DNA of 64,000 bases from Allotamlana fucoidanivorans (lineage in GTDB: Bacteria > Bacteroidota > Bacteroidia > Flavobacteriales > Flavobacteriaceae), in NCBI RefSeq assembly GCF_006265225.1, contig NZ_VDCS01000004.1:1-64000 (forward strand). Reading direction: 5' to 3'. Each line of letters opens with the position of its first letter. The first letter of the stretch is position 1. The notes beneath the pieces are model-generated. The model saw only the letters and a list, made by a program, of their open reading frames with translations. It made no database searches and was not told the origin of the DNA. The position numbers were made by a program, and so were the translations under genes. This document shows positions 1 to 64,000 of the stretch, one piece after another.

Positions 1-1134
1 ACCTCCTTTCTAAAATCCATCCAAAAGCGAGGTATTGAAAAGATGCTAGAAGGAGAACTTGACGCTCATTTAGACTATGAGAAGCATCAGCAGTCCGATA
101 ATAGCAATACCCGTAACGGCTATGGGTCTAAAAAGATAAAAACAGCTTTAGGAGAGACTAATATTAAAGTTCCCAGAGACCGAGAAGCTTCTTTTAACCC
201 TATGCTGGTTCCTAAGCGCACTAACATGGTTGACGGCATAGAAAACGTCATTATCAGCCTTTATGCTAAGGGTATGAGTAATTCTGATATTGAAGAGCAA
301 ATCCGCGAAGTCTACGATTTTGATGTATCCACATCTACCATATCACGTATCACAGATAAAGTTACCAATGATATTGTCGCTTGGCAAAACAGGCCCCTGG
401 ACCCCGTATATTTAATTACTTGGATGGATGGTATTGTATTTAAGGTTCGGGAGAACTCCAAAGTCATTAATAAAACCATGTACATCGCCGTAGGACTCCG
501 CAGAGATGGTAAAAAGGAAGTCTTAGGACTTTGGCTGGGGAAGAATGAATCGGCAGCCTTTTGGATGAGCGTACTAACCGATATGAAAGCCAGAGGCGTT
601 CAGGATTTGCTTATCACGGCCACAGATAATCTTAACGGTTTTACCGACACCATTAAAAACGTTTTTCCTGAATCTAAAACCCAAATTTGCGTGGTACACC
701 AGATTCGTAACGCTTGTCGCTATGTTGTTTGGAAAGACAAGAAGGAATTTACAAAAGACATGAAAAACATCTATGATGCACCAACCAAAAACGCAGCAAA
801 AGCCGCTCTAGAGGACTTTGCTCTGAAATGGGAACACAAGTACTCTTATGCTATTAAAAGCTGGAGAGACAATTGGGATGAGCTTACCGCTTTTTATGAA
901 TCTCCTGTTGAAATTAGAAAAATCATTTACACTACGAACCTTATTGAAAACCTTAATGGAAAAATCAGAAAGTACACTAAAAACAAGCTCTCATTCCCAA
1001 CAGATGAAGCTGTTATGAAGTCCACTTTTTTAGCCCTTAGAGAGGCTACCAAAAAATGGTCGATGCCTATTAGGAACTGGGGCATTATTTTAAACCAATT
1101 TTTAACTATATTTGAAAAAAGGGTTCAACTTTAA
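1..1134 (+). CDS. IS256-family (mutator type) transposase, 5' end outside window
   Basis: DDE transposase that would catalyse cut-out/circle transposition of its element. The frame is open from base 1 and reads into the methionine at 43, and family members have about 400 residues, so roughly 25-40 N-terminal residues are missing. Counting from that methionine, the catalytic triad is visible as D129 (TWMDG), D195 (ATDNLNGF) and E302 (NLIENLNGK). The family features ELDAHLDYE near the start and CVVHQIRN after the second Asp are also present. No frameshift or internal stop is seen, so the retained part looks intact. Confidence 0.93.
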
Positions 1135-1187
1135 AAAAGCTAAACCCTCGATTTATAACTTACACACTTTACAGGATAGTGTCTCAA
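1..1187 (+). mobile_element. IS256-family insertion sequence, right part only
   Basis: The transposase frame is open from base 1, so the element begins upstream of the window. After the transposase stop at 1134 there is a short AT-rich tail, then a terminal-repeat-like stretch around 1158-1187 (TTACACACTTTACAGG followed by ATAGTGTCTC). The exact right end is inferred. Neither the left inverted repeat nor a target duplication can be checked because the left end is outside the window. Confidence 0.7.
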
Positions 1188-1706
1188 AAAAACAGACACC
1201 TTGATGATCTTATTGACCACTACTGGGGAAGCATCAATTATATTTTTAGTTTGATAAAAGCTTCTGAAATAAAAGCGGGTCTCATTTTATCGTTCTATGG
1301 TATTATTTTAAACTTTGTATTTAAAAGTATACCACATATTTTACAATCCATACACAATAAAACAATCTTCTATATTTTAGCGGGGTTGTGGTTTATTTCT
1401 ACCGTTATTTCTATTTATTATAGTATAAGATGCTTTATACCAAAGATTGAAGAAAAATTTGATAAAAATATTTTCTTTTTTGGTGATGTCATTCAGAAAT
1501 ATGGGAGTATACAAGAATTTTCAAAAACATTTCACACCATTAGCAAGGATGAAGATAAATTATTTGACCAATTAGGTCAACAAATTTATGTTAACTCAAA
1601 AATTGCGGCTAGTAAGTTTAAAAACATTAATAGATCTTTGCAGTTCTTAGCAATTGGCCTCCTGTTAATGATGGTTCTAGCGTTATATTACTTTGTTAAT
1701 AGTTAA
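1179..1706 (+). CDS. DUF5706 / PycTM-like membrane effector (Pycsar-type)
   Basis: Protein of 175 residues with predicted membrane segments at about 32-50, 62-84 and 153-173. The arrangement matches the DUF5706 (PycTM) family: an N-terminal helix with IKASEIKAGLILSFYGI, a second hydrophobic helix, a cytoplasmic part with FFFGDVI and QIYVNSKIAASKFK, and a last membrane helix. In known Pycsar systems such proteins sense cCMP or cUMP made by a neighbouring cyclase and damage the membrane of phage-infected cells. That role is inferred here, as no cyclase is visible. The GTG start lies inside the presumed right end of the IS256 element, so the original start and promoter have probably been replaced. 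The next in-frame ATG is far inside the protein. Confidence 0.6.
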   Translation: MSQKNRHLDDLIDHYWGSINYIFSLIKASEIKAGLILSFYGIILNFVFKSIPHILQSIHNKTIFYILAGLWFISTVISIYYSIRCFIPKIEEKFDKNIFFFGDVIQKYGSIQEFSKTFHTISKDEDKLFDQLGQQIYVNSKIAASKFKNINRSLQFLAIGLLLMMVLALYYFVNS

Positions 1707-1754
1707 GCTACGAATATATTAATTTCGTGCTCCAAGATAGAACAACACTATAAA

Positions 1755-4700
1755 CTACACATTACTTTTATCTCTGTTCTTATGTTTAGAAAACTCTGAA
1801 GGCGTTTGCCCATAATATTTCCGAAAACACTTTCCAAAATAATTTGGATGACTAAAACCAACCATATAACTTACCTGAGCAATAGTGTGCTGACCTTGTT
1901 CTAAGAGTTGTAATGATCTTTTAAGTCTAACCATTCGCATGAAATCATTAGGAGCAAGACCAGTGAGTTTTTTAAGTTTCCTAAAAAAAGTAGATCTACT
2001 TGTATTCATATCAGAAGCCAATTCATCAATCCAATAGTTCTCATTAGCCATATTTAGTTCCATAAAGTTCATAATACTTTTTAGAAATTCTTCATCTAAT
2101 GAATTAAGCGTAACTTGTTCTGGAGTAATTTCTTTCTCAGTTTGAAACCGTTTACGCATAAGTTCACGAGAGCCAATAAGCTTTTCTATTCTTACCGATA
2201 GTAATTTCATTTTAAATGGTTTTGGAATATAGGCATCTGCTCCTGATTCTAAACCTTCAATACGATGCTCAACAGAGTTAAGTGCCGTAAGCATAATTAC
2301 AGGAATATGGCTTGTTCTTACATTGTTTTTAATTTTATAACAAAACTGTACACCATCCATTTCGGGCATTAACACATCAGTAATAACTACATCAGGTATT
2401 TCTTTGAGTACTATTTTAAGAGCCTCTTTTCCATTTTCTGCTTGTAACACATTGTAGGTTTCTTTTAATCCATTGCATACAAGTTCACGTATATCTTCAT
2501 TATCATCTACTATCAGTACAACCTTTTTATTGTTTTCATTTAATGAGTTGAAATTCATCTGACTATCCCGCCTTAACATTTCCTCATCAATCTCTTCCTC
2601 ATTAATATTTTCTAACACAGTAATTTCGGCAATTTCTTCTTCTAAAAAATGCACCCTTCCCAATGGTAATCTTATAGTAAATTGAGTTCCAAGATTTTTC
2701 TCTGATTCCACAAGAATTTCTCCATGGTGTAATTCCACCAAATCTTTTGTTATAGCAAGGCCTAAACCAGAACCTTTTACCGCTTCTAAGTCTGATTGAT
2801 TAATTTGATAAAACCGCTGAAAAATATAAGGCAATTGAGATTTATCAATCCCTATACCACTATCTTTCACCTTAATTTCCACATAATCAGTATCAGAATC
2901 AACACTGGTTAACTTTGACTCTTTATTAGTATCTACTTTACAAATACTCACCTCAATATTTCCATTATTGGGAGTGAACTTTATAGCATTATAAATAAGA
3001 TTATTTAATATCTTTTCAAGTTTATCCCAATCAAACCATACTGGTATTGTGTTCAAGGAACTTTCAAAAGAAATGTGTATATCCTTTCGGTTAGCATGTG
3101 ATTGAAATGAAAAAATAATTTCTCTAACAAAATGTACAATATTTGATTCTGTTACTTTTAATTTAGTTTCTCCAACCTCTATCCTTCTAAATTCCATAAG
3201 TTGCTGTACTAAACGAAGTAAGGAATTTGCATTTCGCTCAACCATTCTTAGTTTTGATTGCACAGACAAATTTTCTTTAAACAACTCTATCAACTCTTCA
3301 ATGGGATTTAAAATGAGTGTTATTGGAGTTTTAAATTCATGTGAAATATTTGTGAAAAATTGAAGCTTAAGTTTGTTAATATTTTCAATCTCCTTTTGTA
3401 CTTGCAAGGACGCTCTCTCTCTGGAACGGAGATTGAAATAAGATTGAATACTCCAAAGTAAGGCAATAACTATAAGCATGTATATAAAATAGGCCCACCA
3501 TGTTTGCCAAAACGGAGGACTAATACATAAATTTATTGTTGATAGCTCTTCACTCCATAAGCCATCATTATTTGATGCCTTAACTTTAAAGGTGTACTTT
3601 CCTGGCGGAAGATTTGTATAGTGAGCAGAATTCATCCCCTTTGACTCTACCCAGTCTGAATTAAAACCAGCTAACATATACTTGTATTGATTCTTTTCGG
3701 GAGCGGCAAAATGAAGAGCCGAAAATTCAAAAGTCAATGTGTTTTCATGATAATTTAATTCAATAGGTTTCGAATATGCAGAAAGACTCTTATCGAAAAG
3801 TATTCTACCATTATAAGTTTCACCCACATTAATAGATTCATTTTTAATTTTAAACCCTACTATATTAACTGGTGCAAAAATGTCATTCTCTTTCAAATCT
3901 TTGGGATGAAATATATTTAACCCATTGTATCCACCAAAAAACAGATAGCCATCATCATTTTTAAGATATGCACCCTTTCTAAAATTATTTCCTTGAAGAC
4001 CGTCTTCCTTATTGTAGTTTTTAAACGCTTCAGTATACCGATTAAAACTTGATATGCCATTATCTGTGCTTACCCAAAGAAAACCATTATCATCTTCAAT
4101 GATTCCATATATTGAATTGTTAATTAATCCATCTTCTTCCGTATAGTGCTTAAATTTTGGATCTGAATTTTCATCTGGAGACAGTGTCATTTTATTAAGC
4201 CCTCCTCCATAGGTACCTATCCAAAACTCACCGTTACTATCCTCTAAAATTGAAAACACAGAATTATGACTTAGAGAATTGATATCATTTGAGTCATATT
4301 GAAACGACACAAATAAATCGCCACCGTCAATACCATTTGGAACAACTAGATTTAAGCCTCCTTGTAAAGTTCCAACCCACAGATTACTACGACTATCTTC
4401 ATATATGCAGCTAATTTCTTTTGCACTAATACTATACTTATTGTTACTATCGGGCTTGTAATGTATTCTATTTGAAAAGTCAAAAGAGCCATTTTGCTTT
4501 TTACGTTTTGGCCACTTAATCAATCCATCAATTAAAGAACCAAACCACAATACTCCATGACTATCTTCAATAATTGACATCACTTCAAGCATGTTAAAAT
4601 CGGTTTTATTAAAGGTGATTACATTTTTATCTTCATTGATATCCATATGGTAAACCCCGTCAACACCTCCTATCCAATAGTCACCATCTCGATCTCTTAA

Positions 4701-6017
4701 AATTGACCAAATGGGTTCTTGATATCTCACCTCCTTTTCATGCTGCTTTTTGCTTAGATAAAAACGTTCAATGATTGGTTCTTTATAGGCATCATCTATA
4801 AACATCACCTTATTTAAACCATCTTGTGTAGCCACCCAAAACACACCTTCTCTTGCTTTTAATATATCATTAATTGAAGAATGACTCAATGAGTTTTTAG
4901 ATAAAATATTATGCTCAAGATGATTAATTGCTTTTTGTTTTAAGTCACATTTATTTAACCCACCTCCCTCTGTACCAACCCATAACACTTGACTTCTATC
5001 AATAAAAACAGATTCAATATTGTTGCTACTTATACTCTCAGGCATCCTGGGATCATGTAGATACTTTAAATATTCTCCAGTTGAAAGATCCAATAAATAA
5101 AGCCCATAACCATGAATGCCCAAAAACAGATTGCCATCTTCTTTTTCAAACATAGTAATTAATCCTCCCGATTCTTCTGTGTCGGAATAAATCAAGTTCA
5201 AAGGAAACTCCTCAAACTTTACATTATTAACATTTATATATTTTTCAGGGTTTTCAATCTTTAACAGTCTATGACCAACTGTAGAAACCCATAGAGCTCC
5301 TTTACTATCCAAGAATAAAAGCTTAATACTTTTATCAATCTCTTTAAAATGAATAAATTCGGTAACTCCATTAATAATAGATACTTTATTTAACCCCTTA
5401 ACCGTTCCTACCCATATATTGCCTGAATTATCCTCTACCAAAGAATGAATTTGATTGCTTACAATACTTGATGATAAATTTGGCTTATATAGATATTGTG
5501 TGGGAAACTCTCCTCTTTCATCAGTACTATTAAAATGAAAAAGACCAGAATGTAAAGTACCTATCCATAATTCTCCATTTTTCTTAGGGCAAATGGCAGT
5601 AATTCTAGCGTTTTGAAGCACTAAAGGAAAAGTTGTGAATGTTTGGGTCAGCCTATTATACTTACTTAAACCCTTCCCGGTACCAATGAGTAGATTTCCT
5701 TCAGAGTCCAACTCTAACTCATAAACTGAATTACTCACTAAACTATTGGGGTTATTTAACTGATGTCTATAGACGGTTAACTTGAGTCCGTCATATTTAT
5801 AAAGTCCATTTAAAGTACCAATCCATATATAGCCATCAATATCTTGAATCACTTTCATGACTGAATGTTGAGAAAACTCCTGTTTATCGATAAAATGTTC
5901 AAATTTCAAGTCTGTATTTTGACAAGAAATTTCATTAACTAAAAAAAGTCTTAAACAAAAAATCAAAAACAACGTAAACCTATTTCTTATACATAACTGT
6001 AATCTATTCTTATCCAT
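1755..6017 (-). CDS. hybrid two-component sensor/regulator (PUL type HTCS)
   Basis: One-protein signalling system of 1420 residues. It has an N-terminal signal/anchor segment (about 12-32), then roughly 14 regulator-propeller repeats with the WIGT/WVGT signature (50-700). A Y_Y_Y domain (about 755-832) and a membrane helix (about 838-862) follow. The cytoplasmic part has a histidine kinase with H893 in ISHEFKTP and ATP-binding DSGIGI and GSGLGLAI (to about 1118). The receiver domain has phospho-acceptor D1214, T1244 and K1266, and an AraC-type helix-turn-helix (1310-1412) ends the protein. Such proteins bind an oligosaccharide in the periplasm and activate the adjacent susCD operon. It lies downstream of susD in the same direction with a gap of about 190 bases, so the 7977-11171 SusC pair is the likely target. 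Confidence 0.95.
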   Translation of the reverse strand: MDKNRLQLCIRNRFTLFLIFCLRLFLVNEISCQNTDLKFEHFIDKQEFSQHSVMKVIQDIDGYIWIGTLNGLYKYDGLKLTVYRHQLNNPNSLVSNSVYELELDSEGNLLIGTGKGLSKYNRLTQTFTTFPLVLQNARITAICPKKNGELWIGTLHSGLFHFNSTDERGEFPTQYLYKPNLSSSIVSNQIHSLVEDNSGNIWVGTVKGLNKVSIINGVTEFIHFKEIDKSIKLLFLDSKGALWVSTVGHRLLKIENPEKYINVNNVKFEEFPLNLIYSDTEESGGLITMFEKEDGNLFLGIHGYGLYLLDLSTGEYLKYLHDPRMPESISSNNIESVFIDRSQVLWVGTEGGGLNKCDLKQKAINHLEHNILSKNSLSHSSINDILKAREGVFWVATQDGLNKVMFIDDAYKEPIIERFYLSKKQHEKEVRYQEPIWSILRDRDGDYWIGGVDGVYHMDINEDKNVITFNKTDFNMLEVMSIIEDSHGVLWFGSLIDGLIKWPKRKKQNGSFDFSNRIHYKPDSNNKYSISAKEISCIYEDSRSNLWVGTLQGGLNLVVPNGIDGGDLFVSFQYDSNDINSLSHNSVFSILEDSNGEFWIGTYGGGLNKMTLSPDENSDPKFKHYTEEDGLINNSIYGIIEDDNGFLWVSTDNGISSFNRYTEAFKNYNKEDGLQGNNFRKGAYLKNDDGYLFFGGYNGLNIFHPKDLKENDIFAPVNIVGFKIKNESINVGETYNGRILFDKSLSAYSKPIELNYHENTLTFEFSALHFAAPEKNQYKYMLAGFNSDWVESKGMNSAHYTNLPPGKYTFKVKASNNDGLWSEELSTINLCISPPFWQTWWAYFIYMLIVIALLWSIQSYFNLRSRERASLQVQKEIENINKLKLQFFTNISHEFKTPITLILNPIEELIELFKENLSVQSKLRMVERNANSLLRLVQQLMEFRRIEVGETKLKVTESNIVHFVREIIFSFQSHANRKDIHISFESSLNTIPVWFDWDKLEKILNNLIYNAIKFTPNNGNIEVSICKVDTNKESKLTSVDSDTDYVEIKVKDSGIGIDKSQLPYIFQRFYQINQSDLEAVKGSGLGLAITKDLVELHHGEILVESEKNLGTQFTIRLPLGRVHFLEEEIAEITVLENINEEEIDEEMLRRDSQMNFNSLNENNKKVVLIVDDNEDIRELVCNGLKETYNVLQAENGKEALKIVLKEIPDVVITDVLMPEMDGVQFCYKIKNNVRTSHIPVIMLTALNSVEHRIEGLESGADAYIPKPFKMKLLSVRIEKLIGSRELMRKRFQTEKEITPEQVTLNSLDEEFLKSIMNFMELNMANENYWIDELASDMNTSRSTFFRKLKKLTGLAPNDFMRMVRLKRSLQLLEQGQHTIAQVSYMVGFSHPNYFGKCFRKYYGQTPSEFSKHKNRDKSNV

Positions 6018-6210
6018 TACTAATAAGTTCGAAAATATTTAATTAAGAGATTTAATCTGCTAAAAGATACAAGGTAAAAAAAATTTTTATTCTTACTACT
6101 TCATCCCAAACACTTTACCTTCTATTTAAAAAAATGGCAACCAATTCAATACATGAAATGATTGCCATCAAACTCACAATATATAAAAAACTAACTCAAA
6201 ATTGTGTATT

Positions 6211-7965
6211 TTAATAGTTCGGGTCCTGCTCTAGCACTCCCCTTTGTAAATCTAATTGCGATTGGGGTAATGGGAAGTAATCATCTTGACCTGGAGTATA
6301 ATTAGCTCCTTGAATCCATGGTAATTTACCATTAGATAATTCTGATTGTAAATATTTTGGAATGACATCTCCATCAATTTCCCAGCGTACTAAATCTTGA
6401 AAGCGCATACCTTCTAATGCAAACTCTAAACGCATTTCATGTCTTACAGCCTTCAATGCATAGTTTTTATCAGGAAAAGAAGCATATAAACCAAGATTGT
6501 AATTGGCTGCAGGTTCATTTTCATCAATTATTATCGGTTCACCTGCCCCAAATGTGGTATTACTGATTTTCCCCATAACGATATCATCTTGAGCGCGCTC
6601 TCTAATCATATTAACCATATCTCTGGCTTTTATGAGGTCATTCTCCTCTGCAGCAACTTCAGCCCTCCATAATATCACGTGACTTAATCTAAACAATCTC
6701 CAGTTATTTCCGTTTAATCCAGCTGACCATGTTGGTGTTGCAATTGAAATGGTTTTAAAGTTTCTTTTATAGAACATAATTTTCTTATTCAAAAACGGCC
6801 CCATACCAGCTTGGTCAAGCATCCAGTCTCCACCACTCATAGGCCCCCAGTCTAAAAAGGGAATACCTCTTCTTCCTATTGTCCAATCTACTCTAGGATC
6901 GAGTTCAACATCAGTAGGAGTAAACGGTTGTGTGTCTAGCAACCCATAATCTTCTAAAAGCAGATCATCTTGAAAGGTATCTAGCAATGGTAATCCATTT
7001 GCATCTACTTTAAAAGCATTAAACAAATCAAAACTAGGGGCACTATAAGCACAACACAAACCAACATCTGCTCCTCTAGGAAATAATGTTCTATGATCAG
7101 AACCTGCATTTTCTCCGCCTCCGGTACCATCATTTACTGTATATTGAACTTCAAAAATGCTCTCTGCATTGTTTTGTTTCTCTTCATCATGGTTATCATA
7201 GAAATGATCCATTAAGACAAACGGTCCATTGTTAATGATATCATCTAACAGAGGTTTTGCTTCTGAAAATTCCTTCTGAAACATATGTACCCTAGCCTTT
7301 AAGGCTTTAGCTGCCCAACGAGAAGCACGACCTACTTCAGAGGGCACTTCAGCCATCCCATTGTCTATTCCCCATTGCAAGTCTGCTTCAATATCATCCC
7401 AAACCTCTCTATCATTAGGAACTTCACTTGCCTTTACATTTTCAGTTATATATGGTATTCTCTCAATTTTGCTTCTTAACTGAAAATGGAACCAGGCACG
7501 TAACCATCTCGCCTCTGCTTCTAATTGCTTGGCACTATTATCAGGTATCGCATCCCCAGCTAATTTTAAAACTCTCAATACGTCATTTGCTCTAGATACG
7601 CCATCGTAGTTTGCAGCCCACAGACCTTCAACCCATGGGTTCGTTGGATCAACTTCATATCTTTCTATAAGGTTAATTGCACTCCATCCACCTGTTTGAT
7701 CACCACGATGCATATCATCTGATGGCACATCTCCCCATACCCAATTCGTGGCAGAAGCTTCACCAGCTCCACCGGGTCCTCCTTGAGAAAAACCATCAAT
7801 AACCGAATAGGCACCAATTAGCAATAGGTTTACTCCTTGTTCATCGGCCAACGTTTCCTCTGTAACACGTCCTACAGGAAACTCTTCTAAAAATTCTTCC
7901 TTACAAGCACTAATAGTAATTCCTAGAATTACCACGAGACTAATTTTTAACTTTAATCTTTTCAT
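6211..7965 (-). CDS. SusD/RagB-family outer-membrane lipoprotein
   Basis: Surface glycan- or nutrient-binding lipoprotein of 584 residues that caps its SusC partner. The signal peptide ends in a lipobox with Cys21 (GITISAC), followed by the typical EEFLEEFPVGRVTEET region. The C-terminal part has the family pattern with NYALKAVRHEMRLEFALEG, FQDLVRW and a late FPLPQSQLDL motif. It starts 11 bases after the SusC stop, so the two are co-transcribed. The ligand cannot be read from the sequence. No glycoside hydrolase, lyase or sulfatase gene is near. Confidence 0.95.
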   Translation of the reverse strand: MKRLKLKISLVVILGITISACKEEFLEEFPVGRVTEETLADEQGVNLLLIGAYSVIDGFSQGGPGGAGEASATNWVWGDVPSDDMHRGDQTGGWSAINLIERYEVDPTNPWVEGLWAANYDGVSRANDVLRVLKLAGDAIPDNSAKQLEAEARWLRAWFHFQLRSKIERIPYITENVKASEVPNDREVWDDIEADLQWGIDNGMAEVPSEVGRASRWAAKALKARVHMFQKEFSEAKPLLDDIINNGPFVLMDHFYDNHDEEKQNNAESIFEVQYTVNDGTGGGENAGSDHRTLFPRGADVGLCCAYSAPSFDLFNAFKVDANGLPLLDTFQDDLLLEDYGLLDTQPFTPTDVELDPRVDWTIGRRGIPFLDWGPMSGGDWMLDQAGMGPFLNKKIMFYKRNFKTISIATPTWSAGLNGNNWRLFRLSHVILWRAEVAAEENDLIKARDMVNMIRERAQDDIVMGKISNTTFGAGEPIIIDENEPAANYNLGLYASFPDKNYALKAVRHEMRLEFALEGMRFQDLVRWEIDGDVIPKYLQSELSNGKLPWIQGANYTPGQDDYFPLPQSQLDLQRGVLEQDPNY

Positions 7966-7976
7966 TTTCTATTTTT

Positions 7977-10900
7977 TTAAATACCAATGTTTATTCCAAA
8001 AATTATTTGCTTGGGCTGTGGCCAAGTACCCTCATCAAAGCCTCTATCAATCTCATTTTCAGGACTAACTTCTACATCTAACCCTGAATATGTATCAAAC
8101 AATGTGATTAAGTTTGTTCCCATGACATAGAGGCGTAAATTAGAAAAACCTAATTTTTCTAACATCGCATCAGGCAAGTTATACCCTAACTGTATAGATT
8201 TCATACGTAAAAACGAACCATCCTCAATGTGTTCTGTACTTGTATTCTGCTCAAAACTTGTAGTACTTGACGCTTTTGGCAAAACGGCATTACGATTATC
8301 ATCCAAATATGGACTTCCCCATGACCTAAAAAGACGATCTGCCGATTTAGGACCTTGGAATAACCCCCAACGTGGAAAACGGTCATGGTAGTTTACGATA
8401 TCATTTCCAACACTTGCATACCATATAGAAGTCAAATCAAAGTTTTTATATTGAACACCTATATTGATACCCGCTGTAAAGTCTGGATGAGGATTGCCTA
8501 TCCATGTTCTATCTTCAGGTGTAATTTCGCCATTTCCATCTACGTCTCTAATTATAAGATTTCCAGGTTGATTATAATCTCCATTTACAGGATGCGCATC
8601 TGCTTGTTCTTGTGTTTGAAATATTCCATCAACAATATACCCATAAAATTCTGGGAACGAACGACCTGTCACTGCCCTTGTATACCTTTGACCTCTTTCT
8701 GCTCTTCCCAAAAGTTGATCTCCATCTGCACCAGATAACTTAGTCACTTTATTTTTATAAGTTGAAAGATTTACACCTATACTATAGTTGAAATCTTCGT
8801 TTACTGTTTGCCTGTAAGTTAATTCAATATCAACACCCTTATTATCCATTGTACCTACATTCACAAAAGGAGCTAATGCCTGACCTTCTACAGCCGGAAT
8901 AGTTGTTCGAAATAACATATCACTAGTTTTTTTCTTCCAAAATTCAACGCTTAAATCTAACCCTTTAAATAGTGTAGCATCCAATCCTATGTTTGTAGAC
9001 TCTGTAGTTTCCCATTTGGCATCTGGATTTCCAAATTCAGTAGACTGATATCCCAAAGAAATGGTATTATCACCACCACCAATACCATAATAAGAATTCC
9101 CTAAACCTGATCCGAAGGTTGTAAAGCCATTGTAATTTCCAATTTGATCATTACCAGATTCACCCCAACCTGCTCTTAATTTTAATCGATTTAACCAACC
9201 ACTTGTGCCTTCCATAAAGCTCTCATTTGAAATCATCCAACCAGCAGAAACAGCCGGAAAAACACCATAACGATTGTTGGCCCCAAAACGAGAAGATCCA
9301 TCACGACGAACAGTACCTTCTATCATATACTTATCATTGTAAGAGTAAAAAGCCCGTGAGAATAATGAAAATAAAGACCAAGCTGCTGCATCAGATCCAT
9401 TTGTAATTGCTCCGGCTCCTGATTCTAAATAATAAAATTCATCTTGCGTTGAAATATAACCAGCTCTGCCCGCCTCAATTTCATCAAGATTAAATTTTGT
9501 TGATTCCATACCTAAAACTATCTCAAATGCATGTGCCTCATTTATAGTTTTAGAATAACTTGCAGTATTTGTAAAGTTCCATGTTAAATTATTTCCTCTA
9601 GTTTCGCCAAGCGTATTTACAAAGCTACCATTTGTGTTTTCTGGGTCACCAAATCTAGGATTATGATTACTATACCAGTTCATATTGTAACCAAATAAAG
9701 ATTTAAATTTCAAATTTTCTATTGGTTCAATTTCAACATAAAAGGTTCCTACTAAATTAAGGTTTTTTCTAAGATCCTTTCTTTCTCTGAAAAGATGCCC
9801 TACGGGATTAGGTCCGTCATTTAAGTTTCCTCCTACAACACCTCCGGCCCAATTACCAGCTATATCATATATAGGTATTAGCGGACTTGTTTCAACATAT
9901 GCATTAAAACCTGGATTATTTCCTCTACTTTCAGAAAGAGTAGCTCCAATACGTTTACCAACTGTTAACCAATCTGTTATTTGAGACTCTACATTTGTTC
10001 TAAAGGCATATCTATTGAACGAGTTATTTTTAAAAACGCCATCCTCTTTGAAGTAGCTACCGTTAAAGGAATAAACTGTTTTTTCTGACCCTCCTGACAC
10101 TGACAAATTATAATCTTGTAATAAAGCCGTTCTGAAACTTTCTTTCATCCAGTCTGTCCCATTCTTATTGGTCAATGTAATAGGATAATCTCTTTCTTGA
10201 TAGAGGGAAGGGTCTGTTGAAGGGTCTCCAATGGAGGCTCCATTAGGAAACAAATAATCATTTACTCTTGTGCCCTTAATATCATTAGGATCAAAACTAA
10301 AATGTGGATGATTTGGAACAATACCATCATTTGTCTGCTCCAACCATATCATTTGACCAATTAAGTTAGGATCTGTTATAAGATCATATTTTGCATTGCT
10401 TTTTCCAAATCCTGTTCTTACATTAAATTGAAATTTTGGTGCCTGATTTCTACGTCCAGATTTAGTAGTAATAAGAATAACCCCACTCGCTCCTCTTGCG
10501 CCATAGATGGCTGTAGAAGAGGCATCTTTTAAAACTTGCATAGATTCAATTTGATCTGGTGGAGGGACAGCGCCACCATTAACCCCATCAACAATATACA
10601 AAGGAGAATTTCCATTAATACTACCAAGACCACGAATCCTAACTTGAGCCTGTTGCCCTGGTCTAGCAGAAGAAACTACGGTTACACCCGAGGCACTTCC
10701 CTGTAATGCTCTAGTAGCATCAGCAGAAGGTTGTGCTTCTAAAAAATCGTTATCCACCGTACTCACCGAGCTAACCACATCAGTTCTTTTTCTAGAGCCA
10801 TAACCAATTAGAATCACTTCATCTAAAGATTGAGCATCCTCCAATAGAGTAAAATTAATAGTTGTACCAGTACCAACAGTAGACTCCTTCGTTTGATACC

Positions 10901-11171
10901 CCGTATAAGATACAACAAGCACATCTCCTTGATTTACTGTAATAGAATAGTTCCCATCAAAATCTGTAACAGTTCCATTAGATGTTCCCCTTACTAATAC
11001 GTTAGCTCCGATTAAAGGAACATTAGATTCATCGGTAACCGTTCCTGTGACAGTAACCGTTTGTGCATTCGATAGAATAGTACTCAATAAAAATAACGAT
11101 AACAAAGCTATCTTTTTAAAAGAAAACTTAAATCGACCGAAAATGCATTTGAAAAAATAGTTTTTTTTCAT
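7977..11171 (-). CDS. SusC/RagA-family TonB-linked outer-membrane transporter
   Basis: TonB-dependent transporter of 1064 residues. A signal peptide occupies about 1-36, a carboxypeptidase-regulatory-like domain 39-120 (TGTVTDESNVPLIGANV), the plug about 125-240 (GYGSRKRTDVVSSVS, VRIRGLGSINGNSPLYIVDG, TAIYGARGASGVILITTK), and the beta-barrel extends to the C-terminal strand FGINIGI. It forms an operon with the SusD gene 11 bases downstream. A TAnnTTTG promoter box lies about 60 bases upstream. The first methionine is followed by a lysine-rich signal-peptide start, which supports this start. Confidence 0.96.
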   Translation of the reverse strand: MKKNYFFKCIFGRFKFSFKKIALLSLFLLSTILSNAQTVTVTGTVTDESNVPLIGANVLVRGTSNGTVTDFDGNYSITVNQGDVLVVSYTGYQTKESTVGTGTTINFTLLEDAQSLDEVILIGYGSRKRTDVVSSVSTVDNDFLEAQPSADATRALQGSASGVTVVSSARPGQQAQVRIRGLGSINGNSPLYIVDGVNGGAVPPPDQIESMQVLKDASSTAIYGARGASGVILITTKSGRRNQAPKFQFNVRTGFGKSNAKYDLITDPNLIGQMIWLEQTNDGIVPNHPHFSFDPNDIKGTRVNDYLFPNGASIGDPSTDPSLYQERDYPITLTNKNGTDWMKESFRTALLQDYNLSVSGGSEKTVYSFNGSYFKEDGVFKNNSFNRYAFRTNVESQITDWLTVGKRIGATLSESRGNNPGFNAYVETSPLIPIYDIAGNWAGGVVGGNLNDGPNPVGHLFRERKDLRKNLNLVGTFYVEIEPIENLKFKSLFGYNMNWYSNHNPRFGDPENTNGSFVNTLGETRGNNLTWNFTNTASYSKTINEAHAFEIVLGMESTKFNLDEIEAGRAGYISTQDEFYYLESGAGAITNGSDAAAWSLFSLFSRAFYSYNDKYMIEGTVRRDGSSRFGANNRYGVFPAVSAGWMISNESFMEGTSGWLNRLKLRAGWGESGNDQIGNYNGFTTFGSGLGNSYYGIGGGDNTISLGYQSTEFGNPDAKWETTESTNIGLDATLFKGLDLSVEFWKKKTSDMLFRTTIPAVEGQALAPFVNVGTMDNKGVDIELTYRQTVNEDFNYSIGVNLSTYKNKVTKLSGADGDQLLGRAERGQRYTRAVTGRSFPEFYGYIVDGIFQTQEQADAHPVNGDYNQPGNLIIRDVDGNGEITPEDRTWIGNPHPDFTAGINIGVQYKNFDLTSIWYASVGNDIVNYHDRFPRWGLFQGPKSADRLFRSWGSPYLDDNRNAVLPKASSTTSFEQNTSTEHIEDGSFLRMKSIQLGYNLPDAMLEKLGFSNLRLYVMGTNLITLFDTYSGLDVEVSPENEIDRGFDEGTWPQPKQIIFGINIGI

Positions 11172-11478
11172 AATTCAGTTTAGTTAATAGTTTAGTTAAT
11201 TGTTTTGTGTCAAAAACGCAATTCTATAACACCAAAATTATCTTGTTAGAGCGTCAATAAATTGTGTTTCATTTAGGTTTGCAAATTAGTTTATAGCCAT
11301 CCTTTTAAAGAGTAAAAGGAATTCAACAAAGAGTAAAATTCAATCAAAATGACCAAATAATAATAATTTTACTAAAAATTACCGAATAATTATTAAATTC
11401 ATTTATAGATACCAAACTTTTTAAGATTTTGATATAACACACTATATAATCCCATAAACCTTTAAATTCCATTAAGTC
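11172..11478. other. divergent intergenic region between susC and the VCBS lipoprotein
   Basis: AT-rich 307-base region separating two divergently transcribed genes. It holds the -7-like box for susC (11233-11240) and, on the + strand, a possible TAGGTTTG box at 11274-11281 that is some 200 bases from the + strand start. No additional coding frame was supported. Confidence 0.6.
11233..11240 (-). promoter_or_regulatory. putative Bacteroidota -7 promoter box for susC
   Basis: On the - strand this reads TAATTTTG, a full match to TAnnTTTG, 62 bases upstream of the susC start. A TTG triplet lies 14 bases further upstream, closer than the usual 17-23, so the -33 element is uncertain. Confidence 0.45.
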
Positions 11479-14400
11479 TTGAATAGAGAAAATAAACAAA
11501 TCATTTCATTTTTATTTCTAGTAGCACTTTCAATAGTTATCCAATCCTGTAAGCGTGATTTGCCCTACCCCCTACTTGAAACCGACAAACATTTTACCTT
11601 GGTAAATTCTGATTATACCAATATTAAATTCTCTAATACCCTTACCGAAACCGCAGAAGAAAACCATATTATAAACGAAAACTTTGTAAATGGTGCTGGA
11701 GTTGCAATAGGAGACATCAATAATGACGGCTTACAAGATCTTTATTTCTCTGGAAATCAAGTGAATGACAAACTCTACTTAAATAAAGGTAATTTAGTTT
11801 TTGAAGACATATCCGAATCGTCTGGTATCAATAAATTTAATTCCTGGTCAACAGGTGTTACTTTTGCAGATTTCAATTCTGATGGTTTACAGGATATTTA
11901 TGTCTGTAAAAATGCAAGCAAAGAGAATAGCTCAACGTCAAATTTGTTATTCATAAATAATGGAGATTTAACATTTACCGAAGCAGGTGAAGTGTTTCGT
12001 GTAAATGACATAGGTTTCTCAATACAAGCCAATGTTATTGATTATAACAAAGATGGATGGCCTGATATATATTTAGTTAATCAGCCTCCAAGTTATGGTA
12101 GTAGAAAAACGGGGCAAACCCCCTTAAAATATAAAAATCCAAGATTCAGCGATAAATTATACAGAAATTTAGGAGGCAACAAAGGGTTTGTTGAAATATC
12201 AGGGCTTGCAAAAACAAGAAACCTTGCTCATGGTCTCTCTGCCAGTGCTGGCGATTTAAATAATGACGGTTGGACAGATTTGTATATAACAAATGATTAT
12301 GACAAACCTGATTTTTTGTATATCAATAATGCAGACGGATCCTTTAAAAATACCATCAATCATTCCTTTAAACACATATCTAATTTTAGTATGGGTAGCG
12401 ACATAGCCGATTTTGATAACGATGGAAATCTGGATATCATGGTTGTTGATATGGTTGCTGAAGATCACAAGCGCATAAAAACAAATATGAGCGGTATGAA
12501 CCCTGAAAATTTTTGGGCTATTGTTAATAAGGGTTGGCACCATCAATACATGTTTAACACATTGCATAAAAACAATGGCAACAATTCTTTTAGTGATATA
12601 GCCCAACTTGCTGGTGTTTCCAATACAGATTGGAGTTGGGGACCTTTAATCGCAGATTTTGACAATGATGGTCTTAAAGATGTTTTTGTTACCAATGGTA
12701 TAAGAAGAAATATGCGATTTAGCGATATAAATAGCAAATATGAACAGATTCTTGATAGCATTGAAGTTGTTGCCAAACAACAAAACAAACGTTTTCAAGA
12801 CGTGGTAGATGTCTTAACATTGGCCAAAATGGCTCCTATAGATAAACTAAAAAACTATGCTTTTAAAAATAATGGTGATTTAACCTTTGAAAACAAAATT
12901 GAAGATTGGGGATTTTCGTTAAAAACCCTTTCCAATGGTGCATCTTATGCAGACCTAGATTTAGATGGTGATTTAGACCTTATTATTAATAACATTGATG
13001 ATGAAGCCCTTATTTATAGAAATAATTCGGTTGAACGTAACCTTGGCAATTTTATCCGTTTTAAATTAAAACATGAAAATAACATGTTGATTTTTGGCAC
13101 AAGAGTTTCAATTTTCAAAAACGATTCATTATGGCAAATGGTAGAGATTACAAATAACAGAGGCTATATGTCTAAAAGTGAAGATATTGCCCATTTCGGG
13201 ATTGGTTCTTCAACAGCAATCGATAAAGCCGTAATTAGCTGGCCAAATGGCAAAAATACTGTTTTAAAAAAATTAGATGCCAATCAAACTATAGAAGTGT
13301 CCTCTGATCACACAAACGAAAATTATAACATTTCCAATCAAAAAAACAGCTTACTATTTAAAGATATTACAAAATCAATTAGTCTTTCTTTAAAACATCA
13401 AGAAAACAACTATAACGATTATGAAAAAGAAATTCTATTACCTCATAAAATGTCTCAATTTGGTCCGTATATTTCTGTTGGAGACGCCAATGGAGATGGG
13501 TTAGACGATTTTTACATAGGAGGATCAGCAAATCATTCAGGAAAACTGGTATTACAAAAGCTCAGCGGAATATTTGAAATTCAAAATATAGGAGGTTGGT
13601 CCATTGATAAAAATTGTGAAGATGCAGGAAGCTGTTTTATTGATATTGATAATGATGGAGATTTAGATCTCTTTGTAGCTAGCGGCGGCAATGAGTTTGA
13701 GGTCAATAATCCAAAATACCAAGATAGACTTTATGTTAACGATGGAAATGGCAACTTTAAAAAAGACCAAACTAAAGTACCCGATTATCGTATTAGTTGT
13801 TCCGTAGTTGAAAAAGCAGATTACGATAATGATGGAGATATGGATATTTTTATAGGCGGACGTCATACACCTCAAAAATATGCGTTTCCAACAAGTTCTA
13901 AATTACTTGAAAACCAAAATGGAAAATTTGTAGACGTTACCAATAGTACCATTCCTGGTTTAAATAATATTGGTATGGTCACATCCGCTACTTGGGTGGA
14001 TGTTAATAATGATGAAAATCTAGACCTGGTGGTTGTTGGAGAATGGATGCCTATAACTATTTTTATAAATGTGAACGGAAAATATAAAATTCAAAATTAT
14101 GAAGGAATAGATAAATCTGAAGGTTGGTATTTTGAGGTGAAAAGTGCAGATATGGATGGTGATGGAGATATGGATTTAGTTGTAGGTAATTTAGGATTGA
14201 ATTATAAATACAAAGCTTCTGTAAATTCGCCTTTTCAAGTACACAGTTATGATTTTGACAAGAACGGAACCCAAGACATTGTTTTAAGTTACTACGATCA
14301 TGGTCAGGTCTATCCGGTACGAGGAAAATCTTGTTCCACTCAACAAATACCTTCTTTGAGTGAAAAGTTTCCTACCTATGAATCTTTTGGAGACTCTAAC

Positions 14401-14820
14401 TTATTAGATATTTATGGAAATGACTTAAATAATGCCTTAAACCTTAAAGCTTATACTTTTGCTTCATATTATATTGAAAATATAAAAGGAACGTCTTTTA
14501 AAATGCATAAACTACCTATGTTAGCTCAAATATCTAACATAAATAATATTCTAATTGAGGATTTTGATTCTGATGGTAATAAAGACATTTTAGTTTCGGG
14601 TAACCTTTATGGCTCTGAAATAGAAACTCCCAGAAATGATGCTGGTATTGGCTTGTTTTTAAAAGGAAACGGACAAGGTGATTTTACACCAATTCCAACC
14701 TTAAAAAGTGGTTTTTTCACACCTCATAATGCAAAAAGCATGGAAAAAATTACTATTAACAACATTAATGCTATACTAATTGGAAATAATAATGAAGCCA
14801 TTCAAATGATAAGTTACTAA
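11479..14820 (+). CDS. VCBS/FG-GAP repeat lipoprotein with ASPIC/UnbV domain (CRTAC1-like)
   Basis: Large exported lipoprotein of 1113 residues. The TTG start is supported by the signal peptide that follows, ending with Cys24 in VIQSC. No ATG offers a signal peptide. FG-GAP/VCBS repeats with calcium-loop motifs of the D-x-N-x-D-G-x-x-D type recur along the chain (for example DINNDGLQDLY at 79-89, DFNSDGLQDIY, DLNNDGWTDLY, DFDNDGNLDIM), predicting a beta-propeller. An ASPIC/UnbV segment lies near 555-605 (FGIGSS, ISWPNGK). A second block of repeats follows. In Bacteroidota such proteins often sit next to susCD pairs and are probably surface binding proteins. No enzymatic function can be assigned. 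It is transcribed away from the SusC gene. Confidence 0.85.
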   Translation: MNRENKQIISFLFLVALSIVIQSCKRDLPYPLLETDKHFTLVNSDYTNIKFSNTLTETAEENHIINENFVNGAGVAIGDINNDGLQDLYFSGNQVNDKLYLNKGNLVFEDISESSGINKFNSWSTGVTFADFNSDGLQDIYVCKNASKENSSTSNLLFINNGDLTFTEAGEVFRVNDIGFSIQANVIDYNKDGWPDIYLVNQPPSYGSRKTGQTPLKYKNPRFSDKLYRNLGGNKGFVEISGLAKTRNLAHGLSASAGDLNNDGWTDLYITNDYDKPDFLYINNADGSFKNTINHSFKHISNFSMGSDIADFDNDGNLDIMVVDMVAEDHKRIKTNMSGMNPENFWAIVNKGWHHQYMFNTLHKNNGNNSFSDIAQLAGVSNTDWSWGPLIADFDNDGLKDVFVTNGIRRNMRFSDINSKYEQILDSIEVVAKQQNKRFQDVVDVLTLAKMAPIDKLKNYAFKNNGDLTFENKIEDWGFSLKTLSNGASYADLDLDGDLDLIINNIDDEALIYRNNSVERNLGNFIRFKLKHENNMLIFGTRVSIFKNDSLWQMVEITNNRGYMSKSEDIAHFGIGSSTAIDKAVISWPNGKNTVLKKLDANQTIEVSSDHTNENYNISNQKNSLLFKDITKSISLSLKHQENNYNDYEKEILLPHKMSQFGPYISVGDANGDGLDDFYIGGSANHSGKLVLQKLSGIFEIQNIGGWSIDKNCEDAGSCFIDIDNDGDLDLFVASGGNEFEVNNPKYQDRLYVNDGNGNFKKDQTKVPDYRISCSVVEKADYDNDGDMDIFIGGRHTPQKYAFPTSSKLLENQNGKFVDVTNSTIPGLNNIGMVTSATWVDVNNDENLDLVVVGEWMPITIFINVNGKYKIQNYEGIDKSEGWYFEVKSADMDGDGDMDLVVGNLGLNYKYKASVNSPFQVHSYDFDKNGTQDIVLSYYDHGQVYPVRGKSCSTQQIPSLSEKFPTYESFGDSNLLDIYGNDLNNALNLKAYTFASYYIENIKGTSFKMHKLPMLAQISNINNILIEDFDSDGNKDILVSGNLYGSEIETPRNDAGIGLFLKGNGQGDFTPIPTLKSGFFTPHNAKSMEKITINNINAILIGNNNEAIQMISY

Positions 14821-14880
14821 TAGTAACTATTACGCTAGCTGATTAGCCTTTATTTACCTTGTATAAATATTTACTAGCTA

Positions 14881-15513
14881 TTAAACTTCTTTTACTTTTA
14901 AAATAAAATTTGCTGCATTTTGTTTTATATAATCTAGATCCTCATCGGTTTCAATAGGTTCCCGTAATATACTTGCTATTCCAATACCCTGCGCTCCCGA
15001 ATCAAACCATTCCTTTACATCATCAAGATTAATAGATCCTACGGCAAATAAATTAACCTTGTTTAAAGGAGCTTTTATAGACTTTAAATATGGTATACCC
15101 ATGATATCGGCAGGAAATAGTTTTACAAAATCTGCTCCTGCTTCCCAGGCATTACAGACTTCTGATGGGGTAAGCGCTCCCATTAAAATAGGTATACCAT
15201 TTTTATGTGCAAGAGAAATTAATTTTTTACTTGTATTAGGTGTAACTAAAAACTGTGCTCCAGCCTTTATAGCGGCTTTTGCAACTTGTTTATTAATAAC
15301 AGTTCCTGCTCCAATTAAAACGTTTGGAAAAGCTTTTCTTGCTTTTGAGATCTCTTCTGCAAAATTTGGGGTGTTTGATGTAATTTCCATCACCTTAGCT
15401 CCCCCTGCAACCAAACTTGAAATTACTAACTGAGCCTTTGTATGATCCTTTAGTCTTGTTACAAAAATAAGTTTCTCTTTCTGAATAATTTCTACAAGTC
15501 TAGTTCTATTCAT
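14881..15513 (-). CDS. KDPG/KDPGal-type aldolase (Eda/DgoA family)
   Basis: Class I aldolase of 210 residues that would cleave a 2-keto-3-deoxy-6-phospho-sugar acid into pyruvate and glyceraldehyde 3-phosphate. The Schiff-base lysine is K131 in ADFVKLFPAD and the catalytic glutamate is E43 in VMEIT. GAGTV and VGSINLDD are also family features. The residue pattern after E43 (TSNTPNF) lacks the arginine of classical Eda (LRT) and is nearer to galactonate-type enzymes, so the exact substrate is open. It is the last gene of an operon with the dehydratase 12 bases upstream and an MFS importer. No 2-keto-3-deoxy-sugar-acid kinase is present in the window. Confidence 0.88.
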   Translation of the reverse strand: MNRTRLVEIIQKEKLIFVTRLKDHTKAQLVISSLVAGGAKVMEITSNTPNFAEEISKARKAFPNVLIGAGTVINKQVAKAAIKAGAQFLVTPNTSKKLISLAHKNGIPILMGALTPSEVCNAWEAGADFVKLFPADIMGIPYLKSIKAPLNKVNLFAVGSINLDDVKEWFDSGAQGIGIASILREPIETDEDLDYIKQNAANFILKVKEV

Positions 15514-15525
15514 AACTAATAATTT

Positions 15526-16683
15526 TTACCAATTTGTAAATGACCCATCATCTTTTTTCAATCTAGGAATTTCAACTGGAACAAACTTACTTCTTTTTAC
15601 TAGTTCTTCGTTAACTTCAACACCTAAGCCCGGCGTATTCAATACAGGATATTTTGAACCTTTTAATTTTGGCTGAGTTGGATAAAATCTAGAATCATTA
15701 GTGAGTACATGTGCTCCTGTATTTACTTCTTCTAACCAACTAAAATTAGGGCAAGCGGCAGCCAGATGTATAGATGCAGCGGTACAGATAGGTCCAAGAG
15801 GATTATGTGGCATCAAATCAATATAATGGGCTTCAGCCAATGAAGCTACTTTCATAGCTTCTGTAATTCCACCTACGTTACATACGTCTACACGGGTATA
15901 TTGAGTAATATTTCTCTCTAAAAATGGCAAAAACTGCCATTTACTTGCAAACTCCTCACCTATTGCAAATGGAATATCTATTAAACTCCTTAAGCGCTCA
16001 TAAGCAACCGGATTTTCGTCTCTAATAGGTTCTTCTATGAAATCTAATGTACCTGCTGGCATTCGCTTCATAAAAGAGTAGGTTTCAGGTATACTCAACC
16101 TTGAATGATAATCTATACCAATAGTAACACTTTTTCCCAATTCATTACGCAAGACAACCATCCATTCTGCAATTTTTGAAATTGATTCTCTAGGCTCAAA
16201 TCGCGAAATATCATCTTGGTCTTCGAATTCAGCTGGTGCTAACCTGAGCATATCCCAACCTTCAGCCATTAATCTTTTGGATTCTTTTAGGAGTTCTTGC
16301 AGAGTAGAAAACCTAACGGAGGCAAAACATGGTATGTAATCGCGTTGCTTTCCTCCTAACAATTCATAAACAGGAACACCTAGTGCTTTTCCTTTTATGT
16401 CGTATAAAGCAATATCAATTGCTGAAATTGCAGCAGTTAACACCCTGCCTCCTTCAAAATATTGCCCACGATATAAATCCTGCCAAATAGCACCAATATC
16501 CATAGGACTTCTGCCAACAACTAAGGGTTCAAAATGTTTAAGCGCCCCTATTACAGCATACTCTCTGCCTGATAAACCAGAAGCACCCCAACCATATAAT
16601 CCAGTATCAGTTTCTAATTTTACCACTAATTGGGTTCCTGCCCCTATATTTATAGGGTATGGTTTTACTGACGTAATCTTCAT
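15526..16683 (-). CDS. enolase-superfamily sugar-acid dehydratase, galactonate-dehydratase-like
   Basis: Mandelate racemase/muconate lactonizing type enzyme of 385 residues. The capping domain is about 1-120 and the barrel has metal ligands D191 (GIDYHSR), E217 (FIEEP) and E243 (IGEEF). H193 and H293 (PHNPLGPI) are the likely acid/base residues, as in DgoD-type dehydratases. It would convert an aldonic acid such as galactonate to its 2-keto-3-deoxy form, the substrate (after phosphorylation) of the next gene's product. An alternative within the same superfamily is a 3,6-anhydrogalactonate cycloisomerase, which also feeds an aldolase. Only 7 bases separate it from the upstream MFS gene. Confidence 0.82.
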   Translation of the reverse strand: MKITSVKPYPINIGAGTQLVVKLETDTGLYGWGASGLSGREYAVIGALKHFEPLVVGRSPMDIGAIWQDLYRGQYFEGGRVLTAAISAIDIALYDIKGKALGVPVYELLGGKQRDYIPCFASVRFSTLQELLKESKRLMAEGWDMLRLAPAEFEDQDDISRFEPRESISKIAEWMVVLRNELGKSVTIGIDYHSRLSIPETYSFMKRMPAGTLDFIEEPIRDENPVAYERLRSLIDIPFAIGEEFASKWQFLPFLERNITQYTRVDVCNVGGITEAMKVASLAEAHYIDLMPHNPLGPICTAASIHLAAACPNFSWLEEVNTGAHVLTNDSRFYPTQPKLKGSKYPVLNTPGLGVEVNEELVKRSKFVPVEIPRLKKDDGSFTNW

Positions 16684-16690
16684 TTTAATC

Positions 16691-17986
16691 TTATTTTTTA
16701 GGAACTATACGTTCCACTTTTCCTATTAAAAAAGTATATGAGAAAAAACCCAAGAAAGCAATTGCCGCAATAAAAACTAGGGCTGGATTAAAATCACCAT
16801 CTTTAACTAAATGACCAATAGCAGATGGAATAACAACAGCAGACAAGCCTCCTATAAAATTAAATACACCTCCTATCAACCCCATATTTTCTTTAGGTGC
16901 TATTAACGATATAAAAACCCATGCTATGCTAGCTAAACCTGTTCCAAAAAAGGCTATACCCAAAAACAAAATAATGTAAAAAGTACTATTGGTATAATTA
17001 GCACCTATAATACATGTAGATAGCAGCATGCCTATAATTACAGGTGCCTTTCTTGCAACCTCATTTGATACCTTTTTCTTTATTAAAAAATCTGATGTAA
17101 AACCTGATAATAAAACCCCAACGAATGCTGCTAAAAAGGGTAATGAAGCTAAATAACCAGATTTAATAAAATCTAACCCTCTAAACTCTACTAAATATGT
17201 AGGAAACCAGGTTAAGAAAAATATGGCTGTAGCACCATAACAAAACTGACCAATGTATACCCCCCAAAGTTTTCGATAAGAAAATGCTTGTACAAAATCA
17301 TTCATGGCAAACTTTTTCTTTTGCTTATCAGCTACTTTAGTACCAACAAGCCCTCCTCCACTTTCAATATACTCTAATTCAGAAGCGCTTATAGTATTAT
17401 GATCTTGAGGATCTCTGTAAAAAATGTACCAAATAAACGCCCATGAAATACCAATAATACCTGAAACAATGAATAATCCTCTCCACCCTAAAGCATCCTG
17501 TATCAGTGTTAAAAAAGGCATTAAAAAAGCTAATCCTAAAAATTGACCTGAAATATAAACCGCTATAGCCGACGCTCTCTCTTTTTCTGGGAACCATCTA
17601 CTTACCACTAAATTATTTATTGGATATGAAGGTGCTTCAAAGGCTCCAATACTTGCTCTCAAACCTAATAAAGCTCCAAAAGAATTTACGAGTCCTTGAA
17701 ATAAAGTAGCTATAGACCACAAAATTAAAATAACGGTATATAGTATTCTTGATTTTATCTTATCTGCCAAGATACCTCCTGGAATTTGAAGCGATGCATA
17801 AAAAATACCAAAAGCAGAAAACACATACCCCATTTGAACGGTGTCAATACCTAGATCTTTTCTTAAGGCAAATGCCGCTACCGAAATATTAGTTCTATCT
17901 AAATAATTTATTACTACTGTAATAAAAACCATACTTAATATACCGTATCTTTTCTTTGAGTTCGATTTAATTCTTTTATTACTCAT
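16691..17986 (-). CDS. MFS transporter, anion:cation symporter (hexuronate/galactonate) type
   Basis: Inner-membrane permease of 431 residues with 12 predicted helices. NYLDRTNISVA in helix 1, LADKIKSR in the 2-3 loop and FEAPSYPINNLVVSRWFPEKER between helices 4 and 5 are typical of the ACS family that imports aldonic and uronic acids with protons. It is the first gene of the operon with the dehydratase and aldolase, which fits import of an acid sugar. The substrate identity is inferred from those neighbours. Confidence 0.88.
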   Translation of the reverse strand: MSNKRIKSNSKKRYGILSMVFITVVINYLDRTNISVAAFALRKDLGIDTVQMGYVFSAFGIFYASLQIPGGILADKIKSRILYTVILILWSIATLFQGLVNSFGALLGLRASIGAFEAPSYPINNLVVSRWFPEKERASAIAVYISGQFLGLAFLMPFLTLIQDALGWRGLFIVSGIIGISWAFIWYIFYRDPQDHNTISASELEYIESGGGLVGTKVADKQKKKFAMNDFVQAFSYRKLWGVYIGQFCYGATAIFFLTWFPTYLVEFRGLDFIKSGYLASLPFLAAFVGVLLSGFTSDFLIKKKVSNEVARKAPVIIGMLLSTCIIGANYTNSTFYIILFLGIAFFGTGLASIAWVFISLIAPKENMGLIGGVFNFIGGLSAVVIPSAIGHLVKDGDFNPALVFIAAIAFLGFFSYTFLIGKVERIVPKK

Positions 17987-18042
17987 TTGCTTATATCAGT
18001 TATTTATTTATAGATAAATATATAACTATCAGCTTCATATAC

Positions 18043-18691
18043 TTAAACTGTATCAAATAAAACCCGAAATTGAACAGAAATTACTATTTTTCTTGAAATG
18101 GCATTGCTGAGATACACCACATATTTTAAATTGATAAATTCCTGTTCCAAGCCATAAAAAGTTTTATAACCGAAACTTGGAGTATAATTGTTTCCTGTTG
18201 TACCATATTACTATGTACTCAAAAAACAGCAGTTTTTATCGGTGTAATAATTTTAAATTTAATATCATAAAAAAATTCTACTGTTTGTAACTAAATACGG
18301 TCATCCATTAGAGTTTTGGCATAGGCAATATGAAATACCCAAACTTGATTTAATCCACCTCGGTTAAGGCTTCTATTCAATGAATTTCCACCAAATAAGG
18401 TGACTGGTATTGAAGCCTGTAGTTACATTATCTTTGCTTTCTGTCACAAAAATTAGCTTTCTTTATTGTATTATAGTAATTATTACCCTTTAACTACGCC
18501 ACTATTATAATATAACGATTACATCTATTACTTTTATCAAATACTTTGTTGGTCTGTTTGTTAATAAAAGGTATTTCAAGTTTTTTAAATGCGTTATGAG
18601 TAAACCACCTCTACTCATTTTTATCTACTCAATTAGGATATAGATGTTTTGACAGGGTATGAATCCATAAATTTTTATCGCCAGTGTTCAT
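18043..18691 (-). pseudogene. decayed gene of unknown family
   Basis: The 1-kb gap upstream of the MFS gene contains protein-like frames on the - strand broken by stops and shifts. From an ATG at 18691 the frame reads MNTGDKNLWIHTLSKHLYPN, then crosses stops at 18629-18631 and 18611-18613 and stays protein-like to 18494. A second frame from 18422 to 18291 holds GGNSLNRSLNRGGLNQVWVF. A third, from 18204 to 18043, holds TPSFGYKTFYGLEQEF. If joined they would give a protein of about 200 residues. I do not recognise the family. The pieces could be chance open frames, hence the low score. The rest of the gap up to 18990 shows nothing I can name. Confidence 0.33.
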
Positions 18692-18991
18692 TTTGTATTT
18701 TCATAAGTGACTATTTAATTGTTTAATTTTTAGTCAACCTATTTCAGGAAAGTGCACGCCTTAATTAAAAGAGCAATTAATGAGCTAAATAAATATGCAT
18801 GTATTATGTTATAAAAGTACAATTTACGGCCAATTCATCTGTTTGAAAAACTTTCTCTAAATACACAATAAATAAACAATTTCTGAATTTTAGACTCGAA
18901 ACAACAACGCTTCAAACCATTGAATAATACCAACTATTTTTATTGCTCATTTTCTACTAGCCATACATTTCTTAAATTCAAAATTTTCAAG

Positions 18992-18999
18992 TAGATTTG
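18992..18999 (+). promoter_or_regulatory. TAnnTTTG box directly before a Crp/Fnr start codon
   Basis: TAGATTTG matches the -7 consensus and ends only 4 bases before the ATG at 19004. If it is the true promoter, the transcript would be leaderless or nearly so. No clear -33 TTTG is seen. Confidence 0.35.
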
Positions 19000-19003
19000 A
19001 ATC

Positions 19004-19588
19004 ATGGATTTGACCTTACTGATTGAAAACTTTTCAAAAGCATCGGTTCCTTTAAATGAAGAGGAAATTGAAGCGCTTAAAGATTGTGTAACCGTACGCC
19101 ATGTAAAACGACGTCAATTCATTCTTCATGAAGGAGACATTTGCAATCATTACACATTTGTTATTGAGGGCTGTTTTAAAATGTATAAAGTAGATTTAAA
19201 TGGTAAAGAACATAACCTTCATTTTACAACTGAAGAAAGTTGGATTGCTGATTTGGGGAGCTTTTTTACCAAAAAGAAAAGTGAATTATATATTGAAGCC
19301 ATTGAAAAATCTACCATTTTACAAATAGAACGAGACGATTTATTATCGCTCTATGATAATTACCCAAAATTTGATAAATATTTCAGACTGTTTTTAGAAA
19401 AAGCGTTTGCTAAAGAAGAACAGCGCTCGCTTCATAATATAAGTTCTACCGCAGAAGAACGTTATTTACATTTTTTAGAAACCTATCCTAATTTGTTTAA
19501 CCGGATATCAAACGTTCAAATAGCTTCTTTTCTTGGAGTGACGCCTGAGTTTTTGAGTGTTTTACGTAAACGCTTAATTAAACGTTAA
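19004..19588 (+). CDS. Crp/Fnr-family transcription regulator
   Basis: Regulator of 194 residues with an N-terminal cyclic-nucleotide-binding fold (about 15-120; EGDICNHYTFVIEGCFKMY is the roll-loop region) and a C-terminal helix-turn-helix (about 165-190, with NVQIASFLGVTPEFLSVLRK as recognition part). The FNR-type cysteine cluster is absent. It stands alone on the + strand facing a convergent NTF2-like gene 4 bases away. Such proteins in Flavobacteriia often act on nearby stress or redox genes; the target here is unknown. Confidence 0.88.
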   Translation: MDLTLLIENFSKASVPLNEEEIEALKDCVTVRHVKRRQFILHEGDICNHYTFVIEGCFKMYKVDLNGKEHNLHFTTEESWIADLGSFFTKKKSELYIEAIEKSTILQIERDDLLSLYDNYPKFDKYFRLFLEKAFAKEEQRSLHNISSTAEERYLHFLETYPNLFNRISNVQIASFLGVTPEFLSVLRKRLIKR

Positions 19589-19592
19589 ATTA

Positions 19593-20006
19593 CTAGTTTC
19601 GATCAAATTCAGATATACTGTTTTCTGCGTTCAACTTATTAAACATAAATCTAGCAATCTTCCATTCATCATAAATTTTTTCAAAAACAAAAAGTTCTCT
19701 ATAATCTTCAGTGTTAACCAAGCCTGTATTTGAAACAGTAATAACCGAATTGGTCACAGCAAATGCAAAATCGTGATCAATTTCAATATCTTCAATATAG
19801 ATATCTACTTTCAAGTTTCCCTTTAAAAAAATAGCTTCATGAGCACTCAAAACGTTCTGTAATCCTATAGCCGTCATTGTTTCTGAAGGCATAAACAAAC
19901 TATCTTTACAAAATAGCTGTTCCAGCATTTTGGTATTACCAGTATTTAATGCTGTTTTATAACTCTCTAACAACTCTATTATTTTTTGTTTATCTATTTT
20001 ATCCAT
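19593..20006 (-). CDS. NTF2-like / SnoaL-like domain protein
   Basis: Small cytoplasmic protein of 137 residues with the DUF4440/SnoaL-like layout: an N-terminal helix with IIELLESYKTALNTGN, a conserved LFCKDSLFMP stretch, and beta strands ending in ELFVFEKIYDEWKIARFMFN. This fold serves as a small enzyme or a binding cup, and no catalytic residues can be assigned. It lies 4 bases from the convergent Crp/Fnr gene. Confidence 0.7.
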   Translation of the reverse strand: MDKIDKQKIIELLESYKTALNTGNTKMLEQLFCKDSLFMPSETMTAIGLQNVLSAHEAIFLKGNLKVDIYIEDIEIDHDFAFAVTNSVITVSNTGLVNTEDYRELFVFEKIYDEWKIARFMFNKLNAENSISEFDRN

Positions 20007-20113
20007 GACCTTTTTTTAACATGATTAAATCTTTTCTCTTATAAAAATCAATTGCAATAATGACAATAGTATATTGATATAATTTTCACACACATATCAA
20101 ACCGTTGTGCGCA

Positions 20114-20146
20114 ATAAGCCCAGAACGCGCTTGATTCTGGGCTTAT
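20114..20146. repeat. perfect 12-bp inverted repeat downstream of hdeD-like gene
   Basis: ATAAGCCCAGAA and its exact complement are separated by 9 bases. It lies just after the 3' end of the - strand hdeD-like gene, so a terminator or RNA 3'-stabilising hairpin is likely. No T-run follows on either strand, which is unlike an intrinsic terminator. Confidence 0.5.
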
Positions 20147-20174
20147 GCAACATGTAATTTCTACTACTTCATTT

Positions 20175-20711
20175 TTAGAATTTCAATGATTTTAATTTGA
20201 ATGCTATATTGGTATTAAACAATCCTGAAAGAATAAAACCTACTCCTACCCATATACTTATAGCGAGAGTGCCCACCAATAAATTATTTGTAATGATAAA
20301 ACCTACAATAACAGACAATACCCCACTTATTAAACCAAACCACCAATTTTTAACACCAGTTTTCTTAAAGTTGAAAGACTCTAAAAACGTCATTAGCCCT
20401 GAAATAATAATCCAAAAACCAACTACAAAAGGTAAAGTTATAGCCGTTATTCCTGGACTAGATAACAAAATAAAACCAAACACAATATCTATTATACCAA
20501 TAGTTAAGCTCCATCCCCAATTATTAAATACTTTTCTTGTAGATAAGGCTCCAATCACCTGCATAATTCCTGTGAATAATAAGGTTATACTTAAATAAAT
20601 CCCCATACCTACTAAGGCATCCATAGGATTTCCTACAATAAGGAAGCCTAAAGAAATTAAAACGATACCTCTTAATAATACTAACCACCAATTTTTTTTC
20701 AATGTTTTCAT
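20175..20711 (-). CDS. HdeD / DUF308 family membrane protein
   Basis: Inner-membrane protein of 178 residues with six predicted helices in three hairpins, each carrying the DUF308 pattern of a glycine-rich turn and a hydrophobic run (RGIVLISLGFLIVGNP, GIIDIVFGFILLSSP, GVLSVIVGFIITN). E. coli HdeD is linked to acid resistance at high cell density. The family is common in stress loci, but its molecular role is unclear. The gene is on the same strand as the DUF5335-like gene 90 bases upstream. Confidence 0.82.
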   Translation of the reverse strand: MKTLKKNWWLVLLRGIVLISLGFLIVGNPMDALVGMGIYLSITLLFTGIMQVIGALSTRKVFNNWGWSLTIGIIDIVFGFILLSSPGITAITLPFVVGFWIIISGLMTFLESFNFKKTGVKNWWFGLISGVLSVIVGFIITNNLLVGTLAISIWVGVGFILSGLFNTNIAFKLKSLKF

Positions 20712-20800
20712 AATTTTAAATTTTAAAAGCTTTTCTCAATGCCCTTAGACGATAAACGAAAAAGCCATGTTTGTTTATTATTTTATATTTATTATTTGTT

Positions 20801-21109
20801 TTAAAGTAATCCTACTGTTGTTGTTAAACCCTTTTTATCTAAAATCTTAATTGAGGTGACTTCTCCATTCTCTTGTTCAACCACAAACAATTCTTTTGGA
20901 TAATCCATGTTATGAATATAACCATCAAGGGTTAGCACTAAATCATTGCCTTTTGTTTTAGGATCATAGTTTATAGACTCAAGCACCCCACTTTCAATGA
21001 TTGTTTTGTCTTCAAAATCTATTTTTGCTATTCGCCCCCGGTTTCCTGTTGACAACGTTTGAAGTCTGTTTTGCCAATCTGAAGGTTCTAGTTTTTTAAT
21101 CACTTGCAT
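20801..21109 (-). CDS. DUF5335-like small protein
   Basis: Protein of 102 residues with no signal or membrane segment. The opening EPSDWQNRLQTLSTGNRGR, with a Trp followed by a short helix and a basic turn, then beta-rich segments, resembles DUF5335 proteins. Function unknown. It lies upstream of the HdeD-like gene on the same strand and may share stress regulation with it. Confidence 0.6.
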   Translation of the reverse strand: MQVIKKLEPSDWQNRLQTLSTGNRGRIAKIDFEDKTIIESGVLESINYDPKTKGNDLVLTLDGYIHNMDYPKELFVVEQENGEVTSIKILDKKGLTTTVGLL

Positions 21110-21534
21110 GTTTTTATTATTAAAAATGTTATACTTTGTTTTGTGAAATAATTACACTGCAAAGATGCGAGCTAAATACAGTTTACACTTATAAGGCAGA
21201 TTAATAACGTATCTTAATCTAGATTAAGACTAGAGAACCAATTCTTATTAATGCATTGATAAACAAATAGTTAAAAAACACATGTCTGCATTAACGAAAT
21301 GAGATGTTGCTTTTTTTTTGTAAAAAGAAAGTTGTTTTTAGGGTAAAAAATATGTTTAACCGATAGACACGCACATATAGTTCATAAATACGGTACGTAT
21401 CCTAAATTTTAAAACTAACAATAAGCTCCCTTTAATATTATGATATCTCTATTATAACGTGCTATTTTTATGAATTTACAGCAACTAAATACGTTTTTTA
21501 TTAATAATTTTAAGATATCTAATTACCCGTATTT
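21110..21534. other. intergenic region before the ATP-grasp gene
   Basis: AT-rich 425-base region between divergent genes. A CAAAGATG sequence near 21160 is one base off a - strand TAnnTTTG box for the DUF5335-like gene. No convincing + strand promoter, RNA gene or ORF was found. Confidence 0.5.
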
Positions 21535-22995
21535 ATGTATAAAAATGTACCCATCTTTTCTTCCTATTCGTTTGATAACAAATTTCTAGATGAAGTCTTT
21601 GATTCACAAGGTAATGTAAGAGACATATACAAAACACTTTTTGATTTATATGAGTGTCATAGTATATCAGATTTTGAAACTTTAAATGAGTATGCTAAAA
21701 CTTCTTTTTTTAATCAAGGCATTACATTTCAAGTCTATGGAAATAATGAAACTAAAGAAAAGATTTTTCCTTTTGATTTGTTTCCAAGAATAATAGATCA
21801 TAAAGAATGGCAGCATATAGAAAATGGTGTATTGCAGCGTAGTAAGGCATTAAATTTATTTCTAGAAGACTTATATCACGATCAAAACATTATTAAAGAG
21901 GGTATTGTGCCACAAGCACTTATTGAATCATCGGCTAATTATTTAGAACAGATGAAAGGCTTTGATCCTCCTGGAGGTATTTATAATCATATTTCAGGTA
22001 CAGACTTAATAAAACATTCTGATGGTAATTACTATGTTTTAGAAGATAATATTAGGTGTCCTTCAGGCGTGAGCTATGTAATATGTAACAGAACAGCTTT
22101 AAAACGTGCCTTATTTGGAGTCTTTGATAAATATAAAATACATACGGTTAATGATTACTCCCAAAACCTATTAGATATTCTAGAAACCGTAAAACCTCAA
22201 GGTGTCGATAAACCCAACTGTGTAGTACTTACACCTGGTGTTTTTAACTCGGCCTATTATGAACACTCATATTTGGCTAAAGGCATGGGGGTTGAGTTGG
22301 TTGAAGGTCGTGATCTTTTTGTAGAAAAAGGATTTGTTTACATGAAAACCATCAACGGGCCTAAAAAAGTTGATGTTATTTATAGAAGAATTGATGATGC
22401 CTTTCTGGATCCTGAAGTTTTTAATCCCGACTCGGTATTAGGTGTTCCTGGATTGTTTTCGGCTTATAAAACAGGTAACGTATGTTTGGCGAATGCGCCG
22501 GGCACTGGAGTGGCTGATGATAAAGCCATTTACACTTATATGCCAGAAATTATAAAATATTACTTGGGGGAATCTCCTATTCTTAAAAATGTACACACCT
22601 ATCATTGTAACCGAAAAGATGATCTTGAATATGTTTTAAATAATATTGCATCTCTAGTGGTTAAACCTGTTGATGAAGCTGGTGGTTATGGTATTTTTAT
22701 CGGAAATAAATTATCAAAAAAAGAGATTGAAGATGTTAAAAAAATTATTTTAAAAACACCTAGAAAGTACATTGCGCAACCTATAATGTCGCTTTCTGTA
22801 CATTCTACTTATATAGAAGATGAAAAATCTTTTGAACCCAGGCATGTAGATTTGCGTACGTTTACTTTACTTGGAAAAGATAAAAGTTATGTGCTAAAAA
22901 GTGGTTTAACCAGAGTTGCACTGAAGAAAGGAAATTTAGTTGTTAATTCTTCGCAAGGCGGTGGATCAAAAGATACTTGGGTATTAAAAAAATAG
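21535..22995 (+). CDS. circularly permuted type 2 ATP-grasp protein (stand-alone)
   Basis: Predicted ATP-dependent carboxylate-amine ligase of 486 residues (DUF404/DUF407 family). Family blocks seen are PFDLFPRII (79-87), VLEDNIRCPSGVSY (168-181), VDVIYRRIDDAFLDP (279-293), a glycine-rich nucleotide-binding loop KPVDEAGGYGIF (377-388), and NSSQGGGSKDTWV near the end. It would form peptide or isopeptide bonds; the substrate is unknown. The gene is 6 bases upstream of a free-standing alpha-E gene, and a fused copy of both domains is encoded on the opposite strand at 25053-27608. Compared with that copy, this one keeps a canonical GGYG loop. Confidence 0.9.
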   Translation: MYKNVPIFSSYSFDNKFLDEVFDSQGNVRDIYKTLFDLYECHSISDFETLNEYAKTSFFNQGITFQVYGNNETKEKIFPFDLFPRIIDHKEWQHIENGVLQRSKALNLFLEDLYHDQNIIKEGIVPQALIESSANYLEQMKGFDPPGGIYNHISGTDLIKHSDGNYYVLEDNIRCPSGVSYVICNRTALKRALFGVFDKYKIHTVNDYSQNLLDILETVKPQGVDKPNCVVLTPGVFNSAYYEHSYLAKGMGVELVEGRDLFVEKGFVYMKTINGPKKVDVIYRRIDDAFLDPEVFNPDSVLGVPGLFSAYKTGNVCLANAPGTGVADDKAIYTYMPEIIKYYLGESPILKNVHTYHCNRKDDLEYVLNNIASLVVKPVDEAGGYGIFIGNKLSKKEIEDVKKIILKTPRKYIAQPIMSLSVHSTYIEDEKSFEPRHVDLRTFTLLGKDKSYVLKSGLTRVALKKGNLVVNSSQGGGSKDTWVLKK

Positions 22996-23001
22996 AAATT
23001 T

Positions 23002-23952
23002 ATGTTAGCAAGAGTTGCAGATAATTTATTTTGGATGAGCAGGTATATAGAACGCTCAGAACATGTAGCACGGTATTTAAGGGTTAATTACTTTTCTTCA
23101 TTAGACGCCCCTAATGAACTGTCTCAATCTAGACAATTTGTATTGAGGTCATTACTTTTTATGGTAGGAGACCCTATAAAAGACGATACACATGTAGCAG
23201 AAACAGATGTGCTCTATAACATTTGTTTAAACCTTAAAAAATCATATTCCATTATAAATTGCGTGAAATTGGCTCGTGAAAATGCTAATAGCTCGCGTGA
23301 TTTAATCTCTACCGAATTATATGAAGCTATAAACAAGTTTTATCATTTCGTTTTAAACTATTCCTCTGATTATTTGGTTACCAAAGGATTGTATGATTTT
23401 GCCACGCATATTATAGAGTTTACCGCTATATTGAAAGCAAAAATTAGATGCACCTTACTGTATGATGAAGTATATTCTATAATTAATCTTGGGCTTAACA
23501 TGGAAAGAGCTACCCAAGTTATTAGAATAATAAATGCTAAGTATAACGATATACAAGCCATTGAACTTAAAAGAGAAGAAGGCGCTTTGGTTGCTCCTAC
23601 ACTAGAATGGGATACCTTATTAAGATGTGTTGAGTCTTATGACATGATGAGACGCTTTACCAGAGAAACCCCAAATAGCATTAATACGTTAGATTTCCTA
23701 ATATTGAATCACCAGTGCCCAAGATCAGTTATTAATAGTCTTTCTGATGTGGCACAACACATACAGGTGTTATCAGATGACATAAAACCCAAAAAAGGAA
23801 CTACTGCATTTTTAGTTAATAAAATTTATGCTGAGTACCAGTATAAATACATTGAAGAAATTGAAGTAGATTTTAGAACATTTATTGAAAAAATACTAAA
23901 TAAATTAGTTGAAATCAGTAAAAAAATGGAAGAAGAATTTTTCTATCATTAA
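23002..23952 (+). CDS. alpha-E domain protein (DUF403)
   Basis: All-helical protein of 316 residues opening with LARVADNLFWMSRYIERSEH, the strongly conserved start of alpha-E proteins. These nearly always accompany a circularly permuted ATP-grasp ligase and are predicted to act with it in amide-bond formation. It directly follows the ATP-grasp gene (6-base gap), so the two form one operon. No catalytic residues are assigned for the family. Confidence 0.9.
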   Translation: MLARVADNLFWMSRYIERSEHVARYLRVNYFSSLDAPNELSQSRQFVLRSLLFMVGDPIKDDTHVAETDVLYNICLNLKKSYSIINCVKLARENANSSRDLISTELYEAINKFYHFVLNYSSDYLVTKGLYDFATHIIEFTAILKAKIRCTLLYDEVYSIINLGLNMERATQVIRIINAKYNDIQAIELKREEGALVAPTLEWDTLLRCVESYDMMRRFTRETPNSINTLDFLILNHQCPRSVINSLSDVAQHIQVLSDDIKPKKGTTAFLVNKIYAEYQYKYIEEIEVDFRTFIEKILNKLVEISKKMEEEFFYH

Positions 23953-23991
23953 CTAGAAAAACCTAGTCATTTTATATTCTAATAGTTCTGA

Positions 23992-24031
23992 AACGCTTTT
24001 TTCTGTAATTTAATACCATGAAAAAAGCGTT
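23992..24031. repeat. 11-bp inverted repeat overlapping a micro-ORF start
   Basis: AACGCTTTTTT at 23992-24002 and AAAAAAGCGTT at 24021-24031 can pair with an 18-base loop. The right arm begins immediately after the ATG at 24018, so the hairpin could expose the start codon in its loop or end transcripts of the alpha-E operon. There is no T-run after the 3' arm, which argues against a classical terminator. Confidence 0.45.
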
Positions 24032-24101
24032 AATGCAATCTAATAACATCACAGAAGCTGATGAGTCATTAATTCAGCAACAACAGCAACAGCAGCAGTA
24101 A
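24018..24101 (+). CDS. 27-residue peptide with C-terminal polyglutamine tail (candidate)
   Basis: A short ORF that begins MKKALMQSNNITEADES, continues with LI, and ends in eight consecutive glutamines before TAA. It lies 66 bases after the alpha-E gene, on the same strand, and 19 bases before the convergent transglutaminase gene. A glutamine tail between two amide-ligase genes and transglutaminases would suit a peptide substrate, but this is only inference. The ORF is too short to be certain it is translated, and no ribosome-binding site is seen (weak evidence in Bacteroidota, where such sites are often absent). The CAA/CAG run could also be simple-repeat DNA. Confidence 0.35.
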   Translation: MKKALMQSNNITEADESLIQQQQQQQQ

Positions 24102-24120
24102 ATAAAGGTTTAAGTAAATT

Positions 24121-25044
24121 TTACTGAATTGTTTCTTGACTAGACGCTGCCTTGCTATTTAATGCTTTTATATCAACCGATACATTAAGTTTACTTGTTC
24201 CTGAGCTGTAAACTACCCCCTTTAAGGGTGGTACATCATAATAATCTCTTCCCCAGCCAACAACAATATGCTGGTTTTCTGGAATAGTATTATTCGTTGG
24301 GTCAAAATCAACCCAACCATATCCTGGAATAAATACTGCAAACCAGGCATGTGAGGCATCAGCTCCAATAAGTTTAGGCTTTCCAGGGGGTGGTACTGTT
24401 TCTATATAACCACTAATATAGCGTGCTGGCAACCCCACACTCCGTAAGCAAGCAATTCCTATTTGTGCAAAATCCTGACACACACCTTTCTTTTCTTCCA
24501 TAACCACACTTAAAGGTGTTGAAACACTGGTAAAGCCCGAAACAAAACTAAAATCAACATAAATACGTTGCATAAGCTCTTTGGTCGCTTCAAAAACAGA
24601 ACGATTTGGTTTAAAGGATTCTAAAGCATATGCCTTAATGTTCGCTTTACTGTTTTTAATTAAAATAGAATCTAAAATAAATTGCTTAGGCTCAAAATTT
24701 TCTTTGGTATTCCTATTCAAACTATTCAAAGCTTCCTCTAAAGTCACTTTAACACTCTCCTCTGAATAAAAACTGTTCTTGATAGCGGTATAGTCTCTAG
24801 ATATTTTACAGATTGAAGTCACCTCTAACTTTTTATGCGCTTTCTGAATAGAAAAACGGGTCACATTATTACCAAAAAAATCTTTACGTTCAGAAAACTC
24901 TGTAGGCTCAGGATTAATAGCTACATGATACTCTAAAAGTTTTTGTCCAGGAGATTGCCTTGGCTTAATAGTAGCTATATTATGGCAAAACACAACTTCC
25001 TCGCTATAACTATACTCTGTGATATGTGTAATAAGAAAATCCAT
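24121..25044 (-). CDS. bacterial transglutaminase-like protein
   Basis: Papain-fold protein of 307 residues with the bacterial transglutaminase N-terminal beta domain (about 1-85) and a catalytic core. The triad is C189 (KKGVCQDFA), H232 (ASHAWFAV) and D248 (DFDPTNN). Known relatives are predicted to be amidases, peptidases or transglutaminases acting on amide bonds. It is the last gene of a three-gene - strand operon (8 bases from the ATP-grasp/alpha-E fusion). No signal peptide is seen, so it probably acts in the cytoplasm. Confidence 0.9.
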   Translation of the reverse strand: MDFLITHITEYSYSEEVVFCHNIATIKPRQSPGQKLLEYHVAINPEPTEFSERKDFFGNNVTRFSIQKAHKKLEVTSICKISRDYTAIKNSFYSEESVKVTLEEALNSLNRNTKENFEPKQFILDSILIKNSKANIKAYALESFKPNRSVFEATKELMQRIYVDFSFVSGFTSVSTPLSVVMEEKKGVCQDFAQIGIACLRSVGLPARYISGYIETVPPPGKPKLIGADASHAWFAVFIPGYGWVDFDPTNNTIPENQHIVVGWGRDYYDVPPLKGVVYSSGTSKLNVSVDIKALNSKAASSQETIQ

Positions 25045-25052
25045 AGTCTTAA

Positions 25053-27608
25053 TTAGCTAAACTGTTGTCTTGTGAGCTGACTCTGATCATTCACATGATT
25101 AAAATACGTATCGGAAATGGTTTTAGAGGTTTTATAAAGCAAGGCATTTAACTCTGACAATAAGTTGTTTAAATTTTCCCTCAAATACATGTTTTCTTCA
25201 GAAACAGAGACTAAATTGGCAACTGAAGCCAATCTTAGCTTTGAAAAAGCTTCAAAAATAGGTTTTTCATAATCTTGTAATGCTCCTTTAACTTTAGAGT
25301 GCGGTAAATGAATAATATCCTTTCTAACCCTATTTACCAAATAGGTAAGAGAACGTGCATATTTAGTATCTAAAAGAATGAGGGAAATCACACTACTAAT
25401 ATTAATATATGAACGATAACTATATCTATAAATATTTAAACTTTCATGGCTGTGTAACATGGCTTCTAAAATTTCATATTCAATATAATCATCCGTTACC
25501 ACGGTTAACATGCTCTGAAAATTAGATACATTTAAAATAACGCGTTCAAGGTTAAGACCAATAAAATACAGTAAAAGTCCCTGATCTACCAAAATACTCT
25601 CTTCAATTAATCCCATAAAGGCAATAAGCCGCGTAATTAATTGATCTAGAACTTTAATTAATGCTTTATAGGATACGGATTCTTCATCTGCATTGATAAC
25701 GGGATCCCAAATTTGATGAATACTTTCAAACACACGCCACATATCGGTGGACCACAGGTTTCTAATGGAGTAATACGAATTACTAAACATAGATAACGTA
25801 TGCGCTAAGCTACCTACTTTATTCTTATCAACTATAACAGCAATGAGTTCTTCTCTGATATTTGAAATTGAAGGTTTTCCTTTATCTCCCACAAAACCCG
25901 GATAGGTATTTGTGAGTTGTGTTACCGAACGCAGTAAAATACTCAGTTTGGTATTGGTTTCTAAATCAATATCCTCTTCATTATTAATCATTTGATTAAG
26001 CACCATCCTTAAATGCCTACTAGTAACCAAAGCTCTACCAATATAACGTCCTGCCCAGTATAAATTCTCGGCAGTTAAACTAGGTAAATCATTTAACCCA
26101 GTGGCAACTGGAGTAACATTGGTTTCAACTCTTGGCGCTTTTATTTTTGATGCATTTTCATCTATAATGCAAAAATCCTTACTGGTTCCGCCACGCTGGT
26201 TACTTACCCGAACAGTTTCTTTTGTTGAAGATACTCTAACTAACCCACCAGACATAACACTATAACCCTCAGTATTAGCAATAGTGAATGCTCTACAAAC
26301 CATATTTCTAGGTTCAAGTTTGCCATTCACAAAATTAGGTACTGTTGAAAACTTTATTTTTTCTTGAGCAACGTATAAATACGGGCGGCTTTTTATTTTA
26401 TTTTTTAATTTTTCTAATTCTTGTGTGTTTAAAAACTCTGCAAACACAATACTTTCTCGGTTAGATTTATCTATTCGTTTGATTACTAACTTGGAAATAT
26501 CAGACATTACATGATCTAATTCTTTCTTTTGTCCGCACCACCAAGTGGCAATTTGGGGTAAGATTAATTTTTCGTCTAAAAAATATTTAGCCACGGCAGG
26601 CATAAAAGGAATAAGCCCTGAGTTTTCAATGATACCAACCCCTACAGGATTAATAATGCTTACATTTCTTCGCCTAACAACATCTAATAAGCCGGCAACA
26701 CCTAAATAAGAATCTTCTCTTAATTCTAACGGGTCAACAAACACATCATCTACCCTTCTATACACCACATCAACTTGCTTTAAAGCTTTAAGGGACTTCA
26801 TCCAAAGCTTTCCGTCTCGAACTACCAAATCACTACCGCGTACTAAAGGAAACCCGTAATAAGAGGCTAAATAAGCATGTTCAAAATAGGTTTCATTATG
26901 TGGTCCTGGCGTGAGAACAACAACCGTTGGATTTAATGTTTTAGCTGGAGCTGATTGGATTAACAGCTGGTTAAAATCATTGAAAAACCGGTCTTGATCA
27001 CCAACATGTATGCTTCTGTATACATGAGGCAGTACCCGACTAGAAATTGTTCTATTTTCTAAGGAATACCCCATTCCTGAAGGTGCTTGTGCCCTATCAT
27101 TAACCACCCACATTCTTCCATCTGGGCCTCTAGACAAATCAGCTGCATAAACGGACAGGTATTTTTCTGTATTCAGCTGAATACCATCACACTGCCTTAA
27201 AAAGCCTCTATGCCCAAAAATGACCTCATGAGGAATTATTCCGTTTTTAAGCAATTCTCTATTGCCATAAACATCCTTAACTACTAAATCAAGTAATGTA
27301 GCTCTTTGCTGTAACCCTTTCTCAACATCGTTCCACTCATTTTTGTGCATTATGAAAGGCACAAGATTCAAACTCCATGGACGATTAAGGCCTTTGGGGT
27401 CATTATAAACGTTGTAGGTAATACCATTTTCGGCCAAATTCCAATCAATTTCTTTTTGTCTAGAAATTAATTCGTCGCGCCCCAAGGTTTTTAACGTGTC
27501 GTATAAATTCTTCCAAGTCGTTTTAACCTGCTTGTTTTCATGAAACATCTCATCGTAAGACACCCCATCAAAATAGTTTTCAATTAATGACTCAACATCC
27601 AGCTTCAT
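25053..27608 (-). CDS. fused circularly permuted ATP-grasp / alpha-E protein
   Basis: Protein of 851 residues that joins both modules encoded separately at 21535-23952. The ATP-grasp part is about 1-482 (NDRAQAPSGMGYSLENR at 170-186, VDVVYRRVDDVFVDP at 279-293, RGGTSKDFC near 472-480). The alpha-E part is about 505-840 and opens with LTAENLYWAGRYIGRA. Where the stand-alone copy has GGYG, this one has KRIDKSNRESIVF (377-389), so the nucleotide loop differs. The operon order is DUF2126-transglutaminase, this gene, transglutaminase, with gaps of 10 and 8 bases. Confidence 0.92.
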   Translation of the reverse strand: MKLDVESLIENYFDGVSYDEMFHENKQVKTTWKNLYDTLKTLGRDELISRQKEIDWNLAENGITYNVYNDPKGLNRPWSLNLVPFIMHKNEWNDVEKGLQQRATLLDLVVKDVYGNRELLKNGIIPHEVIFGHRGFLRQCDGIQLNTEKYLSVYAADLSRGPDGRMWVVNDRAQAPSGMGYSLENRTISSRVLPHVYRSIHVGDQDRFFNDFNQLLIQSAPAKTLNPTVVVLTPGPHNETYFEHAYLASYYGFPLVRGSDLVVRDGKLWMKSLKALKQVDVVYRRVDDVFVDPLELREDSYLGVAGLLDVVRRRNVSIINPVGVGIIENSGLIPFMPAVAKYFLDEKLILPQIATWWCGQKKELDHVMSDISKLVIKRIDKSNRESIVFAEFLNTQELEKLKNKIKSRPYLYVAQEKIKFSTVPNFVNGKLEPRNMVCRAFTIANTEGYSVMSGGLVRVSSTKETVRVSNQRGGTSKDFCIIDENASKIKAPRVETNVTPVATGLNDLPSLTAENLYWAGRYIGRALVTSRHLRMVLNQMINNEEDIDLETNTKLSILLRSVTQLTNTYPGFVGDKGKPSISNIREELIAVIVDKNKVGSLAHTLSMFSNSYYSIRNLWSTDMWRVFESIHQIWDPVINADEESVSYKALIKVLDQLITRLIAFMGLIEESILVDQGLLLYFIGLNLERVILNVSNFQSMLTVVTDDYIEYEILEAMLHSHESLNIYRYSYRSYINISSVISLILLDTKYARSLTYLVNRVRKDIIHLPHSKVKGALQDYEKPIFEAFSKLRLASVANLVSVSEENMYLRENLNNLLSELNALLYKTSKTISDTYFNHVNDQSQLTRQQFS

Positions 27609-27618
27609 TAGAACTTCA

Positions 27619-30600
27619 TTATTTTTTACGCAAATCTAATGTATTTGGAAATTCTGGATCAATAGGAAGCGTTTTATATCTAAATTTTCTTTTACTTCCC
27701 AGCGCTTCAACTACCCTAAGAGGTCCAGCCACATCACTAGCTGTAATCTCTTCTATAATATCAACTTCTGTTTGTGTTTCACCAATATCCCAAAAACGAT
27801 TAATACGTCTCGATTCTGCTTCAAAACTATTCACTGGAAATGTATCATAAGATCGGCCTCCTGGATGCGATACAAAATATTTACACCCTCCTATAGACTT
27901 TCTGTTCCATGTATCCACAATATCAAAAGCTAATGGCGTATCAACACCAATAGTAGGGTGTAAGGCTGAATACGGATTCCACGCTTTGTACTTTACACCG
28001 GCTACATACTCGCCTTTTACGCCTGTAGGCTGTAACTGAACTTTTACTCCGTTACAGGTTAACACATATCGTTCTCTAGTGAAATTAGAAACTTTTACCT
28101 GTAAACGCTCTAGCGAAGAATCTACATAGCGTGCAGTTCCACCACCTGTCATTTCTTCTCCCAGTACATTCCATGGTTCTATGGCAGCTCTTAATTCCAG
28201 ATGAATATTATTAATATCAACCATACCATGCAATGGGAATCTAAATTCAAAAAATGGATCAAACCAACTTTCTTCAAATTTATATCCTGTTCTATTTAAC
28301 TGATCTACTACATCCTTAATATCTTCTCTTACAAAATGCTCTATTAAAAATTTATCATGTAACTCGGTACCCCAACGGACTAAATCATGTTCATAAGGTT
28401 TTTTCCAGAACCAAGCCACTAAAGCCCTCACTAAAAGCATTTGTACCAGACTCATTTTGGGATGCGGTGGCATATCAAAACCTCTAAGCTCTAAAATACC
28501 TAAACGCCCAGAAGACGAATCGGGTGAATACAATTTATCTATACAAAATTCGGCTCTATGTGTGTTGCCTGTTAAATCTGTTAATAAATGTCTGAACAAC
28601 CTATCCGTGAGCCAAAACGGTACTTCGCCATTTTTAGGAATTTGACTAAATGCTATTTCCAACTCATAGAGATTTTCCATGCGTGCTTCATCTATACGAG
28701 GGGCTTGACTTGTAGCTCCAACGAATGCTCCTGAAAACAGATAAGAAAGCCCTGGATGATGTTGCCAAAATGTTAGCAAACTGCGCAATAAACTAGGTTT
28801 ACGAAGTAATGGACTATCAGAAGGTGTAATACCTCCTAGAGTTACATGATTTCCACCTCCTGTTCCTGTATGTTTACCATCAAGCATAAATTTTTCAGTA
28901 CCTAATCGTGCTTTTTTGGCCTCATCATAAAGCATAAGCGTATTATTCACTAAATCACCCCAATTATGAATTGGATGTACGTTTACCTCAATCACCCCAG
29001 GATCTGGGGTGATTTTCATGGATTCTATCCTGTTGTCATGAGGTGGATTATACCCTTCTAAAATCACGGGAATATTTAATTTTTTAGACACAGCTTCAAT
29101 AGATGCTACAAGGTCTAAAAAAGCTCCAATTGAATTTAAAGGTGGTAAAAACAAATACAGTTTATCTTCTCTTATTTCAGAACAAATGGCTGTTCGCACA
29201 AAGTATTTTGGCTTGTTAGCGTCCAATCCATTTTTAGAAAATGCCTTATACCGTAAGTTTACCAAGCGTTTAAAACTTGGTAATTGCTTCCGTTTTTTAA
29301 ATAAGTCTGGCTCATACATAGGAAAATCAGCGTATTCCGGCTTTGTTTCCAATGAACTTAAAGGAAGCCTTAAACCTATAGGTGATGTTCCAGGAGTTAA
29401 AAACAAATGTTTTCTTCGGAAAACCCATTCTGAACTAAACCATTGGTCACCAGACTTATTTAACGGTAAAATAAATCCTGCTGCCTTATGGGTTCCTCTA
29501 TTAAGTATCTCAGCAATACGCTCCCTTATTAAAGCGTCACTATCATCTTCCGTAGAGTCAATATCAATTGGCATATTCCCTTCTTCCCATAAAGTATAAA
29601 AAGCATCTTCATAGGCAGGTATAACACTGCTTTTAGAAATAGCTAAATAATCACAAAGCGTTTTCAAAAATGTAATATCGCTCCCTTTGGGAACCATAGG
29701 GTTTGGTGCAAAACTGGATAATAACTCTTGGTTATGCCAAATCATTTTGCCATCTTTTCTCCAATAAAGCTGGATTTCCCAACGAGGTAGCGGTTCTCCA
29801 GGGTACCATTTCCCTTGTGCATGGTGCAACATACCTCCTTTTCCCATTTTACCTAACAACCTCTTAGTAAGCTCATTAGCTAATTGCCTTTTATGAGAAC
29901 CATCGGCATCTGTATTCCATTCAGGAGCTTCCATATCATCTATAGATACAAACGTAGGTTCACCTCCCATGGTTAGCCTAACATCTCCTTTTTGTAAATC
30001 GCGTTCTACTTTATGGCCTAATCTATTTATAGCTTTCCACTGTTCTTCTGTATAGGGTTTGGTAACGCGTGGGGATTCTAATATTCTGGTTACTGAATTG
30101 CTAAATTCAAATTCAGTTTCACAAGGATCTGTCATCCCTGTTACAGCTGCAGCACTATCATAATGCGGGGTACAGGCTAGTGGAATATGTCCTTCGCCTG
30201 CCAGTAAGCCTGAGGTTGCATCAAAACCAATCCAACCTGCTCCAGGTAAATAGACTTCGGTCCATGCATGCAAATCGGTAAAATCTTCTGCTGGACCTGA
30301 GGGGCCATCTAAAGAAGGTTCATCTGCTTTTAACTGAACAATATAACCAGAAACAAAGCGGGCACCAAACCCTAAACGCCTAAGAACTTGTACAAATAAC
30401 CAAGCATAATCTCTACAAGATCCTGTTTTACATGCCAACGTTTCTTCAGCCGTTTGAACTCCAGGCTCTAACCTAATATTATAAGATAAGAATTCATATA
30501 TTTTTTGGTTAAGGTCTGTTAAGAAATATATGGTTTTTCTTGGTGTATAATCAATGGTTTTTAAAAAAGCCTCTATTAGCTCGCCGGAATCATTGATTTC

Positions 30601-30954
30601 AAGATACGGTGTTAATTCTTTTTTTATACTTTCGGCGTATTCAAAAGGGTATTCTTCTACACTTTCTTCTACAAAAAAATCGAAAGGGTTTATGGTTTTT
30701 AAATCGGCTATAATTTCTACATCAATAGACAACTCCTTTGTTTTTTCTGGGAATACTACCCTAGCTTGATAGTTTCCAAAAGGGTCTTGTTGCCAATTAA
30801 AAAAATGCTCTTCAGGGGTTATTTTCAAAGAATAGGATTCAATAGGCGTTCTGCTATGTGGTGCAGGTCTTAGCCTAAAAATGTGAGGAGATAAGTTTAC
30901 TTTCTTATCAAATTTGTATGAGGTTTTATGAGAAATAATAACTTTTAAAGCCAT
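27619..30954 (-). CDS. transglutaminase-like / DUF2126 two-domain protein
   Basis: Protein of 1111 residues. An N-terminal bacterial transglutaminase domain (about 1-285) has the triad C180 (TGSCRDYAWL), H229 (LHAWTEV) and D245 (GFDATSG). The DUF2126 region (about 300-1090) includes RLTMGGEPTFVSIDD, GTGGGNHVTLGG and LELRGFDMPPHPKMS, which are characteristic of the family and resemble glutamine-synthetase-like or peptide-ligase folds. It is the first gene of the - strand operon. Members are repeatedly found with circularly permuted ATP-grasp and alpha-E proteins. The reaction is unknown. Confidence 0.92.
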   Translation of the reverse strand: MALKVIISHKTSYKFDKKVNLSPHIFRLRPAPHSRTPIESYSLKITPEEHFFNWQQDPFGNYQARVVFPEKTKELSIDVEIIADLKTINPFDFFVEESVEEYPFEYAESIKKELTPYLEINDSGELIEAFLKTIDYTPRKTIYFLTDLNQKIYEFLSYNIRLEPGVQTAEETLACKTGSCRDYAWLFVQVLRRLGFGARFVSGYIVQLKADEPSLDGPSGPAEDFTDLHAWTEVYLPGAGWIGFDATSGLLAGEGHIPLACTPHYDSAAAVTGMTDPCETEFEFSNSVTRILESPRVTKPYTEEQWKAINRLGHKVERDLQKGDVRLTMGGEPTFVSIDDMEAPEWNTDADGSHKRQLANELTKRLLGKMGKGGMLHHAQGKWYPGEPLPRWEIQLYWRKDGKMIWHNQELLSSFAPNPMVPKGSDITFLKTLCDYLAISKSSVIPAYEDAFYTLWEEGNMPIDIDSTEDDSDALIRERIAEILNRGTHKAAGFILPLNKSGDQWFSSEWVFRRKHLFLTPGTSPIGLRLPLSSLETKPEYADFPMYEPDLFKKRKQLPSFKRLVNLRYKAFSKNGLDANKPKYFVRTAICSEIREDKLYLFLPPLNSIGAFLDLVASIEAVSKKLNIPVILEGYNPPHDNRIESMKITPDPGVIEVNVHPIHNWGDLVNNTLMLYDEAKKARLGTEKFMLDGKHTGTGGGNHVTLGGITPSDSPLLRKPSLLRSLLTFWQHHPGLSYLFSGAFVGATSQAPRIDEARMENLYELEIAFSQIPKNGEVPFWLTDRLFRHLLTDLTGNTHRAEFCIDKLYSPDSSSGRLGILELRGFDMPPHPKMSLVQMLLVRALVAWFWKKPYEHDLVRWGTELHDKFLIEHFVREDIKDVVDQLNRTGYKFEESWFDPFFEFRFPLHGMVDINNIHLELRAAIEPWNVLGEEMTGGGTARYVDSSLERLQVKVSNFTRERYVLTCNGVKVQLQPTGVKGEYVAGVKYKAWNPYSALHPTIGVDTPLAFDIVDTWNRKSIGGCKYFVSHPGGRSYDTFPVNSFEAESRRINRFWDIGETQTEVDIIEEITASDVAGPLRVVEALGSKRKFRYKTLPIDPEFPNTLDLRKK

Positions 30955-31056
30955 AGATTGTTTTTAATTGACAGGTATTTCTTTTGGAATAAAGTTATTT
31001 TAATATTTCTAAAAAAACTATTATTTAAATCGATAAAAACTCCTAAAACCCTATCT

Positions 31057-31064
31057 CAAAGATA
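31057..31064 (-). promoter_or_regulatory. putative -7 box for the transglutaminase/ATP-grasp operon
   Basis: Reads TATCTTTG on the - strand, a full match to TAnnTTTG, about 100 bases upstream of the DUF2126 gene. No convincing TTTG is seen 17-23 bases further upstream. Confidence 0.42.
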
Positions 31065-31302
31065 GATATAGCATATCCTTTTTATTTATGCTTAAAATTG
31101 ATATATCCTTAAAAAAAATTAAGGTCTGTTATGCATATCATATTTTAGAAATCTTTGTGTCCTCATAATAAAATAGACTTGTTTTCATAATTCAACAGTT
31201 GTAAACAAACAAAAAAAGCGTTTGTATTAGGACAGTAATTACTAAAGAATACAATCCTTTTTGAATGAATTTTAAAGTTGTGAAAAATAAATTGAAGCAA
31301 CA

Positions 31303-31336
31303 AAAAACCCTATAAACTAATATTTACAGGGTTTTT
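31303..31336 (-). terminator. terminator of tRNA-Arg
   Basis: Stem AAAAACCCT/AGGGTTTTT around a 16-base loop, immediately 3' of tRNA-Arg on the - strand, with the T-run forming the outer stem and tail. Confidence 0.7.
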
Positions 31337-31341
31337 CTTTG

Positions 31342-31415
31342 TGACCACGCCAGGATTCAAACCTGGAACCTCTTGAGCCGTAATCAAGTGCGCTATTCAG
31401 TTGCGCCACGTGGCC
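31342..31415 (-). tRNA. tRNA-Arg (anticodon ACG)
   Basis: A 74-base cloverleaf on the - strand. The 7-bp acceptor stem is GGCCACG/CGTGGTC with one G-T pair. The anticodon arm is CTTGA-TTACGGC-TCAAG, giving anticodon ACG for CGU codons. The T arm has GGTTTGAATCC. The CCA end is not encoded in full. Confidence 0.95.
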
Positions 31416-31428
31416 ATTTTTGTGGCTG

Positions 31429-31461
31429 CAAATATACAGTTTTTATTAAAAGACTACCAAA
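31429..31461 (-). promoter_or_regulatory. putative promoter of tRNA-Arg
   Basis: On the - strand, TTTG (31461-31458), 21 bases, then TATATTTG (31436-31429), which fits the TTTG/TAnnTTTG pattern; the box is 13 bases from the tRNA 5' end. Confidence 0.55.
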
Positions 31462-31717
31462 TATTTTTATCTATTTTAAAATAATTTTCATACAATTCGT
31501 CTACCCCTTTTAAGGAGGCCTCTATTTTGAAACAATTTGCAAATAGATTAGATTTAGTCCCTAAATTTATTTCTTCACCATATCTTAATTTTACTTTATC
31601 TTAGAAGCAAAAATCGAGTCAATAAATGCATCCATTAACATTTGCTTTTAATATGAACTCAATTTTACTGAAAGCCCGACCAGTTCTTAAATTATCAATT
31701 AAATTTTGAGTTATATA
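31454..31717 (-). pseudogene. frameshifted gene remnant of unknown family
   Basis: Between tRNA-Arg and the terminator of the second susCD operon the - strand carries protein-like frames. From about 31717 one frame reads NLIDNLRTGRAFSKIEFILK before a stop. A second overlapping frame gives AFIDSIFASKIK. A third from 31600 to the TAG at 31454 gives 48 residues, including KLRYGEEINLGTKSNLFANC and SLKGVDELYENYFKIDKNIW. Two shifts would join them into one C-terminal segment of about 85 residues. The family is not recognised. Confidence 0.42.
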
Positions 31718-31718
31718 T

Positions 31719-31759
31719 TAAAAATACTCAAGCCCATTTACAATCAATAAACGGGCTTG
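31719..31759 (-). terminator. terminator of the second susCD-lipoprotein operon
   Basis: Stem CAAGCCCATTT/AAACGGGCTTG with one mismatch and a 9-base loop, then a T-rich stretch on the - strand. It lies about 60 bases after the stop of the operon's last gene. Confidence 0.65.
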
Positions 31760-31820
31760 AACTTCTTACATAAAACTTGGTTTTATGCTACTAAAATAAT
31801 AAAACTAACTTAACAAAACA

Positions 31821-33443
31821 CTATGGTCTTTCTTCTACATCATTAATGTAGAAGTTATCAAAATATGCTACATAATCAGAATTACCTGCTCCATTTGGTA
31901 ATATTCTAAAATATAATTGTGATAATACTCCTGTGGATGTAAACTCTTTTTCAACGGTAACCCATTGACCTCTTACTTGATCAGGATTCACCCAAAAATT
32001 AGCCCATTCCTGCAATCTCCACAAACTAATTTCACTTGGTAAATTTGTGGAAGATTCCAAATACATTGAAAAACGCATAACATATTTTTTTCCTGCTTCA
32101 AAAGTAATTGCATCAGTATTCAACATAGATCTCATAGCACAACGTTTTCCATCTTCCATAGTCAACTTCATACTATAATCGCCTTTAAATGCTTTATCGG
32201 TTGTAAATTCATAATCGCCTTGATTTTCTCCCCAGGCAGGTGTAAATGGTCCCCATCTATTACCTCCATCTTCAAAACTAGCAATGGCGGGTGGTAACAT
32301 ATTTACATCATGCATGATTACCGGTAAATCTGTAAAAGCAACTGGCTTACGCGTATCTGTAGACTCTAATGTTCCATTACCATCATAAGAAACTGTAATC
32401 ACATCTGGTCTATAAATAGGATCATTCAATTTAATCTGTAACAATGTTGCATCAGTAGGATGCAATTCAACCGAAGCAATTGAAAAATCCGTACCATTAA
32501 CTGTAACCTTAAAATATGGCTCTTGACCAACAAAAGGTGCAAACTCACCATTAAAAGGCACTTGTATTGTTTCATCTTCTAATTCAATAACATCACCAGA
32601 CACAACAAATGGCTTTGATGAGGGTATTACTTTTATTGGAGATGTTATAATGTATCTTGCCGATCCTCCTGGAATATTCTGTCCACTTCTTACTACATTA
32701 ACCCCTGCTTGAAAAACTCCAAGTTTTTTAAAGATAATGTTGGCTACTTGTTCGCTGCTTCCTGCCACAACATCTTCTGGCGTTGATGGCACACCTTCTT
32801 TAGGCATATAGCGTACAAACCAATTACGCCCAGTTGGCTCTCCTTGCGTCGTTAAATCTTCAAACTCTAAAAAGTCTCCAGCCTCGACGTAAATTGTATC
32901 TGTACTGGTGTGATCAATCTCCAATCCGTTTTGTCTTACCTTAATCACAGGCGCAATAGTATCCCATACCTTAACAGAAAAGGTAGTATCAATAACCCAT
33001 TGACCATTAATCCTCTCAGAACCTACAAAATAATCTTCAACACCATTGTTTCCACGAAAAGTCACAGAGTCTTTAAACGTATTATATAACCTTACCTCTT
33101 TCATACCTGCTTCTTGAAAATACACATGTACCGTTTTTGCATTTGACACCTGCTCTCTCGGTTCTATTATGAAGTTTTCAAGAATGCTATCTTGTCTTTT
33201 TATAGGCCCTTTCAAGAATGTTAATCCTGTTGATTTTAACTGCCATTCATGACTCGTAGTACCATAAGACAAATCAGAAAACGAAATGAAATTATTCAAT
33301 GCAATGTTTAACTCTTTAGCTTGACCTGTACTCAAGTAAAAACCAACATCAGTAAGATCTGTGGGTGGCTCATAATCATCGTCTTGACATCCTATCAGTG
33401 CACCCACAACCAAGAACATCAATAATATTAATTTATTTTTCAT
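31821..33443 (-). CDS. outer-membrane-associated lipoprotein with CBM-like C-terminus
   Basis: Lipoprotein of 540 residues when started at the ATG at 33443. That start is preferred over the in-frame ATG at 33470 because it begins the signal peptide directly (KNKLILLMFLVVGALIGC, Cys19). The middle part looks like repeated immunoglobulin/PKD-type beta domains (about 30-390). The last 150 residues have a carbohydrate-binding jelly-roll look (FEDGGNRWGPF, DYSMKLTMEDG, YFDNFYIND). It follows susD by 48 bases and occupies the SusE/F position, so it is probably a surface glycan-binding protein. Ligand unknown. Confidence 0.72.
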   Translation of the reverse strand: MKNKLILLMFLVVGALIGCQDDDYEPPTDLTDVGFYLSTGQAKELNIALNNFISFSDLSYGTTSHEWQLKSTGLTFLKGPIKRQDSILENFIIEPREQVSNAKTVHVYFQEAGMKEVRLYNTFKDSVTFRGNNGVEDYFVGSERINGQWVIDTTFSVKVWDTIAPVIKVRQNGLEIDHTSTDTIYVEAGDFLEFEDLTTQGEPTGRNWFVRYMPKEGVPSTPEDVVAGSSEQVANIIFKKLGVFQAGVNVVRSGQNIPGGSARYIITSPIKVIPSSKPFVVSGDVIELEDETIQVPFNGEFAPFVGQEPYFKVTVNGTDFSIASVELHPTDATLLQIKLNDPIYRPDVITVSYDGNGTLESTDTRKPVAFTDLPVIMHDVNMLPPAIASFEDGGNRWGPFTPAWGENQGDYEFTTDKAFKGDYSMKLTMEDGKRCAMRSMLNTDAITFEAGKKYVMRFSMYLESSTNLPSEISLWRLQEWANFWVNPDQVRGQWVTVEKEFTSTGVLSQLYFRILPNGAGNSDYVAYFDNFYINDVEERP

Positions 33444-33491
33444 TTTGTATATTTTAATTTCTTTAAACATTTTTTAACCTATACCTAAACT

Positions 33492-35297
33492 TTAAAAGTC
33501 AGAACCATATAGCTTAGGATTAGCAATAATCTCACTATTAGGAAGTGGCCAATACGCATGTGAATCAGGATTGTAGTTTTGAGAGGCCTCTACAAACTCA
33601 TTCCAAGCTTCATCAATATTTGGGTCACCTGGAGTAAGTTCTTCTACAATAGAGGCCCATCGTGTTACATTTCTACCATCTTCTAGCGTAATAGGATAAT
33701 GTAATGCATGGTATCTTCTTTTTGATAGTTCTTCAAAACGTTGTTTTTTAACACCCCATCTTCTCAAATCAATATTTCTCATACCTCCGTAACCTTCACA
33801 AGATAATTCTAGAGGATACTCTTTGTATCTTAAATGCTCCATTAAACTTGCTGCATCATAAACAATATTATCATGATCATTTTGTGGAAACTCTCCTGAA
33901 CCATTTGGACCTAATAGTTGTACAGCTGAACGTCTTCTTACCTTATTGATATATAGCAATGCTTCATCTACATTACCCATTTCTATCATACACTCTGCAT
34001 ATTGTAAATAAATTTGAGCTAAACGAATGAGCCTTTCGTTGATTGCTGAACGCGATTTACCCGGAGATATTTCATCCTCGCTTTTCATACCAAGATCCCA
34101 ATTGGTATGTTTTCTCCAAAATGCCGTCATTCTAACATTAAAATTAGAGGCCTGCCCCGTTTTTGGACTCCCGTAGTATCCTGTATCCTCATCATCAACC
34201 AATGCTACAGACCAAGAGGTTCTTAAACTGAATTTTCTAAACGTTTCATTACCATCTTCATCTATTACTTTATTTCTGGCATCTGAAAAATCTATTTGTT
34301 CATTTCTATATTCTAAAATTAACCAATTAGCTAGTACACCGCCCCACCAGCCACCTGGACCGCCTGTAAGTAACTTTTGTAATGACGATGTATTTGCAGT
34401 ATCACGTCCATCCCATGGCCCTAGTTCATTCTTATAGTTCATGGTATAGTTTATTTCTAAAATAGACTCCTCATTAAACTCATCAAGCGTAGTAAAATTG
34501 CTTCCAATATTAGGAGCTAAAGAATAACCAAAATCATCAATCACTCTTTTAAAGTATACCGCCGCTTCAGAAAAATTACCAGCATATAAATGAGATTGAC
34601 CTATTAAAGCAACCGCAGCACCAGCCGTAACTCTACCCAAATCTTTCGGGTCATCCCATGAAAATGGTAAATTCTCGGATGCATATTGTAAATCTTCTAA
34701 ATAAAAAGTTCTAACTGCTTCTGCAGGGGAAACTGATTGATAAAAATCGGCTTCATTCTCTGGGACAAAATCAAAAATTGGAACAGATCCTTGATTATAA
34801 GAGTTATGTAAAATAAAATACATAAAACCTCTAAAAAATCTTGCTTGAGCGTAAACCTCTCTAGCTTCTTCCTCGTCATCTTCGTCTCCAAACGTTCCCA
34901 TTAACCTTTTAGCCGCTTTTATAACTTGATTAGCTCTAAAAATAGTAACATACAATTGTGCCCATTTTTGGTTTGGAGAAGCATCAGCCTCAGTAAAAAT
35001 TTGTAAATAATAAGGATTTACATTATTGGGCCTTTGATATCCAGTTCCCCAAGCTATGTCAGACCGTAACATTTCATCAATCAATTTATAATTATTTCCC
35101 GATGCAAATGCTTTATAGGTTGCTATAATACCCTTATCTAAATCTCCTAAATTTCTCCAAAATGTGCCCGTAGAAATTTGATTAGGATTAGTTTGCTCCA
35201 AAAACTCTTCTTCCTTACAGCCAAATAGAGCCATAGAGAATACCAATACGGCTATGGCAGCTATCTTGGCATGGTATGGTTTTAATATATATTTCAT
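33492..35297 (-). CDS. SusD/RagB-family outer-membrane lipoprotein (second locus)
   Basis: Surface binding lipoprotein of 601 residues. The ATG at 35297 is preferred to the one at 35321, since it starts the signal peptide ending in Cys27 (VFSMALFGC). The EEEFLEQTNPNQIS start, ARFFRGFMYFILHN helix and RLIRLAQIYLQYAECMIEMG helix are typical, with LPNSEIIANPKLY at the end. It lies about 95 bases downstream of susC and upstream of the CBM-like lipoprotein. No degradative enzyme gene is nearby. Confidence 0.95.
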   Translation of the reverse strand: MKYILKPYHAKIAAIAVLVFSMALFGCKEEEFLEQTNPNQISTGTFWRNLGDLDKGIIATYKAFASGNNYKLIDEMLRSDIAWGTGYQRPNNVNPYYLQIFTEADASPNQKWAQLYVTIFRANQVIKAAKRLMGTFGDEDDEEEAREVYAQARFFRGFMYFILHNSYNQGSVPIFDFVPENEADFYQSVSPAEAVRTFYLEDLQYASENLPFSWDDPKDLGRVTAGAAVALIGQSHLYAGNFSEAAVYFKRVIDDFGYSLAPNIGSNFTTLDEFNEESILEINYTMNYKNELGPWDGRDTANTSSLQKLLTGGPGGWWGGVLANWLILEYRNEQIDFSDARNKVIDEDGNETFRKFSLRTSWSVALVDDEDTGYYGSPKTGQASNFNVRMTAFWRKHTNWDLGMKSEDEISPGKSRSAINERLIRLAQIYLQYAECMIEMGNVDEALLYINKVRRRSAVQLLGPNGSGEFPQNDHDNIVYDAASLMEHLRYKEYPLELSCEGYGGMRNIDLRRWGVKKQRFEELSKRRYHALHYPITLEDGRNVTRWASIVEELTPGDPNIDEAWNEFVEASQNYNPDSHAYWPLPNSEIIANPKLYGSDF

Positions 35298-35391
35298 TGT
35301 CTTATTTTTTTTGATTAACATAATTTACTGATAACATGATACTTACTTCTTCAAATTTAATTGTTTTTCTCATACACTTAACATTAAAAGA

Positions 35392-38300
35392 TTAGAAGTC
35401 AATCTGTAATCCAAGTCTAAATTGGTTACTCACGGGATAAGTCCCTTTATCGATACCTCTTGTACTAATACCGTTATTCCCAACCTCTGGATCAAACCCA
35501 TCGTACTTTGTGAATGTTAAAGGGTTCTGAGCTGCAGCATAAATTCTAAATCGAGATACATTTATCTTTTCCGTAAGCTTTTTAGGTATAGTATACCCTA
35601 AGGCTATATTTCTCAATCTTATAAAAGATCCATCTTCTAACCAATAATCAGTAAAACCTCTAAAATTGTTATGATTAGGCCCTCTATTTACTGGAACTGG
35701 AGAATTATCATTTTGAGGTGCCCAAGCGTAAGCTAAATCTTTATGGTTTCTACTTTTATACGCTAAGGCTTTATTTCCATTAAGTATTTCGGCTCCTGAA
35801 GATGCATACCAAGACATAGAAAAATCGAAATTTTTAAAATATGCAGCAAAATTAAGTCCCATCTCAAATTCCGGAACCCCACTACCTACATACTGCCTAT
35901 CATTAACATCTAAAACACCATCACCTGCATCTGGCACACCATCACCATCTGTATCAACCGTTAAAGCATCAACGTATCTTAAATCACCGAGCTTAGCATT
36001 AGGATCCAGCTGCTGGTACTCTGCTAATTCTTCATCGTTTGTAATCACTCCATTTGTCTTTATAAGAAAAAATGCACCAGCCTCATAACCTTCTGCTAAT
36101 GCAGAAGTTAAGTCTTGATCATTATCGTGTCCTGAAATACTACTATCATCAAAATAGATTATCTTATTTGAACCTGACATGCTTGTCACTCTATTTTTAT
36201 TTTTAGTAAACGTTAATCCTGCATTCCAGCTAAATTTACCTGCTTGTTTATAATTTAAAGCGTACTCAATACCTTGGTTAGTCATGTCACCTACGTTTAG
36301 AGTCACCTCTGCATTATTCCCTCCTCCAGCTGTTGGCGGAAGTAAAACTGGAAACAACATGTCTTTTTTCTCCGTTCTATAATAATCGGCCGAAAGTGTT
36401 AATTTGTTTTTAAACATACCTAAGTCAAATCCAAAGTTGGTAGATACTGAGGTTTCCCATTTTACATTAGGATTTGCAAATCCTGTCTGAATCGCCCCAA
36501 GTTTTAAATTTTCATTATCACCTTGACCTAGAGCATAATCATTATCTAGTGTAATAACTGCAAAAGCAGAATATGGGTCAATACCTTGATTTCCAATAGA
36601 CCCAACACCACCTCTAATTTTAAAGGAGTTAGCTACAGACCTTAAAGGATCCCATAGCTTTTCATCAGACACATTCCAAGCGGCTGAAGCTCCTGGGAAA
36701 ACCCCCCAATAGTTGGCAGGAAATACAGAAGAACCATCTCTACGTACACTAGCACTAAGCATATATTTACCTTTGTAATTATATTGAACTCTTCCAAGCA
36801 TACCTATAAGTGTCTGCTCATAGTCTTGTCCCCATCTTCCTGTTCCAGATCCTGCATTTGGGTCAGAGGTTGCGCCATTCAATACAGTAATATCATTACT
36901 TAGAATATCACTACGTTCCCCAAAAAATGATGAATAATTGAACTTTTCAGCGGTATAAGCAGCCGTAATATTAATATTATGGTGACCAAAACTTTTTTGG
37001 TAGTTAAGAATATTTTCTAATGTTTGTCTTTTTCTTAGAGAACTTTCATTTCTAATTCTTGAACGTTGACTTGGTACCTCATCTCCATTAATATCTACCG
37101 CCACAAATTTGGGATTAATTAAACGTCTTGTTCTATTCTCATAACTTGCAGATGCTCTAACCGTGTACTTTAAATCCTTAGTAAAATTATAATCTGCAAT
37201 TAAGCTCCCGTCAAAATACTGCGTTTCTGCATTATCCTTTTGAAGAAATTTATACCCTAAGTAAGATATGTTAGCAGCAGCACTACCTTCATCAGCCTCA
37301 TCAATAGCTTCTTGATTCGGATCAATAGCTTGTCCTGAAGCAGGGTATCTAATGGCGTCTAACATTAAACCCCAAGGAGCACTATCTTGATCATCTATTC
37401 TAAACGATAATCCTGTTGCAATTCGCCATTTCCCTTTTTTGTATTCTGTATTTGATCGAACATTAAATCTATCTAATTTGGATTTAATGATAACCCCTTC
37501 TTGACTAAAGAAGTTTCCATTAACACTATAGGTTAAACCATTACTACCTCCAGAAACTCGTAAATTATAGTTTTGTATTGGTGCTTGATCATTTGTAATT
37601 GTTTCAACTAAGTTGGTGTTATTGGTCAACAAATAAGGATTTCTCTCAACCGAGGTCCAAGTATTACCATAAGTTCTATTATTCAATGCTTGAGACTGCA
37701 AAAACAACGTATAAAAATTATCTTCAACAGATAAGGTAGGCGTTCCCGAGGTAATATTTTGAACACCATAGTAACCATTCAACTCAACCTTCATCTGTCC
37801 TTGTTTACCTTTCTTTGTAGTAATTAATATTACCCCCGTTGCACCACGCGTACCATAAATAGCCGTAGACGACGCATCTTTAAGAATATCGATAGTTTCT
37901 ATTTCACTTGGACTTAATCTTGGATCACCTTCAAAGGCAATACCATCTACCACATATAAAGGTCTATTGGCTCCATTAATAGAGGTTAAACCCCGTATTT
38001 GGATATTTGACTCAGCTCCTGGAGCCCCAGAACTTGCTGTTACGTTTACCCCTGCCACTTGGCCTTGAAGCGCTGTACCCAAATCAGAGGTGGCTGTTTG
38101 TAAGATAGTTTCAGAATCAACACGTGCAACTGCACCTGTAACTTCCTTCTTCTTTTGCGTACCATAACCTACTACAACAACTTCTTCTAACTCAGAGAGA
38201 TCTTCTTCTAATTGAACGATTATGTTTTTTTGATCAGATACGGTAACATATTTGTCTATGTATCCTAAATAGTTGAATTCTAAAACATCACCTTTGTTAG

Positions 38301-38523
38301 CGGTTAACGTAAAGTTTCCGTCAAAATCCGTAATAGCACCCTTTGTGGTCCCCCTTACTAAGACAGTAACACCAGCCAAAGGTTCGGTTTCAGATTTTAC
38401 GGTTCCTGTTATTTCAATGGATTGTCCATACATAGTATTGATGTTTAAACAAAACAATACCAAAAGACACAACTTGAATTGCCATTTCTTAAATGACCAT
38501 TTTTCAAGGAAATCAATTTTCAT
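35392..38523 (-). CDS. SusC/RagA-family TonB-linked outer-membrane transporter (second locus)
   Basis: TonB-dependent transporter of 1043 residues: signal peptide 1-33, carboxypeptidase-regulatory-like domain about 36-115 (TGTVKSETEPLAGVTVLVRG), and plug with EEVVVVGYGTQKKKEVTGAV, IQIRGLTSINGANRPLYVVDG and TAIYGTRGATGVILITTKKG. The barrel ends in FRLGLQIDF. It heads a three-gene operon with susD and a CBM-like lipoprotein. No regulator gene of the sigma/anti-sigma or hybrid type is directly beside it. Confidence 0.96.
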   Translation of the reverse strand: MKIDFLEKWSFKKWQFKLCLLVLFCLNINTMYGQSIEITGTVKSETEPLAGVTVLVRGTTKGAITDFDGNFTLTANKGDVLEFNYLGYIDKYVTVSDQKNIIVQLEEDLSELEEVVVVGYGTQKKKEVTGAVARVDSETILQTATSDLGTALQGQVAGVNVTASSGAPGAESNIQIRGLTSINGANRPLYVVDGIAFEGDPRLSPSEIETIDILKDASSTAIYGTRGATGVILITTKKGKQGQMKVELNGYYGVQNITSGTPTLSVEDNFYTLFLQSQALNNRTYGNTWTSVERNPYLLTNNTNLVETITNDQAPIQNYNLRVSGGSNGLTYSVNGNFFSQEGVIIKSKLDRFNVRSNTEYKKGKWRIATGLSFRIDDQDSAPWGLMLDAIRYPASGQAIDPNQEAIDEADEGSAAANISYLGYKFLQKDNAETQYFDGSLIADYNFTKDLKYTVRASASYENRTRRLINPKFVAVDINGDEVPSQRSRIRNESSLRKRQTLENILNYQKSFGHHNINITAAYTAEKFNYSSFFGERSDILSNDITVLNGATSDPNAGSGTGRWGQDYEQTLIGMLGRVQYNYKGKYMLSASVRRDGSSVFPANYWGVFPGASAAWNVSDEKLWDPLRSVANSFKIRGGVGSIGNQGIDPYSAFAVITLDNDYALGQGDNENLKLGAIQTGFANPNVKWETSVSTNFGFDLGMFKNKLTLSADYYRTEKKDMLFPVLLPPTAGGGNNAEVTLNVGDMTNQGIEYALNYKQAGKFSWNAGLTFTKNKNRVTSMSGSNKIIYFDDSSISGHDNDQDLTSALAEGYEAGAFFLIKTNGVITNDEELAEYQQLDPNAKLGDLRYVDALTVDTDGDGVPDAGDGVLDVNDRQYVGSGVPEFEMGLNFAAYFKNFDFSMSWYASSGAEILNGNKALAYKSRNHKDLAYAWAPQNDNSPVPVNRGPNHNNFRGFTDYWLEDGSFIRLRNIALGYTIPKKLTEKINVSRFRIYAAAQNPLTFTKYDGFDPEVGNNGISTRGIDKGTYPVSNQFRLGLQIDF

Positions 38524-39089
38524 ATTTAATTAATTTTGGGTTTAGTTAATTTGTTAATTTTTTGTTAAATTATTTAAATCAAGACATAAAAAACACCTCA
38601 TGATTAGCTTTTTCATGTAAACATTCAAAAGATTTAAATAATAATTACAAAAGAGTTTTCTAAAGATTTAGAAATAAGGTCTTATAAACTTTTAATGTCA
38701 AGTTTATTTAAAACAACCTTTACTTAAATTGGAATAATGTGTGGTTTTTTACTTGTCATAATTATTTTAGTTTAGTTATAGATTTTCATTCTGTTGATAA
38801 ATATATCTAAAATTAAAGTTTAAATATAAAACCTGTTCTAAATATAAACTTGACATGATATTGACAAACACTACAACATACTGATTTTTAATGCTATACA
38901 TAAAAACAACAATATAACATCTTTAGAGAACCAAAAAATTTGTATCTATTAAAAGTTAATAAAAATCACGTTAAAAAACAGGATAATTCTTTCAAAAAAA
39001 CAAATTAGATTTAAAATTTCAAGAAATATTCTCCTTATAAAAGCAAAATATTTCGTCTTATTTGCCTTATAAATCATTATTTTTGATGC
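38524..39089. other. divergent intergenic region between susC and a Crp/Fnr gene
   Basis: Very AT-rich 566-base region with several short imperfect repeats such as TAAACTTGACAT-like stretches. It must hold promoters for both flanking genes; only the + strand box at 39078-39085 could be placed. No ORF or RNA gene was supported. Confidence 0.5.
39078..39085 (+). promoter_or_regulatory. TAnnTTTG box directly before a Crp/Fnr start codon
   Basis: TATTTTTG ends 4 bases before the ATG at 39090, the same spacing as at the other Crp/Fnr gene at 19004. A leaderless transcript is possible. The -33 element is unclear. Confidence 0.35.
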
Positions 39090-39719
39090 ATGACAGATTC
39101 ACTGCTAACAGAGAAATATAATCACATTCTTGACGAACAAGTTTTAAATGAAATTGCTGAAATAGGTATTTTTAAAACATTTCAAAAAGATGACATTATT
39201 ATAGACATTAATCAGCCACTAAAACATATTCCTTTATTGTTAAGTGGTAATATTAAAATTTTGAGAGAAGACGAGCATGGTAACGAATTGCTTATCTATT
39301 TTTTAGAAGCTGGTGAAACATGCACCATGTCGCTTACCTGCTGTATGGGAACCACTAAAAGCAAAATTAGAGCTGTGGCCGAACAGAATTCAAGTTTAGT
39401 CATGATTCCTGTACAATATATGGAAAAGTGGTTTCATGAAAATGCAAGTTGGAGAAATTTTATTTTGGAAAGCTATCAAACCAGATTTGATGAAATGCTT
39501 GAGGCCATAGACAATCTAGCCTTTATAAAAATGCATGAACGTTTACTTAAGTATTTAATTAACAAAACGGTATTACATGGTTCAAATACCATTATAGTTA
39601 AACACCAAGATATTGCCATTGATTTAAATACTTCAAGAGTAGTTATATCTAGACTTTTAAAACAACTTGAGAACGAGAATAAAATAAAACTTAGCAGAAA
39701 TAAAATTGAGATTCTTTAA
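39090..39719 (+). CDS. Crp/Fnr-family regulator of the sulfur locus
   Basis: Regulator of 209 residues with a cyclic-nucleotide-binding-type fold (about 25-125; INQPLKHIPLLLSGNIKILRED) and a helix-turn-helix (about 165-200; KHQDIAIDLNTSRVVISRLL). The segment GETCTMSLTCCMGTTKSK has three cysteines (C-x6-CC), a possible redox or sulfur-sensing site, though no known ligand motif is matched. It lies upstream of sulfur transport and persulfide oxidation genes on the same strand. Two GTAA-N6-TTAC palindromes there suit a Crp/Fnr dimer, so it is their probable activator. Confidence 0.88.
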   Translation: MTDSLLTEKYNHILDEQVLNEIAEIGIFKTFQKDDIIIDINQPLKHIPLLLSGNIKILREDEHGNELLIYFLEAGETCTMSLTCCMGTTKSKIRAVAEQNSSLVMIPVQYMEKWFHENASWRNFILESYQTRFDEMLEAIDNLAFIKMHERLLKYLINKTVLHGSNTIIVKHQDIAIDLNTSRVVISRLLKQLENENKIKLSRNKIEIL

Positions 39720-39811
39720 ATTTTAAATAAGAGGTCACTTTTTATTCATACACATTTAACCTATGCACATTTAGCAATAAATGGTCATAGGTAAATATAT
39801 TTTTTCTCTAA

Positions 39812-39825
39812 GTAACATATATTAC
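39812..39825 (+). promoter_or_regulatory. putative Crp/Fnr operator upstream of YeeE operon
   Basis: GTAACATATATTAC, a GTAA-N6-TTAC palindrome. Its centre is about 28 bases before the TAACTTTG box at 39847-39854, placing it near -42, the position of a class II activator site. A second copy with the same arrangement precedes the persulfide dioxygenase gene. Confidence 0.55.
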
Positions 39826-39846
39826 ATAACAATCATTACAAGAAAA

Positions 39847-39854
39847 TAACTTTG
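39847..39854 (+). promoter_or_regulatory. -7 promoter box of the YeeE/TauE operon
   Basis: TAACTTTG, a perfect TAnnTTTG, 17 bases before the ATG at 39872. No TTTG is found at -33, consistent with an activator-dependent promoter. Confidence 0.55.
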
Positions 39855-39871
39855 CACAAAAAAAATTGACT

Positions 39872-40429
39872 ATGGAAGTTCTTTTAAATCCTTGGCCTTG
39901 GTATGTATCTGGGCCATTAATAGCCCTTGTCATGGCCTTACTTTTATACTTTGGAAAAACCTTTGGTATGTCCTCCAACCTAAAAACACTTTGCGCTATG
40001 GGTGGTGCTGGAAAATTTTCCGATATGTTCAGATTCAAGTGGCGGGATCAAATTTGGAACTTAACTGTACTTGTTGGTGCCATGATTGGTGGTTTTATCG
40101 CGGTTAATTATTTATCAAATGATAGTGGAACAGATCTTAACCCAAAAACAGTATTAGAACTTCAAACTATGAATTTTGAAACCCCTGGAGCGAAACTTGT
40201 TCCTGATGAAATTTACAGTTTTGATGCGGTAGCCAGCCCTAAAGGTCTTATTTTACTCATTATTGGCGGTTTATTAGTAGGGTTTGGTACAAGATATGCC
40301 GACGGATGTACCTCTGGGCATGCTATTACTGGACTAAGCAGTTTACAAAAACCCTCGCTTATTGCTGTTATAGGCTTTTTTATAGGCGGACTTATCATGA
40401 CGAATTTTATTCTACCATTACTATTTTAG
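39872..40429 (+). CDS. YeeE/YedE-family sulfur transporter, first half
   Basis: Inner-membrane protein of 185 residues in the YeeE/YedE (TsuA-type) family, which takes up thiosulfate or other reduced sulfur. Predicted helices lie at about 12-32, 60-80, 123-142 and 160-180. The conserved GFGTRYADGCTSGHAI segment contains the substrate-path cysteine. The ATG at 39872 is chosen over a TTG six bases upstream. It is half the size of full-length YeeE; the next gene, 3 bases on, supplies the other half. Confidence 0.88.
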   Translation: MEVLLNPWPWYVSGPLIALVMALLLYFGKTFGMSSNLKTLCAMGGAGKFSDMFRFKWRDQIWNLTVLVGAMIGGFIAVNYLSNDSGTDLNPKTVLELQTMNFETPGAKLVPDEIYSFDAVASPKGLILLIIGGLLVGFGTRYADGCTSGHAITGLSSLQKPSLIAVIGFFIGGLIMTNFILPLLF

Positions 40430-40432
40430 ATT

Positions 40433-40846
40433 ATGAAACTATTAAAATATTTACTCGTTGGAATCTTTTTTGGTATTGTTTTAGTAAAATCTGAAGCCGT
40501 ATCATGGTTTAGAATTTATGAAATGTTCAGATTTCAATCATTTCATATGTACGGCATTATTGGTTCTGCTGTTATTTCTGGTATTATTTTCCTTCAAATC
40601 TCAAAACGAGGTTATATAAAAAGCTTTAAAGGAGCGCATATTTTTGTTCCTAAGAAAGAAAATGGATTTGCAAGATTAATTATTGGTGGCACTATTTTTG
40701 GCCTTGGCTGGGCATTAATTGGTGCATGTCCTGGCCCTATGTACATTTTACTAGGTGCAGGTGTTTGGAGCATGATTATTGTTATTGCAGCAGCAGTACT
40801 AGGTACTTTTATTTACGGCATACTCAAAAATAAACTTCCGCATTAA
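40433..40846 (+). CDS. YeeE/YedE-family sulfur transporter, second half (DUF6691-like)
   Basis: Inner-membrane protein of 137 residues with four helices and the conserved GWALIGACPGPMYILLGAG segment, whose cysteine matches the second conserved Cys of long YeeE proteins. It starts 3 bases after the first half and ends 2 bases before the TauE/SafE gene, so the operon is tightly packed. Confidence 0.88.
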   Translation: MKLLKYLLVGIFFGIVLVKSEAVSWFRIYEMFRFQSFHMYGIIGSAVISGIIFLQISKRGYIKSFKGAHIFVPKKENGFARLIIGGTIFGLGWALIGACPGPMYILLGAGVWSMIIVIAAAVLGTFIYGILKNKLPH

Positions 40847-40848
40847 TC

Positions 40849-41640
40849 ATGGATAATATCCAGGTATTAGGTTATATAGGCGCCCTTATAGTTGGTCTTG
40901 TTTTAGGCTTAATTGGTGGTGGTGGCTCTATCTTAACCGTGCCCTTGCTTGTATATCTTTTAGGATATAATCCTGTTATAGCCACAGCTTATTCGCTTTT
41001 TGTTGTAGGTACTACTTCTTTAGTTGGCACCTATAAAAAGCATAAAAAAGGCCTTGTAGATTTTAAAACAGGTTTAGCCTTTTCTTTTCCATCTTTCGCG
41101 GCTGTTTACCTTACTCGTAGATACTTAGTTCCAAATATACCCGAAACGCTATTCTCATTTGAAAACTACACCCTAACCAAAGACATGGGGATCATGATTT
41201 TCTTTGCTCTTATTATGGTAATAGCCTCAATATCTATGATAAAAGACAACAAAGAAAAAGTTGTTTATACCATACCGCAGGCTTATTACAAAACCTTTAT
41301 TCAAGGTTTAATAATTGGTATGATAACTGGTATAATTGGAGCTGGCGGTGGATTTCTGTACGTTCCTGCATTGGTTATTTGGGCCAACATACCTATGAAG
41401 AAAGCGGTTGGCACCTCTTTAATTATCGTCACTATTAATTCTCTCATCGGGTTTATTGGCGATGTTCAAACCATAGATATTGAATGGAGTTTTCTTATTA
41501 TTTTCACACTTATTTCAATAGCAGGAATTATTTTTGGGGTATTCCTATCAAAGTTTATAAGTGGTAAGAAACTAAAAAAAAGCTTTGGCTTTTTTGTTCT
41601 CCTAATGGCCAGCTATATAATATACAAAGAACTTAACTAA
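40849..41640 (+). CDS. TauE/SafE-family sulfite or sulfur-anion exporter
   Basis: Inner-membrane permease of 263 residues with about eight helices and two family repeats, each opening with a glycine-rich stretch (GLIGGGGSILTVPLLVYLLG and GIIGAGGGFLYVPALVIW). Family members move sulfite, sulfoacetate or related anions. Its place after the YeeE pair and before the persulfide dioxygenase suggests removal of sulfite made by sulfur oxidation. Confidence 0.88.
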   Translation: MDNIQVLGYIGALIVGLVLGLIGGGGSILTVPLLVYLLGYNPVIATAYSLFVVGTTSLVGTYKKHKKGLVDFKTGLAFSFPSFAAVYLTRRYLVPNIPETLFSFENYTLTKDMGIMIFFALIMVIASISMIKDNKEKVVYTIPQAYYKTFIQGLIIGMITGIIGAGGGFLYVPALVIWANIPMKKAVGTSLIIVTINSLIGFIGDVQTIDIEWSFLIIFTLISIAGIIFGVFLSKFISGKKLKKSFGFFVLLMASYIIYKELN

Positions 41641-41644
41641 ACTA

Positions 41645-41660
41645 TGTAATATAAGTTACA
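41645..41660 (+). promoter_or_regulatory. putative Crp/Fnr operator upstream of persulfide dioxygenase
   Basis: TGTAATATAAGTTACA, a perfect TGTAA-N6-TTACA palindrome. Its centre is about 29 bases before the TAATTTTG box at 41682-41689, almost the same geometry as the operator at 39812. Confidence 0.6.
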
Positions 41661-41681
41661 AAAGAAATCCTGCTCTAATTG

Positions 41682-41689
41682 TAATTTTG
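41682..41689 (+). promoter_or_regulatory. -7 promoter box of the persulfide dioxygenase gene
   Basis: TAATTTTG, a perfect TAnnTTTG. It overlaps an upstream in-frame ATG at 41687, which therefore cannot be the start of translation from this promoter. Confidence 0.55.
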
Positions 41690-41749
41690 TATGCTCATTT
41701 TAGAAAAAGAAATACTCTTTTAAAACAAAAGACAAAAGATAAGATTGCA

Positions 41750-43162
41750 ATGAAAATAGAACAAATTTATACGGGATGTTTAGCTCAAGGAGCCTACTAT
41801 ATTGAATCAAAGGGAGAAGTTGCCATCATTGACCCTTTAAGGGAAACACAACAATATGTTAACAAGGCCAAGGCTGAAGATGCTAAAATTAAATACATTT
41901 TTGAGACTCATTTTCACGCTGATTTTGTTTCGGGTCATTTAGATTTGGCCAAAAAAACGGGTGCTACCATTGTATTTGGTCCAAATGCAAAAACAGAGTA
42001 TGCCATATATAGTGCACACGATAATGAAGAATTTAAATTGGGAGAGATTACCATAAAAGTGCTCCACACCCCAGGACATACCCTAGAGTCTTCTACTTTC
42101 CTTGTTATTGACGAAAACGGTAAAGAGCATGCTATCTTTTCTGGAGATACTTTGTTTTTAGGAGATGTGGGCAGACCAGACTTAGCCGTTAAATCAGATC
42201 TTTCAAAGGAAGATTTAGCAGGAATGCTTTTTGATTCACTTCGCAACAAAATTATGACTTTGCCTGATGATATAATAGTTTACCCAGCTCATGGTGCTGG
42301 TTCCGCCTGTGGAAAAAACCTGAGTAAAGAGACTGTTGGTATTTTAGGAGAGCAAAAAAAGACCAACTATGCGTTAAGATCAGACATGAGCAAAGCCGAA
42401 TTTGTGAAAGAAGTACTTGACGGTATTGCTCCACCACCCCAGTATTTTGCAAAAAATGCCATGATGAATAAACAAGGGTATGCTAATTTTGAAACCGTTC
42501 TTGAACAAGGTAACAAGCCATTATCACCTGAAGCATTTGAATACTTAGCAAATGAAGAAGGTGCTTTAGTGCTAGATGTTAGAACACAACAAGATTTTGT
42601 AAAAGGTTACATTCCCAATGCTATTTTTATTGGCTTAAATGGCGGGTTTGCACCTTGGGTGGGCGCCTTAATTTCCGATTTAAAACAACCTATTTTACTT
42701 GTTGCCCCAGAAGGAAAAGCACAAGAAGCTATTACAAGATTATCACGTGTTGGTTATGATAATACTTTAGGTTATCTTGAAGGTGGAATTGACGCCTGGA
42801 AAGCTGCTGGTAAGGATATTGAAACTATTTCTTCGATTTCAGCCGAAACCCTTGCTCAGCATTTAAAAAATGAAACTATACATATTCTAGATGTTAGGAA
42901 AGATGGCGAGTTTAAATCTGAACATTTAGATCATGCCGCTGTTAACCATTTTGCTTTAGATTTTATCAATGCACATATGGGTGACATTGACAAAAACAAA
43001 ACCTACTATATTCATTGTGCTGGTGGCTACCGCTCAGTTATTGCTGCATCCATTTTAAAGGCCAGAGGATTTGATAATTTAATAGACATTGATGGTGGCT
43101 TTGACGCTATGAAGAAGGCAGGGTTACCGACAACAGAATATGTTTGTCCGTCAACATTATAA
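41750..43162 (+). CDS. MBL-fold persulfide dioxygenase fused to two rhodanese domains
   Basis: Enzyme of 470 residues. The N-terminal metallo-beta-lactamase domain (1-230) has H54-x-H56-x-D58 (THFHADF), H63, H110 (TPGH) and D133 (SGDTLF), the metal site of ETHE1-like persulfide dioxygenases that oxidise glutathione or protein persulfide to sulfite. Rhodanese domain 1 (about 258-355) has no cysteine at the active-site loop (LLVAPEGKAQ), so it is probably inactive. Rhodanese domain 2 (about 362-465) has the catalytic C423 (YIHCAGGYRS). The ATG at 41750 is chosen because an earlier in-frame ATG sits in the promoter box. It acts with the sulfur transporters upstream. Confidence 0.92.
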   Translation: MKIEQIYTGCLAQGAYYIESKGEVAIIDPLRETQQYVNKAKAEDAKIKYIFETHFHADFVSGHLDLAKKTGATIVFGPNAKTEYAIYSAHDNEEFKLGEITIKVLHTPGHTLESSTFLVIDENGKEHAIFSGDTLFLGDVGRPDLAVKSDLSKEDLAGMLFDSLRNKIMTLPDDIIVYPAHGAGSACGKNLSKETVGILGEQKKTNYALRSDMSKAEFVKEVLDGIAPPPQYFAKNAMMNKQGYANFETVLEQGNKPLSPEAFEYLANEEGALVLDVRTQQDFVKGYIPNAIFIGLNGGFAPWVGALISDLKQPILLVAPEGKAQEAITRLSRVGYDNTLGYLEGGIDAWKAAGKDIETISSISAETLAQHLKNETIHILDVRKDGEFKSEHLDHAAVNHFALDFINAHMGDIDKNKTYYIHCAGGYRSVIAASILKARGFDNLIDIDGGFDAMKKAGLPTTEYVCPSTL

Positions 43163-43173
43163 ATATACTACTT

Positions 43174-43443
43174 ATGAAAGCAAATATTCAAGTTCAAAAC
43201 TTAAAGTGCCATGGATGTGCAACAACCATAAAAAATAAATTAGTGGGCATTGAAGACATTTCTGATTTAAACATAGATGCAGAAACCAAAACGGTTAGTT
43301 TCAGCTACTCTAACACAGATACTATTAATGAGGTAAAACAAGTACTAGCTAGTGCTGGTTATCCAGAGGAAGGAGATAAAAATGTACTTACTACTAAAGC
43401 AAAATCTTTTGTAAGTTGCGCCATGGGGAAAATGAACGCCTAG
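43174..43443 (+). CDS. heavy-metal-associated (HMA) domain protein
   Basis: Small cytoplasmic protein of 89 residues with the metal-binding C-x-x-C motif at 12-15 (KCHGCATTI) and a ferredoxin-like HMA fold, plus an extra C-terminal cysteine (FVSCAMG). The ATG at 43174 is preferred to the GTG at 43144, which overlaps the upstream gene. Same strand, 11 bases after the dioxygenase. In this setting it may carry copper or another thiophilic metal, or sulfane sulfur; the cargo is not known. Confidence 0.8.
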   Translation: MKANIQVQNLKCHGCATTIKNKLVGIEDISDLNIDAETKTVSFSYSNTDTINEVKQVLASAGYPEEGDKNVLTTKAKSFVSCAMGKMNA

Positions 43444-43447
43444 TTTT

Positions 43448-43723
43448 TTAAACTATTTCGGCACTTAAACCAGCTTCCAATAACATAGAACAGCGTGGTT
43501 TTAAGTCGTCAAATTCGCCTGTTTTTACCGTACATTTTCCGTTGTAATGTACTATTAGAGAACATTGCTCGGCTTGTTCTGCAGTATGGTCACAGGCATA
43601 AATAAGGGTATCAATAACATGATCAAAAGTATTTACATCATCGTTATACAACACAATTTCATTTTGCGTAACTACCTCTTCCTCAAGCAGAAGCTCTTCT
43701 GATATTTTTTCTTTTAAACTCAT
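43448..43723 (-). CDS. ClpS, ClpAP adaptor
   Basis: Adaptor of 91 residues that delivers N-degron substrates to ClpAP. The core has LYNDDVNTFDHVIDTL, the Asn-Asp substrate pocket region, and a C-terminal helix with DDLKPRCSMLLEAGLSAEI. The ATG at 43723 is chosen over 43744 as it gives the usual length. It ends 4 bases from the convergent HMA gene. Confidence 0.9.
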   Translation of the reverse strand: MSLKEKISEELLLEEEVVTQNEIVLYNDDVNTFDHVIDTLIYACDHTAEQAEQCSLIVHYNGKCTVKTGEFDDLKPRCSMLLEAGLSAEIV

Positions 43724-43753
43724 AGCTTTAACTTTTTTATGCAAAAACTTAGA

Positions 43754-44590
43754 CTAAGTTAAAAATTTTAAAGCAACCCAATTATTTCTTTCTAATTTTT
43801 CTTCAAATTTTAACAGATGCGTTTCACAAGCCGCTTTGATAGCAGGAATATCATCATTATAAAATCCACTTAATAACAACATGCCTCCTGCATTTAAACA
43901 AGATACATAAGTCGCCATATCTTGTAGCAGAATATTTCTGTTGATATTAGCTATTATAATATCATAAGTATGTTCACCCAATACAGAAGCATCACCTTCT
44001 ATAACCGTGATGTGTTCGCAATGATTTCTATCAACATTTTCAAGACTATTTAGGTAGCACCAGTTATCATAATCAACCGCATCAATAGGTTTTGCTCCTT
44101 TCATTTCAGCTAAAATAGCCAAAACTCCAGTACCACATCCCATATCTAAAACAGATTTTCCTTTAAAGTCATTCTTTAAAATATGTTGAATCATCATATG
44201 TGTGGTTTCATGATGACCTGTACCAAAACTCATTTTGGGTTCAATGACAATATCATATGGAGTATTAAACTTGTCATGAAAAGGCGCTCTCACAGCACAA
44301 ATATCATCCACAACTATTGGATTAAAATTTTTCTCCCATTCAGCATTCCAATTGGTTTGCTCAATTTCATTGAAAGAATACGTTATAATAAACTCCTCGG
44401 AATTTAAAATTTGAATGTCATCCAAAATACTATTATGCCATTCCTCTTTTTGAATATAAGCCGTTACCCCATGTGGCGTTTCCACAAAGCTTTCAAAACC
44501 AGCATACCCTAACTCTGCAATTAGGATTTCCACTCCTGGTTGTTCGGGCGATACTTCAAATTCGTATCCTATATAAATGATATTTGACAT
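43754..44590 (-). CDS. PrmA, ribosomal protein L11 methyltransferase
   Basis: SAM-dependent methyltransferase of 278 residues that trimethylates ribosomal protein L11. The SAM site LDMGCGTGVLAI starts near residue 148, and PKMSFGTGHHETT (118-130) precedes it, as in PrmA. It sits 30 bases upstream of clpS in the same direction, a conserved flavobacterial order. Confidence 0.95.
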   Translation of the reverse strand: MSNIIYIGYEFEVSPEQPGVEILIAELGYAGFESFVETPHGVTAYIQKEEWHNSILDDIQILNSEEFIITYSFNEIEQTNWNAEWEKNFNPIVVDDICAVRAPFHDKFNTPYDIVIEPKMSFGTGHHETTHMMIQHILKNDFKGKSVLDMGCGTGVLAILAEMKGAKPIDAVDYDNWCYLNSLENVDRNHCEHITVIEGDASVLGEHTYDIIIANINRNILLQDMATYVSCLNAGGMLLLSGFYNDDIPAIKAACETHLLKFEEKLERNNWVALKFLT

Positions 44591-44661
44591 TTTTATTTTT
44601 TTTTAGTAAAAGGCTAACCCAGAAATAATAACTTTTTCGAGAATCAGAAACACATCGCATT

Positions 44662-44695
44662 AAAAAACGTAACCCCTATGAAATATAGAGGTTAC
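44662..44695 (-). terminator. terminator of tpiA
   Basis: Stem GTAACCCCTAT/ATAGAGGTTAC with one mismatch and a 5-base loop, followed on the - strand by a T-run (44662-44667). It lies about 25 bases after the tpiA stop. Confidence 0.7.
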
Positions 44696-44720
44696 ACTTA
44701 AATACTTTATTCTGATTTAA

Positions 44721-45470
44721 TTAAAATGCATTTACAATGGCATAAAAATCTTCAGCATTAAGTGACGCACCGCCTATTAGACCACCATCAACATCTGGTT
44801 TAGAGAAAATTTCATTAGCATTCGCTGGCTTTACGCTACCTCCATAAAGAACAGAAACGCTATTGGCTACAGCATCACCATATTTATCAGCTAATGTTTT
44901 TCTAATAAAAGCATGCATATCTTGAGCTTGCTCAGGGCTGGCTGTTTCACCAGTTCCAATAGCCCAAACAGGTTCGTACGCCAAAACGATGTTTTTAAAC
45001 GCTTCTGCTTCTAAATGAAATAAAGCATTTTTAATTTGATTTCCTACAACAGTTTCTTCATTACCAGCCTTTCTATCTGCTAATTCTTCTCCAAAACAAA
45101 AAATTACGCGCATATCATTTGCTAAAGCTGCATCAACTTTTTTAGCTAATAACTCATCGGTTTCATTAAAATACTCTCTACGCTCACTGTGCCCTAAAAT
45201 AACAGTATTTATGCCAATACTTTTTAACATGCTAGCACTGATTTCACCGGTGTAAGCACCACTTTCAGCAAAATGCATATTCTGAGCGATAACCTCAATA
45301 TCTGTTCCCATTAAGCTTTTATTTGCTTGCCATAAATTAGTTGCTGTTGGCGCTACCATGACCTCTGCATTTGATGTTTTGGTTTGTCCTTTTAAGCTTG
45401 TAATTAATGCCTCGGTTTGTGATAAATCATTGTTCATCTTCCAGTTTCCAGCTACGATTTGTTTTCTCAT
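44721..45470 (-). CDS. TpiA, triosephosphate isomerase
   Basis: Glycolytic isomerase of 249 residues. Active-site residues are N9 and K11 (GNWKMN), H94 (LGHSERR) and E166 (AYEPVWAIGTG). The start at 45470 is chosen as the one directly before RKQIVAGNWKMN; the longer frame from 45491 adds an unlikely MGGKITK. It follows the TlpA-like gene on the same strand. Confidence 0.97.
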   Translation of the reverse strand: MRKQIVAGNWKMNNDLSQTEALITSLKGQTKTSNAEVMVAPTATNLWQANKSLMGTDIEVIAQNMHFAESGAYTGEISASMLKSIGINTVILGHSERREYFNETDELLAKKVDAALANDMRVIFCFGEELADRKAGNEETVVGNQIKNALFHLEAEAFKNIVLAYEPVWAIGTGETASPEQAQDMHAFIRKTLADKYGDAVANSVSVLYGGSVKPANANEIFSKPDVDGGLIGGASLNAEDFYAIVNAF

Positions 45471-45541
45471 TTTTGTTATTTTACCTCCCAACCGGAAGGA
45501 TTATTTATTAATAGTTACTTCTAAATTTATTGCAAATGTAA

Positions 45542-46030
45542 TTATAAAAGGGCTTCCGTAATCTGATTATTATCAGCTTCTACCGCTTTAAACAATTTTA
45601 TATTTCCTTCTGAATCTACCACCATATACCTAGGAATCCAATCAATATTCACAAAATCACCAAAGGCACTTTTTTTACCATTTGGCAAATAATAGTGTTC
45701 TCCTTGAATACGATACTTTTTGATACCACGTTTCCAGGCATCTTGTCCTCTATCTAAAGACAAAAACAAATAAACCGCTTCAGGATGTGCTTCTTGCAGG
45801 GCTCTTACTTTAGGCATACCTTTAATACAATCTCCACACCACGATGCCCAAATGTCTATAATGATTAATTTTCCTTGGTGCTGATTTAAAACCTCTTTAA
45901 ACACTACAGTATCACCTTCTAAATTAACAAAAGTATCATTTAGAGCTGCTTCAGAAAATTTTGTTTTATCCTGTGATTCACAGTTTGAAAAGCTTAATAA
46001 AGCCAACAGTAAGTAAATTACTTTCCTCAT
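45542..46030 (-). CDS. TlpA-like thiol-disulfide protein, lipoprotein
   Basis: Exported thioredoxin-fold protein of 162 residues with a short signal peptide and possible lipobox Cys17 (LLSFSNC), and the redox motif WASWCGDC (C65, C68). Such proteins reduce or shuffle periplasmic disulfides, often in cytochrome maturation or stress. It lies between tpiA and the ABC permease in the conserved flavobacterial block. Confidence 0.88.
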   Translation of the reverse strand: MRKVIYLLLALLSFSNCESQDKTKFSEAALNDTFVNLEGDTVVFKEVLNQHQGKLIIIDIWASWCGDCIKGMPKVRALQEAHPEAVYLFLSLDRGQDAWKRGIKKYRIQGEHYYLPNGKKSAFGDFVNIDWIPRYMVVDSEGNIKLFKAVEADNNQITEALL

Positions 46031-46079
46031 ATAGTTTTTCTTTTAATTTATTAAGATTAGTCGGTAAGTATTCAAATCA

Positions 46080-47111
46080 TTACTCCAATTTCACCTTAGG
46101 ATCTAACCATGCATAAATTAAGTCTACAAAAATATTGATAATTATAAACAATATGGCAATAATTAACACAGAACCCATAATTACAGGCAGGTCTAGCGTA
46201 TTTAAGGCATTTACAATTTCTTTCCCTAAGCCATTCCATCCAAAAATATACTCCACAAAAACAGCTCCAGCTAGCATACTTGCAAACCAACCTGAAATAG
46301 CTGTAACCACAGGGTTTAAAGCATTTTTTACAGCATGTTTCTTTATTATTTGAAACTCACTTAATCCTTTTGCTCTAGCAGTTCTAATAAAATCTTGATT
46401 AAAAACTTCAAGTAAAGAATTACGCATAAGCTGAATGACTACTGCCAAAGGACGAATACCTAAAACAATAGCGGGTAAAATAAGATTCTTCCACCTAATA
46501 TGAATGGCTTCACCAAAATCATCGAGCTCATACAAACTCCCTGTCATTTCTAAATTGGTATAGGCATGCAAAACATAACCAAAGACCCATGCAAATAAAA
46601 TAGCACTAAAAAACGATGGCACACTCATGCCTAAAGTGCTTAATATTTGAATGGTTTTATCTAACCAAGTATCTTTATAAAGCGCGGAAAAAATTCCTAA
46701 AAAAATTCCTAAAACTATAGCTATCACTATTGCTGATACCGCTAAAACAAATGTATTGGGCAGGGTTTCTGCTAAAACTTCGCTCACTCTTTTGCCTTGC
46801 TTTGCAAATGATTCTCTTAGGTAAGGCAACTTTACGGCTACAATTATATTTCCTACACTAAAAAGTTGTTTGGCATTATATTTTCCAGTCTGCAAATTGG
46901 TATAATGACCAGCCGTTTTAGAGTGCAATGAAAGTGGAGACAAATCATTTAAATAATACACATATTGGGTAGTGATGGGTTTATCAAACCCATATTTTTT
47001 CTTTACTGCTAACAACTGCTCACTATCCTCATTCTGTCCGAGCATCATTTGGGCTGGGTCTCCTGGCAGTACATTAAATAAAAAGAATATCACAGTGACT
47101 ACCCCAAACAA
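46080..47111 (-). CDS. DppB-like peptide ABC permease
   Basis: Inner-membrane permease of 343 residues from the TTG at 47111. The binding-protein-dependent permease signature RTARAKGLSEFQIIKKHAVK and the early VLPGDPAQMMLGQ are clear. The frame stays open upstream and encodes the usual first helix (LINYIINKIGYALLTLFGVV), so translation probably begins further up, perhaps at the CTG at 47156, since no ATG or GTG is available. No partner DppC, ATPase or binding protein is adjacent, as is usual for this gene in the flavobacterial block. Confidence 0.88.
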   Translation of the reverse strand: MFGVVTVIFFLFNVLPGDPAQMMLGQNEDSEQLLAVKKKYGFDKPITTQYVYYLNDLSPLSLHSKTAGHYTNLQTGKYNAKQLFSVGNIIVAVKLPYLRESFAKQGKRVSEVLAETLPNTFVLAVSAIVIAIVLGIFLGIFSALYKDTWLDKTIQILSTLGMSVPSFFSAILFAWVFGYVLHAYTNLEMTGSLYELDDFGEAIHIRWKNLILPAIVLGIRPLAVVIQLMRNSLLEVFNQDFIRTARAKGLSEFQIIKKHAVKNALNPVVTAISGWFASMLAGAVFVEYIFGWNGLGKEIVNALNTLDLPVIMGSVLIIAILFIIINIFVDLIYAWLDPKVKLE

Positions 47112-47175
47112 TGTGAGTAGTGCATATCCTATTTTATTTATAATATAGTTTATCAGTTTGTCTTACAATTAATAA

Positions 47176-48864
47176 TCATTCAACATCTTTTAATAACTCC
47201 ATAAGCCATGGATTATCTTTTTCCTGTGTTTTAATGTCACTTAAGGTAAAAGCCTCAAACTTAAAATTACTTCCAAATAATTTTTTGCCATTTTGTTCCA
47301 CAGTACTTTTAAAACCAGCAACGAAACGTAACGAATCAACAAGCGACACATTTTTTATTGGCCAAATAATGTTTGTTGGAGCACTATTTTGATTTAACAC
47401 TGTACCTTGAGTGCCATAGATTTGCTCCTTTCCAATACTCATTAAATAGCGATCTTTTGCCATTGCAAACTTGACAAAATCTAACTGACCCATTTTTGCA
47501 GCTTTTTCAAGGGTAGGTAAATAATCTTCAATTTTATTAGAATGTTGTATAACATAAAAGGCAACTGAACTTGTTTTATCTCCCACTAATGTTTTGCCTG
47601 GATAACCAAATTCTTTTATAATTTTTTCAACGTCAATCAAATTTAAACTATCTAATTCCGATTGCTCTTTAAAATTCTTATCATAGTTTTCCCAAGTGTC
47701 TCGATACTTCTGATCAAGGCTAAAAATGGTATCTAATTTGCTCTTTAGTTTTAAATTTGAAAAAGTTGCAGGCAACTCTAAGGTTTCTATATCATTCCAA
47801 TGTACCTTTTGTTTTACGGTTCCTTTATCAAGCACCAAAACACCAGGATTAGAACGCACCACCGTTTTAAGTGCTTTTTCGTCACATAAATACCAAGAAA
47901 AATCTAAATTATAAGCTTCATTAATACGCTGTTTTGCTTCAGCTCCCGAGGCTGTTAAACCAATAATGCTATAGCCCATTTTTAAGGCATCATCTTGAAG
48001 GTTCTTCAACTTTAACGCTCCATTCTTTTCAATTTTATCCAAATTATAGGATATCACAAGAATAACATGCTCTTGACTTAGAAAATATTCTGTTAAATCT
48101 TCATCATCAAATTCAATAGAAAAATCAACTACTGGTGGGGTATAACCTTCCTCGATAACTTTAGTATCAACAGATACAAAATCGCCTTCAACGGAAGGGT
48201 AAGAACCATCTGTTACAATGTCTTGTTCCTTTCCATTCACATTAAACGTCCAAGTATATTCCAAAACAGGCTTTGCAGCATCTTCTGGAACTTTCATGCC
48301 CTCGGCAATATTAGCACCTATTTTATAAGCTCTAAAATCAATCCACGGTAAATGTTCTAAAACATGATAACCAAACCATAAGCTTACAATAAAACTTAAC
48401 AATGCCAAAGAGGTAGTTTGTAATTTACCAAAAACAGGCTGGATATATTTTACACCTACAAACAAGATTAAAATAAAAACCAAGAGCACCACATCTTTGG
48501 TAAAGCTTTCCCATGGTGTAAGTTTTAAAGCATCACCAAAACAACCACAATCTTTTACCTTATCAAAATAAGCAGAATAGAACGTGAGAAACGTAAAAAA
48601 AAGAATCATAAGCAATAAGCTCCAAACTGTAAATTTGGGTTTATAACCTACGAGTAAAAAAGCGCCTAGAACAACTTCAAAAACCACAACTAAAACAGAA
48701 ATACCCAACGCATAAGGCTCTAAAAACGGAATATTTAAAACATCTGGACTAAAATACTCTTGTAGCTTATAGGAAAACCCCAGCGGATCATTAAGTTTAA
48801 TAAACCCAGATATAATAAACAATACACCAACAAATAGTCTTGAAACGGCTACTAATACCTTCAT
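47176..48864 (-). CDS. BT_3928-type DoxX-like membrane protein
   Basis: Protein of 562 residues. The first 150 or so form four helices of the DoxX/MauE type (LFVGVLFIISGFIKLNDPLG, KVKDCGCFGDALKLTPWESF). The rest is a soluble domain with a thioredoxin-like look in the middle (LVISYNLDKIEKNGALKLK, VVRSNPGVLVLDKG). It is a conserved Bacteroidota protein with no defined reaction and may handle periplasmic redox. Its start overlaps the stop of the DUF1599 gene by 4 bases. Confidence 0.82.
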   Translation of the reverse strand: MKVLVAVSRLFVGVLFIISGFIKLNDPLGFSYKLQEYFSPDVLNIPFLEPYALGISVLVVVFEVVLGAFLLVGYKPKFTVWSLLLMILFFTFLTFYSAYFDKVKDCGCFGDALKLTPWESFTKDVVLLVFILILFVGVKYIQPVFGKLQTTSLALLSFIVSLWFGYHVLEHLPWIDFRAYKIGANIAEGMKVPEDAAKPVLEYTWTFNVNGKEQDIVTDGSYPSVEGDFVSVDTKVIEEGYTPPVVDFSIEFDDEDLTEYFLSQEHVILVISYNLDKIEKNGALKLKNLQDDALKMGYSIIGLTASGAEAKQRINEAYNLDFSWYLCDEKALKTVVRSNPGVLVLDKGTVKQKVHWNDIETLELPATFSNLKLKSKLDTIFSLDQKYRDTWENYDKNFKEQSELDSLNLIDVEKIIKEFGYPGKTLVGDKTSSVAFYVIQHSNKIEDYLPTLEKAAKMGQLDFVKFAMAKDRYLMSIGKEQIYGTQGTVLNQNSAPTNIIWPIKNVSLVDSLRFVAGFKSTVEQNGKKLFGSNFKFEAFTLSDIKTQEKDNPWLMELLKDVE

Positions 48865-49406
48865 ACCTCCTCTTCGTTTAAGTGAATCATAGCAAAAACA
48901 GCATAATTAATCATATCTTGATAGTTGGCCTCAATGCCTTCACTCACTAATGTTTTACCCTGGTTATTTTCAATTTCTTTAACGCGCAATAACTTTTGTA
49001 AAATCAAATCAGTAAGACTACTCACGCGCATTTCACGCCAGGCCTCACCATAATCATGGTTTTTATCTTCCATGAGTTTTTTGGTAATTCCTGCCTTTTC
49101 TGTATATAAGGTCATCGCTTCTTCGGTAGACATATCTGGCTGATTAACCACACCTTTATCTATTTGAATTAAGGCCATAATACAATAGTTAATTATACCT
49201 ATAAACTCACTTTGTTGTCCTTCATCTACTTTTCTTACCGCATTTTCCTGAAGCCCTCTTATACGTTGTGCTTTAATAAAAATTTGATCGGTTAAAGATG
49301 GCAATCTAAGTATTCTCCAAGCGCTTCCATAATCACTCATTTTATTTCTAAATAAACTTTTACAAGTGTCTATGACGGCGTCATATTGTTTTGAAGTATC
49401 TTGCAT
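48861..49406 (-). CDS. DUF1599 protein with internal duplication
   Basis: Cytoplasmic protein of 181 residues built from two similar halves: KMSDYGSAWRILRLPSLTDQ and KNHDYGEAWREMRVSSLTDL, each followed by a helix ending in INYCIMALI or INYAVFAMI. Relatives are linked to nucleotide handling (the Nmad1-like fold), but no activity is established. It is divergent from folP with a 103-base gap. Confidence 0.85.
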   Translation of the reverse strand: MQDTSKQYDAVIDTCKSLFRNKMSDYGSAWRILRLPSLTDQIFIKAQRIRGLQENAVRKVDEGQQSEFIGIINYCIMALIQIDKGVVNQPDMSTEEAMTLYTEKAGITKKLMEDKNHDYGEAWREMRVSSLTDLILQKLLRVKEIENNQGKTLVSEGIEANYQDMINYAVFAMIHLNEEEV

Positions 49407-49509
49407 GAATCAATTGAATTTTGCGTAAATTTCGCATAAATTATTAGAATGTTCAAGGTTTATGGTTTAAAGTTTTAAACGATATACAAACACCTTTAAA
49501 TACAACTGA

Positions 49510-50337
49510 ATGACTCTTAATTGCAAAGGAAAACTCATTGACTTATCTACCCCTAAGGTGATGGGTATTTTAAATATTACCCCCGATTCTTTTTATGATG
49601 GCGGTCAATTTAAAAAAGAAAATGAGATTTTACGTCATGTTGAAAACATGCTTAATCATGGTGCTAGTTTTATTGATGTTGGTGCTTATAGTTCAAGACC
49701 TAATGCCAAACATGTAAGCCAAGATGAAGAACTAAAACGCATCCTGCCCATTGTACAATGTCTTTTAAAAGAATTTCCTGAGGTATTATTATCAATAGAC
49801 ACCTTTAGAAGCGAGGTTGCTAAACAATGTGTTGTGGCAGGCGCAGCTATAATAAATGATATTTCGGCAGGAAAGCTAGATGACCAGATGTTAACTACGG
49901 TAGCCAGCTTGCAAGTACCTTATATTATGATGCACATGAAAGGTACACCTCAAAATATGCAAGAACAAACGCAGTATGATGATTTAATTAAAGATATGCT
50001 GTTTTATTTTTCAGAACGCCTCAACGCTGCAACAGCAGCAGGGATTATAGACCTCGTTATTGATCCTGGTTTTGGGTTTTCAAAAACCTTAAACCAAAAT
50101 TTTGAGCTACTTAATAAACTAGACCTCTTAAACATTACTGAACGCCCCCTGTTAGTTGGGGTTTCTAGAAAATCTATGATTTACAAAACCTTAAAAGTTT
50201 CTGCAAAAGAAGCGCTTAATGGCACTACCGTTTTAAACACTTTAGCCTTACAAAAAGGCGCATCTATTTTGCGGGTTCATGACGTAAAAGAAGCTATAGA
50301 ATGTGTAAAACTCTTTGAAACACTTCATGATGATTAG
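49510..50337 (+). CDS. FolP, dihydropteroate synthase
   Basis: Folate-pathway enzyme of 275 residues joining dihydropterin pyrophosphate and p-aminobenzoate. The signatures MGILNITPDSFYDGG and IDVGAYSSRP are present, and VIDPGFGFSKTL and LVGVSRKSMIYK follow. Its stop overlaps the next gene. Confidence 0.97.
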   Translation: MTLNCKGKLIDLSTPKVMGILNITPDSFYDGGQFKKENEILRHVENMLNHGASFIDVGAYSSRPNAKHVSQDEELKRILPIVQCLLKEFPEVLLSIDTFRSEVAKQCVVAGAAIINDISAGKLDDQMLTTVASLQVPYIMMHMKGTPQNMQEQTQYDDLIKDMLFYFSERLNAATAAGIIDLVIDPGFGFSKTLNQNFELLNKLDLLNITERPLLVGVSRKSMIYKTLKVSAKEALNGTTVLNTLALQKGASILRVHDVKEAIECVKLFETLHDD

Positions 50338-51016
50338 AAAAATAACAAAAAACTTAACCATTAGTGGTTTGCTCTCACTTTTATTTATGGCCTGCGGAAA
50401 AGATAAAGTGGTTCTATTGCCAGAAATAAATCAGGCTAAAACAACCCAAATACAAGACGTTTCTGCGGCGTACTTATTTTATGACGAATCCCAACCTGAT
50501 AGTGTTGAACTTAACAGGCGTAACCTTATCAGCACTACAAATTGGCTCATCAATGTTGACAAACGCTTATCTTTAAATCAAGCCATACCTCATATTAAAT
50601 TTCTTCAGGAGAAAAAGTCCAAATCTTCTCATAAAAATGAGCTTGCAAAAAATTATTTTACTTGTAATGATCTGATTATTAAAAATCTAGGTTTTCTGGA
50701 ATTTACTAATATTAATTACGTTATAAATACTCTAAATAAGAGTACCACTCAAGTTTCTAAAAACATAAAGCCTATAAATTTTGATGCCAATGGCGATATT
50801 TTTATTCTTAACCCCAATGCGAAACCTTTTGTAACCCTTTCAAATAAAGCTACCCTTATAGAAGACCTTAAGCGCATTGATTCTACGGGTTTTGTGTGGT
50901 CCTTACGGTTTGATAAAAAACTATCATTTCAAGAGTACATCTCTTATAAAGCACTTATAGAAAAGGCTCAAATACAAAACGCTTCAATATCAAATGAAGA
51001 GTTTATTGATGATTAA
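50330..51016 (+). CDS. unrecognised lipoprotein downstream of folP
   Basis: Protein of 228 residues from the ATG at 50330, which overlaps the folP stop by 8 bases. The signal peptide ends in a lipobox (SLLFMAC). The mature part is mixed alpha/beta with no motif I recognise. Translational coupling with folP and the cdaA gene 35 bases downstream point to one transcript. Function unknown. Confidence 0.75.
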   Translation: MIRKITKNLTISGLLSLLFMACGKDKVVLLPEINQAKTTQIQDVSAAYLFYDESQPDSVELNRRNLISTTNWLINVDKRLSLNQAIPHIKFLQEKKSKSSHKNELAKNYFTCNDLIIKNLGFLEFTNINYVINTLNKSTTQVSKNIKPINFDANGDIFILNPNAKPFVTLSNKATLIEDLKRIDSTGFVWSLRFDKKLSFQEYISYKALIEKAQIQNASISNEEFIDD

Positions 51017-51051
51017 CCATATTTTATTAAATTTACCAAAACCCCACACCT

Positions 51052-51837
51052 TTGGATATTTTTAAAGACCTTTTAAAATTTACCGTTGTTGACGTTATTG
51101 ACGTTATTCTAGTAGCCTTATTGCTGTACTATGTTTATCGGTTAATTAAAGGCACCGTAGCCATAAACATATTTATAGGCATTATTATTATTTATGTAGC
51201 CTGGCAGGTAACCAGTTTCTTAAACATGGAGTTATTATCTGGTATTTTTGGTGGGTTTATGAAGGTTGGAATCATTGCTTTAATTGTTATTTTTCAGCCT
51301 GAAATCAGGAAATTTTTACTCATGGTTGGATCCTCAAACATTGGTAGCAAAGGACATATTTTAAAGTCCTTTAAATTTTTAAAAACCGAAGTTTCAAATA
51401 CAACCGATGTAGACGCTATTGTTACTGCCTGCAGCAAAATGTCTATGAGCAAAACAGGTGCTATTATTGTTTTTGAACGCAATAACAATCTTGATTTTCT
51501 ATCGGAATCAGGAGACGAAATGAATATAAAAGTTACCCAACCCATTATAGAAAGTATATTCTTTAAAAATAGTCCGCTGCATGATGGCGCCATTATAGTA
51601 AGTAATAATATTGTTAAAGCCACACGGGTGATTCTTCCTGTTAATAACGAAAAAAATATTCCGCAGCGTTTTGGTTTAAGACATAGAGCAGCCATTGGAG
51701 TAACGGAAAAAACAGATGCCTTAGCGTTGGTGGTTAGTGAAGAAACGGGACACATGTCTTATTTTAAAGATGGAGAGTTCGTGGTTTTTGAAGATGCTGC
51801 CGAACTAAGCGATATGATTAAAAAAGACTTAAGCTAA
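51052..51837 (+). CDS. CdaA, membrane diadenylate cyclase
   Basis: c-di-AMP synthase of 261 residues. Three N-terminal helices (about 15-90) anchor a DAC domain whose motifs are D178-G-A (HDGAIIV) and R210-H-R (RHRAAIG). The start is TTG; no ATG lies close to it. c-di-AMP controls potassium, turgor and wall balance. The glmM and ybbR genes usual in Firmicutes are absent; here it follows folP and a lipoprotein gene. Confidence 0.95.
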   Translation: MDIFKDLLKFTVVDVIDVILVALLLYYVYRLIKGTVAINIFIGIIIIYVAWQVTSFLNMELLSGIFGGFMKVGIIALIVIFQPEIRKFLLMVGSSNIGSKGHILKSFKFLKTEVSNTTDVDAIVTACSKMSMSKTGAIIVFERNNNLDFLSESGDEMNIKVTQPIIESIFFKNSPLHDGAIIVSNNIVKATRVILPVNNEKNIPQRFGLRHRAAIGVTEKTDALALVVSEETGHMSYFKDGEFVVFEDAAELSDMIKKDLS

Positions 51838-51838
51838 T

Positions 51839-52618
51839 ATGTTATGCTTCAACTGCAAAACAAAACTTATTGAAAACGCTAAATATTGTTATTGCTGTGG
51901 TGAAAAAGCGACGCAAGAACGCTTAACTTTAAAGCGCCTTTTTCAATTGTATATTCAAACTTTTCTGAATTTAGACAATCTATTTTTTAAAACATTTCTA
52001 TCACTTTTCTATACACCTGAAGATGTTATTAATTCATATATAAAGGGGATTAGAAAAAAATACATTAATGTGATTGGCTATTTTGCACTAGCTTTGACTT
52101 TTACGGGGTTAGAGCTTTTTATATTAAACAATTACTTTCCTGAGTTTTCAGATTTATCTAAAACAGCCACAAGAGAAACGGCTCATTTATCAAATCAAAT
52201 TGTAAAAAGCCTTCAAAGTCATCAAACGCTGGTCCTTATTTGCCTAATACCTATTTTTACTGGCATAACAAGACTTGTCTTTAGAAAAAACAAAACATAT
52301 AATTATACCGAATTATTGGTAGCTCACATTTATATTTTTGCGCATACTACATTAATCACCGTTGTGATTTCCATATTTGCAGCACTAATTAATCTTAGTA
52401 TGGTAAATATTGGATGGGGATTACTCGTTTTTAAAACACTCTATCTTGGCTTTGTTTTAAAACGTATTTACAACAAAAGCTTCAAGTCAATGGCCTTAAA
52501 ACTATTAAGTATTTCTTTACTCATTGTTATTATTTATTACTTGACCATCTTTGTAACAATAAGTTTTATCTATTTTGTTTTTGGAGAGACCTACCTTGAA
52601 AACCTTATTCACCAATAA
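51839..52618 (+). CDS. DUF3667-type membrane protein with zinc ribbon
   Basis: Protein of 259 residues starting with a zinc-ribbon-like CFNCKTKLIENAKYCYCCG (two C-x-x-C pairs), then about five helices. This is the DUF3667 layout of Bacteroidota; function unknown. It starts directly after the cdaA stop, so the two are likely co-expressed. Confidence 0.8.
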   Translation: MLCFNCKTKLIENAKYCYCCGEKATQERLTLKRLFQLYIQTFLNLDNLFFKTFLSLFYTPEDVINSYIKGIRKKYINVIGYFALALTFTGLELFILNNYFPEFSDLSKTATRETAHLSNQIVKSLQSHQTLVLICLIPIFTGITRLVFRKNKTYNYTELLVAHIYIFAHTTLITVVISIFAALINLSMVNIGWGLLVFKTLYLGFVLKRIYNKSFKSMALKLLSISLLIVIIYYLTIFVTISFIYFVFGETYLENLIHQ

Positions 52619-52634
52619 TACTATTTCTAAATAA

Positions 52635-54401
52635 TTAGGCTACTTCTTCTTGTAAAAACTGAACCTCGTACAGATTTTTATAGTACCCGTTTTCTTTTTT
52701 CAGCAATTCTTCATGTGTGCCTTGCTCTACAATGGTACCTGAATCCATCACAATAATTTTATCAGCTTTCTTAACGGTAGCCAAACGATGCGCAATAACA
52801 ATTGAAGTTCTGCCTTTAGTAATTTTATCTGTAGCGTTCTGAATAAGCTGTTCTGAATAGGAATCTACAGAAGAGGTGGCTTCATCTAAAACCAATATAC
52901 TCGGATTTGTGACATAGGCTCTTAAAAAAGAGATTAACTGGCGTTGGCCAGAAGACAGCATAACACCGCGTTCTTTAACATTGTATTGATAGCCGTTTGG
53001 TAAGGTCATGATAAAATCATGTATACCAATAGCTTTAGCCGCCTGATACACCTGCTCTTCAGTAATTTCTGGATGATTAAGGGTGATGTTATTAAATATT
53101 GTATCTGCAAACAAGAAAACATCCTGTAACACTACTGCTATCTGGGTTCTTAATGATGCCAGAGTAACCTGCTCAATATTAATACCATCAACAGCAATAA
53201 CCCCCTCGTTTATTTCGTAAAACCGATTTAAAAGATTAATGATCGTTGATTTTCCTGCGCCAGTAGCGCCTACAATCGCTGCAGTTTCCCCTGCTTTAAC
53301 ATGAAATGAAATACCTTTTAAAACGGGTTCATCTTCAACATAGTTGAAATATACATTTTCAAAAGAAATATCTCCCTTAAAATGCTCGGCCACATAAGTG
53401 CCATGATCATCAATTTGAGAAGTCGTATCAATAACTTTAAACACCCGTTTAGCCGCTACCATGCCCATTTGTAGTGTATTAAATTTATCTGCTATTTGAC
53501 GCAAAGGCCTAAATAACATAGGGATAAACATAATAAAAGACACCAAGACGCCTTGCGTAACAGTACCGTCTAATACAACCCGTAAACCACCATACCACGC
53601 TACCAAACCTATGGTTATTGATGCTGATAAATCTGCTAGCGGAAAAAATATGGAGTTATACCAAACTGTTTTAAGCCAACCTTTTTTATGACGTTCATTA
53701 ATCGCTTTAAAGTTTTCAATTTCTACAGATTCTCTTGTAAACAGTTGTAAAATTTTCATTCCCGTTAAACGCTCCTGCACAAATGAATTGAGGTTAGATA
53801 CTTCAGTTCTTACTTCTTCAAAAGCCTTCTTCATATATTTTTGAAATACCCGAGTAGCATAGAGTAAAATAGGTAGCATTAAGAATACAATTAAGCTTAG
53901 CCTAACATTAGTATATACCATAACCCCAAACACAACCGACATAGTTAACAGGTCTCTAATAATCATAAAAAGCCCTTGCCCAAAAATATCTGCAATACGC
54001 TCCATATCTGTTACGGCTCTAGTGATTAGAACACCTACAGAGGAGTTATCATAATACTGCATTTTAAATTTGAGCAGGTGATTAAAGAGCTTAACCCTAA
54101 CATCCATGACTAAATTTTGGCCTAACCACGACGCGTAATAAATAAATAGTAGCTGAAAAACTGTTTGAAGCAACAAAACAGCAAGCATAATAACAATATA
54201 AAAAAGAAAGTATTGTGCCTCTTTTTTGGTAATACTCTCATCTATAGCATATTGCGTTATTTTTGGCGTAGCCACACCAAAAACAGCCAATAAAATGACC
54301 AAAACAACTAATCCTACAAAGATTAACTTATAAGGTTTTATGTATTCAAAAAGTCGTTTAAAAAGGTCAAAATCGAAAATACTTTCCTTTATCTTACTCA
54401 T
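52635..54401 (-). CDS. MsbA/LmrA-type ABC exporter
   Basis: Half-transporter of 588 residues, active as a dimer. Six membrane helices lie in about 25-300. The ATPase domain has Walker A GATGAGKST (378-386), signature LSSGQRQ and Walker B LVLDEATSSVD. Substrates may be lipids or drugs. It begins 1 base from the stop of truA and is in the same operon. Confidence 0.93.
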   Translation of the reverse strand: MSKIKESIFDFDLFKRLFEYIKPYKLIFVGLVVLVILLAVFGVATPKITQYAIDESITKKEAQYFLFYIVIMLAVLLLQTVFQLLFIYYASWLGQNLVMDVRVKLFNHLLKFKMQYYDNSSVGVLITRAVTDMERIADIFGQGLFMIIRDLLTMSVVFGVMVYTNVRLSLIVFLMLPILLYATRVFQKYMKKAFEEVRTEVSNLNSFVQERLTGMKILQLFTRESVEIENFKAINERHKKGWLKTVWYNSIFFPLADLSASITIGLVAWYGGLRVVLDGTVTQGVLVSFIMFIPMLFRPLRQIADKFNTLQMGMVAAKRVFKVIDTTSQIDDHGTYVAEHFKGDISFENVYFNYVEDEPVLKGISFHVKAGETAAIVGATGAGKSTIINLLNRFYEINEGVIAVDGINIEQVTLASLRTQIAVVLQDVFLFADTIFNNITLNHPEITEEQVYQAAKAIGIHDFIMTLPNGYQYNVKERGVMLSSGQRQLISFLRAYVTNPSILVLDEATSSVDSYSEQLIQNATDKITKGRTSIVIAHRLATVKKADKIIVMDSGTIVEQGTHEELLKKENGYYKNLYEVQFLQEEVA

Positions 54402-55145
54402 TTATATTTTTATATCTTTTGGATATTCAATATCTGTTAAATACAAACCATGAGCGGGTACTGAAAAACCAGCCTCACTCCTATTTTTAGATTTAATGAT
54501 ATCATGTAAATCATCAGCTTCTAACTTACCAAGCCCAATATTAATCATAGTGCCTACAATAGCTCTCACCATATTTCGTAAAAACCTATTAGCTTTTACT
54601 ACAAAATGAAGCTCATCTTCTTTAAAAAACCACTTTGCATGCATGATATCACAATAATACGTTTTTACATCGGTATTACTTTTTGAAAAGCATTGAAAAT
54701 CTTTATACTGAAATAAAATTTTAGAGGCTGCATTCATTTTATTAACGTCAAGCGCTTGCTTTACATAATAACTTTGATTCACATTAAACACGTTCTTTTT
54801 TAAATGTATACGGTATAAATATGCTCTACTTAAAGCATCAAAACGTGCATGCACCTCAGGTTTTACAGGAAATATATCATGAATGGCTACATCTGCCGGT
54901 AAAAATGAATTTAACTTATAAATTAAGTTTTGCTTATCAACAGTAGCTTCAGTATCAAAATGTGCATACATCTGGGCAGCATGTACACCGGTATCTGTTC
55001 TTCCCGCCCCTACAATGGTTGTTGGTTTTCTAAGTAACGTACTAAGTGCTTTTTCTACAACTTCTTGTACTGATATGGCATTAGGTTGATTTTGCCAACC
55101 ATGATATGATGTTCCGTTATACGAAAGTTCTATAAAATACCTCAA
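54402..55145 (-). CDS. TruA, tRNA pseudouridine(38-40) synthase
   Basis: Enzyme of 247 residues modifying the anticodon arm of tRNAs. Catalytic Asp is D51 in GAGRTDTGVHA; SYNGTSYHGWQNQ at the start and RFLRNMVRAIVGTM near the end are typical. It is divergent from the phosphoesterase gene. Confidence 0.96.
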   Translation of the reverse strand: MRYFIELSYNGTSYHGWQNQPNAISVQEVVEKALSTLLRKPTTIVGAGRTDTGVHAAQMYAHFDTEATVDKQNLIYKLNSFLPADVAIHDIFPVKPEVHARFDALSRAYLYRIHLKKNVFNVNQSYYVKQALDVNKMNAASKILFQYKDFQCFSKSNTDVKTYYCDIMHAKWFFKEDELHFVVKANRFLRNMVRAIVGTMINIGLGKLEADDLHDIIKSKNRSEAGFSVPAHGLYLTDIEYPKDIKI

Positions 55146-55159
55146 CGTAATTTAATACT

Positions 55160-55189
55160 TTTGCGAAAGCACAAAGATAGGTAGATTTG
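55160..55189 (+). promoter_or_regulatory. promoter of the phosphoesterase gene
   Basis: TTTG at 55160-55163, an 18-base spacer, and TAGATTTG at 55182-55189 match the Bacteroidota TTTG/TAnnTTTG pattern, 40 bases before the ATG. TACTTTTG at 55156-55163 is an alternative -7 box. Confidence 0.6.
55172..55179 (-). promoter_or_regulatory. -7 box of truA
   Basis: Reads TATCTTTG on the - strand, 27 bases before the truA start. It lies between the + strand promoter elements, so the two promoters overlap. Confidence 0.5.
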
Positions 55190-55228
55190 TGTTCCTTAAG
55201 AAACCTTTATTGAGATTCAAACCATTAT

Positions 55229-55732
55229 ATGACTAAAATACTCCTACTATCTGATACCCACGGATATATTGACCATGATATTCTTAAATACGTAAAACAA
55301 GTTGATGAAGTTTGGCATGCAGGTGATATAGGCGATTTAAGAGTAACCGACGCTATAAAAAGCCTTAAACCTATAAAAGGGGTTTACGGCAATATTGATA
55401 ATAGTAAGGTTAGAGTAGAGTTTCCTGAACACAATCGGTTTATGTGTGAAGATGTTGATGTTTGGATGACGCATATTGGTGGTTATCCTCCAAAATACAA
55501 TGCAACTATTAAGGAGGCTATTCAAAAAAATCCGCCAAGACTATTCATTTGTGGGCATTCTCACATCCTAAAAGTTATGCCCGATAAAAAATTAAACCTT
55601 ATACATATGAATCCTGGTGCAGTTGGCAAATACGGATTTCATAAAGTGAGAACTATGCTTCGCTTCACCATTCATGGGAAACAAATTGATGATTTAGAAG
55701 TTATTGAGTTCCCAGAAAGATATCCTAAATAG
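55229..55732 (+). CDS. YfcE/MJ0936-type metallophosphoesterase
   Basis: Small phosphodiesterase of 167 residues with the metal ligands D8 and H10 (LLSDTHGY), GDIGDL, GNID and GHSH. These enzymes hydrolyse phosphodiesters with two metal ions; the natural substrate is unknown. Confidence 0.92.
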   Translation: MTKILLLSDTHGYIDHDILKYVKQVDEVWHAGDIGDLRVTDAIKSLKPIKGVYGNIDNSKVRVEFPEHNRFMCEDVDVWMTHIGGYPPKYNATIKEAIQKNPPRLFICGHSHILKVMPDKKLNLIHMNPGAVGKYGFHKVRTMLRFTIHGKQIDDLEVIEFPERYPK

Positions 55733-55794
55733 GATATAGAATCCAATTAACAGTATTTTACCGTTTTAAAACCCGTCTTCCTTATATTTAATTG

Positions 55795-55802
55795 TAGCTT
55801 TG
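55795..55802 (+). promoter_or_regulatory. -7 box of the FKBP gene
   Basis: TAGCTTTG, a perfect TAnnTTTG, 28 bases before the ATG. The -33 element is not clear. Confidence 0.5.
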
Positions 55803-55829
55803 TTGGCTTTATAAACAGAAAACACAATT

Positions 55830-56258
55830 ATGAGTCAAGTAAAAGAGAATGACACTATAAAAGTGCATTACACAGGTAAACTTAGCGATGGTCAAATTTT
55901 TGATAGTTCTTTAGCAAGAGAACCTCTAGAGGTAACCTTAGGCCAAGGATTACTCATTCCTGGTTTTGAAAAAGGATTAATCAACATGGAAGTTAACGAG
56001 AAAAAAACAATTCAAATTCCTGTTGCTGAAGCCTACGGAGATATTCAAGAAGAATTGTTTTATGATGTTAAGAAAGAACAATTACCACCAGATATGGAAC
56101 CTGAGGTTGGTATGGCTCTAGCATCAAAAGGTCCTGACGGAAGAGAAGTTCAATTTAGAGTGTCTTCAGTTCATGATGAGCATATTGTTGTAGATGCAAA
56201 TCATCCTTTAGCCGGACAAGATTTAACATTTGAGTTAGAACTTGTTGAAATAAAATAA
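55830..56258 (+). CDS. SlyD-like FKBP-type peptidyl-prolyl isomerase
   Basis: Cytoplasmic folding helper of 142 residues. The FKBP part (VHYTGKLSDGQIFDSS, IPGFEKGLINMEVNEKK) is split by an inserted chaperone flap (about 70-120), as in SlyD. The histidine-rich metal-binding tail of E. coli SlyD is absent. Confidence 0.92.
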   Translation: MSQVKENDTIKVHYTGKLSDGQIFDSSLAREPLEVTLGQGLLIPGFEKGLINMEVNEKKTIQIPVAEAYGDIQEELFYDVKKEQLPPDMEPEVGMALASKGPDGREVQFRVSSVHDEHIVVDANHPLAGQDLTFELELVEIK

Positions 56259-56270
56259 GCTGAATAAATA

Positions 56271-56298
56271 AAAACCCAAAGTTTTCACTTTGGGTTTT
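56271..56298. terminator. bidirectional terminator
   Basis: Perfect 11-bp stem AAAACCCAAAG/CTTTGGGTTTT around a 6-base loop between the convergent FKBP and DUF4293 genes; T-rich on both strands. Confidence 0.8.
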
Positions 56299-56327
56299 AA
56301 CGCACTAATACTACTAAGATGTTAGGT

Positions 56328-56738
56328 TTAACGTAATCTATCTACAGATTTTACAAGATCTTCATCCTTCTTGATGGCCTTATTGGCAAGGGCCAGAAAT
56401 ACGATAGAAACAATAGGGAGAAGCATCCCAATACCTTTCTCAGAAACCGCCGTTTCTCCAGATAAATTTAGAGATTGATACACGAAAAATCCTAGTAAAA
56501 TAAAGTTTAATATGATGTTAAGACGCCCCAACATAAATTGAGACTTCCTATTTTTATATCTAAATATAGCAACTAAGGCAAAAAAAGCCGAGGTTAAAAA
56601 CGCCGCAAATACGTAATTCACGTCGGCAGCAAATACTTTAACCCGATCTTCAGTCACCCATAATTCAAACACATAAATCAATCCTGCCGATACACCAGCA
56701 GCACATAATAAATAGATGGTTTGAATGCGTTGTAACAT
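56328..56738 (-). CDS. DUF4293 membrane protein
   Basis: Inner-membrane protein of 136 residues with four helices, starting LQRIQTIYLLCAAGVSAGLI. The ATG at 56738 is chosen over 56762 because DUF4293 proteins begin with this LQRIQT segment. It is found next to rho in many Bacteroidota. Function unknown. Confidence 0.8.
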   Translation of the reverse strand: MLQRIQTIYLLCAAGVSAGLIYVFELWVTEDRVKVFAADVNYVFAAFLTSAFFALVAIFRYKNRKSQFMLGRLNIILNFILLGFFVYQSLNLSGETAVSEKGIGMLLPIVSIVFLALANKAIKKDEDLVKSVDRLR

Positions 56739-56931
56739 GTTATTTTTAAAACTAGACCGCAAAAATAGCAGAATAAATGTAAAAAAATAAAATAAAGTTG
56801 TATAATTGCAGTAATAATTCTCAACAACCGTATTAACAAGCGGTTATTTCTTCAGAATAAAATCATTATTTCAGAATTACTTTACTAAAAGTAATCAAAA
56901 CAAAACATTCAATATATTCAATTAAACATCA

Positions 56932-58551
56932 ATGTTTGAAATTTCACAATTAAAAGAAAAAAAACTAGCTGATTTACAGGAAATTGCTAAAAAATTAAAA
57001 GTTCCTAAATACCGATCATTAAAAAAATTAGACTTAGTTTATCAAATTCTTGATCAGCAAGCGGCAGACCCAAAAGCTGTAAAAGCTGCTGTTACCCCAG
57101 AAGATAACACCGAAAAACCAGCAGAAGCTAAACCAGCTAGAAAACCTAGACAACGGGTTCAAAGACCTGCTAGCAATACTGCAGAACCAAAAACCGATGA
57201 TAGCACAAAAGCTGTTGTTGAGACTAAACCCGAAGCAAAAGCTGCAAGCGAAAAGCCTCAAAAAGAAGAGAAAAACGACGTGCCTCAAAAAGAACATCCT
57301 TCTAAACAGCAAAAGGGACAAAACGATAACCAACAAAAACAAAGAAATAAAAACCAACATAGAAACCAAAAAAACGCTAATGTTGATAAAGGAAATAAGG
57401 ACAACCGCAATCGCTATCGCGAACCAGACTATGAGTTTGATGCTATAATTGAAAGCGAAGGTGTTCTTGATATCATGCAAGATGGCTATGGTTTTTTAAG
57501 ATCGTCGGACTATAACTATTTATCCTCACCTGATGATATTTATGTATCGCAATCACAAATACGTTTATTCGGATTAAAAACAGGAGATACTGTATTAGGG
57601 CATGTACGCCCGCCAAAAGAAGGTGAAAAATATTTCCCTTTAATAAAGGTAAGCAAGATTAATGGTCAGAACCCAAATGTAGTGAGAGACCGTGTGTCTT
57701 TTGAACATTTAACACCGTTATTTCCTCAGGAAAAATTCAATATTGCCGAAAAACAAAGCACTATTTCTACAAGAATTATGGACTTGTTTTCTCCTATTGG
57801 TAAAGGACAACGTGGTATGATTGTATCACAACCAAAAACGGGTAAAACCATGTTATTAAAAGATGTTGCTAATGCTATTGCAGCGAATCATCCTGAGGTA
57901 TACCAAATGATTCTGTTAATTGACGAACGCCCTGAAGAGGTAACCGACATGCAACGAAATGTTCGCGGTGAAGTTATCGCTTCTACCTTTGACAAAGAAG
58001 CTCATGAGCACGTAAAAATTGCTAATATTGTCCTTGAAAAAGCAAAACGTTTAGTAGAATGTGGTCATGATGTTGTCATCTTACTAGATTCAATAACGCG
58101 TTTAGCAAGAGCCTATAATACGGTACAACCAGCTTCTGGTAAAATTTTAAGTGGTGGTGTTGATGCCAATGCATTACACAAACCAAAGCGTTTCTTTGGG
58201 GCTGCTCGTAATATTGAAAATGGCGGTTCTTTAACTATTATTGCCACAGCTCTTACCGAAACAGGATCTAAAATGGACGAGGTTATATTTGAAGAATTTA
58301 AAGGAACTGGTAATATGGAACTACAATTAGATAGAAAGATTTCTAATCGTAGAATTTTCCCTGCTATAGACTTAACTTCATCTAGTACACGTCGTGATGA
58401 TTTATTATTAGATGACAATACCGTACAACGTATGTGGGTAATGCGCAAATACTTAGCAGACATGAACCCGGTTGAAGCTATGGAATTTATCAATGACCGT
58501 TTTAAACAAACTAGAAACAACGAAGAGTTTTTAATATCTATGAACGGATAA
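56932..58551 (+). CDS. Rho transcription termination factor
   Basis: Hexameric RNA helicase of 539 residues. A Rho_N helical domain (1-45) is followed by a charged, glutamine- and lysine-rich disordered insertion of about 120 residues (48-165), then the RNA-binding cold-shock-like domain (about 172-245). The ATPase has Walker A PKTGKT (301-306), and further on [16 protein letters not shown] and [21 protein letters not shown]. The insertion is much larger than anything in E. coli Rho and is typical of Bacteroidota. Confidence 0.97.
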
Positions 58552-58587
58552 TTTCAATAAAAAACAAACTAACTCAAATTTAATTAG

Positions 58588-58617
58588 GCCTTGACCGTTT
58601 TATGGTTGAGGCTTTTT
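58588..58617 (+). terminator. terminator of rho
   Basis: Stem GCCTTGACC/GGTTGAGGC with two G-T pairs and a 7-base loop, then TTTTT. It starts about 37 bases after the rho stop. Confidence 0.75.
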
Positions 58618-58758
58618 CTTTAAAAGCATACCTATACACAACGTGTTCTTATTCTAATCCTTTTCCAAAATTTATTTGAGATACCTTTCAATGAATAATA
58701 CATTAAACATTTATATTTAAGCCCAAAATTGTATCACCTAAGTTTAAAATCAATACGT

Positions 58759-59196
58759 GTGAAAAAAGCAAATAAAACACTACTATTTAGAATAGTTTTT
58801 AGCATCACAGCCTTTGCCATAGGCTTTTTTGGTGTCACCTACTTATTAAAAGATGATTTAGCTGACAAACTTCAACAGGCTGCTACAGAACTTAATAAGC
58901 AAACGCCCTTAGAAATTGATCAATACACACGATTAGATAGTGCTTCATCCATAGCAAAAACAAATTTCATCTATCACTACACGCTTAAGGATCTAAAAAA
59001 ATCGGAGGTTAATTTAAAAGAAGTTGAAAATTACATCAAACCAAATGTCATTGAAAACGTAAAAAACAGCCCCGAATTAAAATTTTACAGAGATAACAAC
59101 GTTACTATAGATTTTAAATATTATGATGTTAATGGTGATTTTTTTACTCAAATATCTGTAACACCAGAACTTTACAACCCAAAAAAGCTCCCTTAA
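58759..59196 (+). CDS. small single-pass membrane protein
   Basis: Protein of 145 residues from the GTG at 58759, which is preferred to the TTG at 58729 as it starts directly at a lysine-rich signal anchor. One membrane helix (about 9-32) is followed by a soluble alpha/beta domain, probably outside the membrane. No family was recognised. It is convergent with the cytochrome gene, 22 bases away. Confidence 0.65.
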   Translation: MKKANKTLLFRIVFSITAFAIGFFGVTYLLKDDLADKLQQAATELNKQTPLEIDQYTRLDSASSIAKTNFIYHYTLKDLKKSEVNLKEVENYIKPNVIENVKNSPELKFYRDNNVTIDFKYYDVNGDFFTQISVTPELYNPKKLP

Positions 59197-59218
59197 TTTT
59201 ACAAAAAAGAGTATTGCC

Positions 59219-61519
59219 CTAATTGATTTGCAACTGGATTAATTCTTCTTCAGAATACCCACCATCTTTTTCAGGTTTCTGCTTACGTAATTGCATGATT
59301 TTTTCTTTATCAAGTATTGCTCCATTACCTGAAAATGCATTAGTTACGTATAAAATAATATTTTGAATATCTTCATCACTAAATTCAGGATTGTTTGCCA
59401 AACCAGGCATAACCATATTGAATTCATACAATTTATCATTCACATGTATGGGTCCTCTTAATCCGTGCAACACAACAAGCGCTAACTTTTCTGGTGAGTT
59501 AGACACATAATCTGAATTCATTAAGGGAGGTGCTAAGTTTTCAACTCCTTCTCCGTTTAGCCCATGGCAGGTGGCACAAAAATTTCTGTAAACAGCATAT
59601 CCTTCAGTTCTAGAATCTGTTGACACACCCTTTTTAGTGTAAATAAAATTCTTCTTATTCTGTTTTTTATTAGATAAAGTTGTTTCTAAAATATTTTGAA
59701 AAACAACACTACTTAAAGGTTCTTTATTCGTACTCATGTAAGATGCATAGGCCTCCTCATGATCCCTTAAACTATTAATAAAAGCTTCCTGAAAAATAGG
59801 CTCATCCTTATATTTTTTTGATAAGTTATGCCCCAATGGAAATAATTTCTCTTCAGCTAATGACACCCAATTTCCCAAGGATGATAAAATATATAAATCT
59901 ATAAATGCATCATCTTTAGATTCTAATTCTTGAAATAGTTTTATTACCGAAGCGACCCTGTCTACAGATGCGAACTGCTCTAATAACACTATGGCATGAC
60001 ACAAGGATAATATATTCTTACTAGAATAAACAAAGGACTCTAATAGTTCAAAATCCAAAACATTTAAACCATTTAAAGTATGTAATGCATGAATTTGCGT
60101 TATATCATTATTAGTATCTTGTAAAAGCTCTATTAAAGCAGAAACTACCTCATCGGTTCTATCTTGTCTATATACCAATAATTGCTGGGCCCTATCTCTG
60201 AACCAACCATTTTTACGTTTTAATAAATCTACTAGCTCCGTACTCTTGAGTTTATCTAAATTTTGTATAGGAGAAACCTGTTGATTATTTTTATGAGTTA
60301 CTTTCAAAATACGCCCCATCCCAATTATAGTGTCAAGCTTCTTTACAGCAGTCTGTTCCTGTAAATACGGCGTCATAAAAGCCTTATCTTGTATAATACC
60401 TCTATGCATATCAACCACATACATATTCCCGTCGGGTCCATTAAACAAGTTTACAGGACGAAAACCTTCATCAGTAGACGCAATAAACTCCTGCTCAGGA
60501 ATCGCTTGAGTTGCACTAAGCACGATATTTTCAAATGACAGAATATTACGTTTTACTATATTAGCCTCTGGTGCACATACAAATGCATTTTCTAAATAAT
60601 TCTCGGGAAACGCATCACCGCGATATATCATGGGACCACACGCCGATGTTACATTTATAAGTAAACTATCCTCATCTAACACACCTTCAACATAACCTCG
60701 ATTTACTGATGTTGCATGTAACGGGTATACCCGTTGATTTGTTGTTAGCGTTTTATTTAGGGCTGCTTCTGGTTTGTAAAAAACATTTTTATTTATCGTA
60801 TTAGGCAACACAAAATCCCCCATTATTTGAGTGGAATTTGTATTGACATAAAGTCTTCCAAAATTATCCTTAGTAATACCCCACTGCCCTCTAAAAGATG
60901 TTGGTTCTTTAATCCACTCACCATGTTTTCTTTGGTATCTAAAATTTGATTTTGCATTATAAATCCAATTATCAATATGCACCATTAATCCGTTAGGTTG
61001 ATGCTCTACATTACCCCCATCAGAATACAGAGAGTCTACTAAAACTTTATTGATTGGCTGGTCATCCTTAATATCAACAAACCACAGGTTTGGCGGTTCT
61101 GCATACAAAAGCCCTCCATATACATGAGCCAAGGCTCGTGGCAATATAAGACTATCAATAAACACTTTAGAGTGATCTGTTATGCCATCATGGTCTAAAT
61201 CTTCAAGAATAGAAATGGTGCCATTTGGTATATCATCACCAGTACCTTGAAGATTTCTCATAAATCCTTTCATTTCAACCACCCACATACGTCCCTTATT
61301 ATCAAAATCCATAGACACAGGTGCTTCAATAAAAGGTTCAGATGCCGCCACACTAAGTTCAAACCCTTCTTCTATTTGATAATTATCTAGCGAAATTTGA
61401 GGTTCGTTAAAACTCTTAGGTTTGCAGGAAAAAACAAGTGTTGTTAATAACATAAAATACACCGAACATTTCAATACACATGAGGTTTTATAAGAGCAAA
61501 ACAGATATTTTGAGACCAT
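59219..61519 (-). CDS. PVC-type c-cytochrome lipoprotein with beta-propeller
   Basis: Exported protein of 766 residues with a lipobox Cys32 (LVFSC). The N-terminal part (about 45-410) is the propeller of the 'membrane-bound dehydrogenase' family (MDFDNKGRMWVVEMKG, NGPDGNMYVVDMHRG). A helical repeat region follows (about 420-610). The C-terminal cytochrome c domain has heme motif CATCH at 648-652 and a later MPGL methionine. Such proteins may oxidise a sugar or alcohol and pass electrons to a cytochrome chain; the substrate is unknown. Confidence 0.88.
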   Translation of the reverse strand: MVSKYLFCSYKTSCVLKCSVYFMLLTTLVFSCKPKSFNEPQISLDNYQIEEGFELSVAASEPFIEAPVSMDFDNKGRMWVVEMKGFMRNLQGTGDDIPNGTISILEDLDHDGITDHSKVFIDSLILPRALAHVYGGLLYAEPPNLWFVDIKDDQPINKVLVDSLYSDGGNVEHQPNGLMVHIDNWIYNAKSNFRYQRKHGEWIKEPTSFRGQWGITKDNFGRLYVNTNSTQIMGDFVLPNTINKNVFYKPEAALNKTLTTNQRVYPLHATSVNRGYVEGVLDEDSLLINVTSACGPMIYRGDAFPENYLENAFVCAPEANIVKRNILSFENIVLSATQAIPEQEFIASTDEGFRPVNLFNGPDGNMYVVDMHRGIIQDKAFMTPYLQEQTAVKKLDTIIGMGRILKVTHKNNQQVSPIQNLDKLKSTELVDLLKRKNGWFRDRAQQLLVYRQDRTDEVVSALIELLQDTNNDITQIHALHTLNGLNVLDFELLESFVYSSKNILSLCHAIVLLEQFASVDRVASVIKLFQELESKDDAFIDLYILSSLGNWVSLAEEKLFPLGHNLSKKYKDEPIFQEAFINSLRDHEEAYASYMSTNKEPLSSVVFQNILETTLSNKKQNKKNFIYTKKGVSTDSRTEGYAVYRNFCATCHGLNGEGVENLAPPLMNSDYVSNSPEKLALVVLHGLRGPIHVNDKLYEFNMVMPGLANNPEFSDEDIQNIILYVTNAFSGNGAILDKEKIMQLRKQKPEKDGGYSEEELIQLQIN

Positions 61520-61664
61520 TTCTTAATAATTAATTATAGTATTATGTAGTTGGTAAAAATACCAAATCGGTTAAAAAATAATACAGAATTCCTGGCTTTA
61601 TTTTCTTGAAATTTTAATTGTAATTATTTTTCCATAATTTCAACATTTGAAACCTATTTCAAGT

Positions 61665-62077
61665 ATGAAACATTTTATGTTTATACTTATTGTTTTTTTA
61701 ATCTCATGCACCAAACAAAAAACTGACATATAATTTGACAAGGATTCTCCTAAAGTATCTTTTGCTGTAAAAAATTCAGTGGTGTTTCAAGTAAAAGTTC
61801 ATAATTTGGAAGTCTGGAGATATTTAAGTTTGTACTTTTGAGAAAAACCCGAATCAGGTATCATCTTGAGGAGACAATAAAAACTAAGAACAAAGCCCTT
61901 CAAAATAAATCTATCATTCATCTTGAAAATGGAGCTAAATTTTGGTTAAGGCTCACTGAAGCCATCAAACAATATCAAGAGGTGTCTTTGCTACTCATTA
62001 CAACCTACAAATTTTCTTGGTCATATTTTTACCCAAAAGTTTTAAAAGATATTGAATTGGTTAAAGGACCTATATAA
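61665..62077 (+). pseudogene. decayed small lipoprotein gene
   Basis: An ATG at 61665 opens a lipoprotein signal (FILIVFLISC, Cys15), but the frame stops at 61731-61733. It continues protein-like (KVSFAVKNSVVFQVKVHNLE) to another stop near 61839, and a frame from 61838 then runs 79 residues to 62077 (KFWLRLTEAIKQYQ, LLLITTYKFSWSYFYPKV). A stop and a shift would join these into one protein. The last frame alone may be a real short gene. Family not recognised. Confidence 0.4.
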
Positions 62078-62101
62078 AATTTAGAGTAAAAAACAGTATA
62101 C

Positions 62102-62131
62102 AAAAAAAGGCCTCTCATTTTGAGAGGCCTT
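62102..62131 (-). terminator. terminator of rpsT
   Basis: Perfect 11-bp stem AAGGCCTCTCA/TGAGAGGCCTT around a 3-base loop, with a T-run on the - strand. It starts 24 bases after the rpsT stop. Confidence 0.85.
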
Positions 62132-62154
62132 ATATATTTTAATTTAAATATAGA

Positions 62155-62406
62155 TTACAGTGCTGCTACGTGTTTTGCTAAACCAGATTTTAAGTTAGCC
62201 GCTTTGTTAACATGAATAACGTTTTTCTTTGCTAATTTATCAAGCATAGAAACAACACTAGGAAATAATGCTTCAGCTTCCTTTTTATCAGTTAACTCAC
62301 GTAATTTCTTAATAGCATTACGAGTCGTTTTGTGCTGATACCTATTAGTTAAGCGTTTTGCTTCGTTACTTCTTATTCTTTTTAATGCTGACTTATGATT
62401 TGCCAT
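62155..62406 (-). CDS. RpsT, 30S ribosomal protein S20
   Basis: Basic helical protein of 83 residues with the S20 start [21 protein letters not shown] and the late [11 protein letters not shown]-like [21 protein letters not shown]. It lies downstream of tRNA-Glu on the same strand and probably shares its transcript. Confidence 0.97.
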
Positions 62407-62432
62407 TTTCTTTTTCTATAATTAAAATATTG

Positions 62433-62504
62433 TAGCCCGTAGGGGAATCGAACCCCTCTTACCAGGATGAAAACCTGGCGTCCTAGCCGATAGACGAACG
62501 GGCC
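62433..62504 (-). tRNA. tRNA-Glu (anticodon TTC)
   Basis: A 72-base cloverleaf on the - strand. The acceptor stem is GGCCCGT/ACGGGCT with one G-T pair. The anticodon arm CCAGG-TTTTCAT-CCTGG gives TTC. The T arm holds GGTTCGATTCC. The CCA end is not encoded in full. Confidence 0.96.
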
Positions 62505-62521
62505 ATTTGTTTTTGAGTGCG

Positions 62522-62551
62522 CAAAGATAAATTTTATTTTTAAAACTACAA
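62522..62551 (-). promoter_or_regulatory. promoter of tRNA-Glu/rpsT
   Basis: On the - strand, TTG (62551-62549), 19 bases, then TATCTTTG (62529-62522), 18 bases before the tRNA 5' end. This is a strong Bacteroidota promoter match. Confidence 0.65.
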
Positions 62552-62708
62552 GTAAAAAAAATAATTTTTTATTCTTTTTTTATTCGCTTTTCAAATAACT
62601 CACAATGTTTTTCATTGCGGTTGCAAAATTACAACTATTTTTAAATGTTGCAAGAGCAAAATAATTTTTTTTCAAAAAAAATTGCATTGATTTATCTTAA
62701 ACATTGAT

Positions 62709-64000
62709 TTAGTATGCCTTAGCAAATAACACACGCTGCTTAGATGGTTTTCCTGAATATACACACACCCCCTCTTCTAATTTAGCATTTAAAGGGATAC
62801 AACGAATGGTCGCTTTTGTCAACTCTTTTATTTTATCTTCTGTTTCTGTTGTTCCATCCCAATGTGCGGAAATAAATCCTGTTTTTACCTCTAAAACTTC
62901 TTTAAACGCCTCAAAAGTATCAACCTCTGTGATATGCTCATTTCTAAACTTTAACGCTTTGTTAAACAAAGTATCCTGAATTTCATGTAGCAAACCATCA
63001 ACTTTATCTGTTATATCATGTAACCCTACAATTTCCTTTGTTAAGGTATCTCTTCGGGCTAGTTCAACCGTACCATTGGCTAAATCTTTAGGACCAATCG
63101 CTATTCTTAAAGGCACCCCCTGTAACTCATGTTGAGCAAACTTAGCCCCTGGTCTTTGAGTAGTTCTATTATCATATTTAACCGTGATGTTTTTTACTCG
63201 TAGGTCGCTAATTATACTCTCTGCAACTTCTGTAATGGCAGCTAAATCTTCTTCACTTTTATAAATAGGAACTATAACTACTTGATTCGGAGCTAAACTA
63301 GGAGGCAATACTAAACCATAATCATCACTATGCGTCATAATTAAAGCCCCCATTAATCGTGTTGACACACCCCATGAAGTGGCCCAAACATAATCTTGCT
63401 TGCCTTCTTTATTAGCAAACTTTACATCAAAGGCTTTAGCGAAATTCTGTCCTAAAAAATGAGAGGTTCCTGCTTGTAAGGCCTTTCCATCTTGCATTAA
63501 GGCTTCAATGCAATAGGTTTCATCTGCTCCTGCAAAACGTTCACTTTCAGTTTTTAGCCCTTGAATAACAGGTATAGCCATAAACTTCTCAACAAAAGCA
63601 GCATAAACATTATTCATTAACTCGGCCTCAGCAAGTGCCTCTTCACGAGTTTCATGAGCTGTATGCCCTTCTTGCCATAAAAATTCTGCTGTACGTAAAA
63701 ATAAGCGTGTACGCATTTCCCAACGCACCACATTGGCCCATTGATTTATCAATAATGGCAAATCTCTATAAGATTGTATCCAACCTCTAAAGGTATTCCA
63801 TATAATGGCTTCGCTAGTGGGTCTTACAACTAACTCTTCTTCTAATCTAGCTTCTGGATCAACTCTTAACTTACCTTTATTTTCTGGATCATTCTGCAAC
63901 CTATAATGTGTTACAACAGCACATTCTTTAGCAAATCCTTCAGCGTTTTTTTCTTCGGCTTCAAACAAACTTTTTGGCACAAACAAGGGGAAATAGGCAT
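62709..64000 (-). CDS. ProS, prolyl-tRNA synthetase, N-terminus outside window
   Basis: Class II synthetase of the archaeal/eukaryote-like type (no bacterial editing insertion). The frame is open to the window edge and reads [18 protein letters not shown], so roughly 65 N-terminal residues lie beyond 64000. Motif 2 is [19 protein letters not shown] with RPTSEAIIW before it. The anticodon-binding domain ([23 protein letters not shown]) and the C-terminal zinc-region-like part complete the protein. Confidence 0.96.

Follow-up and report, generated by a model that had tools for sequence, protein, structure and literature searches.

A glutamine-tailed micro-ORF beside ATP-grasp/alpha-E genes in Allotamlana fucoidanivorans, best read as the free-standing form of a C-terminal tail on operon transglutaminases

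The operon that groups Anbu, alpha-E, circularly permuted ATP-grasp and transglutaminase genes has been predicted to make peptides or to attach tags (Valas and Bourne 2008; Iyer et al. 2009; both related in the available text of PMC5666114 and PMC6376114). According to the available portions of two 2017 papers on Anbu, its physiological substrates are still to be found (PMC5666114) and none of the proposed roles has been confirmed (PMC6376114). The 64,000-nucleotide stretch of Allotamlana fucoidanivorans DNA analyzed here (the window) raises a related question. A 27-codon reading frame ending in eight glutamine codons lies among genes for the same kinds of enzymes, and an earlier note made from the sequence alone had suggested that its product may be the substrate or tag of the cluster. 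Is this frame a gene, and could its glutamine tail be what the neighboring enzymes work on?

The micro-ORF was found where it had been described, with the product MKKALMQSNNITEADESLIQQQQQQQQ (27 residues, eight terminal glutamines), in the 168-bp gap between an alpha-E gene and a convergent transglutaminase gene (Table 1). Pfam likewise returned the neighboring domains claimed for the locus, namely the circularly permuted ATP-grasp, Alpha-E, Transglut_core and DUF2126. The ATP-grasp and alpha-E genes are adjacent, and the structure matched by the ligase, PDB 3n6x, is a solved putative glutathionylspermidine synthase. This operon has no transglutaminase of its own; the transglutaminase is convergent and belongs to the DUF2126 cluster, and the micro-ORF occupies the operon position. 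The convergent transglutaminase carries the motifs GVCQD, HAW and DPT, and the transglutaminase-DUF2126 fusion carries GSCRD, HAW and DAT. Solved relatives of these transglutaminase folds are 3isr and 6g49, and 6g49 bears the name protein-glutamine gamma-glutamyltransferase. Sequence searches of the PDB gave no match for the 1111-residue transglutaminase-DUF2126 protein and nothing better than E 0.02 for alpha-E. The DUF2126 part, which is predicted to be GS-like, was modeled by AlphaFold with a pLDDT of 41, too low to judge a GS- or PafA-like fold. No NCBIfam family was matched by the micro-peptide or its five neighbors. Upstream of the ATP-grasp gene lie genes for a DUF5335 protein (20801-21109, minus strand) and a DUF308 protein (20175-20711, minus strand).

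Table 1. Positions of the micro-ORF and neighboring features in the window
Feature	Position	Strand	Remarks
Circularly permuted type 2 ATP-grasp ligase	21535..22995	+	Pfam PF14403 6e-159; PDB 3n6x E 2e-156
Alpha-E protein, immediately 5' of the micro-ORF	23002..23952	+	Pfam PF04168 3e-64
12-bp perfect inverted repeat around the micro-ORF start	23992..24031	.	Arms 23992-24003/24020-24031; not conserved as such
Gln-tailed micro-ORF, 27 aa	24018..24101	+	Stop 24099-24101; orthologues at the same place, purifying selection
C-terminal tail of eight Gln codons, mixed CAA/CAG	24075..24098	+	
Transglutaminase-like protein, convergent to the micro-ORF, intact Cys/His/Asp motifs	24121..25044	-	PF01841; PDB 3isr 6e-15
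Fused ATP-grasp/alpha-E protein	25053..27608	-	Pfam
Transglutaminase-DUF2126 fusion, putative amidoligase by Pfam name	27619..30954	-	PF09899 1258 bits

It is nearly certain that both the gene and its glutamine tail are real. In the 4.0-Mb genome as a whole, the only instance of the Q5-stop pattern (CAR)5+TRR is the one in the micro-ORF, which places the frame beyond chance. Alpha-E relatives were taken as the best 80 of 102 loci in GTDB genomes, and a conserved glutamine-ended ORF at the same place, as the earlier note had anticipated, was present in eight of these 80: a frame of 25–29 residues with a glutamine-tract end just 3' of alpha-E. The carriers (two Algibacter, three Aquimarina, Maribacter vaceletii and two uncultured Flavobacteriaceae) are, within these 80, exactly the loci whose alpha-E is at least 74% identical to that of the window. 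The closest named relatives of its alpha-E in that list were from Algibacter onchidii (91%) and A. mikhailovii (90%), although very near genomes may be absent from it. The remaining 72 loci have no glutamine-ended ORF directly after alpha-E; a loose scan found some other short glutamine-ended frame elsewhere in the fetched DNA of eight of them, that of L071 being the end of a transglutaminase.

In all nine members, window included, the frame is unbroken, without frame-breaking indels, and ends in glutamine. The distance from the alpha-E stop to the micro-ORF start ranges from -1 (TAATG) to 73 nt, and one start codon is TTG (L006, an Aquimarina MAG). In the same MAG (L006, 7051-8234) the micro-ORF and the convergent transglutaminase are about 1.2 kb apart, whereas the other members have them within about 100 bp of each other. 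In terms of a RiPP precursor comparison, eight of the nine micro-peptides start M-x-[EK]-[AS] and the glutamine tail is encoded beside ligases. Codon-level conservation was evident among the three closest micro-ORFs, with pairwise pS of 0.84, 0.94 and 0.77 against pN of 0.21, 0.21 and 0.17; these values are approximate, because only 27 codons are compared and synonymous change is near saturation, but their direction is clear. Across seven aligned tail codons, the first and second positions showed no change and the third showed 4, 6 and 4 changes in the three pairs. Together, these comparisons indicate that the micro-ORF is a genuine gene under purifying selection at the protein level. The inverted repeat fared differently. 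It was reported as 11 bp and is in fact a perfect 12-bp repeat, but over the start L004 shows just a palindromic stretch of 70% complementarity, and L005 and L009 have no inverted repeat there, so it is discounted as a conserved element and appears incidental. No terminator-like site was found.

To place the tail in a wider context, 178 distinct stand-alone alpha-E loci were annotated with profiles built for this analysis. They comprise the window, 78 of the best 80 loci, 42 loci from 51 DUF2126-bearing genomes, 39 Bacteroidota loci from 40 hand-picked (118 of 296 Bacteroidota genomes have alpha-E) and 18 plasmid loci, a sample that is neither even nor independent. A tail was scored when at least three of the last eight residues were glutamine (3-of-8), or by a looser 2-of-8 rule. 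In 124 operons the order is ATP-grasp, alpha-E and transglutaminase, without Anbu and without a convergent transglutaminase. A row for L006 that represents a truncated fused protein is an artefact; it is included in the background count, the run-length counts and the 179-row tree given below and is left out of the 124-operon and 178-locus counts and of the 85- and 88-row clade figures.

The operon transglutaminase bears a 3-of-8 tail in 94 of the 124 operons without Anbu (111 by the looser rule), and glutamine is its last residue in 111. By phylum, 3-of-8 tails were present in 91 of 119 Bacteroidota operons and in three of five from other phyla. As a background, 4 of the 1169 remaining long ORFs in this DNA (artefact row included) reached this threshold, giving a Fisher p of about 1e-110, which is too small because the loci are relatives of one another. 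Terminal glutamine runs range from 0 to 14 (artefact row included), and CAA and CAG are mixed in 46 of the 50 operon transglutaminases that end in at least four glutamines. In a model of a tail-bearing transglutaminase (mean pLDDT 89.5), the tail is of low confidence and lies past the last strand, outside the fold. In one locus (L192, G322:C49:203800-203835), a 14-glutamine tail ends at a stop beyond which the frame runs on through five more glutamine codons to another stop; it looks as though a longer glutamine tract had acquired a stop within it.

Other carriers were also found. Alpha-E itself has a 3-of-8 tail in 12 of the 178 loci, and any local carrier is present in 122 (147 at 2-of-8), leaving 56 loci without one at the stricter threshold and 31 at the looser. 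Operons that do contain Anbu give a weaker signal, with a tail in 8 of 19; in two Anbu operons without a tailed transglutaminase nearby (L232 and L255), Anbu ends ISLQQ. For plasmids, 24 records were hand-picked among about 105 matching, with some genera represented at least twice, and 10 of the 24 operons have a tail; leaving out Hymenobacter, which belongs to the Bacteroidota, gives 9 of 23. Of these nine tails, those in Acidithiobacillus and Methylobacterium are weak. The plasmid tails end in QSQAQSQS in Shinella, TQSQSQ (on alpha-E) in Azospirillum and SQQAQQQ in Klebsiella. Thus, a tail is usual in the sampled Bacteroidota operons without Anbu and a minority feature in a small sample elsewhere. 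Comparison of these loci gives good support to the view that the tail is a mobile element, borne by the operon transglutaminase, alpha-E or the DUF2126-cluster transglutaminase, or supplied in trans as a peptide. On Caballeronia, Kozakia and Hymenobacter plasmids (L273, L308, L310 and L312), a gene for a putative zinc-binding metallopeptidase adjoins the ATP-grasp/alpha-E genes and may belong to the system as well.

DUF2126 is present in 51 of 397 sampled Flavobacteriaceae genomes, all 51 of which have alpha-E. In these 51 genomes (CAR)5+TRR occurs at 37 sites, and the backwards-read pattern at 8, of which a single genome holds five. Judged by their coordinates, 20 of the 37 sites are inside these clusters, two of them within one tract of G322. 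Of the 17 unlinked sites, 15 end frames of 6–57 residues, one is TGG and not a stop, and one ends a 156-residue ORF. This unrelated ORF (L289), which ends ENLKQQQQQQQ with seven glutamines, is the only ORF longer than 100 residues in the 51 genomes with an unlinked Q5-stop end. A tailed transglutaminase, alpha-E or micro-ORF is present in 41 of the 51 genomes at 3-of-8 and in 46 at 2-of-8. Genomes G014 and G285 have a single terminal glutamine only, and in L173 (G328) and L175 (G144) a glutamine-rich stretch of the transglutaminase (QQYQQQQQLRQQ in L173) is followed by a nine-residue C-terminus without glutamine. G270, the assembly of which is 76% complete, has no terminal tail at all. The tail also seems to be shared out between carriers. 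Where the operon transglutaminase is tailed (2-of-8 and glutamine last), the transglutaminase of the DUF2126 cluster has a 3-of-8 tail in 2 of 34 genomes, compared with 8 of 17 where it is untailed (p = 0.0011, with post hoc thresholds and related genomes). In 10 of the 51 genomes, an operon transglutaminase was not found.

The tail has outlasted the catalytic cysteine in some carriers. The Cys motif is missing in six of the 124 operon transglutaminases, and the alignment places the loss or change of the Cys region in L077, L079, L181, L165, L178 and L188. Among these, L077, L079 and L181 retain a clear tail, SQQQ(Q), and L178 (SQQ) and L165 (ending EQ) a weak one. L188 has lost both the cysteine and the tail, and its genome, G227, has a seven-glutamine tail on the cluster transglutaminase. 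Five of the 51 genomes have a Cys-less operon enzyme, and all five also have a transglutaminase with the Cys motif. An alpha-E tree (FastTree, last 14 residues removed, midpoint root) unites the nine micro-ORF rows in one clade with support 100. This clade is nested in one with 85 rows and support 92, where 71 rows have a tailed transglutaminase and 5 have none; the larger clade is itself nested in one with 88 rows and support 90. From the tree and the gene positions we infer that the micro-ORF arose once, at the transglutaminase position, in a clade of mostly tail-bearing operons. The simplest history would start from a tailed operon transglutaminase; the gene for this enzyme would have been lost in the common ancestor of the micro-ORF clade once the neighboring DUF2126 cluster covered its activity, and the tail would have been kept as a peptide of 25–29 residues. 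The Cys-less tailed transglutaminases look like a halfway stage of such a process, though they are not direct ancestors.

Given these patterns, the micro-ORF product is best read as the free-standing form of the system's C-terminal glutamine tail. Since it is real, selected and the counterpart of the tail on its relatives' transglutaminases, the micro-peptide is a good substrate candidate. The earlier suggestion that it serves as the substrate or tag is strengthened by the tail that relatives carry on the transglutaminase or alpha-E, by the change of carrier and by the persistence of the tail after cysteine loss in some; it is still something that we infer. On balance, we lean slightly toward the tail being a handle or substrate on which the ATP-grasp/alpha-E/transglutaminase system works. 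The transglutaminase-fold enzymes might act on the glutamine side chains, either deamidating them to glutamate or transferring them to an amine. Amide formation might follow from activation of a carboxylate at or near the tail end by the ATP-grasp ligase, perhaps with DUF2126. A broader and more tentative version, to which we would give about one chance in three, makes a ribosomally synthesized poly-glutamine acceptor a property of the operon and not of any single protein. Transglutaminase-fold enzymes and ATP-grasp/DUF2126 ligases would then turn it into a tag for conjugation or into a modified primer, in a pupylation-like scheme with no PafA and, here, no recognizable proteasome.

Several other explanations need to be weighed against the handle or substrate reading. 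The tail could be a short linear motif through which its carrier docks on alpha-E or the ATP-grasp enzyme for complex assembly, with the micro-ORF product as a soluble adaptor or competitor. Its C-terminal location past the last strand, its low confidence in the model and its confinement to proteins of the operon would suit this role. However, it is kept by transglutaminases without the catalytic cysteine and by a peptide without a body, and what is conserved is composition, with no fixed motif and with terminal runs of 0–14. A handle or substrate fits better than docking because the composition is kept, some inactive-looking carriers are tailed and the peptide can stand alone, and we regard docking as unlikely, at somewhat above one chance in five. 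A degron or stability tag that sets how fast its carrier turns over, with the free peptide as a remnant or decoy, would also be C-terminal, outside the fold and composition-based. Near restriction of the tail to this system (the 4 in 1169 background) and the lack of a proteasome-family (PF00227) match in the window genome count against it, and a free peptide under selection fits it poorly; we consider this improbable.

Even less probable is a leader ORF that senses glutamine through Gln-tRNA, or a nitrogen store. A homologous cluster is NtrC-dependent in Burkholderia cenocepacia and nitrogen starvation raises Anbu, according to the available parts of PMC5491218 and PMC6376114, respectively. 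Nevertheless, the glutamine tracts are the 3' ends of coding genes, and there is nothing downstream of the micro-ORF to attenuate because it is followed by a convergent gene; a leader peptide or attenuator is thus excluded by position. As for storage, a 27-residue peptide holds little nitrogen. Least probable of all, and in our view ruled out, is a chance ORF over a CAR microsatellite. The frame is indeed short and repetitive, but nine intact frames, purifying selection on codons, mixed codons and a single Q5-stop site genome-wide speak against it.

How, then, does the element relate to known systems? The window's relatives share with the Anbu operon the same enzymes in the order ATP-grasp, alpha-E and transglutaminase. 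However, no match to PF00227, which covers Anbu, HslV and proteasome subunits, was found in the window genome (assembly 99.9% complete; 10 of 14 controls positive), and the window adds a DUF2126 cluster and the glutamine-tailed element. Pup is, like the micro-peptide, a small protein, in some species with a C-terminal glutamine; it ends in GGQ or GGE and is much longer than 27 residues. The micro-peptides, unlike Pup, lack a GGQ or GGE end and carry homopolymeric glutamine, and the tail can sit on an enzyme. In addition, no PafA/Dop-family match (PF03136) was found in the window genome, and the control, Corynebacterium glutamicum, was positive. In some species with PafA/Dop, the C-terminal glutamine of Pup is deamidated to glutamate before ligation (PMC8599861, available text), which offers one precedent for the handle or substrate reading.

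A second point of comparison is the LysW/ArgW carriers, whose partners LysX and ArgX are ATP-grasp enzymes. LysX or ArgX forms an amide on the carrier's C-terminal residue, and the C-terminal glutamate of LysW receives the amino acid (PMC10433800, available text). An amide made by a ligase on the end of a small carrier is a feature of this system and a precedent for the tail, whereas the nine micro-peptides lack the EDWGE end and the zinc-binding Cys set, and the window ligase matches a different ATP-grasp family. Since there is no GGQ/GGE or EDWGE end and no PafA/Dop or proteasome match, the micro-peptide is placed in neither the Pup nor the LysW family. In the Rlo operon of Pseudomonas, an ATP-grasp enzyme and a transglutaminase-like protein also share one operon, the protease of which cleaves poly-glutamate. 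It differs in its RimK-related ATP-grasp, its membrane-bound inactive transglutaminase and its retropepsin, and no encoded tail is described there (all from the available text of PMC12239564). Furthermore, no mention of a glutamine tail was found in the available portions of the literature on the system (PMC6376114, PMC5666114, PMC3710099, PMC8665760, PMC5491218 and PMC12239564, Iyer et al. 2009 not being covered).

These observations bear on earlier experiments. In a Yersinia study, a transglutaminase with a C-terminal FLAG tag showed no specific interaction (PMC6376114, available text); if the Yersinia protein has a tail, a FLAG tag at its C-terminus would hide the role of that tail. C-terminal tags would mask such a tail wherever it is present. 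Encoded on most sampled Bacteroidota operons without Anbu, and also as a bare peptide, the glutamine tail offers a concrete substrate candidate, and may be the substrate still sought for a bacterial system that makes amide bonds.
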